From: an uncultured Collinsella sp.
GTDB taxonomy: Bacteria; Actinomycetota; Coriobacteriia; Coriobacteriales; Coriobacteriaceae
DNA length: 64,000 nucleotides
NCBI GenBank assembly: GCA_949285915.1
Contig: CASDZW010000002.1
Location: 1-64,000 of the forward strand
Direction of reading: 5' to 3'
Part shown: piece by piece, positions 1 to 64,000 of the stretch
Position numbering within the stretch: position 1 is the first letter of the stretch
Layout of the letters: every line of letters begins with the position of its first letter
Position numbers and translations under genes: made by a program
The notes under the pieces: generated by a model
Told to the model about the DNA's origin: nothing
Databases searched by the model: none
Seen by the model: only the letters and a program-made list of their open reading frames with translations

Positions 1-1
1 T

Positions 2-133
2 GCGCCAACGGTCATCCTTACCGGCGGCGACGCCGCGCGCATAGCGCCGCTCCTCAAGCACACGGCTACCGTCGATAGCGACCTCACGCTCCGTGGGCTC
101 GCGATCCTATGGCAGAAGAACCGTCGCGGCTAA
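2..133 (+). CDS. coaX: type III pantothenate kinase, C-terminal end (partial)
   Basis: Only the last 43 codons lie in the window, running from the left edge to the TAA at 131-133. They contain TGGDAARIAPLL and, near the end, DSDLTLRGLAILWQKN, which match the C-terminal signature of CoaX proteins (TGG followed by D-x-x-LTL-x-GL). CoaX phosphorylates pantothenate in the first step of coenzyme A synthesis and acts in the cytoplasm. The gene is cut by the window edge, so the N-terminal ATP-binding region is not seen. It converges on the glutamine synthetase gene, with a perfect hairpin in between. Confidence 0.8.
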   Translation, partial: APTVILTGGDAARIAPLLKHTATVDSDLTLRGLAILWQKNRRG

Positions 134-152
134 GCAGCCCCCGGTAACGGAC

Positions 153-187
153 CAGGGCCCTGCAGGTCAACAACCTGCAGGGCCCTG
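153..187. terminator. 15-bp perfect hairpin between convergent genes
   Basis: A perfect 15-bp stem (153-167 with 173-187) encloses a 5-nt loop, CAACA. It sits between the stop codons of coaX (+) and the glutamine synthetase gene (-). There is no T-run on either side, so it is probably a bidirectional terminator or 3'-end stabiliser rather than a classical intrinsic terminator. Confidence 0.6.
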
Positions 188-231
188 CTGTATCAATGCG
201 ACGTTTGCTGCTGTGTGCGCGGCGACGTGCC

Positions 232-2322
232 TTACACGTAGAAGAGGATGTCGTCGTAGGTCGGCACCGGCCAGTAATCGGCCGCAACGATCTCCTCCAT
301 GGCATCGACCGTCATGCGAAGCGCCTCCATGGCGGGCGCAACCTTGTGCGCGTAGCAGTTTGCCTGCTCCTGCGCGTCCACAATGGCCTCGGCCTCGGTA
401 TGGACCGACACGAGCGCGGCAATGGCCTCGTTAATGTGCGTGATGCCGTCGCAAAGGGCGTTGAGCGTCTTCTGTTCCCACTCCATCGCCGAATCGGCGC
501 CGGCGGCGCGGATGGTCTCGATGCCCTTGGCGACCTTGGTCGCGTACGCGGTGATGACCGGGCGGTACGTACGGCGCGCCTCGCGCACCATCGTCGTAGC
601 CTCGATGTTCATGAGCTTGTTGTACTTCTCGAGCTTGGCCTCGTAGCGACTGTGGGCCTCGGTCTCGGTGAGCACGCCCATGGACTCCCACAAAGCGATG
701 CTCTTGGGCGAGACCATGGCCGGTAGCGCGTCGGCGGTGGTGCGCAGGTTGGCAAGACCGCGGCGCTCGGCCTCCTCGTGCCACTCCTCCGAGTAGCCAT
801 CCCCCGAGAAGAGGATGCGACGGTGCTCGCAGAGGCTCTTCTTGCAGTACTCGAGCGCGGCGTCGGCAAACGTATCCGCAGGCGTCCCCTCAAGCGCGTC
901 GGCAAAGTTCTTGAGCGCCTCGGCGACCGCCGTGTCGAGCACGAGGTTGCAGTCGGACGCATTCGCCTCGGAACCCACGGCACGGAACTCAAACTTGTTG
1001 CCCGTGAACGCAAAGGGCGAGGTGCGGTTGCGGTCGGTGTTGTCCTGCTGAAGCTTGGGCAGGACCTCAGCACCCAAGTCGAGCACGCCCTGCGTGGCGT
1101 GCACGCTCGCCTTACCGTCCATGATCTTCTGCACGACCTCGGTGAGCTGATCGCCCAAGAAGATCGAGATGATGGCGGGCGGCGCCTCGTCGGCACCCAA
1201 ACGGTGGTCGTTGCCGCAGGAGGCGGCGGACATGCGCAACAGCTCCTGGTACTTATCGACGGCCTCGATAACCGCGGTCAAGAACACCACGAACTGCAGG
1301 TTCTCAAGCGGGGTGTCACCGGGATCGAGCAGGTTCTCGTCCTCGGTGCCGAGCGACCAGTTGTTGTGCTTGCCGCTACCGTTGATGCCCTCAAAAGGCT
1401 TCTCGTGCAGCAGGCACACCAAGTCGTGGCGGCTCGCGATGAGCTTCATCTTCTCCATAACGAGAAGGTTGTTGTCAACAGCCTGGTTGAGGTCGGAGTA
1501 GACCGGCGCAAGCTCGTGCTGGCAGGGGGCGACCTCGTTGTGCTTGGTCTTGGACGGGATGCCGAGCGCCCAGAGCTCGTTGTCGAGGTCCTTCATGTAC
1601 TTGGAGACGGAGGGGCGGATGGCGCCGAAGTAGTGCTCCTCGAGCTCCTGACCCTTGCAGGGCGGCGCGCCAAAAAGCGTGCGGCCGCAGATAACGAGGT
1701 CGCGGCGGCGACGGTACGCGTCCTTCTTGATGAGGAAGTACTCCTGCTCGTCGCCCACGGAGGGGACCACGCGCTTGGGATGCTTACCAAAGAGGGCGAG
1801 CACGCGCTTGGCCTCGCGGTCGAGCACGGTCATAGAGCGCAGAAGCGGCGTCTTCTTGTCGAGCGCCTCGCCGTTATAGGAGCAGAACGCCGTGGGGATG
1901 CACAGCACGTCGTCTTTGATGAAGGCCGGGCTCGTGGGGTCCCATGCGGTGTAGCCACGCGCCTCAAAGGTGGCGCGGAGGCCGCCGTTGGGGAAGCTCG
2001 ACGCATCCGGCTCGCCCTTGATGAGCGCTTTGCCCGTGAACTTGGTGATGGCGGTGCCGTCGCCCACCGGCTCGAGGAAGCTGTCGTGCTTCTCGCTCGT
2101 GATACCGGAAAGCGGCTGGAACCAATGGGCGTAATGGGTCGCACCATGCTCAAGCGCCCAGGTCTTCATGGCATGCGCCACGGCATTCGCCACGTCGAGG
2201 TCGAGCGGCTCGCCGCCCTCGATGGTCGCGAACAGGCGCTTGCAGACATCCTTGGGCAGGTACTCCTTCATGACGCTCTCGGAGAAGACCAGCGTCCCGT
2301 AACGCTCGGTCAGATCGGCCAT
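232..2322 (-). CDS. glnN: type III glutamine synthetase (GlnN family)
   Basis: This 696-aa protein has the length and sequence character of GSIII, the large glutamine synthetase class common in Bacteroides and several gut anaerobes. It joins ammonia to glutamate with ATP in the cytoplasm. Visible features include [12 protein letters not shown] near residue 75, [16 protein letters not shown] in the substrate region, and GSGKHNNWS, the ATP/glutamate-binding signature shared with other GS classes. The frame is open upstream, but ATG at 2322 is chosen because GGGAG lies 7 nt before it and [13 protein letters not shown] is a normal GSIII start. It is divergent from metF. No GlnR-type operator was recognised in the 257-bp gap. 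Confidence 0.93.
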
Positions 2323-2579
2323 ACGGCACTCCCTTCGGTGGCGCGCCTCGATGCAGCGGGCGGCCTCGGCGATGCAGCTGTGAACAGGGTAACGCACCAG
2401 CGGCGTTGCGGGGGCGCCCAGATAAGGTTCTCGTCCAAAACGCAACAAAATCCCTCGTCCGCGCAAGCCGGTGCGTCCAACGTTCCCATCCGGTTACCGA
2501 CCTCGCCGCACGCAAGCGCGACGGCCCGCATGCGCTACCATCTCTTCTGCCGGCACACGCTCCAAACGAAAGGCACGCC
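2323..2579. promoter_or_regulatory. divergent intergenic region glnN / metF
   Basis: This 257-bp gap separates the divergent starts of glnN and metF and must hold both promoters. I saw no convincing -35/-10 pair, riboswitch or cobalamin box in it. Confidence 0.5.
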
Positions 2580-3446
2580 ATGCGCATCGACGACATCTTT
2601 GCCAACGCCCGCGCTAACGGGCGCATCCCCGTCTCTTTTGAGATGTTTCCGCCTAAAGGCGAGCTCACCTTGGAGCGCGCTCGTGAGGCGGCCGAGAAGC
2701 TCTGCGCCTGTGCGCCCGATTTCATAAGCGTCACCTGCTCTGCCGGCGGCACGGGCGACTCAGGCGCCACGGCGGACATCGCCGCCATGATCGAACGCGA
2801 TTTTGGCGTGAGCTCCGTCGCGCACCTCACCGGCATCGGCCGCACACGAACCGAGCTTGCCGAGCGCATTGCCGCATACCGAAAGGCAGGGGTCGAAAAC
2901 GTTCTCGCCTTGCGAGGAGACCTGCCCGAGGGCGCCGATGCGGCGTGCGGTGATTTCTCCTTTGCCTATCAGATTATCCCCGCCCTTGTCGAGGCAGGAT
3001 TCTGCGTGGGTGCCGCCGCTTACCCCGAGGGCCACATCGCCTGCGATGACCTCGCCGAAAGCGTTCGGCATCTGCGCCTCAAGCAGGATGCGGGCGCCTC
3101 GTTTTTGGTCACACAGCTCTTCTTCGATAACGACCTGTTCTACCGGTTCCGCGAGCTCGCAGACGCCGCGGGCATCACCGTGCCCATTACCTGTGGCATC
3201 ATGCCCTTTATGAGCAAGCAGCAGGTAACGCGCATGGTCTTTATGTGCGGAGCCTCGCTTCCCTCCCCCGTCATCAAGCTCCTCGCACGGTACGAGGATG
3301 ACCAAGAGAGCCTTATGCATGCGGGCATTGACTACGCCTGCCGCCAGCTTGAGGACCTCGCGGCGCACGGCGTCGACGGCCTGCACGTGTACACGATGAA
3401 CCGCCCCTCGGTCGCTCGCGCAGCGATGGCCGCACTCGGGAGGTAG
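2580..3446 (+). CDS. metF: methylenetetrahydrofolate reductase
   Basis: The 288-aa protein matches MetF, the FAD-dependent TIM-barrel enzyme that reduces 5,10-methylene-THF to 5-methyl-THF for methionine synthesis. The N-terminus carries PVSFEMFPPKGE, with the catalytic glutamate of the family (SFEFFPPK in other MetFs), followed by ISVTCSAGG. The middle holds NVLALRGDLPEG, the NAD/folate-side motif, then FLVTQLFFDND. ATG at 2580 is preferred over upstream in-frame codons because it begins the conserved N-terminus and follows GAAAGG. It is the first gene of an operon with the MetH activation protein (6-bp gap) and metH, which use its product directly. Confidence 0.95.
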   Translation: MRIDDIFANARANGRIPVSFEMFPPKGELTLERAREAAEKLCACAPDFISVTCSAGGTGDSGATADIAAMIERDFGVSSVAHLTGIGRTRTELAERIAAYRKAGVENVLALRGDLPEGADAACGDFSFAYQIIPALVEAGFCVGAAAYPEGHIACDDLAESVRHLRLKQDAGASFLVTQLFFDNDLFYRFRELADAAGITVPITCGIMPFMSKQQVTRMVFMCGASLPSPVIKLLARYEDDQESLMHAGIDYACRQLEDLAAHGVDGLHVYTMNRPSVARAAMAALGR

Positions 3447-3452
3447 CGCGCC

Positions 3453-4259
3453 GTGACGACCCGCGCCGCCGCATACGCGCACCATGCGCCCGACGCCCCC
3501 TGGCGCGTCCTCGCCGGCGCTCAACGGTATCGCCTGGGCAACATCCACGTCGACCGCGCCGAAATGCTCCGCTACCTCGGCTACACCGGGCAGGATATTG
3601 ACGAGGACCTCGCCCGCCGCATCGAGCGCGTGGCACAAGAGGTTGAGCAGACGCTTGAGCCGCACGGTGTGAGCCAGGTGTTTGGTGTTGATACCCATGC
3701 GCGCACCGCTGCGGGCGCGCCTTGCGTGCGCCTCGTGGGAACCGTCGTCGAGCTCACCGGGAACGATATCCGCCGGCACCTGGAAGGCGCCTGCGCCGTA
3801 GCGCTTTTGGCGGTGACGCTCGGCATGGAAAGCGAGCGGCGCCTCCGCACCCTCGCCGCGACCAAGCCTGTGGAGGCAGCGCTTTTTGACGCTGCCGCCT
3901 CCGCGCATGTCGAAGCGGCGGCAGACGCAGTGGATGCCGCCATCACGGCCGACGCCGCACGTGCGGGCCTCGTCCGCAACGGGCGCTTCTCCTGCGGCTA
4001 CGGCGACTGCCCGCTCAGCGCACAAGGCCCCATCATCGATGCGCTCGACGCCCGTCGCGCGCTCGGCATTACCGTAACGGAGAGCTGCCTGCTCGTTCCC
4101 AGCAAGAGCATCACCGCGCTCATCGGCCTCTTTGAGCGAGGTGACGAGGTGCAGGACGCATCGCGCACCTGTGCGCACTGCGCGCTTAAGGAAGGCTGCG
4201 CGTTCAGAGCGCGCGGCGAGCGTTGCTGGCGGCAAGCAAATTCTGTACAGGAGGACTGA
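3453..4259 (+). CDS. MetH activation-domain protein (cobalamin reactivation), free-standing
   Basis: This 268-aa protein resembles the AdoMet-binding reactivation domain normally fused to the C-terminus of cobalamin-dependent methionine synthase. Supporting segments are NIHVDRAEMLRYLGYTGQ near the start, the central VALLAVTLG, and RFSCGYGDCPLSAQ followed by LGITVTESCLLVPSKSITALIG. A cysteine cluster, CAHCALKEGC, lies near the C-terminus. The GTG start is placed by GGGAGG at 3438-3443, 6 bp after the metF stop. It lies directly before metH, whose product lacks this domain, so the two polypeptides probably reproduce the full enzyme in trans: reductive methylation of inactive cob(II)alamin using AdoMet. 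Electron-donor partner unknown. Confidence 0.85.
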   Translation: MTTRAAAYAHHAPDAPWRVLAGAQRYRLGNIHVDRAEMLRYLGYTGQDIDEDLARRIERVAQEVEQTLEPHGVSQVFGVDTHARTAAGAPCVRLVGTVVELTGNDIRRHLEGACAVALLAVTLGMESERRLRTLAATKPVEAALFDAAASAHVEAAADAVDAAITADAARAGLVRNGRFSCGYGDCPLSAQGPIIDALDARRALGITVTESCLLVPSKSITALIGLFERGDEVQDASRTCAHCALKEGCAFRARGERCWRQANSVQED

Positions 4260-4260
4260 C

Positions 4261-6693
4261 ATGACGCGCGACCTTGCACGCGCCCTCAAGGGCGAGAGCC
4301 ATCTTCTGTTCGACGGCGGCATGGGGACCATGCTGCAGGAGGCAGGTCTTGCCGCTGGCGAGACGCCCGAGCTGTGGTGCCTTACCCACCCAGAGGAGGT
4401 GCGCGCCATCCACCGAGCTTACGTTGAGGCGGGGAGCGACGTCATCACCACCAACACCTTTGGCGCCAACCGTCTCAAGCTCGACGGTAAGGCGACGGTC
4501 GAGGAAGTCTTCTCGGCAGCCGTGGCGTGCGCCCGTGCCGCAGGGGCTCGCTACGTCGCCGGAGACATCGGGCCCACCGGCGCCCTGCTCCGCCCCTTGG
4601 GCACCCTCTCGTTCGACGACGCCTACGAGCTTTTTGCCGAGGAAGCGCGCGCTGCCGCTGCGGCGGGCGCGGACCTCTTCATCATCGAGACGATGACCGA
4701 TCTTCTTGAGGCAAAAGCGGCCCTTCTTGCTTGTCGCGAGAACACCGACCTGCCCATTATCGCCACGATGACGTTCGGCGAGGACGGACGCACGTTTTTG
4801 GGGACGAGCCCCGAGGTGGCAGCCGTTACGCTCGATGCCCTCGGTGCCGATGCGGTGGGCATCAACTGCTCGCTTGGGCCCTCGGAGCTCCTCGGCCTTG
4901 CCAAGCGCATGCTCGCCGTTACGGAAAAACCCCTTCTCGTACAGGCGAATGCCGGCCTTCCGCATGTCGAGGGCGAACGAACCGTCTACGATATCGGCCC
5001 CGAGTCCTACGCAGAGAGCGTGCGCGCGCTCGTGGACGCGGGCGTGGGAATCATCGGCGGCTGTTGCGGCACCACCCCCGCCTATATCCGCCTGCTTGGC
5101 GAGGTCATCAAGGACCGTGCGCCAGCGCCGCGCCACATCGAACGCGCACTCACAGCCACCAGTGCGCAAAGCATCGTGAACCTCCCTGTAGGGGCGGGCC
5201 ATATCGCCGTCATTGGCGAGCGCATCAACCCCACGGGCAAGAAGCGACTCCAGCAGGCACTGCGCGAGGGCGATATCGACTACGTCGTGGGCATGGGAAT
5301 CTCCCAGCAAGAGCAGGGTGCCGATGTTCTCGACGTCAACATCGGTCTGCCCGAAATCGACGAGGCGAGGCTCCTGCCCGAGGTAGTTGAGCGACTCTGC
5401 GCAAGTGTCTCGCTGCCGCTCATGCTCGACTCGTCCGACCCGGTCGCCCTCGAGGCAGCATGTCGGCGCTACCCGGGAAAACCAATCATCAACTCCGTGA
5501 ACGGGAGCCGCGAGAGCCTCGAGGCGATTCTTCCCATCGCGGCGCGCTACGGCGCAAACGTTGTTGCCCTCACCCTCGACGAGACGGGCATCCCTCGCAC
5601 GGCAGAGGAGCGTCTCGCCATCGCCCGTCGCATCGTCGAGGCGGCAAAGCAAGCCGGCATCGGCAGCGAGCGCATCCTCGTCGACTGCCTCGCCATGACC
5701 GTATCGACCGATCAATCCCAAGCCGCCCAGACGCTCAAGGCCATGGGCCTCGTCAAACGCGAGCTCGGCGTCTTCACCACACTCGGCGTCTCAAACATCA
5801 GCTTCGGCCTACCCCAGCGTCCGCTCATCAACAGCACATTCCTCTCCGCTGCCTTTGGCGCCGGCCTCGACGCCCCCATCTTGAACCCCGCAACGGAGCG
5901 CTACCGCGATGTGGTGCGCACCTGGCGGGTACTCAATGCGGAGGACACGGGCGCCGAGCAGTTCATCGGCCACTACGCCGCATGGCTTGACCCCTACCAG
6001 CATCCCGGCAAAGGGGCCATCGGCGATGGTGCCACCACGCGCCAGCCGGAAGGCACAGCTGCCGCTGCAAAAACCTCGTCCACGCTGAGGGAGCTCGTCA
6101 TCTCGGGCAGGCGCGGAGACACGGCGCGCTGCGTAGCCGAGCAGCTCAAACACCACGACCCGCTCGAGATCATCAACGACGAACTCATTCCTGCGCTCGA
6201 CGAGGTGGGTGACCGCTTTGAGGCAGGCACATACTTCCTCCCCCAGCTCATGGCATCCGCCGAGGCGGCACGGGCGGGCTTTGACACCATCCGCGATGTC
6301 ATGCCCGCACGCGCAACCACAGACAAGGGCGCAATCTGCCTGGCAACCGTCAAGGGCGACATCCACGACATAGGCAAAAACATCGTCAAGATGCTCCTCG
6401 AGAACTACGGTTACACCGTCTTTGATCTAGGACGAGACGTCGCTCCCGAGCGGGTCCTCGACTGCGTAAGAGCCCACGGCATCCAGCTCGTCGGCCTCTC
6501 CGCCCTCATGACAACCACCGTTAAGAGTATGGAGGCGACCATCGAGCTCCTTCGACGCGAGGCTCCCGGCACTAAGGTCTTTGTGGGAGGAGCTGTGCTC
6601 ACGCCCGAGTACGCCAAGATGATCGGGGCAGACTTCTACGCGAAGGATGCCGCCGAATCGGCGCGCATAGCTGCTGAAGTGCTCTCATCATAA
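4261..6693 (+). CDS. metH: cobalamin-dependent methionine synthase lacking the activation domain
   Basis: This 810-aa cytoplasmic enzyme transfers methyl from methyl-THF to homocysteine through cobalamin. Domains in order: a homocysteine/zinc barrel (about 1-300) with zinc cysteines in GINCSLGP (C203) and GGCCGTTP (C268, C269); a pterin-binding barrel (about 320-600) starting near GERINPTGKK; a cobalamin cap (about 620-680); and a B12-binding domain with DIHDIGKN, where H702 is the expected axial ligand. E. coli MetH has about 1220 residues; the missing C-terminal AdoMet domain is encoded by the preceding gene. ATG at 4261 follows a strong AGGAGG and leaves one base after the preceding stop. 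The stop lies only 4 bp from the convergent regulator gene. Confidence 0.95.
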   Translation: MTRDLARALKGESHLLFDGGMGTMLQEAGLAAGETPELWCLTHPEEVRAIHRAYVEAGSDVITTNTFGANRLKLDGKATVEEVFSAAVACARAAGARYVAGDIGPTGALLRPLGTLSFDDAYELFAEEARAAAAAGADLFIIETMTDLLEAKAALLACRENTDLPIIATMTFGEDGRTFLGTSPEVAAVTLDALGADAVGINCSLGPSELLGLAKRMLAVTEKPLLVQANAGLPHVEGERTVYDIGPESYAESVRALVDAGVGIIGGCCGTTPAYIRLLGEVIKDRAPAPRHIERALTATSAQSIVNLPVGAGHIAVIGERINPTGKKRLQQALREGDIDYVVGMGISQQEQGADVLDVNIGLPEIDEARLLPEVVERLCASVSLPLMLDSSDPVALEAACRRYPGKPIINSVNGSRESLEAILPIAARYGANVVALTLDETGIPRTAEERLAIARRIVEAAKQAGIGSERILVDCLAMTVSTDQSQAAQTLKAMGLVKRELGVFTTLGVSNISFGLPQRPLINSTFLSAAFGAGLDAPILNPATERYRDVVRTWRVLNAEDTGAEQFIGHYAAWLDPYQHPGKGAIGDGATTRQPEGTAAAAKTSSTLRELVISGRRGDTARCVAEQLKHHDPLEIINDELIPALDEVGDRFEAGTYFLPQLMASAEAARAGFDTIRDVMPARATTDKGAICLATVKGDIHDIGKNIVKMLLENYGYTVFDLGRDVAPERVLDCVRAHGIQLVGLSALMTTTVKSMEATIELLRREAPGTKVFVGGAVLTPEYAKMIGADFYAKDAAESARIAAEVLSS

Positions 6694-6697
6694 GCCC

Positions 6698-9600
6698 CTA
6701 ACGCCCATAATCTGACCGTACAGCCGAGCCTGTCCCCGATGCGTCGACGATGCGATCGTACAGGGCCCTCGTCTCGGGCTCGGGCATGCCTTTGTCCTGC
6801 GCCTTGAGTGCAAGCGCGTGGCGCCGGTACAAATCGACCACCTCCCTCCGTCTTCCCGCGAGTTCGTACACGCGCATGGCCGCACGGACCACGTCCTCGC
6901 GCAGGGGAGCCTGTAGAAGCGCCGCGTCCGCCATCCACGAGGCGCTCGAGACATCGCGCTCCTCCAGAGCCGCCTCAACGCCGCGCAGCATACAGTCGAC
7001 GAACTTCGTCCGATACCCCTCGCGCATCTTCTCGAAGAACGCCCCTCCCTCTCCATCGGGAACGAACAGTGGTCCTGCATAGAGCTGCTCGACTTTAAGG
7101 CATATGTCGATGATCTGCGGGGCGCTTATGCCCTTGCGTTTGAGGAGCACTTCCCGCGCGAGCATATCGAAGCGCATAACATCGGAGACCACGTACTCCG
7201 CATTGAAGGCAATGCCCTCTCCTTGCAAGATCAGATATTGCGGACCGTCCTTGGTCTGCCCCAGCGCGCGCCTGAGTGCCGAGAGCGTTGAGTAGAGACT
7301 GTTGCGCGCATGCGTGTAGTCGTAGCCATGCCACAGTTCCTGCTGGAGCGTCGCGCGCGGCACAAAGGCCCCCGGCGCAAGGGCAAGACGCGCCGCGACG
7401 ACACTCGTCTTTCGCCTGCGCCACAGAGCGCTTGTGAGCACGTGCCCATTGCGCTCGATCTTAAGTCCGCCGAAGAGACGAACGGTCAGCTGACCAACAA
7501 CCGTCCGCTCCATATCACCCACCACCTCAAAGAGGCGCTCCGAGCGTTCCTCCGCCGAGGCGCCCGTCTTAAAGGCAGCTTGGAGATGCTCGGGGATTAA
7601 ACGGACGATGGCAGCGGCAGGAACGCCGAGAGCGCGCAGGGCAAGTCGTGCGGCCGGGCGAATGCCCTCGTCGAGCATTTCTTTACGGTGAAGAGACATC
7701 CAGGCGGACAGCTCCGCATCAAAACGGACAGCGGCTAAGCTGAGCGCTGTCGTCCACGCGGCGGACGGGCGGCATGATGCCGGAGAGAGGTCGATTAGCT
7801 CCGCCTCTTCGCTCAACGCGACGCGTGAGGTGTTGCAGATGTAGGCGATCTTCTCGAGAACCAGGGCATGCTCGCGCACAAACGGTACGCGCCGGTCGGC
7901 GAGTTTGATCACCTGCTGAGCGCGAAAATGCGCGTTCACCACCTGGTCCATACTCAGATACTGCCAGCCCTCCAGCAAGAGGCACAACAGCTGGAGCGGC
8001 TGATCGGAGGTGCGAATGGCCATGGTTCCCGCGTCGACGAACGCGCGCTCATCGGTTACGGGCAACCCCGCGTATACGCGGCGCATCGAGATGACAAGCC
8101 TGACGGTCATCAATACCGGTGCGAGCCTGCGTTCACGGAGATAGTCGAGTGCCTGCAGTAGCATGTCATCGCGCTCGTCTGTGCCGCCATCGCGCCCCAA
8201 AGAGACCTCTCGTACGAGCTCGGCGCACATCGCAAAGATTGAGGGCAGGTCACGCAACGGCTCTTCGCGCGAATCCCGGGGGGCGCGCATCTCCCCGCTT
8301 TTCTGGCGGTTGGTCTTCCCCTCCAAAAGGTTGCGCAGGCTGGTGCTGAACGACCGGAGCGCACGGGCAGCGTCACTTGTCGAACGTCCGCTCTTTCGCG
8401 GGCTCACTTCGGGCAGGCCAATACCCGGGCAGGTGCTCCAGATTCCCCTAAGCGCGCAAGCAACAGCCCATTCGGAAGGCGTCACCTCCTCTTCTACCTC
8501 CAGAGCGCGCGCCGCAAGCTCCGTTGCCATGGCGCGAGCGACCTTAAAATCTCCGAGCGTAAGCGATGCCGTGTAACGGGCAAGCTGGCATCCCACAGGA
8601 AGAAGGGCCTCCGGTGCCGCCATGGTCGTCTCCGTTGCAATGCGGGCCACGTACGCGCCCTGTCCCGCAAGGGCGCACGCTGTCGGGAACCTCCCCATCT
8701 CCTCAAGTGCCGCTGCCGCCCCCAGCAACTCGTCCGCCAGAAGCACCGCGTCCTCGGCACTTCCACGGCGCAGCAGCGCCCGCACGGCCTTAGCGGGAAG
8801 CTCTCCCATGCACTCCGAAACCACTTTGCGCATGCTCCTGCGCGAATCCCATGTGCCCAGACAGCTAAAGGACTGACTGGAGGGATCGACCCCAAAGAGC
8901 GGATAATCGTGAACGAGGCGTACCCGTGCAGCCTGGGATAGCTTGATTCCACAGGCGTCGAACTCGCCAAGACCTCCCCTCCCCATAAGAAGCATCATCC
9001 CAGCGGCGCGCAACGCCTCGGGCGCGTCCTTCTCCAGCTCGCTCCAGACGCTTCGATAGAGACTGTCCACGCTGGCATCGAGCGTCGAGGCCGCTCCCTC
9101 CCCCTGGGTGACCACAGACAGCGCCGCCACGAGCATCGGTATTCCCTGGGTAAGACCGTACACGTCCAAATCACCGGATATGGAAAACGTCCGGATCCAC
9201 GAAGCGTACTCCCTCGGCCGTATCCTCAACGCCTGACTTCCAAACTTCGCCGCATCCCCCAAAAGCGCTATGAGCTCTCTGCAGCGCGGCGTGCAAGCTA
9301 GCAGCACCTCAAAGTTCTCGGAGCGCATAGCGCGCAGCACGCGCACCACCTCCTTGGCCTGCGCTTCTCCCCACGGCGGGACATCGTCTATTGCGATAAG
9401 CGGCCGTGTTGCCTGCGGCAGCTCCAGGCGGCAGGCGGCAAGCTCCGTTGCAAGCTCTGAGGGGCTTTTGCCCTTTGCATCCATGATGCGCGCAACGCCG
9501 CGCAAGGGGTCGCTTCTCACCTCCTCGGCATATTGGATGAGCAGCGCCGTCTTGCCAAATCCCTCCGGAGCAATCAGGATCGCCATGCCCGCGGCCCGGC

Positions 9601-9727
9601 ATTGCTTGGTCAGTTCGCGCAGAAGATCGACGCGCTTCACCGTGAAGCTCTCCCCCATGGGCAGGCGCGGCAGAAACTCACCGTCGCCTCCCGTCGCGCC
9701 GATCATGCGGTCTTCGTACGAATCCAT
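6698..9727 (-). CDS. large STAND/MalT-like regulator with C-terminal SARP (BTAD) domain
   Basis: A 1009-aa cytoplasmic regulator. Residues 53-60 form a P-loop (APEGFGKT) in an AAA/STAND NTPase domain, with IAIDDVPPWG as a likely Walker B. A long helical, TPR-like middle follows. From about residue 747 there is a winged-helix domain of the OmpR/SARP kind (LTVRLFGGLKIERNG, then ARNSLYSTLSALRRALG), then a bacterial transcriptional activator domain (about 850-990) with ALLQAPLREDVVRAAMRVY. Classical SARPs place the DNA-binding part first; here it comes last, where MalT-type regulators carry LuxR. The ligand is unknown. GGAAAGG precedes the ATG. Three 11-bp repeats, the SARP operator pattern, lie 94-126 bp upstream and suggest autoregulation. 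Confidence 0.85.
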   Translation of the reverse strand: MDSYEDRMIGATGGDGEFLPRLPMGESFTVKRVDLLRELTKQCRAAGMAILIAPEGFGKTALLIQYAEEVRSDPLRGVARIMDAKGKSPSELATELAACRLELPQATRPLIAIDDVPPWGEAQAKEVVRVLRAMRSENFEVLLACTPRCRELIALLGDAAKFGSQALRIRPREYASWIRTFSISGDLDVYGLTQGIPMLVAALSVVTQGEGAASTLDASVDSLYRSVWSELEKDAPEALRAAGMMLLMGRGGLGEFDACGIKLSQAARVRLVHDYPLFGVDPSSQSFSCLGTWDSRRSMRKVVSECMGELPAKAVRALLRRGSAEDAVLLADELLGAAAALEEMGRFPTACALAGQGAYVARIATETTMAAPEALLPVGCQLARYTASLTLGDFKVARAMATELAARALEVEEEVTPSEWAVACALRGIWSTCPGIGLPEVSPRKSGRSTSDAARALRSFSTSLRNLLEGKTNRQKSGEMRAPRDSREEPLRDLPSIFAMCAELVREVSLGRDGGTDERDDMLLQALDYLRERRLAPVLMTVRLVISMRRVYAGLPVTDERAFVDAGTMAIRTSDQPLQLLCLLLEGWQYLSMDQVVNAHFRAQQVIKLADRRVPFVREHALVLEKIAYICNTSRVALSEEAELIDLSPASCRPSAAWTTALSLAAVRFDAELSAWMSLHRKEMLDEGIRPAARLALRALGVPAAAIVRLIPEHLQAAFKTGASAEERSERLFEVVGDMERTVVGQLTVRLFGGLKIERNGHVLTSALWRRRKTSVVAARLALAPGAFVPRATLQQELWHGYDYTHARNSLYSTLSALRRALGQTKDGPQYLILQGEGIAFNAEYVVSDVMRFDMLAREVLLKRKGISAPQIIDICLKVEQLYAGPLFVPDGEGGAFFEKMREGYRTKFVDCMLRGVEAALEERDVSSASWMADAALLQAPLREDVVRAAMRVYELAGRRREVVDLYRRHALALKAQDKGMPEPETRALYDRIVDASGTGSAVRSDYGR

Positions 9728-9820
9728 AGGCTCGTCCTTTCCCTCCCCCTCACCATAGGCGCGGCGCTGCCCAACCGACGTACCATGGCAGCATCTTTCT
9801 GCGCGCCGGTTGGATGGCGG

Positions 9821-9853
9821 TCAGATTTTGGTCAGACATTGGTTAGACGTCCG
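9821..9853. promoter_or_regulatory. three 11-bp direct repeats, candidate SARP operator
   Basis: Three consecutive units, TCAGATTTTGG (9821-9831), TCAGACATTGG (9832-9842) and TTAGACGTCCG (9843-9853), share a T-x-AGA core with an exact 11-bp period. A weaker fourth unit (TTGGATGGCGG, 9810-9820) precedes them. Known SARP and OmpR-type regulators bind heptamers repeated every 11 bp. The adjacent gene encodes a SARP-domain protein, so autoregulation is the simplest inference. Confidence 0.5.
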
Positions 9854-10051
9854 CGCCCGCAGCGGCGCGCGCACCGTCGCAGCTCATCGCGGGCGCGCAG
9901 CCGACGCAAGATTATTTGGGTGGGCACGCTTGATTTTGAGTTCTATAATTTAAACCGTTCATCCGATATATCGCTCTACCCCACCGAAATGAAATAGACG
10001 AGTTGCATAGGCGCTGCTACACGCACTTTTTCGTTGCATTGCCCTCTCGTG

Positions 10052-10073
10052 TCAGACATTTGTTAGAACAAAA
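10052..10073. promoter_or_regulatory. two 11-bp direct repeats, second candidate SARP operator
   Basis: TCAGACATTTG (10052-10062) and TTAGAACAAAA (10063-10073) repeat the T-x-AGA core with the same 11-bp spacing as the cluster at 9821. The first unit shares TCAGACATT exactly with the middle unit of that cluster. The site lies 66 bp before tRNA-Leu(UAA) and about 200 bp before the PTS IIB gene. Confidence 0.4.
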
Positions 10074-10138
10074 TTCGTCCTGAGCATTCGCAGGTGGTTC
10101 ACCGTACGTTGATGAGCAATCTGATAGACTATGCGCGT

Positions 10139-10223
10139 GGGGGCGTGGCGGAATTGGCATACGCAGGAGACTTAAAATCTTCGGCCGCAAGGATTGTGGG
10201 TTCGAGTCCCACCGCCCCTACCA
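10139..10223 (+). tRNA. tRNA-Leu (anticodon UAA)
   Basis: An 85-nt cloverleaf with a long variable arm typical of class II tRNAs. The acceptor strands GGGGGCG and CGCCCCT pair (first pair G-U). The anticodon stem GGAGA/TCTTC encloses the loop CTTAAAA, giving anticodon TAA. The T-arm is GTGGG-TTCGAGT-CCCAC, and CCA is encoded at 10221-10223. Confidence 0.95.
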
Positions 10224-10277
10224 GATATTCCGCTGGCGGACTGCGTCCGCCGTCTCTTTGCGCAAGGGGGCGCTCGA

Positions 10278-10562
10278 ATGAAGAAGATCGTACTTGCCTG
10301 CGGTGCCGGTGTGGCCACCTCGGCCGTCGTCGCGCAGAAGATCTCTGCCCTGCTCGATGCTAACGGCTATGCCGATTCCTACGAAATCGTTCAGTGCCCG
10401 GTGGGCGAGGCGAAGGACACCTGCGCCGACGCCAACCTCCTCATCGCTACGACCGTTGCGCCCGAGGGGATCACCTGCCCTTACGTTAACGGCGTTCCCT
10501 TCCTCACCGGTATCGGCCGTCCCGCCGCCGAGCAGGAGGTTCTCGAGGCCCTCAAGGCCTAA
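10278..10562 (+). CDS. orphan PTS galactitol-type EIIB component
   Basis: A 94-aa soluble protein like the galactitol (Gat) family EIIB. It starts MKKIVLACGAGVATS, where C8 is the expected phospho-cysteine in the CGxGxATS loop. A phosphotransferase IIB takes phosphate from a IIA protein and passes it to sugar bound by a IIC transporter. No IIA or IIC gene lies in this window, so the partner is elsewhere or the protein has a regulatory role. AAGGGGG precedes the ATG at a normal distance. It starts 54 bp after tRNA-Leu(UAA) and could be cotranscribed with it. A second tRNA-Leu follows. Confidence 0.85.
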   Translation: MKKIVLACGAGVATSAVVAQKISALLDANGYADSYEIVQCPVGEAKDTCADANLLIATTVAPEGITCPYVNGVPFLTGIGRPAAEQEVLEALKA

Positions 10563-10594
10563 CGCCCGTCAAACCAGCGTCCGCAAGTTTTCTC

Positions 10595-10623
10595 TTGCGC
10601 GAGTGCGCGGGCTACGGTATGAT
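10595..10623 (+). promoter_or_regulatory. promoter for tRNA-Leu (CAG)
   Basis: TTGCGC (10595-10600) and TATGAT (10618-10623) are separated by 17 bp and end 30 bp before the tRNA. The -10 matches the consensus at five of six positions; the -35 keeps only TTG. Confidence 0.5.
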
Positions 10624-10653
10624 GAACCGTGCTTTTGACGAAGGTCGAAAGAC

Positions 10654-10740
10654 GCGGGCGTGGCGGAATTGGCAGACGCGTATGGTTCAGGTCCATATGG
10701 GGGCAACCCCGTGAAGGTTCAAGTCCTTTCGCCCGCACCA
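10654..10740 (+). tRNA. tRNA-Leu (anticodon CAG)
   Basis: An 87-nt class II tRNA. The acceptor GCGGGCG pairs with CGCCCGC, the anticodon stem TATGG/CCATA encloses TTCAGGT (anticodon CAG), the variable arm is GC-rich, and CCA is encoded at 10738-10740. It shares the opening TGGCGGAATTGGCA with the tRNA-Leu at 10139. Confidence 0.95.
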
Positions 10741-10749
10741 CCGAATAGC

Positions 10750-10775
10750 AAAGGCCCCGGTAACGGGGCCTTTTT
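10750..10775 (+). terminator. intrinsic terminator after tRNA-Leu (CAG)
   Basis: Stem AAAGGCCCCG / CGGGGCCTTT with loop GTAA is followed by further T residues. It ends the tRNA transcript and touches the stop codon of the convergent small gene. Confidence 0.85.
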
Positions 10776-11077
10776 CATGCCGAACTATTCTGGGGCTCCA
10801 GCCGGGACCTCCGCGCAGCAGGCATCTGGGCAGTACTGCGCATAATCACGTACCAGCGCGGTCCCGACCAGCCGGCCGTATCCTTCCAGAGGGTCGTTAT
10901 GCGCTTACCAATTCTAATCGCAACAGCGTACCCGCCCTGCACGCGCTGCCAGCGCTCCACCGCATCGATGCGAAAGAGGCGCCCGTCGGGCAGGGCGATT
11001 ACCTCCGGGGTCTCATGCCCATCGGGCCCAACCCGCAGGTACACATCCACATAGGTTCTCATACCCCTGGGAACCAC
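10775..11077 (-). CDS. small conserved hypothetical protein
   Basis: A 100-aa soluble protein of unknown function. The core reads RTYVDVYLRVGPDGHETPE, then LPDGRLFRIDAVERWQ, then RIGKRITTLWKD, and ends with WYVIMR before a basic tail. This beta-rich pattern recalls small hypothetical proteins in Firmicutes and Actinobacteria that start with YVDV and describe a value from a DGR-type turn; I do not know their role. GTG at 11077 is placed after GAAGGGCGG; an in-frame ATG at 11062 is the alternative. It converges on the tRNA-Leu terminator. Confidence 0.65.
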   Translation of the reverse strand: MVPRGMRTYVDVYLRVGPDGHETPEVIALPDGRLFRIDAVERWQRVQGGYAVAIRIGKRITTLWKDTAGWSGPRWYVIMRSTAQMPAARRSRLEPQNSSA

Positions 11078-11175
11078 GAGCCACCGCCCTTCAGACCTGA
11101 TTCGAACATCAGTTCCTACTATACGGTGCCGTGCGGACAGACACGTGGTTTCAGGCGGCTCCGCCTCGCGAGCGC

Positions 11176-11646
11176 CTAGGCAAACAGCTCGTCCACAATC
11201 AGCTTAAAGCAGACCTTGCGCACCGGGCTCGGTCCGTCCTCACCAAAGACCAACGTCGGCATATGGGGCTCGCCAGCAAGAAAGAGCGCAAAGGCGCCGT
11301 CGGCAAGATCGCCGTCGATACCATAGTCGCTATCAACCAGCTCGAAATCGTCCTTCTCGTCATATGGGGCGACGGGCGACGTTTCCCCCGCGGTCACGCG
11401 GAACGCCTCGCGCCCTGCGAGATCAATTTGCAGATCCATGTAGCGACGATGCGTCTCAAAATGTGCGTCCTCGGGTGCACGCGTCGTCGCTTCCATGACA
11501 TTCGCGTAGACCTTGTCGCCCAGGATCTGATGGGAACCGAGCTCCAAATCCTGCGGATCGTGGTCGGCAAGCCAGTCAATCAACACGTCAAGACTCTTAA
11601 AGAGACCGCGGTAACGCTCGATATCGCAAAGCGAGCCTACAAACAT
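11176..11646 (-). CDS. YhcH/YjgK/YiaL (EbgC-like) family protein
   Basis: A 156-aa cupin-fold protein of the DUF386 family, which includes EbgC (beta subunit of evolved beta-galactosidase), YiaL and the sialic-acid-linked YhcH. Supporting parts are ANVMEATTRAPEDAHFETHRRYMDLQIDLAG, with the E-x-H-x-x-Y-x-D-L-Q pattern, and the later FALFLAGEPHMPTLVF with the His of the metal site. Members are thought to handle sugar anomers or acids. No sugar operon surrounds it here, so the substrate is unknown. AGGGGGAA precedes the ATG. It is the last gene of a minus-strand run. Confidence 0.85.
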   Translation of the reverse strand: MFVGSLCDIERYRGLFKSLDVLIDWLADHDPQDLELGSHQILGDKVYANVMEATTRAPEDAHFETHRRYMDLQIDLAGREAFRVTAGETSPVAPYDEKDDFELVDSDYGIDGDLADGAFALFLAGEPHMPTLVFGEDGPSPVRKVCFKLIVDELFA

Positions 11647-11667
11647 AGCCGTTCCCCCTATCGTGCG

Positions 11668-12672
11668 TTACTGGAAAACGCCCAGAAGCGTCAGGTTGCA
11701 ATTGGCGTACAGGTTGTTGACGTAGGTCGTCCACGCCTGCTGGGCGGTGCTCGCCGTCTCGTAGTAATCCTGGTAGGCAACGTAGAATGCAGCGGTTGCC
11801 TGGGCGTAGGTAGCGGTCGTGCCGTCAAAGCTTGCGCCGTCGATAGCGGCATACATCTCGCCGTCGGTGCGCGCCCACGTTCCGGTTGTGCTATCCCACT
11901 CGTCATCCAAAAGGTTGATGATGTAGCTCGCATATTCCGCAGAAGAGGTGCTCTCGTCGCCGTTCTCGGGCTCGGTGGGCTGAGCGGGCATCTCCGCTGC
12001 GCCTTCGGGAGCAACCTGCTCGTAGAGCTTCGAGATGAGCAGGTTGGTGCGCACGATCTCGCGCGCCTGGTCCTCACTGATCTGGTACTGCTCGGCAAGC
12101 GTAGCAAAGTCGGAGACACCAAGCGTCTCCTCGGCATAGGATGCCATTTCGTCGTCGGTGGCCTCGATGCCGCGCGACTCGGCGTCAGCGACGAGGATTT
12201 CGTTGCGCACGTTGGTGAGAATCACCTCTGCCGAGGGAACGGTGTAGGTCCCCTCATCGGTCAGCGCAACATCGAGGCTGTACTGGCTCTCGATAGCCTC
12301 GCGCACACTCACCGTATGCTTGGCGCCGTCGTAGGTGTAGGTGGCGAGCGGACGGTCGAGCTCATCCTCGGTAACCGTGGCAGAATGGACCCCTTCGGGA
12401 GCGAAGCCGCCGGAACCGATAACGTAGCCGAGCACCGCGGCGACCACCGCGATCGCAAGAGCGCAGACAATAAGCAACGGTAGCTTATTGCGACGGGAGG
12501 CGTCCTCATCGCCCGCGGGCGCGGTGTCCTCCTCGGCGTCCTCCGAAGAGGGGGCACCTACCAGCTCGACATCGTTCTCCGGAAGGTCATCGGGCACATC
12601 CTCGCGCTCGATGATCTGAATCCCCTCGATCTCTTCGCGCTCTTCTTCGTCTTTTTTCTGGATGAAGCCCAT
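11668..12672 (-). CDS. membrane-anchored SurA-like protein
   Basis: A 334-aa protein with an acidic cytoplasmic N-terminus (about 1-60), one membrane segment (about 64-84, KLPLLIVCALAIAVVAAVLG) and a long extracytoplasmic part. The outer region includes helical stretches resembling SurA N-terminal chaperone domains (AEVILTNVRNEILVADAESRG, then FATLAEQYQISEDQAREIVR). No parvulin or other catalytic prolyl-isomerase domain is seen, so a chaperone-like role is inferred only by resemblance. ATG at 12672 follows GAGGAG and gives a plausible topology. The next upstream gene on the strand is isocitrate dehydrogenase, 74 bp away. Confidence 0.6.
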   Translation of the reverse strand: MGFIQKKDEEEREEIEGIQIIEREDVPDDLPENDVELVGAPSSEDAEEDTAPAGDEDASRRNKLPLLIVCALAIAVVAAVLGYVIGSGGFAPEGVHSATVTEDELDRPLATYTYDGAKHTVSVREAIESQYSLDVALTDEGTYTVPSAEVILTNVRNEILVADAESRGIEATDDEMASYAEETLGVSDFATLAEQYQISEDQAREIVRTNLLISKLYEQVAPEGAAEMPAQPTEPENGDESTSSAEYASYIINLLDDEWDSTTGTWARTDGEMYAAIDGASFDGTTATYAQATAAFYVAYQDYYETASTAQQAWTTYVNNLYANCNLTLLGVFQ

Positions 12673-12746
12673 CGGCGCTCCTCTCGACCGCACTGCAGAC
12701 GTATCGCCGCGCGCGGCGGCGATACCCGTAGCTTACGTGAACAAAC

Positions 12747-13835
12747 TTACTTGGACATAAACGCTATGACCGCATCGGCAAACGCGGCGGTGCCGACTGC
12801 ACCCGCCGTGGAACCGGTCAACGCACGGCGGACATCGGCCGTGACCGCTGTGCCCTCGGCAAGCGTCGCGGTAACAGCGGCGCGCACGCGCGCGGCAGCC
12901 TCGGCCTCGCCCAGATGGTCGAGCATCATGGCCGCCGAGAGAATCTCGGCGGTGGGGTTAGCGATGTCCTTGCCAGCGATATCGGGGGCAGAGCCGTGCG
13001 TCGCCTCAAAGACCGCAAGCTTGTCGCCTATATTGGCACCGGGCGCCATGCCGAGCCCGCCCACAAGCCCTGCGCACAGGTCGGAGACGATGTCGCCGTA
13101 GAGGTTGGGCAGCACGAGTACGTCGAACTGCCCCGGGTCCTGCACGAGGCCCATGCAGCAGGCGTCCACGATCTTGTCCTCAAAGGCGATATCGGGGTAA
13201 CTCTCCGCCACCTCGCGGGCAACGCGCAAAAAGAGACCGTCGGTCGCCTTCATGATGTTTGCCTTGTGCACCGCCGTGACCTTCTTGCGGCCACAACGGC
13301 GCGCATACTCAAAGGCGTAGGTAACAATGCGACGCGAGCCCTCAGCAGAAATAGGCTTAACCGAGATGGCGGAACCCGGGCGAAACGCCTTCTGTCCCGA
13401 TGCCGCCACCAGCTCGGCCAGACGCTCCACCTCAGGGGCATCGGGCTCAAACTCAATACCCGCATAGAGGTCCTCGGTGTTCTCACGCACGATCACCACG
13501 TCAACGTCGCGATACCGCGATCCGTCGCCGGGAAGCGAGCGACACGGGCGCACACAGGCGTACAGGTCAAACGTGTGCCTAAGCGCTACGTTCACGCTGC
13601 GAAAACCCGTCCCCACCGGCGTGGTGACCGGGCCCTTGATGGCAACGCCGAGCTCGCGCACGAGCTCTATGGTCTCGGGCGGCAGCGGGGTGCCGCAACG
13701 CTCAATCTGGGCTGCGCCCGCCTCGGCCACATGCCACGAAATCTGAGCACCCGAGGCATCGACCACGCGCCGCATGGCCTCCGTAATCTCGGGACCGATA
13801 CCGTCTCCGGGGATGAGTGCGACGTCGTGAGCCAT
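12747..13835 (-). CDS. NAD-type isocitrate/isopropylmalate dehydrogenase family enzyme, probably isocitrate dehydrogenase
   Basis: A 362-aa beta-decarboxylating dehydrogenase. It opens with [11 protein letters not shown], has [14 protein letters not shown] in the substrate loop, the signature [32 protein letters not shown] for the metal site, and [17 protein letters not shown] at the cofactor site. Asp-Ile, where NADP enzymes have Lys-Tyr, points to NAD use. The [13 protein letters not shown] stretch fits isocitrate better than isopropylmalate, and no leu genes adjoin. It would make 2-oxoglutarate, the precursor for glutamate. GAGGAG of its ribosome site overlaps the end of the upstream HEAT-repeat gene (3-bp gap), suggesting coupling. 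Confidence 0.85.
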
Positions 13836-13838
13836 GGG

Positions 13839-14537
13839 TTACTCCTCTTCTTCGTCCTCGTCGTCATCCTTGGGAACAACGCGGGTACGCTTCTTGGGAT
13901 CCTTCAGCTTGAAGCGCTTGACCAGATGGTCGTAAATCTCGGCAGAACGCGCCTTAATGGAAGCGCCCTTGCCGTTCTGGGCATCAAACTGCAGGCGTCC
14001 GGCGAGCTCGTCCGCCACCTCGCCGGCAATCTTGCCCTCGGCAAAGGTCATAAGGCAGGCGAGCATATCGCGGTACTCAAGGTCGCCGTGGTAGCACTGG
14101 ATGGCCTCGTCGAGGATCGGCCACACCTTCTTGGAACGGCCACGCTCGGAGGCGCCCCAGGTGGCGAGGAAATTGAATGCCGAGAAACGCAGCGTGGAGG
14201 ACAGCTCGTCAAAAAGCGCGGCTTCCGCCCCCTCAAACGCAGCACCAACCTCCTTGGCATGCGTGGGCACAAGACGGGTGAGCGCGTCGAGGACCTCCCA
14301 GCGGGTCTGCGCCTCGGGACGGTAGAGCGCGTCGATAAGGGCATCGATATGTGGCGCCAAAAGCTCGGGCTCCTCCGCAGAGAGCAGCGCCACCACGCGC
14401 GCCGCAAACTGGCGACGACGGCGGCTCGCGCTCGCCAGGTCCTCGATAAGAGCCTCGAGCGCAGCGCTGTCGCGCTCAACGTCGTCGAGCTTCGCGCGCT
14501 CCTCGTCGTTAATTTCTTCCACAGCAGAATGTGCCAT
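13839..14537 (-). CDS. HEAT-repeat-like protein
   Basis: A 232-aa soluble, mostly helical protein. Residues about 25-190 contain repeated helical pairs of HEAT type (FAARVVALLSAEEPELLAPH, then ALIDALYRPEAQTRWEVLDAL). The C-terminus is basic, then strongly acidic (DDDEDEEEE). HEAT proteins are protein-protein scaffolds; nothing indicates the partner here. It lies between isocitrate dehydrogenase (3-bp gap) and a small membrane protein (5-bp gap), so these three are probably one transcript. Confidence 0.7.
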   Translation of the reverse strand: MAHSAVEEINDEERAKLDDVERDSAALEALIEDLASASRRRRQFAARVVALLSAEEPELLAPHIDALIDALYRPEAQTRWEVLDALTRLVPTHAKEVGAAFEGAEAALFDELSSTLRFSAFNFLATWGASERGRSKKVWPILDEAIQCYHGDLEYRDMLACLMTFAEGKIAGEVADELAGRLQFDAQNGKGASIKARSAEIYDHLVKRFKLKDPKKRTRVVPKDDDEDEEEE

Positions 14538-14542
14538 ATCGT

Positions 14543-14989
14543 TTACCTCTTGTTTTCCGTATCGTTGCTTGCAGCCGACGCGCGGCGGGACGCCTTGTCG
14601 CCCGAAACGGAGATGAGGTCGGGCGCGGCCTCCCCCGTCTTCTTACGGCGACGCGCGGCGCGGGCAGCAGCACCCGCGGCGCCACGCTGACGGCGGTTGA
14701 CGTCAAAGAAGCGGTCGAGAACCTTCCACGGGCCCACCGACTCCCCAAATCCCATCTTGAGCCCCACGACGGCGCCCATAAGAAGACCGAGCGGCGTGGC
14801 GTAGAGCAGCGGGAACAGCGTGAGCACTGCGGTGAGCACCACGCACGCCACGACCGCGATGGCGTTGTAGAGCCAGTACGCGCCCGCGCTGAGCGCGCGC
14901 TCTCCCCAGTAGTTGCCTATGGTGAAACCAAGGTACACGCTAAAGACAAAGAGCAGGATGAAGCAGATGAGGAAGGCAAAATCTCCCAT
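14543..14989 (-). CDS. small membrane protein of unknown function
   Basis: A 148-aa protein with three predicted membrane segments (about 4-25, 37-58 and 62-80), beginning MGDFAFLICFILLFVFSVYLG. A very basic, Ala/Arg-rich cytoplasmic tail (RRQRGAAGAAARAARRRKK) follows and could contact nucleic acid or phospholipid. No family was recognised. The ATG lies 3 bp after the stop of the upstream HIBADH-like gene and the stop is 5 bp before the HEAT-repeat gene, so it sits in the middle of a tight operon. Confidence 0.7.
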   Translation of the reverse strand: MGDFAFLICFILLFVFSVYLGFTIGNYWGERALSAGAYWLYNAIAVVACVVLTAVLTLFPLLYATPLGLLMGAVVGLKMGFGESVGPWKVLDRFFDVNRRQRGAAGAAARAARRRKKTGEAAPDLISVSGDKASRRASAASNDTENKR

Positions 14990-14992
14990 GCG

Positions 14993-16078
14993 CTACTCCC
15001 CGTGATGGCAGCAGCAGCCCTCGCCGTGCTCGTGATGATGTCCCTCGCCATGGCAGCACTCGTGCTCACCGTGGGCGTGGTCGTGACCGCAGCCGCACTC
15101 ATGATCGCCGTGGGCGTGGTCGTGGCCGCAGCCGCACTCGTCGTCGTGCTCGTGCTCGGCGGTGTAGAGCGACCAGTCGAGACCCGCGGCAACTGCCTCG
15201 GCCTCCTCCTGATAGAGCAGGGTGATGGCCTGCGTGCCGAGCTCGGCGCCACCGATGGCCTCGAGCATGTCGTAGAGGGTGAAGGCCACGTCGCAGCCGG
15301 GCAGCGCGATGTCGCGCTCCTCCGCCTCGGCAAGGGCGAGACCGAGGTCCTTGATGAAGTGGCGGACCTTGAAGCCGGGCTTCCAGTCGCCGTCGAGGGC
15401 CTTGGGGGCGAGCGTAGCGAGAACGCCGGTGGAGCCGGTGCCGGAGAGGATCATCTCGCGCACCTGCTCGAGGTCAAGCCCCTCCTGCTGCGCGAAGGAG
15501 AGGGCGTCGGCCATGCCCACCATGGATGCGGCGAGCGCCACCTGATTGGAGAGCTTGGCGCTCTGGCCCTTGCCGGCGCCGCCGAAGCAGAAGATCTTGC
15601 TCGTGAACGTCTCGAGGACCGCGCGGACCGGCTCGATATCGCGCTCGGTGGCACCCGCGATGGCAGTGAGCGTACCGGCGATGGCACCCGCCTCGCCGCC
15701 CGTCACGGGGCAGTCGAAGGCCACGCGCTCAGAGACCGCGGCGGCACCGGCAATATCGCGGGCGAGCGCAGGCGAGCTCGTGGTGAGATCGATCAGGATC
15801 GCGCCGGGCTTGGAGGCGGCAAGGATGCCCTCGCCGGCGAGATAGAGCTCCTCGACATCCTCCGGATAGCCGACCATGGTAAAGACCACGTCGGCACCGC
15901 GGACGGCATCAGAGGCGCTCTCCGCCCACACCGCGCCGCGCTCGATGAGCGGCTCGGCCTTGGCGGCAGAACGGTTGTAAACGGTCACGGGGTAACCGGC
16001 GTCCAAGATGTGCCCGGCAATGGGCGCACCCATGATGCCAGTGCCGATGAACGCAACGGAAAGCTTCTTATCTGCCAT
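14993..16078 (-). CDS. 3-hydroxyisobutyrate dehydrogenase-like reductase with His/Cys-rich tail
   Basis: A 361-aa member of the beta-hydroxyacid dehydrogenase family (HIBADH, GarR, glyoxylate reductase). Residues 8-20 form the Rossmann motif (FIGTGIMGAPIAG), FDCPVTGGEAGA is the substrate loop, and K185 of GKGQSAKLSNQ corresponds to the catalytic lysine. The usual length is about 290-300. The extra ~55 residues are very rich in His (17) and Cys (9), with two 13-residue repeats based on ECGCGHDHAHG; the DNA shows a 39-bp tandem repeat (15056-15133). Such tails bind transition metals in nickel chaperones, so metal storage is inferred. The natural substrate is unknown. The ATG is followed at once by MADKKLSVAFIG. 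Confidence 0.85.
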   Translation of the reverse strand: MADKKLSVAFIGTGIMGAPIAGHILDAGYPVTVYNRSAAKAEPLIERGAVWAESASDAVRGADVVFTMVGYPEDVEELYLAGEGILAASKPGAILIDLTTSSPALARDIAGAAAVSERVAFDCPVTGGEAGAIAGTLTAIAGATERDIEPVRAVLETFTSKIFCFGGAGKGQSAKLSNQVALAASMVGMADALSFAQQEGLDLEQVREMILSGTGSTGVLATLAPKALDGDWKPGFKVRHFIKDLGLALAEAEERDIALPGCDVAFTLYDMLEAIGGAELGTQAITLLYQEEAEAVAAGLDWSLYTAEHEHDDECGCGHDHAHGDHECGCGHDHAHGEHECCHGEGHHHEHGEGCCCHHGE

Positions 16079-16093
16079 GGATTGCTCCTATCG

Positions 16094-17044
16094 TTATTTC
16101 CTGACGCGGCGGGCGATACGGTCGGAGAGCGACACCTTCTCGGCGCGGTTCTTGCCCCAGAAGATGAGGGCGACCATGCCCGGGCCCACGTGCGCTCCGA
16201 TGGTGGGGCCCACCGAACCGCGAATGATGGTGAGGTCGGCGCAGCCAGGCTCCTTGCGCACGGCGGCCTCGACCCAGTCGCCGTCCTTTTCCGCGTCGGC
16301 CGTCACGACGGTGAGCGGAAGCGCGGGGTCGAGAACGTAGTTGTCCTGGAACGCCTTGATGAGCGCGCGCAGGGCCTTCTTGCGGCCGCGGTTGACGCCC
16401 GTAAGCGAAAGCGAACCGGCGAGGTCGAAGGAAAGCGACGCCTTCACATCGAGCTTGCTCGAGAGCTGCGCCGCCGCGGGCGGGATACGGCCGCCGGCAG
16501 CGAGCGAGTCGAGGCTGTCGAGCGTGAAGTAACCGTGCACGTAATGCTTGGCCTCGTTTGCCCACTCGACGAGCTCGGCAGCGGAAAGGCCCGCGGAACG
16601 CTGGCGCACCGCCTCGAGGGCAAGCAGCTCGCCGCAGGCGCACGGCAGGCAGTTGTCGACCACATACAGCTCGAACTCCGGATACTCGGAGCGAACCTGC
16701 TCTGCCGCCTGGCAGGCAAAGTCATAGCTGCCCGAGAGCGCGCTTGTGAAACACAGGTAGACCGTGGGCGTGCCCTCTTTGGCGCACTCGGTGAAGAACT
16801 CAAGGTAGCGACCGAGCGAGATTGCCGAGGTAGACATCTTCACGCCCGAGCGAATCTGGTCGTAGAACTCCTTCGGGGTGATCGAGGTCCAGATATCATC
16901 GGTCTTCTCCTGGCCATCAACGATGTAGGGGAAGCCCAGAATGTCGACGTCGAGGGTCGCGGCGATCTCGGGCGTGAGGTCGGCGCAGGTGTCGACGACG
17001 ATGCGATAGCGATTTGCATGGCCGGAAGAGGAAGGCTCTGCCAT
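16094..17044 (-). CDS. DegV family fatty-acid-binding protein
   Basis: A 316-aa two-domain DegV protein. The N-terminal part has YRIVVDTCADLTPEIA and MSTSAISLGRYLEFF, followed by VYLCFTSALSGSYDFA, the conserved SxxLSGTY-type element that holds a fatty acid head group. The C-terminal domain has DSLDSLAAGGRI (LxxLxxGGR motif) and VGPTIGAHVGPG. DegV proteins deliver exogenous fatty acids to FakA kinase; no fakA is nearby. The second ATG (17044) is chosen because AAAGGG lies 8 nt upstream, while the first (17050) is too close to it. A 14-bp hairpin at 17068-17095 separates it from hpf. Confidence 0.88.
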   Translation of the reverse strand: MAEPSSSGHANRYRIVVDTCADLTPEIAATLDVDILGFPYIVDGQEKTDDIWTSITPKEFYDQIRSGVKMSTSAISLGRYLEFFTECAKEGTPTVYLCFTSALSGSYDFACQAAEQVRSEYPEFELYVVDNCLPCACGELLALEAVRQRSAGLSAAELVEWANEAKHYVHGYFTLDSLDSLAAGGRIPPAAAQLSSKLDVKASLSFDLAGSLSLTGVNRGRKKALRALIKAFQDNYVLDPALPLTVVTADAEKDGDWVEAAVRKEPGCADLTIIRGSVGPTIGAHVGPGMVALIFWGKNRAEKVSLSDRIARRVRK

Positions 17045-17067
17045 CTCCATACCCTTTCATACGCGAA

Positions 17068-17095
17068 GGGCGACCACCCGTACGGATGGCCGCCC
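17068..17095 (-). terminator. hairpin between hpf and degV
   Basis: On the minus-strand transcript, GGGCGGCCATCCGT pairs fully with ACGGGTGGTCGCCC if G-U pairs are allowed. Only UUCG follows, so it is a weak terminator or processing hairpin between hpf and degV. Confidence 0.5.
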
Positions 17096-17131
17096 ATCAC
17101 CTTACGTGTAACAGACGTATTTTACTCGCAT

Positions 17132-17716
17132 TTACGCGTCGAGTTCCTCAATCTTGGGCTTGATGATGCCATATCCACCGTTTTTGCGGTGATACACCAC
17201 ATTGATGAGGCCCGTCGCGGCGTTCTCGAAGACATAGAAGTCATGACCCAACAGATCGGTCTGAACGAGCGCCTGCTCCTCGGTCATCGGCGTGATATCG
17301 ATGACCTTCTCGCGAACGAGCATGTCGTCCTGCTCCTCGGGGATGAGAAGGTCGGCCAGATCCTCAACGGGCAGCTCGGGCGCCACCTCGGCGGCAGACG
17401 GTCCCTGTTGGCGGTTGTCGATGACCTTGGTCTTGAACTTGCGGAGCTGGCGAGTCACCTTGTCGGCCGCGAGGTCGATGGCGGTGTACATGTCCACACC
17501 GTGCTCGGCAACGCGAATGACAGAGCCGCGGGCGCGGACCGTGACCTCGACGATGGCGGGCTCGGGGTTAGAGGGGTTCTTCTCGTACCTGAGCACCACG
17601 TCTGCCGTCATAGGCTCGATATCGAAGACCTTGAGGGCTCCGCCGATCTTCTCGTCTACATGTGCGCGCAGGGCATCGGTTACCGTGGTCTTGCGTCCTG
17701 ATACGGTGATATCCAT
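17132..17716 (-). CDS. hpf: long-form ribosome hibernation promoting factor
   Basis: A 194-aa protein with the two-part layout of long HPF. The N-terminal domain (about 1-100: MDITVSGRKTTVTDALRAHV, then RYEKNPSNPEPAIVEVTV and YTAIDLAADKVTRQLRKFK) binds the 30S decoding region. The C-terminal dimerisation domain (about 135-194: VIDITPMTEEQALVQTDLLGHDFYVFENA) drives 100S ribosome formation in stationary phase. AGGAG stands 7 nt before the ATG. It is a single gene between the solute-binding lipoprotein and degV, and the flanking hairpins suggest its own transcript. Confidence 0.95.
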   Translation of the reverse strand: MDITVSGRKTTVTDALRAHVDEKIGGALKVFDIEPMTADVVLRYEKNPSNPEPAIVEVTVRARGSVIRVAEHGVDMYTAIDLAADKVTRQLRKFKTKVIDNRQQGPSAAEVAPELPVEDLADLLIPEEQDDMLVREKVIDITPMTEEQALVQTDLLGHDFYVFENAATGLINVVYHRKNGGYGIIKPKIEELDA

Positions 17717-17809
17717 GAATGCTCCTGTTCTCCTCGGGGATAGGACTCGGTACTCACGTTGTACCCAAACCCAGCCGAACCGAGCACGAAAGACGGCGAC
17801 TCCCGTTGG

Positions 17810-17843
17810 CGAAAAGAAGAAGCCCGCCTACCGAAGGCGGGCT
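17810..17843 (-). terminator. intrinsic terminator after lipoprotein gene
   Basis: A 9-bp stem (AGCCCGCCT / AGGCGGGCT) with a 5-nt loop is followed on the minus strand by TCTTCTTTTC. It lies 48 bp beyond the stop of the solute-binding lipoprotein gene. Confidence 0.8.
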
Positions 17844-17890
17844 AGACAAACCAGCGTTATACGCTTGTGGAGTTAGTCAAGACTATGGAA

Positions 17891-18814
17891 CTAATCAAGA
17901 CTGTTGAGCGAATCCAGGGACTCCTCGTCCTCCGCCGCTTCGTCCTGCGCCTGCGTGGCATCGGTGCTCGCAGAGATGGTGACGCCCGACACCACGGTGT
18001 CGCTCAAGCTAAACGGCATGGTTCCGTACCAGACGGTATGAATGGCATCGAGCGTTCCGTCAGAGGAAATCTCGTCCAGCGCAGAGGAGACGGCGTCGGA
18101 AAGTTCGTGAGCGTCGGAGGCAATTGCGAGCCCATAGGCCGTCGACGAGCTGAGCGTCCCCTCAAACGACACGCCCGGATAGGCGCGGGCGAGATAAGCG
18201 CCAGCCGTGGCATCGCACACCACGTAATCGACCTCGCCCGAGGCGAGCGCGTCAAAGCAGGCGTTAACATTTGAATACGTGCTCTGGGTGGCACCGATGG
18301 CACTGCGCACGAGCGCCTCCTGGGAAGCGGAGCCATCCTGAACAGCAACTGTCGCGGCGGCGAGGTCTGCCGCGGAGAGCGACGCCGCATCTGACGTACC
18401 AAATACGGCCGTTGCATTCTCAAGATAGACGCCGGATACCGTGATGCCCTCTGCCGCATCGGTCGTCTCCGCCCCAAGGTAGAGATCGGCCGTGCCCGCA
18501 CCGACCGTGCTCTCGGCAGACGTGCCAGAGACCACCGCAAGCTCCAGGCCCATGTTCTCGGCAAGCGCGCAGGCAACATCCACGTCGTAGCCCTCCACGC
18601 CCTCGGTAAGGACCATCGCCTGCGGGGCATCGGAGGTATCCATGGCTACGGTCAACGTCCCGGGGGTCACCAGATAGGAGTCCTCTATCACCTGGGCGTT
18701 CTTCTCCACAGCGGGAGCCTCGCTGAGCGGGGGCGTGAAAAGCGAACATCCACCCAGGCCGGTCGCCGCCAGCACGGCGCCCGCGCACACCGCAGCAATC
18801 ACTCGAAGTCTCAT
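17891..18814 (-). CDS. extracellular solute-binding lipoprotein (amino-acid ABC type)
   Basis: A 307-aa protein with a lipoprotein signal peptide (MRLRVIAAVCAG..., lipobox LGGC at about residue 23). The mature part follows the SBP family 3 fold: GTLTVAMDTSDAPQAM, EGYDVDVACALAENMGLELAVV, then VAVQDGSASQ and DALASGEVDYVVCDATAGAYLA. Such proteins capture polar amino acids for an ABC importer, but no permease or ATPase gene is adjacent and the ligand is unknown. ATG at 18814 is preferred because GAGGG lies 7 nt upstream; ATG at 18829 is possible. A long structured leader and an extended -10 promoter precede it. Confidence 0.82.
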   Translation of the reverse strand: MRLRVIAAVCAGAVLAATGLGGCSLFTPPLSEAPAVEKNAQVIEDSYLVTPGTLTVAMDTSDAPQAMVLTEGVEGYDVDVACALAENMGLELAVVSGTSAESTVGAGTADLYLGAETTDAAEGITVSGVYLENATAVFGTSDAASLSAADLAAATVAVQDGSASQEALVRSAIGATQSTYSNVNACFDALASGEVDYVVCDATAGAYLARAYPGVSFEGTLSSSTAYGLAIASDAHELSDAVSSALDEISSDGTLDAIHTVWYGTMPFSLSDTVVSGVTISASTDATQAQDEAAEDEESLDSLNSLD

Positions 18815-18851
18815 AGCAACCCTCGCCATGGCATCGTCCCATCCCTCATAT

Positions 18852-18891
18852 GTCCGCCTTGCGCGGAACCTGCCGCCCGCACAAGGCGGAC
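18852..18891 (-). promoter_or_regulatory. 10-bp inverted repeat in lipoprotein leader
   Basis: GTCCGCCTTG (18852-18861) pairs perfectly with CAAGGCGGAC (18882-18891), with a GC-rich 20-nt loop. It ends 37 nt before the chosen start of the solute-binding lipoprotein and could control transcription or translation of that gene. Confidence 0.45.
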
Positions 18892-18911
18892 GGCACCAAA
18901 ATCTCAGCCCC

Positions 18912-19064
18912 TCAGCTGACCTGGTCTTTGACCCCACACTTGCGCACCGGGGCGTTTGCTCGGGATGCCGCGGCATCCTTCACGACTGACCCGCTCGCCC
19001 GCGGGGCGGTATTGCCCCTAAGTTGGTAGGACGGACGGTGCGGCTTACCTCTAGGACGCGCCAT
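18912..19064 (-). CDS. possible 50-aa basic protein in lipoprotein leader
   Basis: A 50-codon frame, too short for usual gene calling, reads MARPRGKPHRPSYQLRGN at its start and ends KCGVKDQVS. GGGGG lies about 6 nt before the ATG. It is rich in Arg, Lys and Pro. It lies wholly within the roughly 350-nt leader between the extended -10 promoter at 19170 and the solute-binding lipoprotein. The palindrome GGATGCCGCGGCATCC (18963-18978) falls inside it. I recognise no family. It could be a real small protein, a leader peptide, or chance in GC-rich DNA. Confidence 0.3.
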   Translation of the reverse strand: MARPRGKPHRPSYQLRGNTAPRASGSVVKDAAASRANAPVRKCGVKDQVS

Positions 19065-19169
19065 GATCGCCCCCGCGCGCACGCGGCGGCTTACGTGGAT
19101 CCCTTTGACCGCGTCTGTCTTGGACTAGGGTGGATGTGCACCCGCAACCACAGCCTGAGGGTTGTTGGC

Positions 19170-19178
19170 ATTATAGCA
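19170..19178 (-). promoter_or_regulatory. extended -10 promoter (TGCTATAAT)
   Basis: On the minus strand TGCTATAAT is a perfect extended -10 element (TGnTATAAT). No good -35 is seen 17-18 bp upstream, which extended -10 promoters can tolerate. Transcription would start near 19163 and run through about 350 nt of leader to the lipoprotein gene. Confidence 0.55.
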
Positions 19179-19197
19179 GCTCGCGGGCAGAGCGGCA

Positions 19198-20025
19198 CTA
19201 ACACACCCGCGCAACAGCCAAGGCATCGATGTGCGCAGCCCCCGCATCGGCAAGAGCGCGAGCTGCAGCGCGCAACGTCGCGCCCGTGGTGATGACGTCG
19301 TCGACAAGCAGAAGGCGCATGCCCTCTACCTGCTCGACCGTCTCGTACACACCTCGCGAGCTCGCCTGCCTCCCTGCTCGCCCCAGCCTGCGCTGGTCGG
19401 CGCTACCGTGTTTGACGAGCGCGTCTGCCACCGGCACACCCGCAAGCTCGCCGAGCTCGCGCACGATGCCTTCCATGTGGTCGAATCCGCGCCGACGATA
19501 GGCGCGCGCCGTTGCCGGGACAAACACGAGTGCGTCGGCCCCCGCGAGGACCCCTCCGTAACGGTCGGGCGCCTCGGTCTGCGCGTGCTCGGCAGTATCG
19601 AGAAGCATCTGGGCAATAAGCGGCGCGAGCCCGCGCTCGCCACCGTCCTTGTACGCGCGCACGATGCGGGGCAAGGGGTCTTCAAAGACCGCCGTGGCAA
19701 GCACCCTATCGAGAGGCGACTCGTCGTCCGCAACCGACGCGCCGCCCACAGAAGCGCCCGTGGGATTTCCGCATTCGGTGCAGATGATGTAGCCACCCGG
19801 AGCCCCGCAGCGAGTACAGGACGTGACAGGGTCGATTAAGACGAGACGATTGAGGCATGCGGGGCAGATGAGGGCGCCGGGTCGCTCGCACCCGGCGCAC
19901 CGCGTGGGCGAGAGAACCTCTAGAAACGGACGGGCAAGGCGTGCGAGCTCCTTCCCGCGCACGTTGGCGTTCGGCATGCGGGCGGATGCAGAAGACTCTT
20001 TTGTGCACGCGGCGCATACAGACAT
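19198..20025 (-). CDS. comF: ComF family phosphoribosyltransferase-like protein
   Basis: A 275-aa ComF/GntX protein. The N-terminal zinc-ribbon region has CAGCERPGALICPACLNRL and CTRCGAPGGYIICTECGNP. The C-terminal PRTase fold contains VFVPATARAYRRRGFDHMEGI, the RGFN-type motif, then LLLVDDVITTGATLRAAARAL, the PRPP-binding loop. In Bacillus ComF takes part in DNA uptake or processing of internalised DNA; no other com genes are in the window. ATG at 20025 follows GGGAGGG. That ribosome site forms one arm of a hairpin (20031-20056). Confidence 0.88.
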   Translation of the reverse strand: MSVCAACTKESSASARMPNANVRGKELARLARPFLEVLSPTRCAGCERPGALICPACLNRLVLIDPVTSCTRCGAPGGYIICTECGNPTGASVGGASVADDESPLDRVLATAVFEDPLPRIVRAYKDGGERGLAPLIAQMLLDTAEHAQTEAPDRYGGVLAGADALVFVPATARAYRRRGFDHMEGIVRELGELAGVPVADALVKHGSADQRRLGRAGRQASSRGVYETVEQVEGMRLLLVDDVITTGATLRAAARALADAGAAHIDALAVARVC

Positions 20026-20030
20026 AACAA

Positions 20031-20056
20031 CCCTCCCCCGAACATGCGAGGGAGGG
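20031..20056 (-). terminator. hairpin overlapping comF ribosome-binding site
   Basis: CCCTCCC and GGGAGGG arms, extended by an inner CG pair, flank a short loop; on the minus strand TTGTT follows. It may terminate the ricT transcript and also bury the comF Shine-Dalgarno sequence, so comF translation could depend on opening the stem. Confidence 0.5.
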
Positions 20057-20117
20057 TGGCGATGCATGCTCTATACCCGCAAAGCGGGCATCTATACGCA
20101 GCAAGCCCGGAGGCGCG

Positions 20118-21698
20118 CTACTCCGCCTGGGAGGCCGCCGAGGATCCGGAGGCACCGCCCTCGGAGCGCGGCTTACGCGAGCGACGACGGCGACGACGCT
20201 TAGGGGCGGATCCGTCGGAGCCGGCCCCCTCGGAACCTGCCGCGGGGGCGTCCGTCTTCGGGCGCTGGCCTCCCCCGTCACCGGGGCGACGGCGCGTCAC
20301 CTTGACCTCGCCCTCAGCGAGTTGGTCGGCAACGGAGGGCTTATCGGGCTTGACGGAACGACCGCGCTCAGGTGCGTCCGTGCCCGCGGTGTGACGGCGA
20401 CGGCGCGAGCGCGTCGGCTTGGCGGACGCATCGCCATCAACCGCGCTCTCGCGCGCGGCAGCGGCGCGGAACGCATCGTCGCGCCCCTCGCTCGTCAGGT
20501 GACGGCGGCGACGGCGCGTGTTCTGCGACGGTGTAGCCTCGGCCTCGGTGCGAACCTCCGCCTCGGGGGAGCGCTTGCGGCGACGGCGGGACGAGGAGCC
20601 CTCACGCGGAGCGTCCGTACCCTCGTCAGAGGCCTGAGAGGCCTTGGTGCGCGAGCGCTTGCGCGCGGGGGCGCCGGGCTCGCCCTCGTCCGTACCGCGA
20701 CGGCGACGCGACGAGGTGGGGCCAGACGTGGCGATGCGGTCCGCCTGCGACAGGCCATCACCCACATCCACGCCGTTTTGGCGATCGAGCTCAAGAAGCG
20801 CAAGCGAGATATCGGCCGATTCAATCTTCTCGAGCACATCGCGTGTCACACAATCGGGGCGGCAGGCGCAATGCTGCTCCTCAGCACGCTTCTTGCAAGC
20901 GTCCGAGCAGGTCATGTCGGACAGGCTCACGCGGAAGACCTTGCCGTTCTCAAGGCGGAGCACAAGCTGCTCGCGCGGGGTGTCGTACTCTTGAATCTTC
21001 GCTTTGCCAAGCGGCGTGTCGATGAGCGTCTTCTTTTTGGGCGCGCGGCTCTTGAAGTCCTTGTACGCCTCGAACTCGTAGCGCAAACAGCACATAAGGC
21101 GGCCGCACACACCAGAGATCTTAGACGAGTTGAGCGGCAGGTCCTGCTCCTTTGCCATGCGGATAGAGACCGGCTCGAACTGCCCGCCAAAGCGCGTGCA
21201 GCAAAGCTCCTGCCCGCACTGGGCGTAGCCACCCGCCAGACGCGTCTCGTCGCGCACGCCAATCTGGCGCATGTCGACACGCACATGCAAACAACTCGCA
21301 AGGTCCTTGACGAGTTGACGGAAGTCGACGCGGTCCTCGGCGGCAAAGTAGAACACCGCCTTCTCGCCCCCAAAGAGGAACTCCACGCCCACCGGCTTCA
21401 TGTCGAGGTTGTTCTGCTTGATGAGGCGGCGGAAGTCGCTCATGGCGGCGTCGCCGCGGTCGGCGAGCTCGTCGGCGCGGTCGAGGTCCTCGTCGGTCGC
21501 GATGCGAATCACCGGCTTGAGTGGCGCCGCAAGGTCCTCCTCCTCAACCTCATACGGGTCCTCGGTCACAAGGCCCAGCTCGGTGCCGCGCTCGGTGGAG
21601 CAGACGGCGTAATCGCCCTCCACAATGTCGAGGTCCTGCGGATCAAACCACAGCTCGCGCGCGGCGAAGGGGAACTTTACGGGAACAACTACCGGCAT
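20118..21698 (-). CDS. ricT: RicT/YaaT-like PSP1-domain protein with arginine-rich tail
   Basis: A 526-aa protein. Residues about 1-290 match RicT (YaaT), with a PSP1 C-terminal domain and the cysteine set CGQELCC, GVCGRLMCCLRYE and CSDACKK...CACRPDC that binds Fe-S in the Bacillus RicA/F/T complex, which directs RNase Y-dependent mRNA maturation. The last ~200 residues are disordered, with repeated SRRRRR-type blocks separated by acidic stretches, absent from Bacillus RicT and suggestive of RNA or ribosome contact. The start overlaps the end of holB by 10 bp, matching the widely conserved tmk-holB-ricT order. An ATG start is used. Confidence 0.88.
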   Translation of the reverse strand: MPVVVPVKFPFAARELWFDPQDLDIVEGDYAVCSTERGTELGLVTEDPYEVEEEDLAAPLKPVIRIATDEDLDRADELADRGDAAMSDFRRLIKQNNLDMKPVGVEFLFGGEKAVFYFAAEDRVDFRQLVKDLASCLHVRVDMRQIGVRDETRLAGGYAQCGQELCCTRFGGQFEPVSIRMAKEQDLPLNSSKISGVCGRLMCCLRYEFEAYKDFKSRAPKKKTLIDTPLGKAKIQEYDTPREQLVLRLENGKVFRVSLSDMTCSDACKKRAEEQHCACRPDCVTRDVLEKIESADISLALLELDRQNGVDVGDGLSQADRIATSGPTSSRRRRGTDEGEPGAPARKRSRTKASQASDEGTDAPREGSSSRRRRKRSPEAEVRTEAEATPSQNTRRRRRHLTSEGRDDAFRAAAARESAVDGDASAKPTRSRRRRHTAGTDAPERGRSVKPDKPSVADQLAEGEVKVTRRRPGDGGGQRPKTDAPAAGSEGAGSDGSAPKRRRRRRSRKPRSEGGASGSSAASQAE

Positions 21699-22831
21699 AG
21701 GAGTGCCTTCCTGATATCGAGAAACATGACCTCGAGGGCCAGTTGAGGGGTTATGTTGCGGGCGACGGTCCGCTCAGCGCGCGTCACGGCGTCGATAGCG
21801 CGCACCGCGCCTGCCGTGTCGGTCCGGGCGGCTAGCCGCTCGACGATTGCGGCAACGTCCTCGTTGACGATGCCATCGCTGACGCCTTCGAGCACGCCGA
21901 GTACGTCGCGCAGAAGCGAGCGGGCGCTCGCCAGCACTTCCATGATACCCGAACGCTCGCGCGCATTGAGTTCGCGCTTCTGACGGTCCTCAAGCTGCTT
22001 CAATGCTCCACGGCTGAGGTAGTCGGCGTTCTGGCTAAGCACGGCCTCCTGGGTGGACTTGACCTCCGCAAGCGGCGCCTTGACCTCTAAGATGAGCTGT
22101 TTTGCCGCGTTTAGGATGTCGAGGTCGTCCGCCTCGGGCAGCGCGTCGAGCGTACGGAGCATCGTGCGGCGCGCCGCCTGACGCTCCGCGCTTTTGAGAA
22201 ACTCCACCGCACGCGCCGGGCTTCCCGCCACCGCAACCGCCATGCGGCAGCGCTCGGGAGCAGCACCGGTGGCGTGCGCGACGGCCGTCGCCGCATCTTG
22301 GGGTGACACCATGCGGAAGGGAACGCACTGGCAGCGCGAGACGATGGTGGGGAGTATCGTCTCTGCCGAGGTGCCGAGCAGGATGAACGTCACGCCCTGC
22401 GGAGGCTCCTCAAGGGTCTTGAGGAGCGCGTTGGCGGAGTCCGCCCGCAGCTGTTCGGCACGGTCGACGATGTAGACCTTCGAGCGGGCGCGGATGGGAG
22501 CGAGCGCAACGTCCTCAATAAGGTCGCGCGTCTGACCGATGAGGTAGCCCGTCACGCTCTCGGGAGAAAGGTAGTGCACGTCAGGGTGGGTCCGGCGCGC
22601 CACACGCACGCATGCCTCGCACGAGGCGCAGCCATGGCTCTCGCAGATAATCGCCTGAGCAAGCGCCCAAGCGGCATCGAGCTTGCCTGATCCGTGGGCA
22701 CCAAGAAAGAGATACGCATGGCTTGTGCGGTCGCCCTCGACGGCGCGCATCAGAAAGTCGCGTACGCGCGGTTGGGTGTCGAGCTTGGCAAGAAGGCTCG
22801 ACGCTGCGGGACGTTTGACAGTCGTTTCCAC
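21689..22831 (-). CDS. holB: DNA polymerase III subunit delta'
   Basis: A 380-aa AAA+ clamp-loader subunit. It shows SHAYLFLGAHGSGKLDAAWALAQAII (Walker A GAHGSGK), a small zinc module (CESHGCASCEACVRV), VYIVDRAEQLRADSANALLKTLEEPP (sensor/Walker B region with LLKTLEEP), and SRCQCVPF (SRC motif with the arginine finger). With gamma/tau and delta it loads the beta sliding clamp. It is 4 bp after tmk and overlaps the start of ricT by 10 bp, so the three are translated as one operon. Confidence 0.93.
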   Translation of the reverse strand: METTVKRPAASSLLAKLDTQPRVRDFLMRAVEGDRTSHAYLFLGAHGSGKLDAAWALAQAIICESHGCASCEACVRVARRTHPDVHYLSPESVTGYLIGQTRDLIEDVALAPIRARSKVYIVDRAEQLRADSANALLKTLEEPPQGVTFILLGTSAETILPTIVSRCQCVPFRMVSPQDAATAVAHATGAAPERCRMAVAVAGSPARAVEFLKSAERQAARRTMLRTLDALPEADDLDILNAAKQLILEVKAPLAEVKSTQEAVLSQNADYLSRGALKQLEDRQKRELNARERSGIMEVLASARSLLRDVLGVLEGVSDGIVNEDVAAIVERLAARTDTAGAVRAIDAVTRAERTVARNITPQLALEVMFLDIRKALLCR

Positions 22832-22835
22832 CGTC

Positions 22836-23498
22836 TCAGACGCCCCCTAGCGAAAAGCCTGCCGCCACAAGCTCGGCAGTAACGTCAGCGAAAACGTCCT
22901 CGATAGACCGCGCCGCATCGATGAGGCGCACGCGCGCCGGCTCCTCCTTAGCGATCGCTCGAAAACCAGCGGCCACGCGCTCCTGAAACGCAAGGCCCTT
23001 CGCCTCCATGCGGTCGGCCGCGTCCCCGCGCGCCTGTGCGCGCTCGGCCGCAACGGCCGGATCGATATCAAACACGAGCGTGAGCGCCGGGCGGCAGCTG
23101 CCCACCGCAATAGCGTTGGCGGCGTCGACCGATGCGCGGTCAATGCCATCGGCAAACGACTGATAGCACGTGGTCGAGTCGATAAAGCGGTCGCACACAA
23201 CGACCTTGCCCGCGGCGAGCGCCGGCTCAATGCGCTCATGCACGAGCTGGGCACGGGCCGCGGCGTAGAGCAACAGCTCGCAGGTATCGCTCATCTCGGC
23301 ATGCGCAGGATCGAGCAAAAGGGCGCGGATCTTCTCGGAGATGACCACACCGCCCGGCTCGCGCAGGGCAAGCACGTCGTAGCCCGCCTGCTCGAGCGCA
23401 GAGACGATGAGCGCCGCCTGCGTGGATTTACCGCATCCATCGATACCCTCCACGGTGATGAACGCGGGCGTGGGCGCAGCAAGCGAAGCTGTTTGCAT
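22836..23498 (-). CDS. tmk: thymidylate kinase
   Basis: A 220-aa P-loop kinase that phosphorylates dTMP to dTDP. It has FITVEGIDGCGKSTQ (P-loop), LREPGG (the RxPGG of the dTMP site), VVCDRFIDSTTCYQSFADG (DR-Y/F motif) and a LID region around RAQARGDAADRME. ATG at 23498 is used because AGGGGG is 6 nt upstream, whereas the in-frame GTG at 23504 abuts it. It lies 4 bp before holB and 9 bp after the DUF4013 gene. Confidence 0.94.
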   Translation of the reverse strand: MQTASLAAPTPAFITVEGIDGCGKSTQAALIVSALEQAGYDVLALREPGGVVISEKIRALLLDPAHAEMSDTCELLLYAAARAQLVHERIEPALAAGKVVVCDRFIDSTTCYQSFADGIDRASVDAANAIAVGSCRPALTLVFDIDPAVAAERAQARGDAADRMEAKGLAFQERVAAGFRAIAKEEPARVRLIDAARSIEDVFADVTAELVAAGFSLGGV

Positions 23499-23507
23499 GA
23501 GCACCCC

Positions 23508-24710
23508 CTATACCGCGCGATCCATGTAGTACTTGACGTTCTCCTGGTACTCAGGCCATGCCTCGGGATGGAAGTCCTGCACCCAGTAGCCAAGGGCGCG
23601 CGCCGTGACGAGCGTTGCGGCGGTGCTCACAAAGAAGACCGCGAACAGCACCAGAATCGTGATGGGAATGAACGAGAGCATCATGGCAAGCAGCTGCGCC
23701 ACGATGTAGTAATCGGAATGATAGACGCCCGACATCCCGTAGGCGACCGAGATGCTCGACCCCATAACCACCATGAACAGCAAGAGGTAGCACACAAAGG
23801 TGAGGAGCACCACAAGAGCGGCGGGCCCCCAGTACGCGGCAAACACCTGACCGGTCTTGCCCGGCGCCGCAAAGAGCGACCAGGCGCGCTTGAGGTTAAG
23901 GCCCGAGCGGACGCGACCGCAGAGCGCCGTGCGCATGTTCATCACGGCAAAGAACGGGCCGCAGCAGACAACGAACAGGATGACGAGCAGGGTGAAGATA
24001 ATAAACAGCCGAAGCGCGCTGAACACCGTCGCGGCAAACAGGCCGAGCACAAAGAAGACGACCGTCATGATGACCGAGACGCCATAGATGTAGAGGCCGT
24101 TGTCGAGCACGCCGGGGCGCACGATCTTGGTGGGAAGCGGAAGATGGCGGCCGAGCGCCTGCTCGCGCGCCCATGTGTAGGCATAGCCGCTAAGCACGAG
24201 GCTTCCCACGCCCGGAACAAACTGGAAGAGGGCCAACTTGAGGATAATCCAGAGCTTGCCGGGCGACGCCTTGAAGTCCATCCAGGCACGCTTGAGCGGA
24301 CTCGGACGATACGGGTCGGCGATGGCGGGGTGTATCTCGGGGCCGGCGGGCGGCTCGTTGGCGCCGCCCGAACCGGAAGCGCCGGTGGCCGGGTAGGGCT
24401 CGGTCGGCGCGCTGTGCGGAATCTCCTGCGTAGGGGGCTCTTCCTGCGGAATCTCCTGGGTAGCCGGCTCCTCGCGAGGAGCCTCCTGCGTGGGCGCCTC
24501 CTCGGGCGGAATCACCTGCGTGGGCTGCTCTTCGCGCGGCGCCTCCTGCGAGGCGGGCTCCTCCTGAGAAGCGGACTCCTCCTGCGGGGTCTCATCGGTC
24601 GCACTGTTTTCGCTCGCATCGTTTGCAAGCACCGCACCGCAGACGGGGCAAACGGCATTTTGGGAATCTTCGGGCTCGAATTCGTGCCCGCATACGGGAC
24701 AGGTGGCCAT
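23508..24710 (-). CDS. zinc-ribbon membrane protein with DUF4013-like domain
   Basis: A 400-aa protein. An N-terminal double-CxxC ribbon (CPVCGHEFEPEDSQNAVCPVCG) is followed by a ~85-residue Glu/Pro/Gln-rich linker with repeats of TQE-x-P-x-EEP, then from about residue 140 a DUF4013-type membrane region with roughly six hydrophobic segments (LWIILKLALFQFVPGVGSLVLSGY onward). Function is unknown. It lies 9 bp before tmk and downstream of topA, and may be cotranscribed with the replication genes without sharing their job. Confidence 0.75.
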   Translation of the reverse strand: MATCPVCGHEFEPEDSQNAVCPVCGAVLANDASENSATDETPQEESASQEEPASQEAPREEQPTQVIPPEEAPTQEAPREEPATQEIPQEEPPTQEIPHSAPTEPYPATGASGSGGANEPPAGPEIHPAIADPYRPSPLKRAWMDFKASPGKLWIILKLALFQFVPGVGSLVLSGYAYTWAREQALGRHLPLPTKIVRPGVLDNGLYIYGVSVIMTVVFFVLGLFAATVFSALRLFIIFTLLVILFVVCCGPFFAVMNMRTALCGRVRSGLNLKRAWSLFAAPGKTGQVFAAYWGPAALVVLLTFVCYLLLFMVVMGSSISVAYGMSGVYHSDYYIVAQLLAMMLSFIPITILVLFAVFFVSTAATLVTARALGYWVQDFHPEAWPEYQENVKYYMDRAV

Positions 24711-24805
24711 ACGTGCCTCCTTTATTAGACGTCAGCCGCACCGTGTGCGGTATCGTCCCATGGTAAACGAACGCCCGGACACCGTACAAGCACGGTGCCC
24801 GGATG

Positions 24806-27337
24806 CTATTTCGCCTTGGTGCCCGAAGACTTCTTGGTCGTCTTCTTGGCCGAGGCCTTCTTTGCCCCCGGTTTGCGCGCACCGGCGCGACCGCGGGCAG
24901 GCTTCTTCTCCTTGCTGGGGCAGTCCATGTTCACGCAGATGCGCCACGGACCGCGCGCCGTCTCGACCACCACGATGGGCGCCCCGCAGTGCTCACACAC
25001 CTCGCCTGTGGCCTCGAGCTTACCGCGCGCCGGCAGCGGGTAGGAAACGCCGCAGTCGTCGTAGTTGGTGCAGCGGATAAAGCGCTTGCCGCTCTTCTCG
25101 CTCTTGTGCGCGATAAGGTCGCCGTGGCGCCCTGCCGCCGCGCAGGTGGGGCACTCGCCCACCTTGAGGTCGGGCTCGAAATTGGTGGGGCACTGGGGGT
25201 TCACGCAGACCTCGTAGGCCTTGCTGCGGAACGGCTGGCACTTGATGCGCGGCGCGCCGCACTCCGGGCATACGGCCGCCTCGCCCTCAAGCGGGCTCAC
25301 CTTCACGCCGGAGGGCACCGGATAGGTGACGTCGCAGTCCGGCCAGCCCATGCAGCCAATAAAGCTGCCGCGCGTCTTGGCGGAGGTCTTCATCACGAGG
25401 TCCTTGCCGCACTTGGGGCAGGTGCCCACCTTGGCATCGGCCGTGACAGCGTCCGCGATGCGGTCGCCCAGGTCGTCCTTGTGCTCTATGAGCGCGTCAA
25501 GCATGCCGGCAAGGAGCGCCCGCGAGTGGTCCACGACGCGCTCCTGGGTGTCCTGTCCCTCTGCCACACGCGTCATATCCTCGTCGAGCTCGGCCGTCAT
25601 CTCGGGCGTGGTGATGCGCGGCGCAAACTCGTGCAGCGCGTCGACAATGGCCATGCCGAGCTGACTCGGCTCGATGGGGTCGTTTTTGAGGTAGCGCACC
25701 TGGTAGAGGCGCTCGATAATCGAGGCGCGCGTGGACTTGGTGCCGAGGCCGCGCTTCTCCATCTCCTGCACGAGGCGTCCCTGGCTATAGCGCGCGGGCG
25801 GCTCAGTCTGCTTGGCCTCGAGCTTGATGTCGCGCACGTCGACCACGTCGCCCTCGGCAAGCGCGGGCAGCTGCTCGTCGCGCTTGAGACCGTAGGGGTA
25901 AGCCTCGCGGAAGCCCTGCTCAACAAGCACGTCGCCCGACGCCGTGAAGGGCTCGCCCGCCACGTCGATGGCAAGCTTGGTGTTCTCAATGGTCGCGGGG
26001 CCCATGAGCGTCGCCAAAAAGCGCCGCGCGATGAGCTGGTAGAGCTTCTTCTGACCGCCGTCCAAGCTCGACGGGTCACCCTGGCCCGTGGGGTGGATGG
26101 GCGGATGGTCGGTGGTCTCGACCTTGCCGCGCGTGGGCTTCATGGGGCCGGCGAGGACCTTACTGCACACGGGGCGAAGCGCCGGGTTGGTATCGGCGAG
26201 CCCCTTGACCACGCCCGCGATATCGAGCGAGCGCGGGTAGACCGTGTTGTCGACACGCGGGTAGGAGATGAGGCCCGCCATGTAGAGGCTCTCGGCGATG
26301 CGCATGGTACGCGCCGGCGAGATACCCTCGGCCGCAGCAGCGGCCTGCAGGCTCGTGGTGTTGAACGGAATGGGCGGTTGCTGCTTGCGGGCGCGCTTGG
26401 TCACCTGCGTGACGGTGCCGGTTGTGGCACCCTCGACATGCGAAAACGCCGTCTCTGCCGCCGTCTTATCCGTAAAGCGCGCCGTGGCGTGGGAAATCTT
26501 GAACTCGTCGCCGTCCTTGGCGGCAAGGCCGCGGATCTGCCAGTAATCCTCGGGCACAAAGGCCATGCGCTCGCGCTCGCGCTCGACCACCAAGGCGAGC
26601 GTAGGCGTCTGCACGCGGCCGGCGGAGCGCACGTTGCCAAACCCGCCAAAGCGCGCAAGCGTGAGGTAGCGCGTGAGGACAGCACCCCAGATGAGGTCGA
26701 TGTACTGGCGGCTCTCGCCGGCGTCCGCCAGATTCTGGTCGAGCGTAACGAGGTTCTCAAAGGCCGCCGTCACCTCGCCCTTGATGAGCGCCGAGTAGCG
26801 CGCACGGTACGCCGGCAGCTCCGGCGCGACCTCGCGTATCATGTCGAGCGCGTCCGAACCGATGAGCTCGCCTTCGCGGTCAAAGTCGGTGGCGATGATG
26901 ACCTCGTCCGCCTTTTTGGCGAGGTTCTTGAGGACGCGGATAATCTCCTTCTCAGCCGGCTTCTTGAGCACAGGCGCCCAGGTAAGATAGGGCAGGCTCT
27001 CGACCTTCCAGCCCTTGAGCGAGATGCCGTTTGCAAGGTAGGGCTTGCGCTTGGTGGCATACGGCGGGCGCGCGAGCCCGTCGGGGATGTCCGCGGGGAG
27101 CACCTCGCCCTCCTCGGTCACGCTGTACCAGCCCTGCTTCTTGTCAAAGAGCACGTCGTCGGGGAAGTCGGGCGCCAGGATGTGCCCGGCGAGGCCCATG
27201 GAGACCCACTCCTCGCCTGCTACCTCAAAGCGGTAGACCTGGGTGTTGTAGACCTTGTCGGTCTTGGGCTTGGTGGTGGAGAGCAGCTGCGCGATCTTTT
27301 GCGCGGCGATGTTCTTCTCTGCGACGACGAGCTTCAC
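24806..27337 (-). CDS. topA: type IA DNA topoisomerase, archaeal-type TopA
   Basis: An 843-aa enzyme that relaxes negative supercoils. The Toprim domain starts KLVVAEKNIAAQKIAQLL and has the acidic triad region ATDFDREGELIG (about 150-160). The active tyrosine is Y359 in LISYPRVDNTVYP, and VRSAGRVQTPTLALVVERE is the adjacent core motif. EKNIAA and PFNTTSLQAA...YPRxDNTVYP follow archaeal TopA rather than standard bacterial TopA (VESPAKA...). At least four C-terminal zinc ribbons (from about 640) precede a Lys/Ala-rich tail. GTG at 27337 is chosen: GGGG is 6 nt upstream and MKLVVAEKN aligns with the family start. It is probably the chromosomal topoisomerase I. Confidence 0.92.
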   Translation of the reverse strand: MKLVVAEKNIAAQKIAQLLSTTKPKTDKVYNTQVYRFEVAGEEWVSMGLAGHILAPDFPDDVLFDKKQGWYSVTEEGEVLPADIPDGLARPPYATKRKPYLANGISLKGWKVESLPYLTWAPVLKKPAEKEIIRVLKNLAKKADEVIIATDFDREGELIGSDALDMIREVAPELPAYRARYSALIKGEVTAAFENLVTLDQNLADAGESRQYIDLIWGAVLTRYLTLARFGGFGNVRSAGRVQTPTLALVVERERERMAFVPEDYWQIRGLAAKDGDEFKISHATARFTDKTAAETAFSHVEGATTGTVTQVTKRARKQQPPIPFNTTSLQAAAAAEGISPARTMRIAESLYMAGLISYPRVDNTVYPRSLDIAGVVKGLADTNPALRPVCSKVLAGPMKPTRGKVETTDHPPIHPTGQGDPSSLDGGQKKLYQLIARRFLATLMGPATIENTKLAIDVAGEPFTASGDVLVEQGFREAYPYGLKRDEQLPALAEGDVVDVRDIKLEAKQTEPPARYSQGRLVQEMEKRGLGTKSTRASIIERLYQVRYLKNDPIEPSQLGMAIVDALHEFAPRITTPEMTAELDEDMTRVAEGQDTQERVVDHSRALLAGMLDALIEHKDDLGDRIADAVTADAKVGTCPKCGKDLVMKTSAKTRGSFIGCMGWPDCDVTYPVPSGVKVSPLEGEAAVCPECGAPRIKCQPFRSKAYEVCVNPQCPTNFEPDLKVGECPTCAAAGRHGDLIAHKSEKSGKRFIRCTNYDDCGVSYPLPARGKLEATGEVCEHCGAPIVVVETARGPWRICVNMDCPSKEKKPARGRAGARKPGAKKASAKKTTKKSSGTKAK

Positions 27338-27483
27338 GAGGACCCCTTGGCGACCGGTTGACACATCAAATCAGACACCGCGAAGCGTGCCCCGCAGCGG
27401 TGGTTTCTTGCCGGACAGTATAACCAAGTTGCGCGAGCGCGAAAAATCAACACATGCGGTTAAGCACTCGCCTGTGTCATGAC

Positions 27484-27634
27484 AAAAAATCAGTTATTCA
27501 ATAATCCGAGCCCCGATTGCGCAGTATACGAACAGAAGGGGGCTTCTCTCAGCAGGATTTTCCTTGGGTTTTAGCTACACCAATCTCGTCCTACACGGAC
27601 CTGCCCATGAAGATTATTGAATACCTGATTTTTT
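27484..27634. repeat. 151-bp element bounded by 23-bp inverted repeats
   Basis: The arms at 27484-27506 and 27612-27634 are reverse complements at 22 of 23 positions, each ending outward in an A6/T6 run. They enclose 105 bp that is more AT-rich than its surroundings and holds a small AGAAG-GGGG-CTTCT hairpin. The right arm overlaps the EamA stop codon by 2 bp. It could be a MITE-like remnant, an invertible regulatory segment, or a long-range stem. No target duplication is obvious. Confidence 0.7.
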
Positions 27635-28607
27635 ACACCGTGAGGAACACCATCGCGATGATGAGGGCAAAGCCGGCGATATCGGTCGGTGCAAAGACCG
27701 TGCCCAAAAAGATTGCGCTCGTGATGGTTGCCGACACGGGCTCGACCGTGCCGATAAGGCTTGCACGCATGGAGCCGATGTCTTTCACGCCCTGCATATA
27801 TAAGAAGTACGCGAGGAACGATCCCACAAAGACAAGCACCGCGAAGGCACCCCAACCCATAGCGTCAAATACGGGCACCTGCTCCCACGGGCGGATGATG
27901 ACCGAGGACGCCAGCCCCGACACGAGCATGCCCATGCCCGTCACGATCGAGGAGCCGTACCGGGCGAGAAGCCCCGTGGGGATGATGGACATGCACGCGG
28001 CGCCCACCGCGGCGATAAGGCCGATGGCAAGCCCGTCGGGCGGGATAACGAGCGTGGAGGGGTTGCCCGCCGTCGCAAGCAGATAGGTACCGGCGAGCGC
28101 CAGCACCACGCCCGCGAGCTCGCGCTTGCGGGGGCCGCGCCGGGCGCGCAGACAGGCGTAAACCATAATGATGATGAGCTGCAGACACTGAAGCACCGTC
28201 GCGGTACCGGCGTTCATAGCGCGCACGGCGAGCAGATAGAAATACTGATTGAGAAAGACGCCGCTCGCAGCAAAGACCGCAAGCAGAGCGAGGTCGCGCG
28301 GGGTGGTGAGCAGCTGTTTGAGACGAGCGCGGTCGGTCGCGAGGATGAAAACGAGAAAGAGTGCGCCCGAGCAGAGCTGGCGCACCACCATAAGCCACGC
28401 GGTATCGACCGCGTAGTTCTCAAAAAGGTAGCTCGCGCACGTTCCCGAGAAGCCCCAGAAGATACCGCCCGCAAGCGTAGCCAGAAAGCCCGTGATGAGT
28501 TTACGGTTTGCCGAGGCGTTGAGGCGCTCACGGATACCGCGGCGGCGAGCACGGGAGGCGGCATCGGTGCCGAAATCTTCCGCCGTAATATCCTCTTGTT
28601 CTGCCAT
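27633..28607 (-). CDS. EamA/DMT family transporter
   Basis: A 324-aa protein with about ten hydrophobic segments in two EamA repeats, typical of drug/metabolite transporters. The first repeat starts at ITGFLATLAGGIFWGFSGTCASYLF; RAMNAGTATVLQCLQ and SMRASLIGTVEPVSATI are the conserved fourth-helix segments of each half. A ~40-residue charged N-terminus precedes. The substrate cannot be inferred. ATG at 28607 is chosen because AAAGGGGG lies 5 nt upstream. Its stop codon overlaps the inverted-repeat element. Confidence 0.88.
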   Translation of the reverse strand: MAEQEDITAEDFGTDAASRARRRGIRERLNASANRKLITGFLATLAGGIFWGFSGTCASYLFENYAVDTAWLMVVRQLCSGALFLVFILATDRARLKQLLTTPRDLALLAVFAASGVFLNQYFYLLAVRAMNAGTATVLQCLQLIIIMVYACLRARRGPRKRELAGVVLALAGTYLLATAGNPSTLVIPPDGLAIGLIAAVGAACMSIIPTGLLARYGSSIVTGMGMLVSGLASSVIIRPWEQVPVFDAMGWGAFAVLVFVGSFLAYFLYMQGVKDIGSMRASLIGTVEPVSATITSAIFLGTVFAPTDIAGFALIIAMVFLTV

Positions 28608-28741
28608 GCCTGCCCCCTTTGGTCCGCGACACACCATAGCGTATGATTGCGCAGGTTAAAAGGGGTATCGGACAAAAAGAACGTCAGAGGGCAAAGTCGC
28701 TTTGGCGGGCTAAAGCATGTGCTGGGAGATGCATGCGCTGG

Positions 28742-29320
28742 CTAATCAGCATGCGACCCGTCTTCGGTTGAGGGAGCATCCAGTTTAGGTGCAGGCGAAA
28801 GATAGCGCTCGCAGCAGCGCGGCACAGCGAAAATGGCAAGGCCGATCCAGACGATGCACGTGATAATGCTCGTCACATCGGGATTGATGGGTGGCACAAG
28901 CTCCATCAGAAGCGACGTGATGTTAGGGATGAACGCCACCAGACCCACAAGCCCAGCATAGAGAAGAAACGCGTCCTTTTTGCTCCAATGATTCTGCTCC
29001 ACAAAGGTCTCTCCCGCGAAGTTCCGAGCAAAGTAGTCGCGCTTGATTGCCTTGTAGGCGCCCGCAATGAAGATAATCGTGACGATCAAGAACACGAAGA
29101 AGAACAGATAGAGGCCGATTATCAAGTTGAATGCCTGCAGCGTATCCAACCGCCCAAACGGATCGACGCCCACGGCATCCATCACATTCAGCACGATGAG
29201 CGCGATAGAGGCGATGGCGTCCGCCACCAAGGTAAACACCAGATACCGAAGGAACTTGCGCCGCGCTTGCTCCCCCATCACCCGCCACGATGTCTTGAGC
29301 ATGTCGACGATGCCGTTCAT
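28742..29320 (-). CDS. membrane protein of unknown function
   Basis: A 192-aa protein with about four hydrophobic segments: LVFTLVADAIASIALIVLNVM, AFNLIIGLYLFFFVFLIVTIIFI, FLLYAGLVGLVAFIP and SIITCIVWIGLAIFAVP. Short charged ends follow. I recognise no family. ATG at 29320 follows a strong AGGAGG (7 nt). It diverges from the M16 peptidase gene across 181 bp that contain an 11-C tract. Confidence 0.7.
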   Translation of the reverse strand: MNGIVDMLKTSWRVMGEQARRKFLRYLVFTLVADAIASIALIVLNVMDAVGVDPFGRLDTLQAFNLIIGLYLFFFVFLIVTIIFIAGAYKAIKRDYFARNFAGETFVEQNHWSKKDAFLLYAGLVGLVAFIPNITSLLMELVPPINPDVTSIITCIVWIGLAIFAVPRCCERYLSPAPKLDAPSTEDGSHAD

Positions 29321-29396
29321 GGTGCCTCCTCGCGAACGGGAAACCATAAGGCCTATATACCCACTACGGCCCCGCGCAAAGAGCGACGAAGGGCTG

Positions 29397-29407
29397 CCCC
29401 CCCCCCC
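29397..29407. repeat. homopolymeric C11 tract in divergent intergenic region
   Basis: Eleven consecutive C residues lie between the divergent starts of a membrane protein gene (29320, -) and the M16C peptidase gene (29502, +). Tracts of this length are prone to slipped-strand length change and, next to promoters, can vary expression. Confidence 0.8.
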
Positions 29408-29501
29408 GCAGACGGACTGGCTGCCGCGGTAAACGGTGGCGCCAGGCGCTAGTATGGGTATAAGCACCCTCGTTCACTACGTTTGCCTTGATAGGAGCTG
29501 T

Positions 29502-32500
29502 ATGGCCACCATCGAATCCGCTGCCTGCGCATCCGCCGCCCACCTACTCGCCCCCGGCGCGACCGTCTCGGGCTTTACCGTCTGCCGCCGCGAGGCGATT
29601 GAGGAACTCGACGCCGACGCATACGTTCTGCGTCATAAGGCCTCCGGCGCACGCCTGCTCTACCTCGCCTGCGACGACGAGAACAAGGCCTTCGCCATTG
29701 GCTTCAAGACCCCGCCGGCCGACGACACGGGCGTCTTCCACATCCTCGAGCACTCAGTGCTTTGCGGCAGCGCCAAATTCCCCGTGAAGGAGCCCTTCGT
29801 CGACCTCATCAAGAGCTCGATGCAGACGTTTCTTAACGCCATGACCTACCCGGACAAGACCATCTACCCGGTTGCCTCCACCAACGAGCAGGACTTGCTC
29901 AACCTCATGGACGTCTATATGGACGCCGTGCTGAACCCCGCCATCTACACGAAGCCCACCATTTTTGAGCAGGAGGGCTGGCACGAGGAGGTCGAGCGCG
30001 ACGCCGAAGGACGTCCGCACCGCCGTATCAACGGCGTGGTCTACAACGAGATGAAAGGCGCGCTCTCGGACCCCATGGACGTGCTCGATAACGCTGTGAA
30101 CCGGGCGCTCTTCCCGGACACGGCCTACGCGCACGAGTCCGGCGGAAACCCCCGCGCCATCCCCTCGCTCACCTACGAGGCGTTTCTCGACAACCACGCC
30201 CGCCACTACAATCTGGCGAACAGCTACATCGTGCTCTACGGCGACTTTAGCAATGTGCGCCACGAGCTTGCGTTTTTGGACGAGAACTACCTTGGCACCG
30301 CGGCACAGGAGCGCGCGGCGGCTGCCCGCGCTGCGGCAGGCCACGCGCCGGCTGAGGTGGGCGCGCCTAACCCGCTTGGACACCAGGCGCCTGTTGTCTG
30401 CGATTACGAGCGCATTGAGATGGCGACTACGCCCGACAACGCCCTCGTGGGCCAGGCGTACGTGCTTGGCGACGCGTACGACCCCTTCCACACCGTCGCC
30501 GCGGACGTACTCTTTGACGCGCTTCTGGGCTCCAACGAAGCACCGGTGAAAAAGGCCCTTATCGAGGCGGGTATCGGCGGAAACGTGACCTCCTACACCT
30601 CCTCGGCGTGCTTGCAGCCCTACGAGCTCATCATCCTACAGAACGCCAAACCCGATGTTGCGCAGACCTTCCGCCGGATCATCGAGGACACCTGCCGCGA
30701 CCTTGTGGAACACGGCATCCCGCGGGAGCGCCTGGAGGCCATCATCTCCAGCAACGAGTACGCCCTGCGTCAGCGCGACTACGGCACGGCGGACGGCGTG
30801 GTGCTTGCCTGCGAGGCGCTTTCCACCTGGCTGTACGCCGAAGACACAGATCAGACGCGCGCTGCCACCGCCGCCCTTACCTATGCGGAGACGTTCGCGC
30901 GTCTGCGCCGTGAGCTCGAAGGGGACTTCTTCGAGCAGCTCCTGCGAGAGCTCGTGCTCGAAAGCGACCACCGCGCCCTCGTGGAGCTCGTACCCGTGGA
31001 CACCGCACGGGGCGCGGCAGACGTGCCCGACGGCACAGACGATGTGTCCGCTGTTGCAGATGCAGACAATACGCTCATGAACGACCCGAACTCCGCCGAT
31101 TCCGGCAATCTCGATACGGTTATGAGCGCAAACGAGGCCGCTCGCATCGAAGAGCGCGTTGCGGCGCTGCGCGCGGCACAGGAGGCGGAGGACACCCCCG
31201 AGGCAAAGGCGACCCTGCCGCGCCTCACCGTGGCCGACATCGGCGCGGCGCGCCCCGAGCCCGCGCTCACTCTCGACCGCGAGACGCCCCTGCCCTGCCT
31301 TGTGCACCCGCTGCCGACACACCGTATCGCCTACGCGCTCACCTACTTTGACCTCACGCACGTAAGCTATGCTGAGCTCCCCTACGTGAAGGTGCTCTGC
31401 CGCCTCATGCAGCAGCTCGCCACGCGCTGCCACACCGCCGCCGAGCTCGACAGCTACATCACGAGCAACCTCGGCTTCCTCTCCTTTACGCCTGAGGTCT
31501 TCTACCGCGACGAGAATTGGCGCCTCGCCCGGCCCATGCTCTGCGTGGCAGCGGGCGCGCTCTCCGAGAAGATCGACGCCCTCGCCGAGATTCCACGCGA
31601 GGTGTGGGCGGAAACCCTCTTTGAGGACACCGGCCGCATGCACGACGTGCTCGTGCAGCTCAAGATTGGCATGGAGCAGGGCTTCATCGTCTCTGGCCAT
31701 CAGGCGGCGCTTGCGCGCGCCTACTCCTACGTCTCGCCAGCCGGCGTGGTGCACGAGCAGCTCGGCGGCGTGGACTTCTACCTGTTCCTGAAAGACCTCG
31801 TCGAGCACTTTGACGAGCGCGCGGCCGAGCTTTGCGACAAGCTTCGTGACCTGCAGAGCCGCATCTTCACCTCGACCGGCACGATTGCGAGCTTCACGGG
31901 CTCATCGGAGGACTACCGTGCCTATTGGGAGGCCGCGGGAGACTTGGGGCTCGCGCCGCGCACGGCGCCCGCCAAGGAACTCTACGTGCCCGCGCCTGAG
32001 GACAAGCACGAGGCGTTCGTTATCCCGAGCGATGTGAGCTACACCGCGCTCTCTACCGACCCGCGCAAGCTCGGCATCGCTACGAACGGACGCTGGGGCG
32101 TGGCGGCAAACGCGCTTTCTTACGACTACCTGTGGAACGAGATCCGCGTGAAGGGTGGCGCCTACGGGTGTGGCTTCCGCGCCGTGGTGGAGCGCCAGCT
32201 TGCGTTCTACACCTACCGCGACCCTGCCATCGACCCGTCGCTCGCGCGCATTCGCGCTGTGGGCGCCTGGCTCGCCGGCTTCGAGCCCGACTCGGCAGCC
32301 TTTGAGGGCTTTATTGTCTCAAGCGTGGCCGCGCACGACGCGCCGGTGAAACCCTATGCGCAGACAAAGCGCCGCTGCGGCGAGTACTTTGCCGGACGTG
32401 AGCCGGGCTTCCGCGACCGCGTGCGCGCCGACATGCTTGCGACCACGCCCGCGAAGCTGCGCGCCCTTAGCTCCGACATCACCCGCGTCGCCGCCGAGGC

Positions 32501-32579
32501 GCCCGCGTGCGTCTTTGGCGGGCGGGACATCATCACGGCGAGTGAGGCCGGTTGGAACGTCGTGGAGCTGCTCAGCTAA
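29502..32579 (+). CDS. M16C (presequence-protease-like) zinc metallopeptidase
   Basis: A 1025-aa peptidase of the insulinase superfamily, subfamily M16C (PreP/Cym1, falcilysin). The inverted zinc motif HxxEH is at 80-84 (HILEH). Conserved neighbours include FPVKEPFVDLIKSSMQTFLNAMTYPDKT and VVYNEMKGALSDP. The C-terminal half has NEIRVKGGAYGCGF, the RxxxGGAYG element that completes the catalytic chamber. A low-complexity acidic insertion (about 500-560) separates the halves. No signal peptide is seen, so it probably degrades peptides in the cytoplasm. AGGAG lies 5 nt before the ATG. A strong terminator follows. Confidence 0.93.
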   Translation: MATIESAACASAAHLLAPGATVSGFTVCRREAIEELDADAYVLRHKASGARLLYLACDDENKAFAIGFKTPPADDTGVFHILEHSVLCGSAKFPVKEPFVDLIKSSMQTFLNAMTYPDKTIYPVASTNEQDLLNLMDVYMDAVLNPAIYTKPTIFEQEGWHEEVERDAEGRPHRRINGVVYNEMKGALSDPMDVLDNAVNRALFPDTAYAHESGGNPRAIPSLTYEAFLDNHARHYNLANSYIVLYGDFSNVRHELAFLDENYLGTAAQERAAAARAAAGHAPAEVGAPNPLGHQAPVVCDYERIEMATTPDNALVGQAYVLGDAYDPFHTVAADVLFDALLGSNEAPVKKALIEAGIGGNVTSYTSSACLQPYELIILQNAKPDVAQTFRRIIEDTCRDLVEHGIPRERLEAIISSNEYALRQRDYGTADGVVLACEALSTWLYAEDTDQTRAATAALTYAETFARLRRELEGDFFEQLLRELVLESDHRALVELVPVDTARGAADVPDGTDDVSAVADADNTLMNDPNSADSGNLDTVMSANEAARIEERVAALRAAQEAEDTPEAKATLPRLTVADIGAARPEPALTLDRETPLPCLVHPLPTHRIAYALTYFDLTHVSYAELPYVKVLCRLMQQLATRCHTAAELDSYITSNLGFLSFTPEVFYRDENWRLARPMLCVAAGALSEKIDALAEIPREVWAETLFEDTGRMHDVLVQLKIGMEQGFIVSGHQAALARAYSYVSPAGVVHEQLGGVDFYLFLKDLVEHFDERAAELCDKLRDLQSRIFTSTGTIASFTGSSEDYRAYWEAAGDLGLAPRTAPAKELYVPAPEDKHEAFVIPSDVSYTALSTDPRKLGIATNGRWGVAANALSYDYLWNEIRVKGGAYGCGFRAVVERQLAFYTYRDPAIDPSLARIRAVGAWLAGFEPDSAAFEGFIVSSVAAHDAPVKPYAQTKRRCGEYFAGREPGFRDRVRADMLATTPAKLRALSSDITRVAAEAPACVFGGRDIITASEAGWNVVELLS

Positions 32580-32623
32580 CCCGTAGCTGGCAAAGTAGCT
32601 AGCGGCGCCGGGCAATACCAGCA

Positions 32624-32661
32624 GCGGCCGGAGTGGCATGAGCACTCCGGCCGCCGTTTTT
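32624..32661 (+). terminator. intrinsic terminator after M16C peptidase
   Basis: A perfect 12-bp stem (GCGGCCGGAGTG with its complement) and 7-nt loop are followed by CG and TTTTT at 32657-32661. Confidence 0.88.
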
Positions 32662-32687
32662 GCGCAAAGTAAGTGGCGCGCGCAGCA

Positions 32688-33608
32688 CTACTTACCGACC
32701 GTGCGGATGTCGTAAGGCGTGGTCTGGTAGACGTAGTAGTTGAGCCAGTTGGTATAGAGGAGCTGCGCCTGCGCGCGCCACGTGTTCACCGGAGGGCGCG
32801 AGGGGTCGTTGTCGGGGAAGTAATGGGCGGGCACCTCGGGGTCGATGCCGCGCGCCACGTCGCGCTCGTACTCGAGCGCAAGAGTGTCGACGTCGTACTC
32901 AGGGTGGCCAAAGATAAAGAAGCGGCGGCTGTCGGTAGACTTCACAATGTAGAGCCCCACCTCGGGTGAATCCGCACTCACCTCGAGCTCCGGCACGCGC
33001 GCCACATCCTCGGCGCGCACCTCGGTGTTGCGGGAATGAACGGCATAGAAGCGGTCGTCGAGGCCGCGCACGAGCGGCGAGCTCGGCTTGACGATGCGAT
33101 GCTCGAAAACGCCCGACGCCTTCTTGGGCAGCGGATGCTTGTCGATGCTGTAGTGGAAGTAGAGCCCCGCCTGCGCGCCCCAGCAGATATGGAGCGTTGA
33201 GTGCACATGCGTGGTGGACCAGTCCATGATGCGGCAGAGCTCGTCCCAATAATCGACCTCCTCAAAGGGCATCTCCTCCACCGGCGCGCCCGTGATGATA
33301 AGGCCGTCGAAGCGCTCGTGGCGCACCTCATCGAACGTGCGGTAGAACGTCTCCAGGTGGCTCGCCGCCACATGCGCCGCCTCGTGGCTCGCCGTGCGCA
33401 GCAGCTCGACCTCAATCTGCAGCGGCGTGTTGGAGAGCTTGCGCATGATCTGGGTCTCGGTGGCGACCTTGGTGGGCATGAGGTTCAAGATGAGTACGCG
33501 CAGAGGGCGGATGTCCTGGTGGATAGCGCGGTACTCCGTCATGACAAAGATGTTCTCGGCCTCAAGCGCCGCGGTTGCGGGCAGGGCGTCGGGGATGCGG
33601 ATGGGCAC
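32688..33608 (-). CDS. metA: homoserine O-acyltransferase (MetA family, probable acetyltransferase)
   Basis: A 306-aa MetA. The nucleophile is C142 in [11 protein letters not shown]; later H (about 235, [10 protein letters not shown]) and the following E complete the active site. Residue 111 is Glu in [16 protein letters not shown]; in this family Glu at 111 goes with acetyl-CoA and Gly with succinyl-CoA, so acetylhomoserine is the likely product. It activates homoserine for sulfhydrylation or transsulfuration on the way to methionine. The start is GTG at 33608 with AAAGGAG about 8 nt upstream. It is a single gene, separate from the metF-metH operon. Confidence 0.93.
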
Positions 33609-33679
33609 GGTAGCACTCCTTTAGCGATCGGTCGGCTCAGTTGTCTGAGCGATTGGCGCGTACGGCACGCCCGGGGCGC

Positions 33680-34804
33680 CTAGCGGTCCTCTCCGGCAAC
33701 GGCGACGCCGGCGGCGCGGGCAACGTCGGCCTCCTCAGGATAGTAGACGCCCCAGTCGTAGCGCAGGCGCGTCATGAGGTCCATAACGTCGGCGGCGATG
33801 TCGATGAGGCTAGCCGCGTGCTCATCGCCGGCAACGGCGGCTTCGAGGTCGGCAACCTCGTAGGCGAGCGCATAGCCCTCCTCCCCTGCCTCGACGACTT
33901 CGCGATGGCCGTCGTCGGTCCAGGTGATGATGGCGCGATCGGCGCGCGGGTACGCATCGACCTCGATATAACACCGGTCGAAGGAAAGCATAGCGCGCTT
34001 GGGCTGCTTGGAATGGAGCGAGAGGGAGAACACGCCTATCTGCCCCTCGGCGTTGCGGCACACAAACCCACTCGTTTCGTCCACGCCCGTCTGGGCGCGG
34101 TTGGCGAGCGACACAACCTCGGTGGGCGCGCTCGTCATGAAGAGGCGGGCGATGCTGAGCGCGTACACGCCGATATCGAGCATCGCTCCCCCGGCAAGCT
34201 GCGGATTATAGAAGCGGTTGGTAAGGTCGCCATACTCCTTGTAGCTGCCAAAATTCATCTGAGCGAGGTTGAGCGGGCCAAACTCCCCGGCGCGGGCACG
34301 GTCGAGAAGCTTGGTATACAGGGGCATGTGCAGAATCGTGGTGGCGTCCATAAGCACCACGCCGTGCGCGGCGGCGAGCTCACGCGCCTCTGCGAGCTCG
34401 GCGGCGTTGAGCGTGATGGACTTCTCGCAGAGCACATGTTTGCCTGCGGCAAGCGCCCCGCGCAGAAAGGTGATATGGGTGTTGTGCGGCGTGGTAATGT
34501 AGACGGCGTCGACATCCGGATCGGCGTAGAGGTCATCGAAGGTCCGATACACGCGCTCGACACCGTAGCGCTCGGCAAACGCGAGGGCTTTCTCGTACGT
34601 GCGGTTGGCGACGCCCACCAGGTGGCGACCGGCGAGCGCGAGCGTCTGCGCCATCTGGTTGGCAACGACGCCGCAACCGATCACTGCCCAGCGCAACTCT
34701 GGCGCACGGAAGATGTCCTGCGGAAACGGTTTTTCACGCACGGAGGCATAGGCGGCATCGGATGCCGCGGCGGAATCGAATGGAGCGCGACCAAAGGCAG
34801 ACAT
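33680..34804 (-). CDS. Gfo/Idh/MocA family oxidoreductase
   Basis: A 374-aa NAD(P)-dependent oxidoreductase. After a ~35-residue extension comes the Rossmann motif (LRWAVIGCGVVANQMAQTL), then DAVYITTPHNTHITFLRGALAAGKHVLCEKSITLN, where EKS replaces the usual EKP. GGAMLDIGVYALSIARLFM in the C-terminal domain holds the conserved GGGxLxDxGxH-type segment, with Tyr where His is common. These enzymes act on sugars, inositols or dihydrodiols; no neighbouring pathway indicates the substrate. It lies upstream of metA on the same strand with a 71-bp gap. Confidence 0.88.
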   Translation of the reverse strand: MSAFGRAPFDSAAASDAAYASVREKPFPQDIFRAPELRWAVIGCGVVANQMAQTLALAGRHLVGVANRTYEKALAFAERYGVERVYRTFDDLYADPDVDAVYITTPHNTHITFLRGALAAGKHVLCEKSITLNAAELAEARELAAAHGVVLMDATTILHMPLYTKLLDRARAGEFGPLNLAQMNFGSYKEYGDLTNRFYNPQLAGGAMLDIGVYALSIARLFMTSAPTEVVSLANRAQTGVDETSGFVCRNAEGQIGVFSLSLHSKQPKRAMLSFDRCYIEVDAYPRADRAIITWTDDGHREVVEAGEEGYALAYEVADLEAAVAGDEHAASLIDIAADVMDLMTRLRYDWGVYYPEEADVARAAGVAVAGEDR

Positions 34805-35094
34805 ATGAGCTCCTCACGGCGAGCCTGGATAACGTAGCCATTATAGTCGTTGCGCGCACGCCCCCTAGGCACCTGGCGTCTGCGGACCTCCCATCGAGCT
34901 AGAAATGAGACGGGTGAACGAGGCCGCAGCATGTTCACGACGGAAATGGGCATCAAATCTAAAACAGCCCGGTAACAAACCCGTTCTTAGGGCCTATTGG
35001 CCTGCATACGAGGTAGGCAATACGACATCTATCCAATGCAGGCAAAATATGATGCCCATTTCCGGCTCGAAATGACGCCTTATCCCAAAATCGC
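34805..35094. other. 290-bp intergenic region with nested inverted repeats
   Basis: This stretch between the oxidoreductase start and the recQ stop holds no gene I can support. It is less GC-rich than its surroundings. A 15-bp inverted repeat spans 34941-35064, and inside it an 8-bp pair, GCCTGCAT (35000-35007) and ATGCAGGC (35036-35043), occurs. Confidence 0.55.
34941..35064. repeat. 124-bp element with perfect 15-bp inverted ends
   Basis: CGGAAATGGGCATCA (34941-34955) is the exact reverse complement of TGATGCCCATTTCCG (35050-35064). A second inverted pair lies within. It resembles a small non-autonomous element or a structured untranslated region and contains no reading frame of note. Confidence 0.6.
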
Positions 35095-37122
35095 TTAGAT
35101 GTGGGCACCAGGCACGCGTCCTTCAGCACCGTGCGCGTCCTCGAACCGGGCGATTTCCACTAGAAAGGCGTCGCCGAAGTCATCCGCTTTCTTCTCACCG
35201 ATGCCGGGCACCTCCAGGAGCTCCGCACGCGTGGCGGGACGGCGTCGGCACATGCCACGCAGGGCTTTGTCGCTCGCGATCATATACGGTGCCCACGCGC
35301 GCTCGATGGCGAGCTCGCGACGGACCTCGCGCAGGCGCTCGAAGAGCTCCGCATCGTCACCCACGCGCGGGCGGGAGTCTTCTGCGGCCTCGGCGCGCAA
35401 GATATCGACCGCCTTGCGCGCTCGTGCGGGAGCACGACGGGCAGCGGCGCGGCGCTTAACCGTGAGGGAGAACGCCGCGCCCCCATCTTCTCCCAGCACC
35501 TCGACTGCTCGGGGACCGAGGCCCACCACGGGGAACTGCCCCTGGGACTGTGTAAAGTACCCACGGCCGATGAGCTGGCCGATCACGTCCTTGATGCGCG
35601 CCACGGACTCCTCGCGCAGAGCGCCATAGCCCGGCAGGTCGTCTAGGCGGTACTGCCGTATACGCTCGGTGTTGGCGCCGTGCAGGGCGTCGGCCACAAG
35701 GGCACGGCCAAAGCGGCCGCCGCACGCCTGCACGAAACGCACCGCCTCGCGAGCAATCTCGGTTACGTCCTCCACCTCATAGGCCGTCGTGCAGTTGGAG
35801 CAGTTGCCGCAACCTCTCCGCGCGCTATCGGACAAGCATGCGTCAGGGCGCGCGGCGCCCTCGGACACCCCAAGCGCACCTTCGTCGCCAAAGTAGCGCA
35901 AGATGTAGGCACGCAAACAGCCCGTGGTCTCGCAGTAGCCCTCCATGGCGGAAAGCAGGCGGTAGCGGTTCTGGCGGGCACGCTCGCGGGCCTCGTCGTC
36001 CAGATCGCTCTCGTCATCGGTTCGGTCGATAAGGTAGCGTCTGAGGCGAAAATCGTTGCCGTTCCAAAGCAGATGGCACTCCGCAGGGTCGCCGTCGCGC
36101 CCGGCGCGGCCCGCCTCCTGGTAGTAAGCCTCGATGCTCTCGGGCACGTTGTGGTGGATCACGTAGCGAACGTTTGGCTTGTCGATTCCCATGCCAAAGG
36201 CGTTGGTCGCCACAATCACCGGCACAAGGTCGTCGATAAAGGCCGCTTGGTTCTCCAGGCGTTCATCCGCCGACATGCCCGCATGGTAGCGGCCCACACG
36301 AATGCCCGCCGGTGCGAGTTCGCGCCCCAAGTTGAAGGCGAGCTCGTCCACCGCCTTGCGCGTCGAGCAGTAGATGATGCCGCTCTCGTCGGCATGTGCA
36401 CGGGCATAATCACGAATCCAGACGGCCTTAGCCTTGTCGCCCATCTCCTCCACTCCAAAGTAGAGGTTGGTGCGGTCAAAACCGGTCACCACCGTCTCGG
36501 GCCGGCGGAGGCCGAGCATCTGGATGATGTCGGCGCGCACGCGCTCAGTCGCCGTCGCCGTAAACGCCGCCACAACGGGGCGCACCGGCAGCTCGTCGAT
36601 AAAGCGTGCAATCTCGAGGTACGAGGGGCGAAAATCCTGTCCCCACTGGGAGACGCAGTGCGCCTCGTCCACCGCAACGAGGGGGATGCCGATGCCGTCC
36701 GGGCCCGCTATCTCGCGCGCGAAGGCGCAGAAGCGCTCGTCTGCCAGGCGCTCGGGCGCCACGTACATAATCTGGTACCAGCCCTCGCGCGCACGCTTGA
36801 GCACCGTGTTCTGCTGAGCCGGAGTGAGGGTCGAGTTGAGGTACGAGGGCCGGGCGCCCGCCGCCTTGAGCGCGCGCACTTGGTCGCCCATAAGCGAGAC
36901 AAGGGGACTCACCACCAGCGTGAGACCGGGGAGCGTGAGCGCGGGAATCTGGTAGCAGATGGACTTGCCGGCGCCGGTGGGCATGACACCGAGCGCGTCG
37001 CGGCCGGCGAGTATCGCCGCGACGAGACGCTCCTGCCCGGGGCGAAACGCGCTGTAACCAAAGTACGTGCCGAGCGCTTGCCGCGCCTCGTCCATGGTCA
37101 CCGTGGTCACCGTGGCCGCCAT
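35095..37122 (-). CDS. recQ: ATP-dependent DNA helicase RecQ
   Basis: A 675-aa RecQ. Order: motif 0 FGYSAFRPGQ, Walker A MPTGAGKS (47-54), VDEAHCVSQWGQDFRPSY (DEAH box and aromatic loop), helicase motif VI EAYYQEAGRAGRDGDPAEC. The RQC region follows with zinc cysteines (CETTGC, CGNCSNC), and an HRDC domain occupies about 600-675 (PATRAELLEVPGIGEKKADDFG). It unwinds recombination and repair intermediates 3'-5'. ATG at 37122 is chosen because GGGGAGG is 8 nt upstream. Downstream of it lies the inverted-repeat region at 34941. Confidence 0.95.
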   Translation of the reverse strand: MAATVTTVTMDEARQALGTYFGYSAFRPGQERLVAAILAGRDALGVMPTGAGKSICYQIPALTLPGLTLVVSPLVSLMGDQVRALKAAGARPSYLNSTLTPAQQNTVLKRAREGWYQIMYVAPERLADERFCAFAREIAGPDGIGIPLVAVDEAHCVSQWGQDFRPSYLEIARFIDELPVRPVVAAFTATATERVRADIIQMLGLRRPETVVTGFDRTNLYFGVEEMGDKAKAVWIRDYARAHADESGIIYCSTRKAVDELAFNLGRELAPAGIRVGRYHAGMSADERLENQAAFIDDLVPVIVATNAFGMGIDKPNVRYVIHHNVPESIEAYYQEAGRAGRDGDPAECHLLWNGNDFRLRRYLIDRTDDESDLDDEARERARQNRYRLLSAMEGYCETTGCLRAYILRYFGDEGALGVSEGAARPDACLSDSARRGCGNCSNCTTAYEVEDVTEIAREAVRFVQACGGRFGRALVADALHGANTERIRQYRLDDLPGYGALREESVARIKDVIGQLIGRGYFTQSQGQFPVVGLGPRAVEVLGEDGGAAFSLTVKRRAAARRAPARARKAVDILRAEAAEDSRPRVGDDAELFERLREVRRELAIERAWAPYMIASDKALRGMCRRRPATRAELLEVPGIGEKKADDFGDAFLVEIARFEDAHGAEGRVPGAHI

Positions 37123-37156
37123 GCCGCGCACCTCCCCGCACCCATCGCAACGAACG

Positions 37157-37196
37157 AAAACGCCCGAGCAGACGGAGGGTACCGTCGGCCCGGGCG
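37157..37196 (-). terminator. terminator after LPXTG protein gene
   Basis: On the minus strand CGCCCG pairs with CGGGCG around an inner GACGG/CCGTC stem, and TTTTCG follows. It separates the surface-protein gene from recQ. Confidence 0.65.
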
Positions 37197-37223
37197 GACT
37201 GGTTCCGTAGCGAGGATTATACG

Positions 37224-38603
37224 CTAGCGCGTGCGGCGGCGCAGCGCGGCTGCCGCACCAATGGCGCCCACACCGACAGCACCGCTCGCGCCGGCTGCCA
37301 TGAGCGCGGGGTCGCCCGTCTCGGGCAAGCTACCGGCATTGTTCTTGCCCTCAGCACCGTTGTTCTTCTTATTTGTAGTGTTGGCAGGCTTCTGCTCCTC
37401 AGTCGTCTGCTCCCCAGCGGTCTGGCCGCCTTGTCCGCCACCCTGCGTCGAGTCCGTCACATGAACGGCAACGGTGCGGACAACCGTCTTCTCCTCAATC
37501 GCACGGGCATCGCTCTGGACCCGGAACGTGCCGGTGAGCGTTACCGTTGCGTCGCCAACTCCCACCAGATCCAATCGGACCATGTCGGCAGTATCGCCTT
37601 TGCCCACGCGGACAACGCTCTCGTCACTCGAAACAGCGCTAAGCCCCACATACTCAACCGCAGAGCCCTCATCAAAAATGATCCCATTGACGGCGAGACC
37701 GAGCTGGCAAGACCCCGCACCAGCGGCAAGGTCATAGGAAATACCCGTCACATCAAAGTTGTTGTCGCCATCGCATTGGACCCCATCGGAACCCGTCGCA
37801 AACGCAACGCTCGAATCTTCGATAATGGCGTCGTAGCCTGGAACGGTATAGGTCATGCGCGCTTCGCCCAGCACGGTCACGCCATCCTCACCGTACACCG
37901 TCGCGATGAGATCCGCCGTGCCCGGCTTTAGTGCCTCAACATAGCCGGCCTCGTTGTTGACGGAAAGCACCGCAGAATCGCTCGAGCTAAAGACCACCTT
38001 GGTGGTAACCTCCTCGCCCGCAGGGTACCCTGCAGCATTTGCCGGCGCGACGCGCCAGTTCGCCAACTCCAGACGCACGCCCAAACCTATTTCCGCGTCG
38101 CCAGTACTGGAGGTGGTTGACCACTCCGAGTACGCATACTTGCCCTCGACAGGCCCCGCAGCTCCCGTATACTCCACAATCTGATAGCTGAGACGTGCGA
38201 CCTCGGCGCCGTTGAGGTAAGCGATGATGTCGGCGGAGCCGGTCGAAGGTGTCTTCATCTCGAGGCCGTCGGAAGAGATCCACAGCACGTCGGGATTGCT
38301 CGAAGCCCACGTCACGCCCTCGGTGAGCACGCTGGTCCCTCCGTCGCGATGCTCGAACAGCTGGAAAAGCCAATCGTTATCCCCACGATGCCACTCCGTA
38401 TCGGAGTAGAGCTTGTACTCGCCATCGATAAACAGGCCATTGATAGAGTAGGTCACCTCACCGCCCGCCTTTGGTGCGGTAACAGCCGCATCCGTCGCAG
38501 GCGCGGCGGCCTCCGCGGCAAACGTGGCAACGGGCGCGCTGATCGCGAGCGCGCCGGTGAGTCCGGCGACGATAAACGGTTTGGCAAAACGCGATGAAGT
38601 CAT
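37224..38603 (-). CDS. LPXTG-anchored surface protein with Ig-like (BIG2-type) repeats
   Basis: A 459-aa exported protein. A signal peptide (about 1-29) ends near ATFAAEA. The body holds repeated Ig-like segments: VTWASSNPDVLWISSDGLEMKTPSTGSADI and VVFSSSDSAVLSVNNEAGYVEALKPGTADLIATVYGE, the pattern of bacterial Ig-like group 2 domains. A Gln/Gly/Asn-rich linker leads to LPETG (426-430), a hydrophobic segment and RRRTR, the sortase sorting signal. It is probably attached to the cell wall; adhesive function is unproven. ATG at 38603 follows GAGGGGG. It lies downstream of the split-kinase operon, with 205 bp between. Confidence 0.88.
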   Translation of the reverse strand: MTSSRFAKPFIVAGLTGALAISAPVATFAAEAAAPATDAAVTAPKAGGEVTYSINGLFIDGEYKLYSDTEWHRGDNDWLFQLFEHRDGGTSVLTEGVTWASSNPDVLWISSDGLEMKTPSTGSADIIAYLNGAEVARLSYQIVEYTGAAGPVEGKYAYSEWSTTSSTGDAEIGLGVRLELANWRVAPANAAGYPAGEEVTTKVVFSSSDSAVLSVNNEAGYVEALKPGTADLIATVYGEDGVTVLGEARMTYTVPGYDAIIEDSSVAFATGSDGVQCDGDNNFDVTGISYDLAAGAGSCQLGLAVNGIIFDEGSAVEYVGLSAVSSDESVVRVGKGDTADMVRLDLVGVGDATVTLTGTFRVQSDARAIEEKTVVRTVAVHVTDSTQGGGQGGQTAGEQTTEEQKPANTTNKKNNGAEGKNNAGSLPETGDPALMAAGASGAVGVGAIGAAAALRRRTR

Positions 38604-38808
38604 AGGGTCCCCCTCAGGTGGTGCAACATCTGCAGTAGTCAAGCATGGATTTCATTTTCTACAGCGAGACGAGGGATGCCAGCGGTTTGCCACAAACGCA
38701 GCGCTCGACGTCAAAACTCATGGTAAAGACGCGCCAAGCGGCACGTCGCGCGCCCGTACAGGCGCGTCGCAAGGGAGAGAAGAGCACGACTGCCCCGTCG
38801 CCTCAGAA

Positions 38809-39873
38809 CTAATCTAGCTTGAGGACCACATCGACACGGAGCATTCCGTCCCGCTGCTTGAGTGCGAGGGTGCCCTCACGGCGCTCGGCAAGGTCGTGGA
38901 CGATGGTGAGACCCCAGCCGTGTTCGGGGAGCAGCGAGACCTCCTCGGCGCCCGTCCCGTCACGGCGCGCGTGTCGCAGGCGAGGTGGCATGCTGCGCGG
39001 CTTCAGTTGGTCGATGGCAGCCGCCTGCTCCGGGGTGCAAGGGTTTTCCACTGCGAGGGCGAGGTAGCCCTGAGCCGCGCGCATGCGCACCGTAACCGTA
39101 GGCGCCGCGCACGCGGGCGCATCCTCTCCACACCGCACTCCACCTTTCGATACCGTTTGCTCGCGGCCGGCCGCCTCTTCCGTTTCCGCCTGAGCCGCCG
39201 CGGTGAGGGCGTTATCCACCAGGTTAGAGATGACCGCGCAGAGCTCGGCATCGGTGATGCCCATATCCGCTGGAACCTCGGCATGCACGACGAGCTGCGC
39301 ACCCCACTCCTTTGCCTGCGCCATCTTGGCCTTGAGAAGGGCATCAACAACGGGGTGCGCGCAGAGACGCCCGCCAAAACGCGGAAGCGCCTCCTCGGTG
39401 CGCGCCAACCCCTCCCGCGCCGCCGCCGCGTCGCCCGACATCAACGCATCGGTGATACGGGTGAATTCCGTTGCATAACGCATGCGGTCTTGCCGAGCCA
39501 CTGCGAGCGCCTGCTCCGTTTGGGCGAGGTGCACCTGCTGCAGCTCAACCTGCTCCTCCAGTGCCCGCGCGCGAGCGCGGCTCGTCTCGAGCTCGCCCGC
39601 CTCGGAGATACCGGCAAGGAACCACGCATTCGACACGGCGGAGCCCGCACCGGCAACTACCGCCGCGAGCTCGAGAAGCACCACGCTGGCTGACGCGTCC
39701 GCAGACCCCGCGAAAGCAATAATCATCAGCGTCGCCACCTGCCATGCAGCCATGAGCGCCGTGAGCGCGCGGCTGCCAATAGGAAGCGTGCGGTATCTGC
39801 AGGCGAGCACTGCGAATGAGATGCCCACGGCAAGCGTTGCCGCACATACGAGCGCGAGAGCGAGCTCCCTCAT
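38809..39873 (-). CDS. AgrC-like kinase half with ATPase domain but no phosphoacceptor His
   Basis: A 354-aa GHKL protein. It has about three N-terminal membrane segments (1-90), a coiled coil (95-128), a DHp-like segment, and a HATPase_c domain with N-box ISNLVDNAL (215-223) and G-box GWGLTIVHDL (319-328). In the DHp segment, aligned by DALM and GD with its neighbour, R132 stands where the phosphoacceptor His should be (Y133 for Asp, F137 for the second His). HPVVDALLKAKM (173-184) is the usual AgrC/GHKL linker. It overlaps the preceding gene by ATGA (4 bp), so the two are translationally coupled and probably act as a heterodimer. Confidence 0.82.
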   Translation of the reverse strand: MRELALALVCAATLAVGISFAVLACRYRTLPIGSRALTALMAAWQVATLMIIAFAGSADASASVVLLELAAVVAGAGSAVSNAWFLAGISEAGELETSRARARALEEQVELQQVHLAQTEQALAVARQDRMRYATEFTRITDALMSGDAAAAREGLARTEEALPRFGGRLCAHPVVDALLKAKMAQAKEWGAQLVVHAEVPADMGITDAELCAVISNLVDNALTAAAQAETEEAAGREQTVSKGGVRCGEDAPACAAPTVTVRMRAAQGYLALAVENPCTPEQAAAIDQLKPRSMPPRLRHARRDGTGAEEVSLLPEHGWGLTIVHDLAERREGTLALKQRDGMLRVDVVLKLD

Positions 39874-40757
39874 GAGGACTCACCGTCCTCGCGGGCGAGC
39901 AGATCGGCCATCTCGCGTGCATAGGCGGCTGCTCGCTCGAGGTCGCCTTTCGCCATAAGGGCATCGATCGCTTGCAGGTGGCTGCGTGCGTCGTGACGAA
40001 GTTGCGCGGTGCGCACCGTGGCGCGCATGACGTGGTCGTACGCCGCAAGACAGGCGTCCAGCTGCTCTTGCGCCACGCACGTCTGCGCCCGTGCGATTGC
40101 GGTGCGACGCGCCCGCTCCACCTGCACCAACAGAACCACCAAGATCAACGGTAATGCGATCATGCACGCCAAGCCCGCGCGTGCAAGAGGATGGGTGGAT
40201 GAGATGCCCTCTGCCACGAACAGGGAGTACATGACGCTCGCCAGCATCGCGCAGCAAAGGGCGGTCACCGCAAAACGAGGCAGGACAACGTTTATGCGAT
40301 CGCCGTGCGTCCAACGCGCCATGAACGCGCACACGAGGCGCCCGCAGGCGACAAGAACAGCAAACGCGAGCAGGCGGAGTGCGAGGAGCAGCACCGGGTC
40401 CTCAGCCATCACCGCCGCAGCATCGAGGGGCTTTCCTACAAGCGTGAGAAACAAGACGCCGGTACCCTCGCCTGCAATCGCCGCCCCGATGCAGAGCGCC
40501 GTGGCTACGAGACGGCGTGCCACGGGGCCGCGCATCAAAATCGGCGGTAGGCTGAACATGCAGAGCAGGAAGTGTATGCGCGCGACTGCGGGATATACCT
40601 CGCCCGTGACAAGATCGAACGCCATTGCCGCGCCGCTCGCGACAAGATAGACTGTACGGCCGCGCATGGGTAGCGCCATAGCCATATTCCAACACATGAC
40701 AAACGTGTTGGCACCGCCGACAAGCGTGATAAGCACCTGAAGCGCACCCTCGCCCAT
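39870..40757 (-). CDS. AgrC-like sensor half with phosphoacceptor His but no ATPase domain
   Basis: A 295-aa protein with about six membrane segments (residues 5-210), then a coiled coil and the DHp motif LRHDARSHLQAIDALM, where H255 is the expected phosphoacceptor. The protein ends about 40 residues later; the N- and G-boxes are absent. Complete AgrC/GHKL kinases are about 420-440 residues, so this one lacks the ATPase module encoded by the next gene. It starts 7 bp after the LytTR regulator stop (ATG at 40757, AGGTG upstream) and ends in an ATGA overlap. The signal sensed is unknown. Confidence 0.82.
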   Translation of the reverse strand: MGEGALQVLITLVGGANTFVMCWNMAMALPMRGRTVYLVASGAAMAFDLVTGEVYPAVARIHFLLCMFSLPPILMRGPVARRLVATALCIGAAIAGEGTGVLFLTLVGKPLDAAAVMAEDPVLLLALRLLAFAVLVACGRLVCAFMARWTHGDRINVVLPRFAVTALCCAMLASVMYSLFVAEGISSTHPLARAGLACMIALPLILVVLLVQVERARRTAIARAQTCVAQEQLDACLAAYDHVMRATVRTAQLRHDARSHLQAIDALMAKGDLERAAAYAREMADLLAREDGESS

Positions 40758-40764
40758 CGTACAC

Positions 40765-41529
40765 CTACAGCGACCGGCGCACGAACGACACAAGGCGCTC
40801 GGCAAACGTTTTGCGACAGCGCTGACTTACCGGAAGATGCGTACCGTCCGTAAGAACGAGCTCACGACCGGTAAACTCCGTCACATACGCCAAGTTGACG
40901 AGAAAGCTCTTGTGGCAGCGTACAAACTGGTCGGGCAGCTGCATCTCGAGCTCCGATATGCGCGCATAGGCCTCCACCGTGCGCGAGCGCTCGTGGATGC
41001 GCACCTTGCGACGGTCGCTCTCGATATAGCGCACCTCGTGCGGCGCGATGCGGATGAGTGAGGTGCCCTGATGGACCAGCAAGGGCTCTGCTCGCTCCGT
41101 ATCCAGCGCGTCAACGGCACGGGTGAGCGCTGCGTTGAGCTCGTCTTGTACCACGGGCTTGGAGAGAAACCACGTGTGGCGCGTGTGGTACGCGGCGGGC
41201 GCGTACTCAAGATAGGCCGAGACGTAGATGACCTGCACGGGCGCGGCGGACGGTATGAGCCGGCGGACGAGGTCGATGCCGTTAACGCCGTCCGCCAGCC
41301 GCACATCGACAAAGAGAATGTCGGGCAGCGCCGCCGCTGAAGGCGAGCGATGAGGGTCGGCATCCAGGGGGTGCTGAGAAGCATCATCCGAAGGTGTCCA
41401 CCGGACGTTGTCGACCGCCCGCCACGCGGTCGCGAGCTCAAGACGCTCCGCCATGGGCGAGGCGTCGATCATGCGAGCGAGCTCGGCGGCATGCGCCGCA
41501 TCGTCCTCCACTATGGCCACCGTATACAT
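40765..41529 (-). CDS. LytTR family response regulator (AgrA-like)
   Basis: A 254-aa regulator. The receiver has acidic residues in VAIVEDD, phospho-acceptor D75 in DILFVDVRLADG, and LSKP with the conserved Lys. An extra ~25-residue, Pro/Ser/Asp-rich loop (about 43-68) is inserted before D75. The C-terminal LytTR DNA-binding domain has IRIAPHEVRYIESDRRKVRIH and FVRCHKSFLVNLAYV. It heads an operon with the two kinase halves. ATG at 41529 is chosen for MYTVAIVEDD; its Shine-Dalgarno is a run of nine G (41536-41544, minus strand). Confidence 0.9.
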   Translation of the reverse strand: MYTVAIVEDDAAHAAELARMIDASPMAERLELATAWRAVDNVRWTPSDDASQHPLDADPHRSPSAAALPDILFVDVRLADGVNGIDLVRRLIPSAAPVQVIYVSAYLEYAPAAYHTRHTWFLSKPVVQDELNAALTRAVDALDTERAEPLLVHQGTSLIRIAPHEVRYIESDRRKVRIHERSRTVEAYARISELEMQLPDQFVRCHKSFLVNLAYVTEFTGRELVLTDGTHLPVSQRCRKTFAERLVSFVRRSL

Positions 41530-41535
41530 AGAGCA

Positions 41536-41544
41536 CCCCCCCCC
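41536..41544 (-). promoter_or_regulatory. G9 tract serving as ribosome-binding site
   Basis: Nine consecutive G on the minus strand lie 6 nt before the regulator ATG and are the only purine-rich element there. Slippage in this tract would change Shine-Dalgarno length and spacing. Confidence 0.6.
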
Positions 41545-41720
41545 GCGCGATCCGTTACTGTCCAATGCAGGGAATAGGGCTCCATACTACCATCGGAAAG
41601 CTGCGGAAAAGCGCTATCGCGGCGGACGATGTCACAACCGCGCGGTTATCCGTCACGAGCGATGCGGCGTGCCGCGCCCACCCCCGCGCGCAGCAAAGCG
41701 TCCGGCATCGGACGGGTTCG

Positions 41721-42320
41721 CTAGGCGAAGAGCTGGCCCCGCACCTCGGGAAACGGTCGCACGGCCGGCTGGTCTGGGCGATGCGGGGCAATGTGCCGCT
41801 CCATCCAGATCATGTTCCACCAGCGGCCGTACTTGTAACCGCACTGCCTAAACTCGCCCACGAGGCGGTAGCCCATATGCTCGTGGAAGCGCCAGCTATC
41901 GTTGGTGAGATGCTCGTCCTCTACGTCGGTCGTGGCAATGCAGGCCTCCATGTTGAGGATGCCTTGCGCGGCGAGACAGCGCTCGAGGGCGTCGTGGAGC
42001 GTGCGGCCCACGCCACTGCGGCGCTCCACCCGGTCGACGTAGATTGAGGTCTCCACCGCCCAGTCGTAGGCGGGGCGCGCCTTGAAAGGACTTGCGTAGA
42101 CGTAGCCCACAATGTGGGGCTGGCCGTCCACACCGGGGCGCTCGGCCACCAGATAGGGGTAGCGCTCGAGCGTGTGCTCCATGCGCGCGGTGAACTCCAC
42201 GAGCGTCGGCGGCTCATACTCAAACGTGATCGCCGTGTCGCGCACGTAGGGCGCGTAAATCTCGTGGCAGCGGGGCGCATCGGTTTCAGGCCGCGCCACG
42301 CGAATGGTTAGGTCGCTCAT
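41721..42320 (-). CDS. GNAT N-acetyltransferase, phosphinothricin-acetyltransferase-like
   Basis: A 199-aa acetyltransferase. It has IRVARPETDAPRCHEIYAPYVRDTAITFEYEPPT, matching the start of the PAT/YncA group, then VGYVYASPFKARPAYDWAVETSIYV, and RRSGVGRTLHDALERCLAAQG, the acetyl-CoA loop (R/Q-x-x-G-x-G/A). GFRQCGYKYGRWWN resembles the C-terminal signature of the group. It transfers acetyl to an amino group of an amino acid or analogue; whether it gives resistance is unknown. A short CGTCCG/CGGACG stem (41699-41714) follows its stop and may end the transcript. Confidence 0.86.
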   Translation of the reverse strand: MSDLTIRVARPETDAPRCHEIYAPYVRDTAITFEYEPPTLVEFTARMEHTLERYPYLVAERPGVDGQPHIVGYVYASPFKARPAYDWAVETSIYVDRVERRSGVGRTLHDALERCLAAQGILNMEACIATTDVEDEHLTNDSWRFHEHMGYRLVGEFRQCGYKYGRWWNMIWMERHIAPHRPDQPAVRPFPEVRGQLFA

Positions 42321-42395
42321 GCTGTCTTACCCCTATCAATCGGAATCCGTACAGAACCTATGGTGACGAGGTGCAACCGCCCCCAAGCGGACTGT

Positions 42396-42422
42396 TGCAC
42401 GGTTTGAACCCGTCCCCAAATG
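42396..42422. repeat. 27-bp dispersed repeat, copy 1
   Basis: This 27-bp sequence, containing GGTTTGAACCCGTCCCC, occurs again as its exact reverse complement at 55865-55891. Both copies are intergenic. It lies between mfd and the GNAT gene. Confidence 0.85.
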
Positions 42423-42433
42423 AGCCAAGCAAG

Positions 42434-45400
42434 CTAGTCGTCGTCGCCGGAAGGGCCGATCTGCTCGAGCACCTTGAGCGCAGCGGCCACAGGACCGGCG
42501 GGGTCGTTGGCGTCGAGCCCGCGCCCCACACCGGTACCCGACCCGGCGCCCGCCTTGTAGGGCACCGAGAGCTTGCGGCTCTTGGGGAAGTTCACCGCAG
42601 ACAGGCGACTCTTGAGGTCGAAGTCAACCGTCTTGGGCACGTCGACGCCCTGGAACGTGAGGCGCCCTGCCGCCAGCGAGATGCTCTCGAGTCCCAGCCG
42701 GTCGGCGCGGATGCGCAGACGCGCGCGGTCGAAGAGATTCTTGGCGGCAAGAGGCAGCTCGCCAAACTCCTCCACGCACGCAGCTTCGGCCTCGTCCACC
42801 GCAGCCAGCGTATCTGCCGCGGCAACCTTGCGGTAGACGAGCACGCGCTTGTCGACCGCGGGCACGTACTCCTCCGCCAAGAAGAAGTCCGCCGGCAGGT
42901 TGATGGTGACACTTGCCTCCTCAACGTCGCCGCCCTCGCCGCGCGCCTCGGCCACCGCCTGGCCCAGCATCTGCGTGAAGAGGTCAAAGCCCACGCTTGA
43001 GAGGTTGCCGTGCTGCTCGGCACCCACAAGCGACCCGGCGCCGCGGATTTCGAGGTCGCGCATGGCGATGCGCATGCCGGAGCCCAGGTCCTGGAACTCG
43101 GCAAGCGCGGTCAGGCGCTCGGTGGCCTCGGGCGTGAGCGGAATCTCGCCCGGGAACATGAAGTAGGCATACGCCTGCGTGGCCGAGCGGCCCACGCGAC
43201 CCTTCAGCTGGTAGAGCTGCGCCAGGCCCAGCCGCTGCGAGTCCTCGATGATAAGGGTGTTGGTGTGCGGGTTGTCGATGCCGCTCTCGATGATGGTCGT
43301 TGCTACGAGCACGTCGATCTTGCCCGTAGCGAAGTCGATCATGACGTCCTCGACCTCGCGGGGGCTCATCTTGCCGTGCGCCACGCCCACGCGCGCCTCG
43401 GGCGCGACCTCGTGCACGCGGTCCACGGCGTCGTCGATGGTCTTCACGCGGTTGCTCACGTAATAGACCTGCCCCTTGCGCTCGAGCTCCAGGCGGATGG
43501 CAGCAGACACCACATCTGGGTCGTACTCGCCCACATGGACGATGACCGGGCGACGTCCCGTGGGCGGCGTGGTGATGAGCGACATGTCGCGCACACCGCT
43601 GATTGCCATCTGCATGGTGCGCGGGATGGGCGTTGCCGAAAGCGTGAGCACGTCAATCTGCTCGCGCAGGTTCTTGAGCTGCTCTTTGTGCTGCACGCCA
43701 AAGCGCTGCTCCTCGTCGATGATGACGAGCCCGAGTTTTGCCGGGTTGACGTCCGAGGAGAGCAAGCGATGCGTGCCCACCAGCACATCGACTTTGCCCT
43801 CGGCAAACGCGGCGAGCGCGCGCTTTTGCTGGGCCGGCGTGCGGAAGCGAGAGAGCACCTCGACCTCCACCCCAAAGGGCGCAAAACGCTCGAAGAACGT
43901 CTGGTAGTGCTGCTGCGCGAGAATCGTCGTGGGGCAGAGCACCATCACCTGGCGACCGGAATCGACGCACTTGAACGCCGCACGCAGCGCCACCTCCGTC
44001 TTGCCAAAACCCACGTCGCCGCAAAGCAGGCGGTCCATAGGCTTGGCGGACTCCATATCGGCCTTGATGTCGTGGATGGCCTCGAGCTGATCGTGCGTGG
44101 GCTCGTAAGGAAAGCTCGCCTCCATCTCAAGCTGCTCGGGCGTGTCGGGCGGGCAGGCAAAACCGGTGATGGAGCTGCGACGCGTGTAGAGATCGACGAG
44201 GTCGAACGCGAGCTTTTTGGCGCTCTTGCGCGCTTTGTTGGTCGCGCGCGACCAGTCCGCCGTGTTGAGGCGCGTGAGGCGCGGGCTGTCGCCGTCGGGG
44301 CCAACATAGCGCGTGATGCGGTCAACCTGTTCGAGCGGCACGTACAGCTTGTCGCCGCCGGCGTACTCCAGAAGGAAGTAATCACGCTCGCGCCCCGCAA
44401 CCTCCTGGCGCACAATGGACGAGAAGAGCGCGATGCCGTGCGTGGCGTGGACCACGTAGTCGCCCGGCTTGAAGGGGAAGGTCACCTCGGTGATGTCCAC
44501 ACGCCGGCGACGGGCTCGCCCGCGGCGGGCGTCGAGCCGCGCGTTCAGGTCGGCAATGGAGAAGACGGCGAGGTGCGCCTCGGGAATCACCACGCCGGAG
44601 GGCAGCGGTAAATCGATAAAGGTGACGCGGCCGCGCGTGAGCGTGGGCACCGTAGACGCACGCTCGACAGGGTCGATGCGTTTTAGGTTGAGCGGGTCGG
44701 TCACGCGGATCTGGATAGACGCATCGACCTCCCCCTCGTTCTCGGGCGCGGCCTGCAGCGACTCCTCAAAGGGAATCGATTCGTCGCCGAGCGAAAGCTC
44801 CAACGACTCGCGGGCGCCGCGGTCGGGCGCGGCGAACACCACGGCGAAGCGGTTTGAGACGCATTCGCGAATGCGCGAGATAAAGCGCGTGTCGGACCCT
44901 GCAATGGCAGGCTGCTCGATCTTGAGCTCGGCGGTGACCGCACCGCCCGCACGAATGAGCGAGACGTAGTTCAGACGCTGCTGACGGCCAAAGTCGAGCT
45001 CCTGCGGGCGCACGTACAGACCGTCGAGCCTGCTCACGCGGGCCTCCCCCGCGCGCCGCTCCCAGTCCTCATAGGCGCGAGAGCAGTCGTCAAAGAGCGA
45101 CCGCGGCTCCGAGAGGACCACGAGCGCGTCTTTGGCGAGATGCTCGAGCGGCGTTACGGTGCGCTCGTACAGAAGGGGCAGGAAGCGGTCGAGCTCGGGC
45201 GTGGCCACGCGTGCCTCGGCAAGCTCAAGCAGCGCCGCAAGCTCACTATCCTGCTGCGCCGGCTGATACAGGGCCGCCCGCAGGCGATGCAGCGCGTCAT
45301 CGGTCAGCGCGAGCTCGCGACAGGGGTAGATATCGACCGCCTCCTCGTCGCCGATGGTCTGGCCCGTAGAGGTCACCATGCGCCGGATGCGGTCTATCTC

Positions 45401-46000
45401 ATCGCCAAAGAACTCCAGACGCACAGGCGAGGTGCCCTGCGCGGGAAAGACGTCCACCGTATCGCCGTGCACGCGGAAAAGCCCCGGCGCATCTGCCGCC
45501 TCCGCGGCGGTGTAGCCCATACCTACCAGACGGCGCGGCACGTCTTCAAAGGGGACCTCATCCCCCACCGCAAAATGCGCTTCCTGCCAGTAGCGACTCG
45601 AGGGATCGGGCACGCAGCGCAACAGAGCGCGGGCCGAGGCAACCATAATGACGGCCTCACCGCGCGCCACGCGGCCAATCGCCTGGCAACGCTGCGCCAC
45701 GGCGGCATCGTCCAGGTCCGCCTTGGCGTTCCAAGGAAGATCGCGACGCTCGGGGTAGCGCACCACACGCTCCAGCCCCAGATAAGCAGCAAGGGCGCGG
45801 GCAGCGCGGTCTGCCGTCTCCTCGCCCGAGACGATGTAGACCGTCGCGCGAGGGCGCCGGGCAAACTGCGCGGCAAGCATAAGCGTGCGGCCCGACTGCG
45901 ACACCGCAAGCGTGGCATCCTTGCCCGCATCGAGCGCGGCCTCGATGGCGGCAGGGCCTTCTGCGCAGAAGAGCTGCGCGGCGATTCGATGGATAAGCAT
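42434..46000 (-). CDS. mfd: transcription-repair coupling factor
   Basis: A 1188-aa Mfd, which removes RNA polymerase stalled at DNA damage and recruits UvrA. Order: UvrB-like N-terminal module (about 10-330), RNA polymerase interaction (CarD-like) domain near 480-560 (FKPGDYVVHATHGIALF), helicase with Walker A LLCGDVGFGKTEVA, DEEQ box IIDEEQRFG, SATPIPRTM, and motif VI region GRVGRSATQAYAYF, then the TRCF C-terminal domain. ATG at 46000 is preferred because GGGAG is 5 nt upstream and MLIHRIAAQLF starts the folded part; an in-frame GTG at 46045 is possible. Confidence 0.95.
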   Translation of the reverse strand: MLIHRIAAQLFCAEGPAAIEAALDAGKDATLAVSQSGRTLMLAAQFARRPRATVYIVSGEETADRAARALAAYLGLERVVRYPERRDLPWNAKADLDDAAVAQRCQAIGRVARGEAVIMVASARALLRCVPDPSSRYWQEAHFAVGDEVPFEDVPRRLVGMGYTAAEAADAPGLFRVHGDTVDVFPAQGTSPVRLEFFGDEIDRIRRMVTSTGQTIGDEEAVDIYPCRELALTDDALHRLRAALYQPAQQDSELAALLELAEARVATPELDRFLPLLYERTVTPLEHLAKDALVVLSEPRSLFDDCSRAYEDWERRAGEARVSRLDGLYVRPQELDFGRQQRLNYVSLIRAGGAVTAELKIEQPAIAGSDTRFISRIRECVSNRFAVVFAAPDRGARESLELSLGDESIPFEESLQAAPENEGEVDASIQIRVTDPLNLKRIDPVERASTVPTLTRGRVTFIDLPLPSGVVIPEAHLAVFSIADLNARLDARRGRARRRRVDITEVTFPFKPGDYVVHATHGIALFSSIVRQEVAGRERDYFLLEYAGGDKLYVPLEQVDRITRYVGPDGDSPRLTRLNTADWSRATNKARKSAKKLAFDLVDLYTRRSSITGFACPPDTPEQLEMEASFPYEPTHDQLEAIHDIKADMESAKPMDRLLCGDVGFGKTEVALRAAFKCVDSGRQVMVLCPTTILAQQHYQTFFERFAPFGVEVEVLSRFRTPAQQKRALAAFAEGKVDVLVGTHRLLSSDVNPAKLGLVIIDEEQRFGVQHKEQLKNLREQIDVLTLSATPIPRTMQMAISGVRDMSLITTPPTGRRPVIVHVGEYDPDVVSAAIRLELERKGQVYYVSNRVKTIDDAVDRVHEVAPEARVGVAHGKMSPREVEDVMIDFATGKIDVLVATTIIESGIDNPHTNTLIIEDSQRLGLAQLYQLKGRVGRSATQAYAYFMFPGEIPLTPEATERLTALAEFQDLGSGMRIAMRDLEIRGAGSLVGAEQHGNLSSVGFDLFTQMLGQAVAEARGEGGDVEEASVTINLPADFFLAEEYVPAVDKRVLVYRKVAAADTLAAVDEAEAACVEEFGELPLAAKNLFDRARLRIRADRLGLESISLAAGRLTFQGVDVPKTVDFDLKSRLSAVNFPKSRKLSVPYKAGAGSGTGVGRGLDANDPAGPVAAALKVLEQIGPSGDDD

Positions 46001-46138
46001 ACGGTCTCCCGTCTGACCGGGCGCGGGCACCATTTCTTGCGCCACGCACGCCGAAAACCCGCCCAGGCAAGCTGGTGCGGGTCAGTCGTTATGTTTTGCC
46101 CTATCTTAGCGCACAGCAGCGACGCGAATGCCTCGTCC

Positions 46139-46565
46139 ATGCAGACTCTAGTCATCCCTACCAAGCGGCAATATTTTGCACTACCTGCAGACTCTTCATA
46201 TCAGTCAACGGCAGACATCGTAGCGGATGCACGGACCATTATCGAAAGCGCCCACGACACCGCACGGCGTAACCTTTACCTGTTTTTGTCGTTCCACAAC
46301 ATGTTTCCTGAGATTGTGCACACGCTGTGTGCACAATCTGGAAGCGCTTTGTCATGGTCGCATTATCGCGAGCTTTTGCGCGTTATCAACGACGATGCAC
46401 GTGCGTGGTATGCACGCGAGGCATCCGAACAGGGATGGAGCGTCCGCACGCTCGCACGGAGTGTACGTCCGCATGTTTGACGACAAGGTACGACGCGCCG
46501 ATGATAATCCCACCATAGGCATCGTCCTCACCTCGGAAACAAGCGAAGAAGGGGGCAATCGCTAA
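46139..46565 (+). pseudogene. decayed yhcG/DUF1016 (PDDEXK nuclease family) gene
   Basis: The first part (46139-46480) reads MQTLVIPTKRQ and then RRNLYLFLSFHNMFPEIVHTL and LSWSHYRELLRV, followed by ARAWYAREASEQGWSVRTL, the DUF1016 N-terminal domain. From about 46463 another frame reads YVRMFDDKVRRADDNPTIGIVL, which is the end of the PDDEXK C-terminal domain. About 150 or more residues of the nuclease core are missing and the frames differ, so an internal deletion has removed the centre. Intact YhcG (about 350 aa) is linked to restriction and defence loci. The remnant stop overlaps the convergent HAD gene. Confidence 0.8.
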
Positions 46566-47347
46566 ATAAGGCCGAGCTCCTCGCAGGCGACAAGGATGCC
46601 GTCTTCGTCGATGTCGGGCGCGACGTAGCTTGCCGCCGCCTTGACGGCGTCTGAAGCGTTGCCCATGGCGATACTCGTGCCCACGCAACCGAACATGGGG
46701 ATATCGTTGCCGCCGTCACCAAAGGCCGCACACTCCCCGGGCTCGATGTTGAGCATCTCAAGCGTCGCGGCAATCCCCGCGGGCTTGCCGCCGCCCGCGG
46801 GGATGACGTCGCAAAACGCATCGCTCCAGCGAACATGCTCGACCTGTGAACAGACATCGGCAAAGACGCTCTCGCAGCCCGGCTCCACATAGACGCACAT
46901 CTGGTAAACCGGCTCATCAAAGGCATGCTCAAGGGGCAGAACCTGTGTCGGGGAATCCGTATGCTCCTCTGCCTTGCGCACGCGCTCGCTGCGGCGATTC
47001 ACAAACAGGCGGTTAAGCTGCATGACCTCGACCTCGTAGAGACCGGCATCTGCCTGCGAGGCAATGATTCGCACGTCCTCCCAAGGCAGCGAGACATCAC
47101 GGTAGACGGTTCCGTCGCTCAGATAGCAGTACTGGCCGTTGAAAGCGAGCACACCGTCAAAGGGAACCTCCTCGCAGAGCTCGTTGATAACATCCGGCAA
47201 AGCGTTCGACGATCTGCCCGTAGCGATAAAAAGCTTGACACCCGCATTGTGAAGACGGTGCAGCGCGCGGCGCGCCGATGCGGGAACGGTATGGGTCTTA
47301 AAGCTCACCAGCGTGCCGTCTATGTCGAAGAACGCCGCCTTGATCAT
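46562..47347 (-). CDS. Cof-type HAD superfamily hydrolase
   Basis: A 261-aa phosphatase of the Cof (IIB) subfamily. Motif I is FFDIDGTLVSF, with nucleophile and acid Asp; motif II is LFIATGRS; motif III Lys lies in GGGKPAGI; motif IV is AAFGDGGNDIPMFG. The cap domain lies between II and III. Such enzymes hydrolyse sugar phosphates, flavin or pyridoxal phosphate; the substrate cannot be told. AAGGAGG precedes the ATG at 47347. A 13-bp perfect hairpin (47382-47415) and the GntR operators lie upstream, so it may share control with the divergent gntR. Confidence 0.88.
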   Translation of the reverse strand: MIKAAFFDIDGTLVSFKTHTVPASARRALHRLHNAGVKLFIATGRSSNALPDVINELCEEVPFDGVLAFNGQYCYLSDGTVYRDVSLPWEDVRIIASQADAGLYEVEVMQLNRLFVNRRSERVRKAEEHTDSPTQVLPLEHAFDEPVYQMCVYVEPGCESVFADVCSQVEHVRWSDAFCDVIPAGGGKPAGIAATLEMLNIEPGECAAFGDGGNDIPMFGCVGTSIAMGNASDAVKAAASYVAPDIDEDGILVACEELGLI

Positions 47348-47381
47348 AAGTCCTCCTTGATGCCGTCGGCATGCGCAATGG

Positions 47382-47415
47382 GGTCCTGCCGGGATCCACA
47401 CTTCCCGGCAGGACC
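47382..47415. promoter_or_regulatory. 13-bp perfect hairpin upstream of HAD gene
   Basis: GGTCCTGCCGGGA (47382-47394) pairs with TCCCGGCAGGACC (47403-47415) around an 8-nt loop. It lies 35 bp upstream of the HAD start and has no T-run, so attenuation or mRNA stabilisation is more likely than simple termination. Confidence 0.5.
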
Positions 47416-47508
47416 GGTTGGGGGCAATTGGGCACGACGCCATACGTAACCCAAAAGCCGGTTTGAGAATAATATACGCAGGGAGTTGAGGGAATTTGAG
47501 TTGAGGTG

Positions 47509-47561
47509 ATTTATGCGTATAAATTTCTCAAGAGCATTGTAGTATATTTATTCGTATAAAT
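47509..47561. promoter_or_regulatory. two 16-bp palindromic operators, probable GntR sites
   Basis: ATTTATGCGTATAAAT (47509-47524) and ATTTATTCGTATAAAT (47546-47561) are near-perfect palindromes differing at one base, with centres 37 bp apart. They end 24 bp before the GTG of a HutC-type GntR gene, so autorepression is likely, and the divergent HAD gene could be a second target. Confidence 0.7.
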
Positions 47562-47584
47562 CAACAGATTGCGAGTTCCACACC

Positions 47585-48313
47585 GTGAAGAGCATCTACC
47601 ACTCCATAGCCGCTACGCTCCGCGATGAGATTCGTGCCGGAGCGCACCCGTTTCAAACGCTGCTGCCTACCGAGGCCGAACTTTGCAAACGCTTTGGCTG
47701 TTCGCACGCCCCCGTGCGTCGCGCGCTTGCGGAACTCGCACAAGAGGGCTACGTGCAGGCGCGCCAAGGTCGCGGGGTTACCGTCATCTGGCAGCCGGAG
47801 CCAACAGGCACGCAAGGCTATGCCACCGGCGGAATCGACACCTTCCCCGAGATTTGCGCGGCACGCGGCCTCACCCCCAAAACGCGCTTGCTTACCTTTG
47901 AGCGCATAACGGCAAACGACGCTCTGTCCGAGGTGACGGGCTTTGCGCCGGGTATACCGCTCGTCCATCTCTTGCGCCTACGCATAGCGAGCGGGGACCC
48001 CGTGGCTGTAGAGGAGACCTATACCTCCGAACTTGAGGTTCCCGGCATCACGCCCGAGATTGCCATCACCGGCACCTACGCCCATATCGAAAACACCCTC
48101 GGTATAGAGATCCTCACCAGCAAGCGCACCATCACTATGCGCAAAGCGGGCGCGGCGGACGGCGAGCTCCTCTCCTTGGACCCCAATACCTACCTGGCTT
48201 TTGTGGAGTCCCATACCTTTGCCTCAACCGGCAACCAGTTTGAGGTCATCTACTCGCGCCAGCATCCCGAGTTCTTCTCTGCGCGCATCCTCGCCACGCG
48301 ACCCACGCGCTAG
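47585..48313 (+). CDS. GntR family (HutC subfamily) transcriptional regulator
   Basis: A 242-aa regulator. The winged helix-turn-helix is at about 5-70 (YHSIAATLRDEIRAGAHPFQTLLPTEAELCKRFGCSHAPVRRALAELAQEGYVQARQGRGVTV). A UTRA effector domain follows (RLLTFERITANDALSEVTGFAPGIPLVHLLRLR, then VAVEETYTSE). The pattern is close to TreR-type sugar-phosphate sensors, but the ligand is unknown. The start is GTG at 47585. Two palindromic operators lie just upstream. Its gene ends near a symmetric hairpin (48341-48366). Confidence 0.9.
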   Translation: MKSIYHSIAATLRDEIRAGAHPFQTLLPTEAELCKRFGCSHAPVRRALAELAQEGYVQARQGRGVTVIWQPEPTGTQGYATGGIDTFPEICAARGLTPKTRLLTFERITANDALSEVTGFAPGIPLVHLLRLRIASGDPVAVEETYTSELEVPGITPEIAITGTYAHIENTLGIEILTSKRTITMRKAGAADGELLSLDPNTYLAFVESHTFASTGNQFEVIYSRQHPEFFSARILATRPTR

Positions 48314-48340
48314 CTAGCGGAGCGCCTCGCCAAACGCCGC

Positions 48341-48366
48341 GGGGCGCCGACTCGCATCGGCGCCCC
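48341..48366. terminator. 10-bp hairpin between convergent gntR and lipoprotein genes
   Basis: GGGGCGCCGA pairs with TCGGCGCCCC around CTCGCA. It lies between two stop codons that face each other and probably works in both directions; T-runs are absent. Confidence 0.65.
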
Positions 48367-48403
48367 ACAATTGAGCATATCTTGTACTAAAACAACCGCG
48401 CGC

Positions 48404-48958
48404 TTAGCTCATGAGAGCGTTCGTGAGCTCACTCGCAGCGCTCTCGTCGGCGCTCCACACACCCTCGTCGTCCTGCGAGTAGGTAAAGTTGCAGTCGACT
48501 TCCTGGGGCTCGACGCTCTGAGCAACCTCCAACAGAATCTGGCCGGCCTGCTGGAAGAGCTCATCCTCGCCCGAAATCGTCGTGAGGTCGATGCCGGAGA
48601 GATACTCGGTGAACTGCAGCTGGAACTCGTTCACGATATCACCCATCGACTTTGCCGTAACGGTTACGTTGGCATTCGCCGTCTTGTCCTCAACCGTGAT
48701 CTCGTTGATGGTGTAAGCAAAACCATCCAGGTAGGTGTTCATAAACTCCCCGGGGTCGATGCCAAGCGAGTCAAAATTCTCGCCCGCCGAGCTCTCAATA
48801 GTCTCAAGCATCTCCTCGTTATCAGCCTTGACCTCGGCGAACTGCGCCTCGAGGTCCTCGCGGATGAGTTGCTCGGCAGAAGGGCCGCCGCATCCGGTAA
48901 GCACCAGAAGACACGCGGCAAACAACGCCATAATCGGTACGATGAACTTCTTCTTCAT
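48404..48958 (-). CDS. small lipoprotein of unknown function
   Basis: A 184-aa lipoprotein: signal MKKKFIVPIMALFAACLLVLTGC, lipobox LTGC with the Cys at residue 23. The mature part is acidic, with IDPGEFMNTYLDGFAYTINEITVEDKTANANVTVTAK, resembling DUF4854/DUF5105-type cell-surface lipoproteins of Gram-positive gut bacteria. The role is unknown. GGGGAGG precedes ATG at 48958. It is 48 bp downstream of pyrE on the same strand. Confidence 0.8.
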   Translation of the reverse strand: MKKKFIVPIMALFAACLLVLTGCGGPSAEQLIREDLEAQFAEVKADNEEMLETIESSAGENFDSLGIDPGEFMNTYLDGFAYTINEITVEDKTANANVTVTAKSMGDIVNEFQLQFTEYLSGIDLTTISGEDELFQQAGQILLEVAQSVEPQEVDCNFTYSQDDEGVWSADESAASELTNALMS

Positions 48959-49006
48959 GGGCCCTCCCCCATTCAAACCTACGCCCTGCTCGAGGGCGCT
49001 ACCTGC

Positions 49007-49690
49007 CTATTCCTTGGCGCCGTACTGCTCGTAGTAGGCGTCGAGCGCGTCTTTGATCGCGTCGTCAATCACCACACGGCCACCGACCTCGTGGTTGTGG
49101 AGCACCTCGGTGACCTCGGCCATCGACACAATCGACGCCACGGGGAAACCGTACTTTGCCTCAATCTCCTTCTGGGCCGTGGTGACGCCGCCCTTGCCGA
49201 CCTCCATGCGGTTGAGGCTAACGATGAGCCCCTTCACCTCGACGTCTGCCGCAGCCATGAGCTTGGGATAGGTCTCGTCGATGGACTTGCCCGAAGTCGT
49301 GACGTCCTCGACCATGACAACGCGGTCGCCGTCCTTGAGCTCGTAGCCAAGCATGCCACCCTTGTCGGCGCCGTGGTCCTTGACCTCCTTGCGGTCGGAG
49401 CAGTAACGGACCTCCTTGCCGTAGAGGTCGTGAAGCGCGATCGCCGTGACCACCGCGAGCGGAATGCCCTTGTAGGCGGGGCCAAACACCACGTCAAAAT
49501 CGAGGCCAAAGTTATCGTGAATGGCGCGCGCGTAGTACTCGCCCAGGCGCTTGAGCTGCTCGCCCGTCACGTACGCCCCCGCGTTCATGAAAAACGGCGA
49601 CTTGCGGCCGCTCTTGAGCGTGAACTCGCCAAACTTGAGCACGTCGGACTCGACCATGAACTCGATAAACTCCTGCTTATAAGCCTCCAT
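49007..49690 (-). CDS. pyrE: orotate phosphoribosyltransferase
   Basis: A 227-aa PyrE that joins orotate to PRPP to make OMP in pyrimidine synthesis. It has FTLKSGRKSPFFMNAG, VVFGPAYKGIPLAVVTAIAL, and VVMVEDVTTSGKSIDET, the PRPP-binding loop. No other pyr genes are nearby. The leader between the nucleoside hydrolase stop and pyrE contains a small GAGTCT/AGACTC stem (49720-49740), possibly a terminator for the upstream gene. The ATG starts MEAYKQEFIEFMVES. Confidence 0.95.
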   Translation of the reverse strand: MEAYKQEFIEFMVESDVLKFGEFTLKSGRKSPFFMNAGAYVTGEQLKRLGEYYARAIHDNFGLDFDVVFGPAYKGIPLAVVTAIALHDLYGKEVRYCSDRKEVKDHGADKGGMLGYELKDGDRVVMVEDVTTSGKSIDETYPKLMAAADVEVKGLIVSLNRMEVGKGGVTTAQKEIEAKYGFPVASIVSMAEVTEVLHNHEVGGRVVIDDAIKDALDAYYEQYGAKE

Positions 49691-49797
49691 GGATGGGCTC
49701 CTTTCATGTATATCCAGATGAGTCTAAGGGTACCAGACTCACCCCTGCGCACGGCCGAGATGCGCGCTTGCATACGCTAACGAGGCTGCACGCCCGC

Positions 49798-50757
49798 TCA
49801 CCCGAGCGCTTGGCGCACGCGTTCGCAGAAGCGCTCGACAAAGCGGGGCGCATCCACGGTCACAGCGACTTTGGCGGACTTCTGCGAATCATGCAGGCGC
49901 AGAGGGTCGCCGATGGTGCGCCCGCGGAACGGCCCGTCCAGATCGACCTTGAGATTGATGTCGAGCGTGCCCGCAAGTGTGGGGTCAAGTGCGATCGCCA
50001 CCGCAAGCGGGTCGTGCAGGGCACAACCGCCGAGGTAACCCTGATGCTCCAGATAGAAGTTGAAGTAGTAGCCCACGATATCGGCAAAGGCCACGCCCGC
50101 CGAGGTGCCAAGCGCCCGCCAGCAATCAAGCTCGTCAAAAGGCAGAATCGTCTGATGCGTAACATCGAGCCCCACCATGGTCACCGGCACGCCCGAGCGC
50201 AAAACGGCGTCAGCCGCCTCCGGGTCGTTGGCGATGTTTGCCTCGGCGCCCGGCGTGACGTTGCCGGGGATGGTGAGGGCACCACCCATGAAGACGATGC
50301 CGCCAATGGTGCGTAGCACCTCCGCATCGCGGCGGGCGGCGAGCACTAGGTTTGTCAGAGGACCGGTGGGGACGTAGATGAGGTCGCTTCCCCAGGTGCG
50401 CGCGGCATCCAGCAGGAAGTCGACCGCAGCGCCGCCCTCGGCATCGGACTTGCCCACGGCCTCGCGCGTGGGCTCAGGCAGCGCAACCCCGCCAAGGCCG
50501 TTGGTACCGTGCACGTCTACCATCGTGGTATAGGGCGCCGTAGCCGCAAGCGCCCGGTCCGCACCGGCAACGACCGGCACCTCGGGATGGCCGAGGAGCT
50601 CCAGCATGGCAAGGCAGTTCTCAACCGACTGGGCGCAGGGCACGTTGCCAAACACCGTTGTGATGCCAATGAGCTCTACCTCGGGACTTGCGAGCGCATA
50701 GGCGAGCGCCATGGCATCGTCCACGCCCATATCAAGATCGAGTATCAGCTTTTTCAT
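49798..50757 (-). CDS. nucleoside hydrolase (IUNH family)
   Basis: A 319-aa ribonucleoside hydrolase. The calcium site is ILDLDMGVDDAMALAYAL, where Asp-Leu-Asp-Met replaces the usual DTDPG but keeps the acidic residues. GNVPCAQSVENCLAMLE, VHGTNGLGG, and the C-terminal CALHDPLAVAIALDP, with the Asp ligand, also match the family. It splits nucleosides into base and ribose. Ribokinase lies 83 bp upstream on the strand, so the ribose is probably phosphorylated at once. AGAGGAA precedes ATG at 50757. Confidence 0.9.
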   Translation of the reverse strand: MKKLILDLDMGVDDAMALAYALASPEVELIGITTVFGNVPCAQSVENCLAMLELLGHPEVPVVAGADRALAATAPYTTMVDVHGTNGLGGVALPEPTREAVGKSDAEGGAAVDFLLDAARTWGSDLIYVPTGPLTNLVLAARRDAEVLRTIGGIVFMGGALTIPGNVTPGAEANIANDPEAADAVLRSGVPVTMVGLDVTHQTILPFDELDCWRALGTSAGVAFADIVGYYFNFYLEHQGYLGGCALHDPLAVAIALDPTLAGTLDINLKVDLDGPFRGRTIGDPLRLHDSQKSAKVAVTVDAPRFVERFCERVRQALG

Positions 50758-50840
50758 CTCAGTTCCTCTCCCCCAGCAGCCGCACCGCCAATCCAGCGGC
50801 AGCAGCGTGCCTGTTGCAACATAGACTCCGGCATTGGCGG

Positions 50841-51785
50841 CTACCAGCCCATCATCCAAGCGACAACCTTGTCCCACGTAGGGATGGAAGGCTGCGCGCC
50901 CAAGCGCGTGACCGCGAGCCCCGAGGCAAACGACGCCTGTATCATGCACTCAAAGATAAGCTCGCCCGCGGCACGCGCTGCAGCGAACACGCCAATATAG
51001 GTGTCCCCCGCGCCCGTGGTGTCCACGGCCTCGCAGCGCTGGGCCGGCACATGCATGAAGTCATCGTCAATAAGCGCGACCGACCCGGCGGAGCCAAGCG
51101 TGATGACGCCCATGCCGCCGTCGGTGAGCTCCTCGATCTTTTTGAGAGCCGCGGTGCAGGACGCTTCGTCCACCGGCATGGCCCCCGTGATGGCGGCGCA
51201 CTCGGTCTCGTTCAGGCACACAAGATCGACCTCGTGCCACGCCTCTTTAGGCAGGTTGCAGGCAGGAGCCGGGTTAAAGATAGTGAAAAGCCCGTGCCGG
51301 TGTGCGCGCACAAGCGCCGCTGCCGTAGCGCCCAGGTCGCACTCGCCTTGGGCAATGAAGACGCTGCCCATAGGCGCCGCGCCAGATGCCACCAGCTCAT
51401 CGATCACGCTCTCGACATCCTCGGGTGTGCGCACCGCGTTCGCGCCGGCTGAAAGCACGATGCGGTTGTCCCCGCCACTGCGTAAGATCGTGGCGGTGCC
51501 CGTGGGGACATCGGTAAGATGAGCCACGTTTGCGCAATCAACCCCGGCGTCCTCAAGCCCCGCCGTGAGCTCGCGGCCAAAGCCGTCATCACCCACGGCC
51601 GCAATCATGTAGGTTGTGGCCCCGCGGCGCGCTGCAGCGACCGCCTGGTTTGCGCCCTTGCCGCCCGCCGCCGCAAAGAAGTCGCTCCCCGCAATGGTCT
51701 CGCCCGCCTCGGGTATGCGCTCGCACGCCACCGAGAGGTCCATGTTCATGCTGCCGAACACCACAACGCTATGCTGTCCGTCCAT
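50841..51785 (-). CDS. rbsK: ribokinase
   Basis: A 314-aa PfkB-family kinase. It has VVVFGSMNMDLSVACERIPEAGETI, the AAAGGKGANQAVAAARRG signature, and VDTTGAGDTYIGVFAAA, the catalytic Asp and anion hole. It phosphorylates ribose, or a related sugar, with ATP. It is paired with nucleoside hydrolase and diverges from a TetR gene, forming a nucleoside salvage unit. ATG at 51785 is chosen because AAGGGGG is 6 nt upstream and MDGQHSVVVFGSMN fits the family. Confidence 0.92.
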   Translation of the reverse strand: MDGQHSVVVFGSMNMDLSVACERIPEAGETIAGSDFFAAAGGKGANQAVAAARRGATTYMIAAVGDDGFGRELTAGLEDAGVDCANVAHLTDVPTGTATILRSGGDNRIVLSAGANAVRTPEDVESVIDELVASGAAPMGSVFIAQGECDLGATAAALVRAHRHGLFTIFNPAPACNLPKEAWHEVDLVCLNETECAAITGAMPVDEASCTAALKKIEELTDGGMGVITLGSAGSVALIDDDFMHVPAQRCEAVDTTGAGDTYIGVFAAARAAGELIFECMIQASFASGLAVTRLGAQPSIPTWDKVVAWMMGW

Positions 51786-51907
51786 GGCGGCCCCCTTCCG
51801 TCGCAGCGGGCGCGCGCTTGGCGCCCGTTGTCTCCCATCATACGCGCGCATGCTCGCGCCCTCGTGACAAGTCTGTAAACCGGCTTCAAATGTAGGTATG
51901 CGGCGTA

Positions 51908-51936
51908 TTGACGTACTGTTAACGACGCGGCAAACT
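51908..51936 (+). promoter_or_regulatory. possible tetR promoter
   Basis: TTGACG (51908-51913) and CAAACT (51931-51936) are spaced by 17 bp. A GTTAAC palindrome lies between them and could be an operator. The -10 is weak. Confidence 0.35.
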
Positions 51937-51993
51937 AACATCATCCCGCCCTAGAGCACGTTGGGGACCTTCGTCCCCGTTGGGGAGGCCGCT

Positions 51994-52623
51994 ATGGAAA
52001 AGCATACCGAGCACAGCCGCGTGCGCCACTCGCATGACGAGCGGCGCGACGAGATTCTGCGCGCCGTCGTGGCCGTCTGCGCCGAGCAGGGGCTCTCGCG
52101 CCTATCCGTTTCAAGCGTCACCGCCCGCGTGGGCTGCACCCGCTCGCTGTTCTATCACTACTTCCCCAGCAAAGAGGCGGCCTTTGACGCCGCGCTCGAG
52201 CTCACCATCGACGCCTTTATCGACCGGCTGCGCGCCTGGGACCGCGAACGCGTGAGGGGCGATATCGAGGGCGCGCTCGACGGCATATCTCATCTACTCA
52301 AGACCTTGGTGGTGGAGACCCCCGACCTCTCGCGTTCCATCGCCGCCGATGGTGACGCCGTGCTCTACACCGCCTTTGTGCATCGCGTGGCCGAGCGCTG
52401 CGCTCGCTTTATGTGCGAGACCACGGTCGTCGACTTCTCGCGCTACCACGAGGTGCTGATCGACCACGTCTACGAGACGTTCTACATCCTCATCAGCGGT
52501 CTCATCCTCTTCATCCGCTCGCACCCCGATGTAGAGGAGACCGTCATCAAGGACGTCATCGCAAGCACGCTGCACATCGAGGGCTACACCGAGAAATACC
52601 CCGAGCGCCGCCCGGAGCGCTGA
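51994..52623 (+). CDS. TetR family transcriptional regulator
   Basis: A 209-aa regulator. The N-terminal helix-turn-helix spans about 15-62 (RDEILRAVVAVCAEQGLSRLSVSSVTARVGCTRSLFYHYFPSKEAAFDAALEL). The C-terminal ligand domain has no recognisable relative. ATG at 51994 follows GGGGAGG; a small GGGGAC-CTTC-GTCCCC hairpin (51963-51978) lies just before it. It diverges from ribokinase and converges on hypA, with only one base between the stop codons. Target and ligand are unknown; the nucleoside salvage genes are the nearest candidates. Confidence 0.9.
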   Translation: MEKHTEHSRVRHSHDERRDEILRAVVAVCAEQGLSRLSVSSVTARVGCTRSLFYHYFPSKEAAFDAALELTIDAFIDRLRAWDRERVRGDIEGALDGISHLLKTLVVETPDLSRSIAADGDAVLYTAFVHRVAERCARFMCETTVVDFSRYHEVLIDHVYETFYILISGLILFIRSHPDVEETVIKDVIASTLHIEGYTEKYPERRPER

Positions 52624-52624
52624 G

Positions 52625-52981
52625 TCAGGCACCTTCCTCCGGGGTGGCGATCTCTTTGATCATGGCCTCGTTGCCCTGCATAAGATAGGTGTTATCGCTG
52701 CCACATGCGGGGCAGATGCGACCGTGCGCCACGGTCTCGTAGGTGGTACCGCATGCCTCGCAAAACGTGCGCGCGGGAATCTCTTCCACCACAAGCTCGC
52801 ATCCGCGCATCACCTCGTTCTTGTCGCATGCCCAGCGCCAGCAGTCCTGAAGGTAGCTCGGCATGATGCCCGACACCTCGCCGAGCTCGAGCGTCACCGC
52901 CGAGACCCGCCCTATGCGGGCCTCGGCAGCGATCTCCTCGACGCTTTTGATGATGTGAAAGACAATCCCGAGCTCGTGCAC
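52625..52981 (-). CDS. hypA: hydrogenase nickel incorporation protein HypA
   Basis: A 118-aa HypA. It starts MHELGIVFHI, where His2 and Glu3 bind nickel, and has two CxxC pairs (CEACG and CPACG) for structural zinc. It brings nickel to hydrogenase together with HypB. The start is GTG at 52981 (cac on +), with AAAGGAG 5 nt upstream. It is the last gene of the block, downstream of the Fe-S/FAD oxidoreductase with a 47-bp gap. No hydrogenase subunit genes are within the window, so the target enzyme is elsewhere. Confidence 0.93.
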   Translation of the reverse strand: MHELGIVFHIIKSVEEIAAEARIGRVSAVTLELGEVSGIMPSYLQDCWRWACDKNEVMRGCELVVEEIPARTFCEACGTTYETVAHGRICPACGSDNTYLMQGNEAMIKEIATPEEGA

Positions 52982-53028
52982 GGCGCTCCTTTCCCAACGC
53001 GCAAGTCCAACGGTCGCGCCGGCCTCCT

Positions 53029-55827
53029 CTACTTGCCCCGCTTGCCAAACTTGATCTTGATAGCGCGCTTGAGGGCGTACTTGCCAATCGCCGGGAGCTT
53101 GTCCTCGTACTTGATCATCGTGCTTGCCTCGGGGTGCTCGCGATGCAGATGGATTGCGTCGAACGCGCACTTGGTAGTGCAAAGGCCGCAGCCGATGCAC
53201 TTGTTCTCGTCCACAATGCTCGCCCCGCAGCCCAGACAGCGCGCAGTCTCGGCACGCACCTGCTCCTCAGTAAAGGTTGCCGTGTACTCGCGGAAGGGAG
53301 CGTCGGCTCGGCCAAGGTCGGGCTTCACCGCAGGCTGCTGGCGGCTCGCGGTATCGTAGCTCGCCAGGTCCGCGGCATCCTTATCGAGCTCGCGATAGGC
53401 GCGCGGGTTACGGCCGATAGTGAGGGTCGCCCCCTGCACGTAGCGATGGAGCGATACCGCCGCCTCGTGCCCTGCGGCGATGGCGTCGATAGCAAACTTG
53501 GGCCCCGTAAAGGCGTCGCCGCCCACAAAAATATCGGGCTCGGCGGTCTGATAGGTCTGCGTGTCGGCCACCGCCGTACCGCCGCGGCCGAACTCGACCG
53601 CGCTCCCGGCAAGAAGTTCACCCCATGCCACGCCCTGGCCAATGGAGAAGATCACGCGGTCCGCCGCAACGGTGCGGAGCTCCGCATCGTCATAGACGGG
53701 CGCAAAGCGACCCTCGTCATCGTAGACGCGTGTGCAACGGCGGAAGACGACCTCGCTCACATGGCCCGCATCGTCGGTACGCACCTCAAGAGGACCCCAG
53801 CCGTGGCTGATATGGACACCGTCCTCCACGGCCTCGCGCACCTCCTCCGCACTCGCCGGCATCTCGTCCTCCTGCTCGAGGCAGAACATCTCCACGTGGG
53901 GCGAGCCCAGACGCGCGGCGGTGCGCGCCGCGTCGATGGCAACGTTGCCGCCGCCGACCACGATGGTGCGCCCGGTAAGCGCACCCGCCTCTCCGCCGGC
54001 ATCCTGGGCCTCGGCCACGCCGCGCAAAAAGTCCACCGCGGTCAACGCGCCCTCGGCCTTCTCGCCGGGAATACCCGGCAGACGGCCCGCCTGGCAGCCG
54101 ATGGCCACGTAGAACGCACGGTAGCCCTCGGCGCGCAGGTCCGCGAGCGTCACATCGCGCCCCACCTCCACGCCAAAGCGGAACTCGACACCCATGGCCT
54201 CGATAACGGCAACCTCCGCCGCGATGACGTCTTTCTCGAGCTTGTAGGAGGGAATACCGTAGGCGAGCATGCCGCCCGGGCGCGCGCTCTTCTCAAACAC
54301 CACCGGCTTATAGCCGCGCTCTGCCAAATAAAACGCGCAGCTAAGGCCTGCCGGGCCGGCGCCGATGATGGCAATCTTCTCGTCAAAGGTGCCCTCCACG
54401 CGAGGGATCACCTTGGGCGGGATGTAGCGCGTCTGCTCGTCGAGGTCGCGCGCAGCAATGAACTTCTTTACCTCGTCGATGGCGATGGCCTCATCCACCC
54501 GTCCACGTGTGCAGGCGTCCTCGCAACGGCGGTTGCAGATGCGCCCGCAAATGGCGGGCAGCGGGTTCTCGCGCTTGATGAGGGCGAGCGCCTCGGTATA
54601 GCGCCCCTGCGCCGCAAGCTTGAGGTACCCTTGCACCGCAATGTGCGCCGGGCAGGCCGTCTTGCAGGGCGCCGTGCCCGCCTCGTAGGTCTCGATCCGA
54701 TTCTTGTTGCGATAGTCGGGCGACCATTTCTCGGGTCCCCACGACGTCGCATCGGGAAGCTCCTGCTTGGGGTAAGCGGGAACCTTGCCCGTGGCCTTCT
54801 CGCACAGCTTCTGCCCGAGCTTGACGGCGCCCGCCGGGCACACCTCCACGCAACGGCCGCAGGCGACGCACTTGTCCGTCTCCGTGCGCGCAACGTATGC
54901 CGACCGCGAGAGGTTGGGCGTGTTGAAGAGCTGCGAGGTGCGCAGCGCGTAGCACACGTTCACGTTGCAGTTGCAGATGGCAAAGATCTTGTTCTCGCCG
55001 TCGATGTTGGTGATCTGGTGCACAAAGCCGTTGTCCTCCGCCTTTTGGAGGATCTCCATCACCTCGTCGCGCGTGATGTAACGCCCGCCCTTGCCGGTCT
55101 CCACCACGTAGTCGGCCATGTCGCCCACCGCGATGCACCAGTCGGCCGGATCGTCGCCGCAAGCCTCGCCGAGCACGCTTCTGCTCATTCGGCAGCTGCA
55201 GGGACTTGCCGCGTACTTGCCGTCGTACTTGTCGAGCCAATGGCTGATGTGCTCGATGGAGACGCTTTGGTTCTCGGTCTCGATGGCTTGCTCAACAGGG
55301 ATGACGTGCATGCCAATGCCCGCACCGCCCGGCGGCACCATGGGGGTGATGCGCGAGAGCGGGCCCTTTGATGCCTGCTCGAAGAACTTTGCCGTAGCCG
55401 GGTGCTTCTGCATCTGCTCCCAGCGCATGTTGAGGAACTCCGCCGACCCCGGCACCAGAATAGGGCTCACCCATTGCTTGGTGCGCGTGGGGTTCTCCCA
55501 GTTGTACTCCAGAAGGCCAATCTCGCTCATCTCGTCAAGCAGTGGACGCAGCACATCCGCCGCAAGCCCTGTCGCGCGCTGGGCTTCCTCAAACGTGTAG
55601 GGCCGGCGCACCTTGAGCTTGAGCAGCACGTCTGCCATCTCGTCGGTCGTCACGCTCTCAAACGCCCAGTACTCGTATGGCAGAAGATTGCCCTTGCCGA
55701 GCGTGCGGTTGGTGAGATGCTTGCAGAGCGCGACGATTTTCTCACGCGGATGCTCGGGTAGCGGTGGCACAAACTCCGCGCCGATATCGGGCTCGGTATA
55801 GGAGATGCCGGGGCCGTTCAAAATCAT
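53029..55827 (-). CDS. 932-aa Fe-S/FAD oxidoreductase with GltD-like module
   Basis: A large cytoplasmic redox protein. Residues about 1-310 form an unfamiliar region with a winged-helix-like part (60-110) and cysteines CSCRMS (210) and ICNCNVNVC (285-292). A 4Fe-4S cluster follows (CVACGRCVEVCP, 320-331). A GltD-type domain has CKTACPAHI (388), CGRICNRRCEDAC (427-439), the FAD Rossmann motif GAGPAG (489-494) and NAD(P)-site VVGGGNVAIDAARTA. It ends with a second ferredoxin pair (CLGCGA, CIGCGLCTTKC). It probably passes electrons between NAD(P)H and another carrier. ATG at 55827 follows GAAAGGAA. It lies between hypA and hypB. Confidence 0.85.
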   Translation of the reverse strand: MILNGPGISYTEPDIGAEFVPPLPEHPREKIVALCKHLTNRTLGKGNLLPYEYWAFESVTTDEMADVLLKLKVRRPYTFEEAQRATGLAADVLRPLLDEMSEIGLLEYNWENPTRTKQWVSPILVPGSAEFLNMRWEQMQKHPATAKFFEQASKGPLSRITPMVPPGGAGIGMHVIPVEQAIETENQSVSIEHISHWLDKYDGKYAASPCSCRMSRSVLGEACGDDPADWCIAVGDMADYVVETGKGGRYITRDEVMEILQKAEDNGFVHQITNIDGENKIFAICNCNVNVCYALRTSQLFNTPNLSRSAYVARTETDKCVACGRCVEVCPAGAVKLGQKLCEKATGKVPAYPKQELPDATSWGPEKWSPDYRNKNRIETYEAGTAPCKTACPAHIAVQGYLKLAAQGRYTEALALIKRENPLPAICGRICNRRCEDACTRGRVDEAIAIDEVKKFIAARDLDEQTRYIPPKVIPRVEGTFDEKIAIIGAGPAGLSCAFYLAERGYKPVVFEKSARPGGMLAYGIPSYKLEKDVIAAEVAVIEAMGVEFRFGVEVGRDVTLADLRAEGYRAFYVAIGCQAGRLPGIPGEKAEGALTAVDFLRGVAEAQDAGGEAGALTGRTIVVGGGNVAIDAARTAARLGSPHVEMFCLEQEDEMPASAEEVREAVEDGVHISHGWGPLEVRTDDAGHVSEVVFRRCTRVYDDEGRFAPVYDDAELRTVAADRVIFSIGQGVAWGELLAGSAVEFGRGGTAVADTQTYQTAEPDIFVGGDAFTGPKFAIDAIAAGHEAAVSLHRYVQGATLTIGRNPRAYRELDKDAADLASYDTASRQQPAVKPDLGRADAPFREYTATFTEEQVRAETARCLGCGASIVDENKCIGCGLCTTKCAFDAIHLHREHPEASTMIKYEDKLPAIGKYALKRAIKIKFGKRGK

Positions 55828-55864
55828 GCTCGTTCCTTTCGCACGTAACTGGCGCCTTTTGGCA

Positions 55865-55891
55865 CATTTGGGGACGGGTTCAAACCGTGCA
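55865..55891. repeat. 27-bp dispersed repeat, copy 2
   Basis: Exact reverse complement of 42396-42422, again in an intergenic gap, between hypB and the large oxidoreductase gene. The core TTTGGGGACGGGTT resembles REP-like motifs that flank RAYT transposases. Confidence 0.85.
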
Positions 55892-55943
55892 TTACCGAAT
55901 AGGTGCCACGGCAGCCCGTCTGACGCGGCCGCGTACCTCGGCG

Positions 55944-56630
55944 CTAGGCGCCGCTTTTCCAAGTGGCGACGCGCTCGCGCAGCCACTCCGCCCACACGTC
56001 AATGCCCTCCCCTGTTTTGGCGCAGATGGGAATGACCTGCGCTGCAGGGTTGCGGCAGGCGATGTTCTCGCGCACGCGGTCCATACTGAACGTATCGAAT
56101 ATCGGCAGCGCGTCGATCTTGTTGATGAGCACCACGTCGCAGACCGAGAACATGAGCGGGTACTTAAGCGGCTTGTCGTCCCCCTCGGGGACCGAGAGGA
56201 TCATCGCGTTGGCAGAGGCCCCCGTATCAAACTCTGCCGGGCACACAAGGTTGCCCACGTTCTCCAAAATTGCGAGGTCAACGGGCGTAGGGTCCTCCGC
56301 ACGAAGCGCATCGAGCCCTTGCTCGGTCATATACGCGTCCAAGTGGCACATGCCGCCCGTGTGAAGCTGGATGGACCGCACGCCCGCACCTGCGATGGTG
56401 CGCGCGTCGACATCGGAGTCGATATCCGCCTCCATCACCGCTATCGAGAGCTCGCCCGCAAGCGCCTCGATGGTACGCAGAAGCGTCGTGGTCTTGCCCG
56501 AGCCGGGGCTCGACATGAGGTTCAGCAAAAACGTGCCCTCGCGCTTGAGCCGCCCACGGAGCTCGTCCGCCTTGCGGTCGTTGTCGGCAAACACGCTCTG
56601 CTTAACCTCGATAACGCGAAAATCAGCCAT
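55944..56630 (-). CDS. hypB: hydrogenase nickel incorporation GTPase HypB
   Basis: A 228-aa GTPase (SIMIBI class). It has NLMSSPGSGKTTTLLRTIEAL (P-loop), AVMEADIDSDVDARTI, LHTGGMCHLDA with the metal-binding Cys/His of the GTPase domain, ENVGNLVCPAEFD, and VVLINKIDAL (NKxD). The N-terminal His-rich or CxxCGC nickel stretch of many HypBs is absent. ATG at 56630 starts MADFRVIEVKQSVF, although its ribosome site (GGCGG) is weak. Paired TTGAC-N5-GTCAA operators lie 25-62 bp upstream. Confidence 0.93.
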   Translation of the reverse strand: MADFRVIEVKQSVFADNDRKADELRGRLKREGTFLLNLMSSPGSGKTTTLLRTIEALAGELSIAVMEADIDSDVDARTIAGAGVRSIQLHTGGMCHLDAYMTEQGLDALRAEDPTPVDLAILENVGNLVCPAEFDTGASANAMILSVPEGDDKPLKYPLMFSVCDVVLINKIDALPIFDTFSMDRVRENIACRNPAAQVIPICAKTGEGIDVWAEWLRERVATWKSGA

Positions 56631-56654
56631 AGCACCGCCGTTCGTCGGAAAGTG

Positions 56655-56692
56655 TTGACGTTTCGTCAAATAAGAGATTGACATATCGTCAA
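56655..56692. promoter_or_regulatory. paired TTGAC-N5-GTCAA operators upstream of hypB
   Basis: TTGACGTTTCGTCAA (56655-56669) and TTGACATATCGTCAA (56678-56692) are 15-bp palindromes with centres 23 bp apart, in the divergent gap between hypB and the DUF5692 gene. The half-site resembles Crp/Fnr-type targets (TTGAT...ATCAA) but with an odd 5-bp spacer. A redox- or metal-responsive regulator is inferred. Confidence 0.65.
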
Positions 56693-56810
56693 CTCCGGTC
56701 AAGACTGAAATCGGCGAGCCGGGTCGTCTGCACGGGGAACGGTCCTTTTCCCGCATACCTGCGTTATCGCCTGCAACCGCGCCCCTCGGGGCATGTTCGA
56801 AGGAGGCTGC

Positions 56811-57797
56811 ATGCTGTTCCAAGTGTATGGAGAGAACGCTCCGTTCCAGTGGCTCGGCTGGGTGCTGGTGTTTGCCGCCCTCATCCTCGCCAACGAATTC
56901 GCCCGCCGCTCCAAGCTCGGCGGCATCCTGTGCTTCCTCGCGCTCCCGGCAGCGCTTACCGTCTACTTTGCTGCTATCTACATCGGCGCGGCGGCGGGGG
57001 CAGAATGGGCGCTCACCAACCCGACCTACGTCTACATGAACAGCTGGTTCCACTACGCAAAGCTCTATGCCGCAACAGCCGGCTGCATCGGCTTCATGAT
57101 TTTGAAGTATCGCTGGGGCTCGCTGGGCAAAAGCCACTGGTTCCGCGCCTATCCGTTTGTGATCGTTGCCATCAACATCCTGATCGCCGTGGTCTCGGAC
57201 TTTGAGAGCGCCGTGCGCGCCTGGGGCACCACCTGGGTCTCGAGCGAGGGCGTCACCCTCATGGGCGGCTGGCATAACGTCTTTAACGGCATCGCCGGCA
57301 TTCTGAACATCTTCTGCATGACCGGTTGGTGGGGCATCTACACCTCCAAGAAGCGTGACGACATGCTCTGGCCCGATATGACCTGGGTTTTCATCATCGC
57401 CTACGACCTCTGGAACTTCTGCTACACCTACAACTGCCTGCCCACCCACGCCTGGTACTGTGGCTTGGCGCTGCTGCTTGCGCCCACCGTGGCCAACTTC
57501 TTCTGGAACAAGGGCGGCTGGATTCAGAACCGTGCCAACACACTCGCGCTCTGGTGCATGTTTGCCCAGGTATTCCCCATGTTCCAGGATTACTCGGTGT
57601 TCTCTACCGACTCGGTGAACGACCCGACCGTGAACCTTGTGGTGTCTGTGCTCGCCCTCACCGCCAATGTGGCCGCTCTTGCCTACATTGTCTACCGTGC
57701 CAAGAAGCTCGGCGTGAACCCCTACAAGCAGGAGGTCTTCCGCGGTACGCGTGACTTTGAGAAGGCGATCGCCCGCGCCGACCTCACCGTCGAGTAA
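56811..57797 (+). CDS. DUF5692-like multi-pass membrane protein
   Basis: A 328-aa protein with about nine hydrophobic segments and unusually many Trp and Tyr (for example MNSWFHYAKLYAATAGCIGF, GWHNVFNGIAGILNIF, and TWVFIIAYDLWNFCYTYNC). It resembles the DUF5692 family known from Coriobacteria and some Clostridia; no function is established. ATG at 56811 follows AAGGAGG (6 nt). It diverges from hypB across a gap that carries two palindromic operators, so both may answer to the same regulator. A 13-bp hairpin follows. Confidence 0.75.
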   Translation: MLFQVYGENAPFQWLGWVLVFAALILANEFARRSKLGGILCFLALPAALTVYFAAIYIGAAAGAEWALTNPTYVYMNSWFHYAKLYAATAGCIGFMILKYRWGSLGKSHWFRAYPFVIVAINILIAVVSDFESAVRAWGTTWVSSEGVTLMGGWHNVFNGIAGILNIFCMTGWWGIYTSKKRDDMLWPDMTWVFIIAYDLWNFCYTYNCLPTHAWYCGLALLLAPTVANFFWNKGGWIQNRANTLALWCMFAQVFPMFQDYSVFSTDSVNDPTVNLVVSVLALTANVAALAYIVYRAKKLGVNPYKQEVFRGTRDFEKAIARADLTVE

Positions 57798-57869
57798 CCG
57801 CAGCGTACCGCCCGCGAGCCTATAGGAAAACCCGTCGCCAACCCTGGCGCCACAGCGCATTTACCGTAC

Positions 57870-57902
57870 GCCCGCACCGCTGTCCTTTCCAGCGGTGCGG
57901 GC
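57870..57902 (+). terminator. 13-bp hairpin after DUF5692 gene
   Basis: GCCCGCACCGCTG pairs perfectly with CAGCGGTGCGGGC around TCCTTTC. The following T-run is poor. It separates this gene from the convergent small gene. Confidence 0.65.
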
Positions 57903-57930
57903 GCGTCGTTCAAAATCCAAATAACAGGAA

Positions 57931-58122
57931 TCAGCCCCACGGATCGCGCTCAAAGAGCGGCTCCGGCTCGGGTCGACGGTCCGAATAGGGGTCGTAACCG
58001 TCGTCATCCTCGTTTTCCGCCCGAATGAACGGGTCGCGCGGTGCGCCCCCGTGCTTGGGCGGCGTCTTCTGAGGATGCCGATCCGTCGGCGCGGTGTTCT
58101 GCGCGCTAGGCTTCGATGCCAT
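57931..58122 (-). CDS. small disordered acidic protein, hypothetical
   Basis: A 63-aa protein rich in Pro, Asp, Glu and Arg (MASKPSAQNTAP, later RAENEDDDGYDPYSDRR, ending FERDPWG). It has no hydrophobic core and is probably disordered. ATG at 58122 follows AGAGGTGG, 7 nt away. It begins 11 bp after the esterase stop on the same strand, so it is probably cotranscribed. No function can be inferred. Confidence 0.5.
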   Translation of the reverse strand: MASKPSAQNTAPTDRHPQKTPPKHGGAPRDPFIRAENEDDDGYDPYSDRRPEPEPLFERDPWG

Positions 58123-58133
58123 TGGAACCACCT

Positions 58134-58937
58134 CTACACCGGACGCTTGCCCATCTTTGCGTACACGTCATCGCGCGGGATCCAGTCGAGGAACTTCTCC
58201 ACCTGCATGTCCCAGAAACGCCACTCGTGCCCAAAACCGGCCACCTCGTCCCACGTCACATCTGCACCGAGCTCCACCAGGTGATCGCGGAAGTCGACGT
58301 TTGCCTGGAAGAGGAAGTCCTCGGTACCGCACGCAATGTAGAGGGGCGGCAGCGTGCGGGCGGCTGCTGCGGCGTCATCCGCAAGCGCAGCGAGATCGTA
58401 CTCATGCGGCAGCGGCGCCTCCTCACCCTTGGAACCCATGGGGTCCTTTACAAACGTTACCGGGTTAATGCCCACGCCGCCCGAGAACGAACCGATGGCA
58501 CGATAGCGCTCGGGATGCGTGATGCCATGCAAGAGCGCCCCAAAGCCGCCCATGGAAAGCCCCGCGATATAGGACTCCTCCGGTTTGTCGGAAACGGGGA
58601 AGTAATTGCAGACAAACTCGGGCAGCTCCTCGTCCACAAAACGCATGAAGTCGTCCGCGCCCGCATCTGCATAGGCCTTGTTCTCGGCGGACATGGTCAC
58701 CACGGCAATGCGCTGCTCCTCGGCGTACATCTCAACGTTGGAATAGCCCAGCCACTGCGCATGGTTGTTGCCAAAGCCGTGCAGCAGGTACAGCACGGGG
58801 AACTTGGCAGGGAGTTTGTGCGTAGGCGTGATACCCCCTAGGCCGAGCGACTCCGGGCAGGTGACCGAAGGCACCACGACCGAGATATCGACCGCGCGGT
58901 TCAGCACATACGAGTAGAAGTTGCAGACCGTTCTCAT
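58134..58937 (-). CDS. alpha/beta-hydrolase esterase (esterase D-like)
   Basis: A 267-aa hydrolase of the putative-esterase (PF00756-type) family. HGFGNN is the oxyanion region, GLSMGGFGAL holds the nucleophilic Ser, GTEDFLF the acid Asp, and GHEWRFWDMQ the His. The family includes feruloyl and acetyl-xylan esterases and S-formylglutathione hydrolase. No signal peptide is seen, so it is cytoplasmic; the substrate is unknown. It starts MRTVCNFYSYVLNRAVDISVV. A zinc-ribbon membrane protein lies 32 bp upstream. Confidence 0.88.
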   Translation of the reverse strand: MRTVCNFYSYVLNRAVDISVVVPSVTCPESLGLGGITPTHKLPAKFPVLYLLHGFGNNHAQWLGYSNVEMYAEEQRIAVVTMSAENKAYADAGADDFMRFVDEELPEFVCNYFPVSDKPEESYIAGLSMGGFGALLHGITHPERYRAIGSFSGGVGINPVTFVKDPMGSKGEEAPLPHEYDLAALADDAAAAARTLPPLYIACGTEDFLFQANVDFRDHLVELGADVTWDEVAGFGHEWRFWDMQVEKFLDWIPRDDVYAKMGKRPV

Positions 58938-58969
58938 GAGCGCTCCTCACATCGAGGTGGTTGACGCTC

Positions 58970-59437
58970 CTATTGTAGGCCGAGCGCGCGCAGAATCGTG
59001 AGGAGGAGCTGAGCGGCGAGCAAGATGGCAAAGCCGCCCGCCACCATAAGGCCAATGTGCTTGAGGCCAGACGCGAGGTACGCCCCGCGCAGGGAGGCAT
59101 TGATCTCGTTGACGTTTTGAACCTGTGCCCAAGCGCGCTCGCCGCACTGCGGACAGGTAACTTTCTTGGCAAAAGAGTGATAGGTGGGCTCGTCTACCAG
59201 CGCGGCCCCCTCGCGGCGCGTACGCGCAACGCTCGCCGACTTGGAGAACCACGTATCGGCAAGTTCACCGGCGGGCAAATCAAACGTCGCGCCACAGGAC
59301 TCGCAGGTAAGGTGTGCCGTAAGGCCGCTCGCACGCAAAAGGGCACGGCCGCCGCGCAGGAAGTGCACAGCGCAGGCGATAACCCAACCAAGAAGGGCAA
59401 CACCCATAACAATAAGGACAATGGTCGAGGTGCTCAT
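58970..59437 (-). CDS. membrane protein with zinc-ribbon region
   Basis: A 155-aa protein with one N-terminal membrane segment (STIVLIVMGVALLGWVIACAVHFL), a cytoplasmic section with two CxxC pairs (CESCGATF, CPQCGERAW) that could form a zinc ribbon, and a C-terminal membrane segment (LMVAGGFAILLAAQLLLTILRALG). ATG at 59437 follows GAAAGGTAGG. It is 4 bp from the HAD phosphatase on the same strand. The function is unknown. Confidence 0.7.
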   Translation of the reverse strand: MSTSTIVLIVMGVALLGWVIACAVHFLRGGRALLRASGLTAHLTCESCGATFDLPAGELADTWFSKSASVARTRREGAALVDEPTYHSFAKKVTCPQCGERAWAQVQNVNEINASLRGAYLASGLKHIGLMVAGGFAILLAAQLLLTILRALGLQ

Positions 59438-59441
59438 GGTC

Positions 59442-60098
59442 CTACCTTTCTGCAAGAACAAGCGCCGGCAGCTCGTGCAGGCTGTCGAGCACCGCGGCGC
59501 ACTGGGCCGTGAGCTCGGGCGTAGGCGCCGCCCACTCGGGCACGAGATAGGTGCGCATGCCAGCCGCCACAGCGGCACGGGCGCCGTTGACGGAGTCCTC
59601 CACCGCAGCACACATCACGGGTTCGAGCGAAAGACGCGAGGCCGCCTTGAGGTAGATATCGGGCTCGGGCTTGGCGCGCTCGATCTCGTCCCCAAAGGTC
59701 ATCGAGGTGAAATACGGCACCATGCCAAAACGATCGAGGGTAGGAAGTGCTCGCTCGCGCGCCGTCGAGGTGGCAAGGGCAAGGGTCACGCTCGCATCGG
59801 AGAGCGCCGCGAGCGCCTCCAGAGCACCGGCGCAGGGCTCGAGCGCCTCGTCTTCAATCTGGAAGAACAGCTCGCGCTGGTGGGCAAAGAGCCGGTCGGT
59901 GAGCGCCGGGTCGCCAAACTCGGCGTTAATCATCGCACGGGCGTTGGGCAGCGAACAGCCCACGAAGGCATGCCAGATGCGCTCCGGCACGTTAAGGTCA
60001 AAGTCTGCCGCCGCACGGCGCCACGCGGTCTGGCTCACCCGCTCGGTATCGACGAGCGTGCCGTCCATGTCGAAGATCACTGCCTCGGGTAGCGCCAT
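59442..60098 (-). CDS. HAD phosphatase, beta-phosphoglucomutase-like
   Basis: A 218-aa HAD of the IA group. Motif I is VIFDMDGTLVDTE, motif II ALATSTARE, motif III EIERAKPEPDIYLKAA, and motif IV AVEDSVNGARAA. It has the helical cap typical of beta-phosphoglucomutases and sugar phosphatases. The substrate is unknown. It follows the clpB terminator and precedes the zinc-ribbon membrane gene by 4 bp. Confidence 0.88.
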   Translation of the reverse strand: MALPEAVIFDMDGTLVDTERVSQTAWRRAAADFDLNVPERIWHAFVGCSLPNARAMINAEFGDPALTDRLFAHQRELFFQIEDEALEPCAGALEALAALSDASVTLALATSTARERALPTLDRFGMVPYFTSMTFGDEIERAKPEPDIYLKAASRLSLEPVMCAAVEDSVNGARAAVAAGMRTYLVPEWAAPTPELTAQCAAVLDSLHELPALVLAER

Positions 60099-60152
60099 GC
60101 CAATCCTTTCTTAGGTGTACTGCGGGTGTATTGTAGCGAATCCAACCCGCAC

Positions 60153-60189
60153 AAAACAGCCGGGTACGGCCAAATTCCGTACCCGGCTG
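60153..60189 (-). terminator. intrinsic terminator after clpB
   Basis: A perfect 13-bp stem (CAGCCGGGTACGG with CCGTACCCGGCTG) and 7-nt loop are followed on the minus strand by TTTTGTG. Confidence 0.8.
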
Positions 60190-60239
60190 CACTTGTTTGG
60201 CGGTCGCACCCTCGACGTCTAAGACGTCTCTCGGGATCC

Positions 60240-62867
<2,628 letters not shown>

Positions 62868-63406
62868 GCGAATCACCTCTCTTAGGGCGGTCGCTCGACC
62901 TATCCAGCCGAGCGACCTCGCCGCCCTGCGGGGCAGCATTCGTTCAGTCAGCTACCTTATAGCCGCTATGCGCGAGGTTATACACAAATCTAAGTCTCTC
63001 TATATAAGATTTTCTTAGTCATTGCATTTAGCATAAGCAACTCGCTGACGTGCGTCGCCTTATCATTGGTTAATGCAGCGTTTTCTACTCAGGGGGATAC
63101 TTCTGCCACCATCGCCTTAGATTTTCGTTCCATGCTGCTTAGGCGGCCGCAAAGCCGTTTGGGATAGCGATGCCCAACGTCAAGCATCGAATCTCATCAT
63201 CAGCCCCGATAGGCCCTGCACTCAAACACTTGTTTCGCTTCCTCGTGGTCATTGAAGCGCTTAAAATAGTGATTTTGAACGCCTTCATGCCCTCCGAAGA
63301 CGACAAATCAGCAATCGTGGCATGCAGGGGAATTCGTTTCCTGCGCAAATGTCACCGTCATCCCCCGCTCTGACTCAAACCTCCTCGTCCGACAGGGAGT
63401 CTTTTA
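62868..63406. other. 539-bp region upstream of clpB without a supported gene
   Basis: The proximal part is the clpB leader, with GGTCGCTCG/CGAGCGACC (62889-62917) as a stem 22 nt before the start. Around 62990-63020 an AT-rich tract contains AAATCT and AGATTT arms 15 nt apart and several TATA-like words. Short frames at 63139-63373 overlap on both strands and show no family similarity, so I do not call them. Confidence 0.5.
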
Positions 63407-63712
63407 TTATTCTGCCCACCCTTTTGACCACAGAGGGCATTGCAGGGTCGCGCGCGCAAAGATATTCTCCTCGAGCTCCCGGTCGCGACGCTCAATCTCA
63501 TCGGCGTTGATGCGTTCCCAGCGCGCCAACGGCGTCTCATGGACATATGCCATATAGAGCGCCCCGGCGATGAGCACGAGAACACAAAACACCACAATGC
63601 CGGCCGTCCGAACCTGTGGAAACAGCACGCAGGCGATTGCTAAAAACACCAAGCAAAATCCAGCGGTAGCCGCTAGCGCTATCATCCACATCTGCATGCT
63701 CCGTCTCGTCAT
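63407..63712 (-). CDS. small membrane protein, hypothetical
   Basis: A 101-aa protein with two membrane segments (MIALAATAGFCLVFLAIACVLF and AGIVVFCVLVLIAGALYMAYV) and a charged C-terminus (RWERINADEIERRDRELEEN). ATG at 63712 is used. ATG at 63691 is an alternative because GGAG lies 7 nt before it. No family was recognised. Confidence 0.5.
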   Translation of the reverse strand: MTRRSMQMWMIALAATAGFCLVFLAIACVLFPQVRTAGIVVFCVLVLIAGALYMAYVHETPLARWERINADEIERRDRELEENIFARATLQCPLWSKGWAE

Positions 63713-63870
63713 GCCAATACGCTGCACGGCCTAGCGTCTCGGCGCCATCCCAAACCATCGGATAGGCGGGGCGTTAGATCATTGCAGATTCCGAAAAGAT
63801 GCCCCCATCTGCTTATTTATTCTACGCTATGCCCAACAATCCGCGTTCCGCAGGCAGGCCGAAACGCGAA

Positions 63871-63901
63871 AGGGCCCTTGGCTAATCGTACCAAGAGCCC
63901 T
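63871..63901 (-). terminator. hairpin after the partial gene at the right edge
   Basis: AGGGCTCTTGG pairs with CCAAGGGCCCT on the minus strand (one G-U pair), around a 9-nt loop. The T-content after it is moderate. It fits termination of a minus-strand gene whose stop is at 63970. Confidence 0.5.
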
Positions 63902-63969
63902 CGATACACATACTTTGCGCGGTGGAAAGATCCCAGGGGAGCGGCCGCGCGGCATCGCGCCCCCGCCCG

Positions 63970-64000
63970 CTACGACTCGCTGGTGATGTCGACGCCAAAG
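63970..64000 (-). CDS. C-terminal end of an unidentified gene (partial)
   Basis: The last nine codons before a TAG at 63970-63972 read FGVDITSES. A terminator-like hairpin lies about 70 bp beyond. The fragment is too short to identify, and the gene continues past the window edge. Confidence 0.4.
   Translation of the reverse strand, partial: FGVDITSES

Follow-up and report, generated by a model that had tools for sequence, protein, structure and literature searches.

A predicted split sensor kinase of two membrane proteins, encoded beside a LytTR response regulator in Collinsella and related bacteria

A regulator and two complementary proteins at one locus

The window, a 64,000-nucleotide stretch of DNA from an uncultured Collinsella sp., carries on its minus strand a three-gene set in the order regulator, H, and K (Table 1). 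The initial annotation had given the open reading frames, strand, and coordinates of all three genes correctly. The ATGA overlap that it described between H and K was also seen in the sequence, and translational coupling of the two genes is possible through this overlap.

Table 1. Positions of the gene set, of neighboring features, and of related loci in other contigs.
Feature	Position	Strand	Basis or remark
LytTR response regulator	40765..41529	-	Pfam LytTR E=9e-22 and Response_reg E=4.2e-8
H protein, 295 aa: membrane part and His255-bearing DHp hairpin, ATPase domain absent	39870..40757	-	
K protein, 354 aa: membrane segments, DHp-like part without acceptor His, GHKL ATPase	38809..39873	-	
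His255-Asp256 codons, H box of the H protein	39990..39995	-	Counted from translation
Ser259 codon of the H protein	39981-39983		
ATGA overlap, H stop and K start codons	39870..39873	-	Read in sequence
Non-coding stretch upstream of the regulator	41530-41660		
Perfect palindrome AACCGCGCGGTT	41636-41647		
Gene downstream of the set	37224-38603		
Second, diverged regulator-H-K set	L057:2929-5594		Window's own genome, contig C7
K without an H match	L062:5140-6210		Genome G024
H/K pairs that look kinase-dead	L137:3691-5423; L141:2896-4964; L142:2699-4419; L218:3284-5033		

The regulator exceeded the Pfam cut-offs for both of its domains (Response_reg, 33.8 vs 30.2 bits; LytTR, 77.6 vs 22.6 bits), and Asp75 in ILFVDV, counted from the translation, is presumably its phosphate acceptor. 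It had been called AgrA-like, which holds for the domain layout but not for membership of AgrA itself, because the score against the NCBIfam AgrA model NF046049 was 36.6 bits with a cut-off of 400. A search for AgrB gave no match in the window's own genome, which is 82% complete; the built-in control of this search matched 1 of 14 genomes, and no match was over the cut-off.

H keeps the acceptor histidine and ends without an ATPase domain

The putative acceptor of H is His255 within QLRHDARSH, and the chain stops 40 residues after it. In the AlphaFold2 model of the window H (pLDDT 83.3), we found seven long helices, the seventh running into the DHp hairpin. The main helices of this model span residues 2-28, 34-51, 56-74, 79-107, 121-149, 159-183, 190-269, and 273-294; His255 sits in the seventh helix (190-269), and the chain ends with the hairpin partner (273-294). 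About six membrane segments had been counted for H in the initial annotation, a number that agrees neither with the seven helices of the model nor with hydropathy, which at a threshold of 1.6 detected just five clear segments.

The window H matched no Pfam family at E≤0.01 (three matches, all at E≥0.065) and no NCBIfam family at E≤1, and therefore such systems are easily missed in annotation. When the model was used for a fold search, nothing matched at E≤0.001. Across the family, SPOB_a, a DHp domain, was matched by 13 of 20 H proteins and an ATPase family by none of the 20 (E≤0.01), in agreement with the earlier statement that H255 lies in a protein devoid of an ATPase domain. The acceptor histidine was kept in 96/96 H proteins, with Asp as the next residue in 91/96 and Asn at position +4 in 91/96, and most H proteins carry the motif HDxxN. 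The window H has Ser259 in the +4 column, where both close orthologues have Asn. The motif HE/DxxN/T is linked to phosphatase activity in a report on split CheA proteins (PMC3591291).

K keeps the ATPase domain and lacks the acceptor histidine

The second protein had been described as having an intact ATPase, and this was supported by a match of the window K to HATPase_c_5 above the Pfam cut-off (25.8 vs 22 bits). Its ATP-site residues are N217 and N221 in the N-box and H318-G319-W320-G321 in the G-box. HATPase_c_5 was matched by all 16 K proteins of the family that were searched and SPOB_a by none of them (E≤0.01); the N-box Asn pair was kept in 72/78 K proteins, and the G-box GxG in 74/78. 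By hydropathy, K contains three hydrophobic segments and is itself a membrane protein.

Profile-profile alignment placed Met131 of K at the position equivalent to His255 of H, and Arg130 of K on R254 of the RHD motif in H. The initial annotation, which had put Arg132 there, was right that no histidine occupies this position and was one residue off. The acceptor column corresponds to column 128 of the K profile, in which only 3/78 K proteins have His. In none of these three is the His followed by an acidic residue, and two belong to the window's genus. When single-chain kinases were aligned to the K model, which has a His in this column in one of its 16 training rows, the H-box His fell in column 128 in 18/19 cases (near-duplicates L030 and L031 excluded). 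Histidine is also frequent in columns 152 (18/78), 170 (45/78), 221 (24/78), 276 in the G-box (73/75), and 290 (44/77) of K, none of which is at the acceptor place. As for an alternative acceptor in K, which the initial annotation had considered, no His column was conserved in the DHp-like part (n=78). Judged by sequence, K keeps a DHp-like part without the acceptor His, and the acceptor His and the catalytic ATPase lie on two separate proteins, the arrangement that defines a split histidine kinase.

Distribution and census of the family

A protein search of 79 related genomes recovered two nearest orthologue pairs, with 90-93% identity for H and 84-87% for K, as well as more distant H/K pairs. 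Both nearest orthologues share the split, and no uninterrupted kinase was present at the locus in the nearest relatives, the point on which the initial annotation had made its proposal depend. dN/dS among three Collinsella-group orthologues was 0.21-0.33 for H and 0.31-0.50 for K. The set is patchy, because two genomes of the window's genus (G001 and G004), both 99% complete, gave no H or K match. The window's own genome carries a second, diverged regulator-H-K set.

Among 395 genomes assigned to the order by the search tool, 127 had a match to the H profile at E≤1e-4, the weak matches including single-chain kinases, and in 63 of the 395 the best H-profile E value was below 1e-17. In a phylum-wide sample of 396 genomes, 16 matched at E≤1e-8; 13 were from the order, some of them with single-chain kinases, and the remaining three were from another family, with frames of 457-482 aa. 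A scan of named genomes yielded 42 loci in Collinsella, Eggerthella, Adlercreutzia, Enterorhabdus, Olsenella, Thermophilibacter, and others; Collinsella, Eggerthella, and Thermophilibacter represent three families of the class Coriobacteriia (NCBI taxonomy). Regulator-H-K sets were also found in Bifidobacterium italicum, B. pseudolongum, and B. pullorum (L161, L162, and L179). Six loci, with Firmicutes among their sources, carry single-chain kinases (L173-L175, L181, L182, and L185).

We compiled a census of 82 non-redundant clusters from Coriobacteriia and the three Bifidobacterium species. It drew on larger loci and the window, since the first set had truncated loci; duplicates were removed, L122 was counted once, and eight single-chain clusters were set aside beforehand (seven by script and L221, 455 aa, by hand). 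Similarity to the window proteins was used to find the clusters. The profiles, in turn, derive from members of the family, and the counts are therefore a description of it rather than independent tests. Separate neighboring H and K genes were present in 67/82 clusters, a recurrence that goes beyond chance, subject to this way of finding the clusters. H and K were fused in one open reading frame in 8/82, of which seven are clean fusions (L106 and L107 are 97% identical); in the doubtful one, L110/L149 (532 aa), the receptor helices are mostly missing and an internal Met stands at the start of K. The two complementary halves are conserved together, and natural fusions join them, as in L148 of Adlercreutzia equolifaciens. 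The other seven clusters consist of three with K alone, two with regulator and H, and two with H alone; L061, L075, L076, and L220 are at contig ends. A regulator of the LytTR family accompanied 70/82 clusters, and two or three H genes lay beside K in 15/82, in several gene orders; L165 and L171 each have two H genes and a single K. The H-to-K junction overlapped by exactly four bases in 22/51 cases of an earlier set, when the first possible start codon was taken.

Common ancestry of H and K, and natural fusions

In the comparison of profiles, columns 161-292 of H were homologous to columns 41-170 of K with 98% probability, which covers the TM-plus-DHp part. By this shared homology, H and K look like duplicates with complementary losses. 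In a tree of the ATPase domains, built on an earlier, smaller set with the partial L023 left out, 71 split or fused K proteins branched as a single clade (support 0.911) that excluded all 21 single-chain kinases sampled. Five clean fusions belonged to that set, and they clustered together within the split clade. Taken with the finding that K is homologous to the C-terminal half of H, the tree suggests that a kinase was duplicated, that the copies lost opposite parts, and that they were later joined again. The Bifidobacterium sets (L161, L162, and L179) were near those of Olsenella and Thermophilibacter in this tree and were possibly acquired by transfer. An alignment that pooled separate H rows with the fusions was dropped because the H C-termini were misplaced onto K.

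Where H and K are cleanly fused (seven cases), the K portion starts beyond its first membrane segment, at profile position 28-63. Such a start is consistent with a cytoplasmic ATPase, an argument that is weakened by the 21/70 split K proteins that also begin at profile position 24 or later. A model of a fused relative (pLDDT 74.9) had a pTM of 0.43 and does not establish a mixed bundle. In Foldseek, the best solved folds for this fused relative were those of the AgrC kinase module, 6e52 (E=1.3e-7) and 6e95 (E of about 1e-7), and the K-family profile matched 6e52 at E=3.5e-5.

Exceptions in the family

G024 is a genome in which K is intact and in which neither an H match nor a close LytTR regulator was found. 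The obligate pairing of the two proteins that the initial annotation had put forward is called into question by this retention of K. The K gene stands after purine-synthesis-like genes, recognized by eye.

The second N-box Asn is missing in 6/78 K proteins, and four of them (L137, L141, L142, and L218) are also without the G-box GxG, although H and K are still side by side there. In the H proteins of these four loci, RHDxxN is replaced by LHHVLAN, LHHVLVN, RHSLAN, or RHSLAS, and the Asp after the His is lost. Members of this kind could not work by a two-subunit kinase route.

H and K as a probable two-subunit sensor kinase

We consider with good confidence that H and K make up a two-subunit, AgrC-like sensor kinase, with receptor and acceptor functions in one subunit and catalysis in the other. 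H would be the receptor and acceptor, with its seven membrane helices feeding the DHp hairpin that bears His255; K would be the catalytic subunit, made of a short membrane part, the ATPase domain, and, between them, a DHp-like hairpin minus the His. The hairpins of H and K would pack against each other, the simplest form being a mixed four-helix bundle. A signal sensed by H would then lead the K ATPase to phosphorylate His255 of H, from which the phosphate would move to Asp75 of the LytTR regulator. Free H, which in most cases carries HDxxN, may strip the phosphate from the regulator, as free CheA3 does. The contact between H and K, the direction of phosphotransfer, the stoichiometry, the phosphatase activity, the signal, and the target genes are the parts of this scheme that we infer; candidates for the complex are a heterodimer, H2K2, or H2 meeting K2.

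It is also conceivable that H and K are both used but not together: H would accept phosphate from a single-chain kinase, and K would act as a homodimer on another substrate or as a non-kinase ATPase. Spo0B and Hpt proteins are acceptors for another kinase in this way, and the resemblance of H to Spo0B-type DHp domains, the K without H in G024, and the DHp-like hairpin of K, which by itself suffices for a homodimer, fit such a division. We regard separate use as unlikely, since it leaves unexplained why H and K are adjacent in 67/82 clusters and joined in seven clean fusions, and why K has so widely kept its N-box Asn pair yet has His in the acceptor column in just three proteins. Quite improbable is a role of K as a regulatory ATPase or pseudokinase that tunes H, as a phosphatase switch or scaffold, rather than phosphorylating it. 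The four loci that lost the ATP-site motifs while H and K remained adjacent speak for such a role; against it, these motifs are present in most K proteins (the N-box in 72/78), and no other kinase was found in the mapped clusters, which were searched with the H, K, and regulator profiles only. A single kinase gene broken recently in this strain, or cut by an assembly frameshift, was rejected as scarcely credible: the slight overlap of the two genes and the single-chain relatives in other genomes of the order would suit it, but the two nearest orthologues carry the same split, the split form extends across three families, both genes have dN/dS values below 1, and K, with membrane segments of its own and a DHp-like part homologous to that of H, is not the remainder of one chain cut in two.

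Within the two-subunit reading, a cluster that has two or three H genes would let different receptors act through a single catalytic subunit and a single regulator. The seven-helix H proteins would be plug-in receptors, two or three of them served by one membrane-bound K and all feeding one LytTR regulator, a proposal that we make tentatively and hold to be quite possible. It is comparable to cytokine receptors sharing a JAK and to chemoreceptors sharing CheA. If it is true, gain or loss of a receptor alters the inputs without new kinases.

Comparison with known systems

The H/K sets resemble AgrC/AgrA in the fold of the kinase module (6e52, 6e95, and 4bxi) and in the layout of the regulator. 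In AgrC, one chain holds both the His and the ATPase, unlike H/K, where the His box and the ATPase are on separate chains, so that these proteins fall outside the single-chain type. The loci L173-L175 (Oscillibacter, Peptococcaceae, and Lachnospiraceae) are similar to the H/K sets in that a regulator is followed by a kinase with an RHD box and a related ATPase, but these kinases, of 413-426 aa, have both parts in one chain.

In Mycobacterium tuberculosis, Rv0601c and Rv0600c are an H-box protein and an ATPase protein encoded beside one regulator, TcrA. Both kinases are reported to cooperate with TcrA (PMC9274095). In Rhodobacter sphaeroides, neither CheA3 nor CheA4 autophosphorylates alone, CheA3 becomes phosphorylated in the mixture, and free CheA3 is a phosphatase (PMC3591291). 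The acceptor His and the catalytic domain are on two proteins there as in H/K; CheA3 and CheA4, however, serve in chemotaxis, the former carrying P1 and the latter P3-P4 (PMC3591291), whereas H and K are both predicted membrane proteins of AgrC/Spo0B type beside a LytTR regulator, and some of their clusters have several acceptors per catalytic subunit. For Hik36-Hik43 of Synechocystis, which function with Rre6, two-hybrid contacts and mutants have been reported (PMC7656254). These two proteins likewise form a histidine kinase jointly, but their genes are in the tax3/pilG cluster and they consist of HPT and CA parts (PMC7656254).

Split kinases as a kind are thus already described, and the H/K family is a variant of the split kinase. 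The initial annotation had regarded the system as undescribed; this does not apply to the kind (PMC3591291), but searches of open-access literature brought up no description of the H/K family. Split kinases are described as rare, with 11 split CheA proteins against 470 complete ones, in a report that asks what drove the emergence of the split form (PMC3591291). The present family is predicted to be membrane-bound, with acceptor and catalytic genes that are separate, unequal in number in 15/82 clusters, and fused in some lineages. The question of emergence could be tested in its natural variants, which include split and fused forms, one or several receptors per engine, and apparent loss of the ATP site.

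Sequences flanking the gene set

The non-coding stretch upstream of the regulator is conserved in three Collinsella-group genomes, and the perfect palindrome AACCGCGCGGTT lies inside it. An operator search found no direct repeats upstream of the regulator or of the downstream gene. Just before the regulator start codon there is a run of 9 or 10 G, the length of which varies among the three Collinsella-group genomes. The gene downstream of the set encodes a protein with an LPETG-like C-terminus and an Ig-like match below the cut-off.
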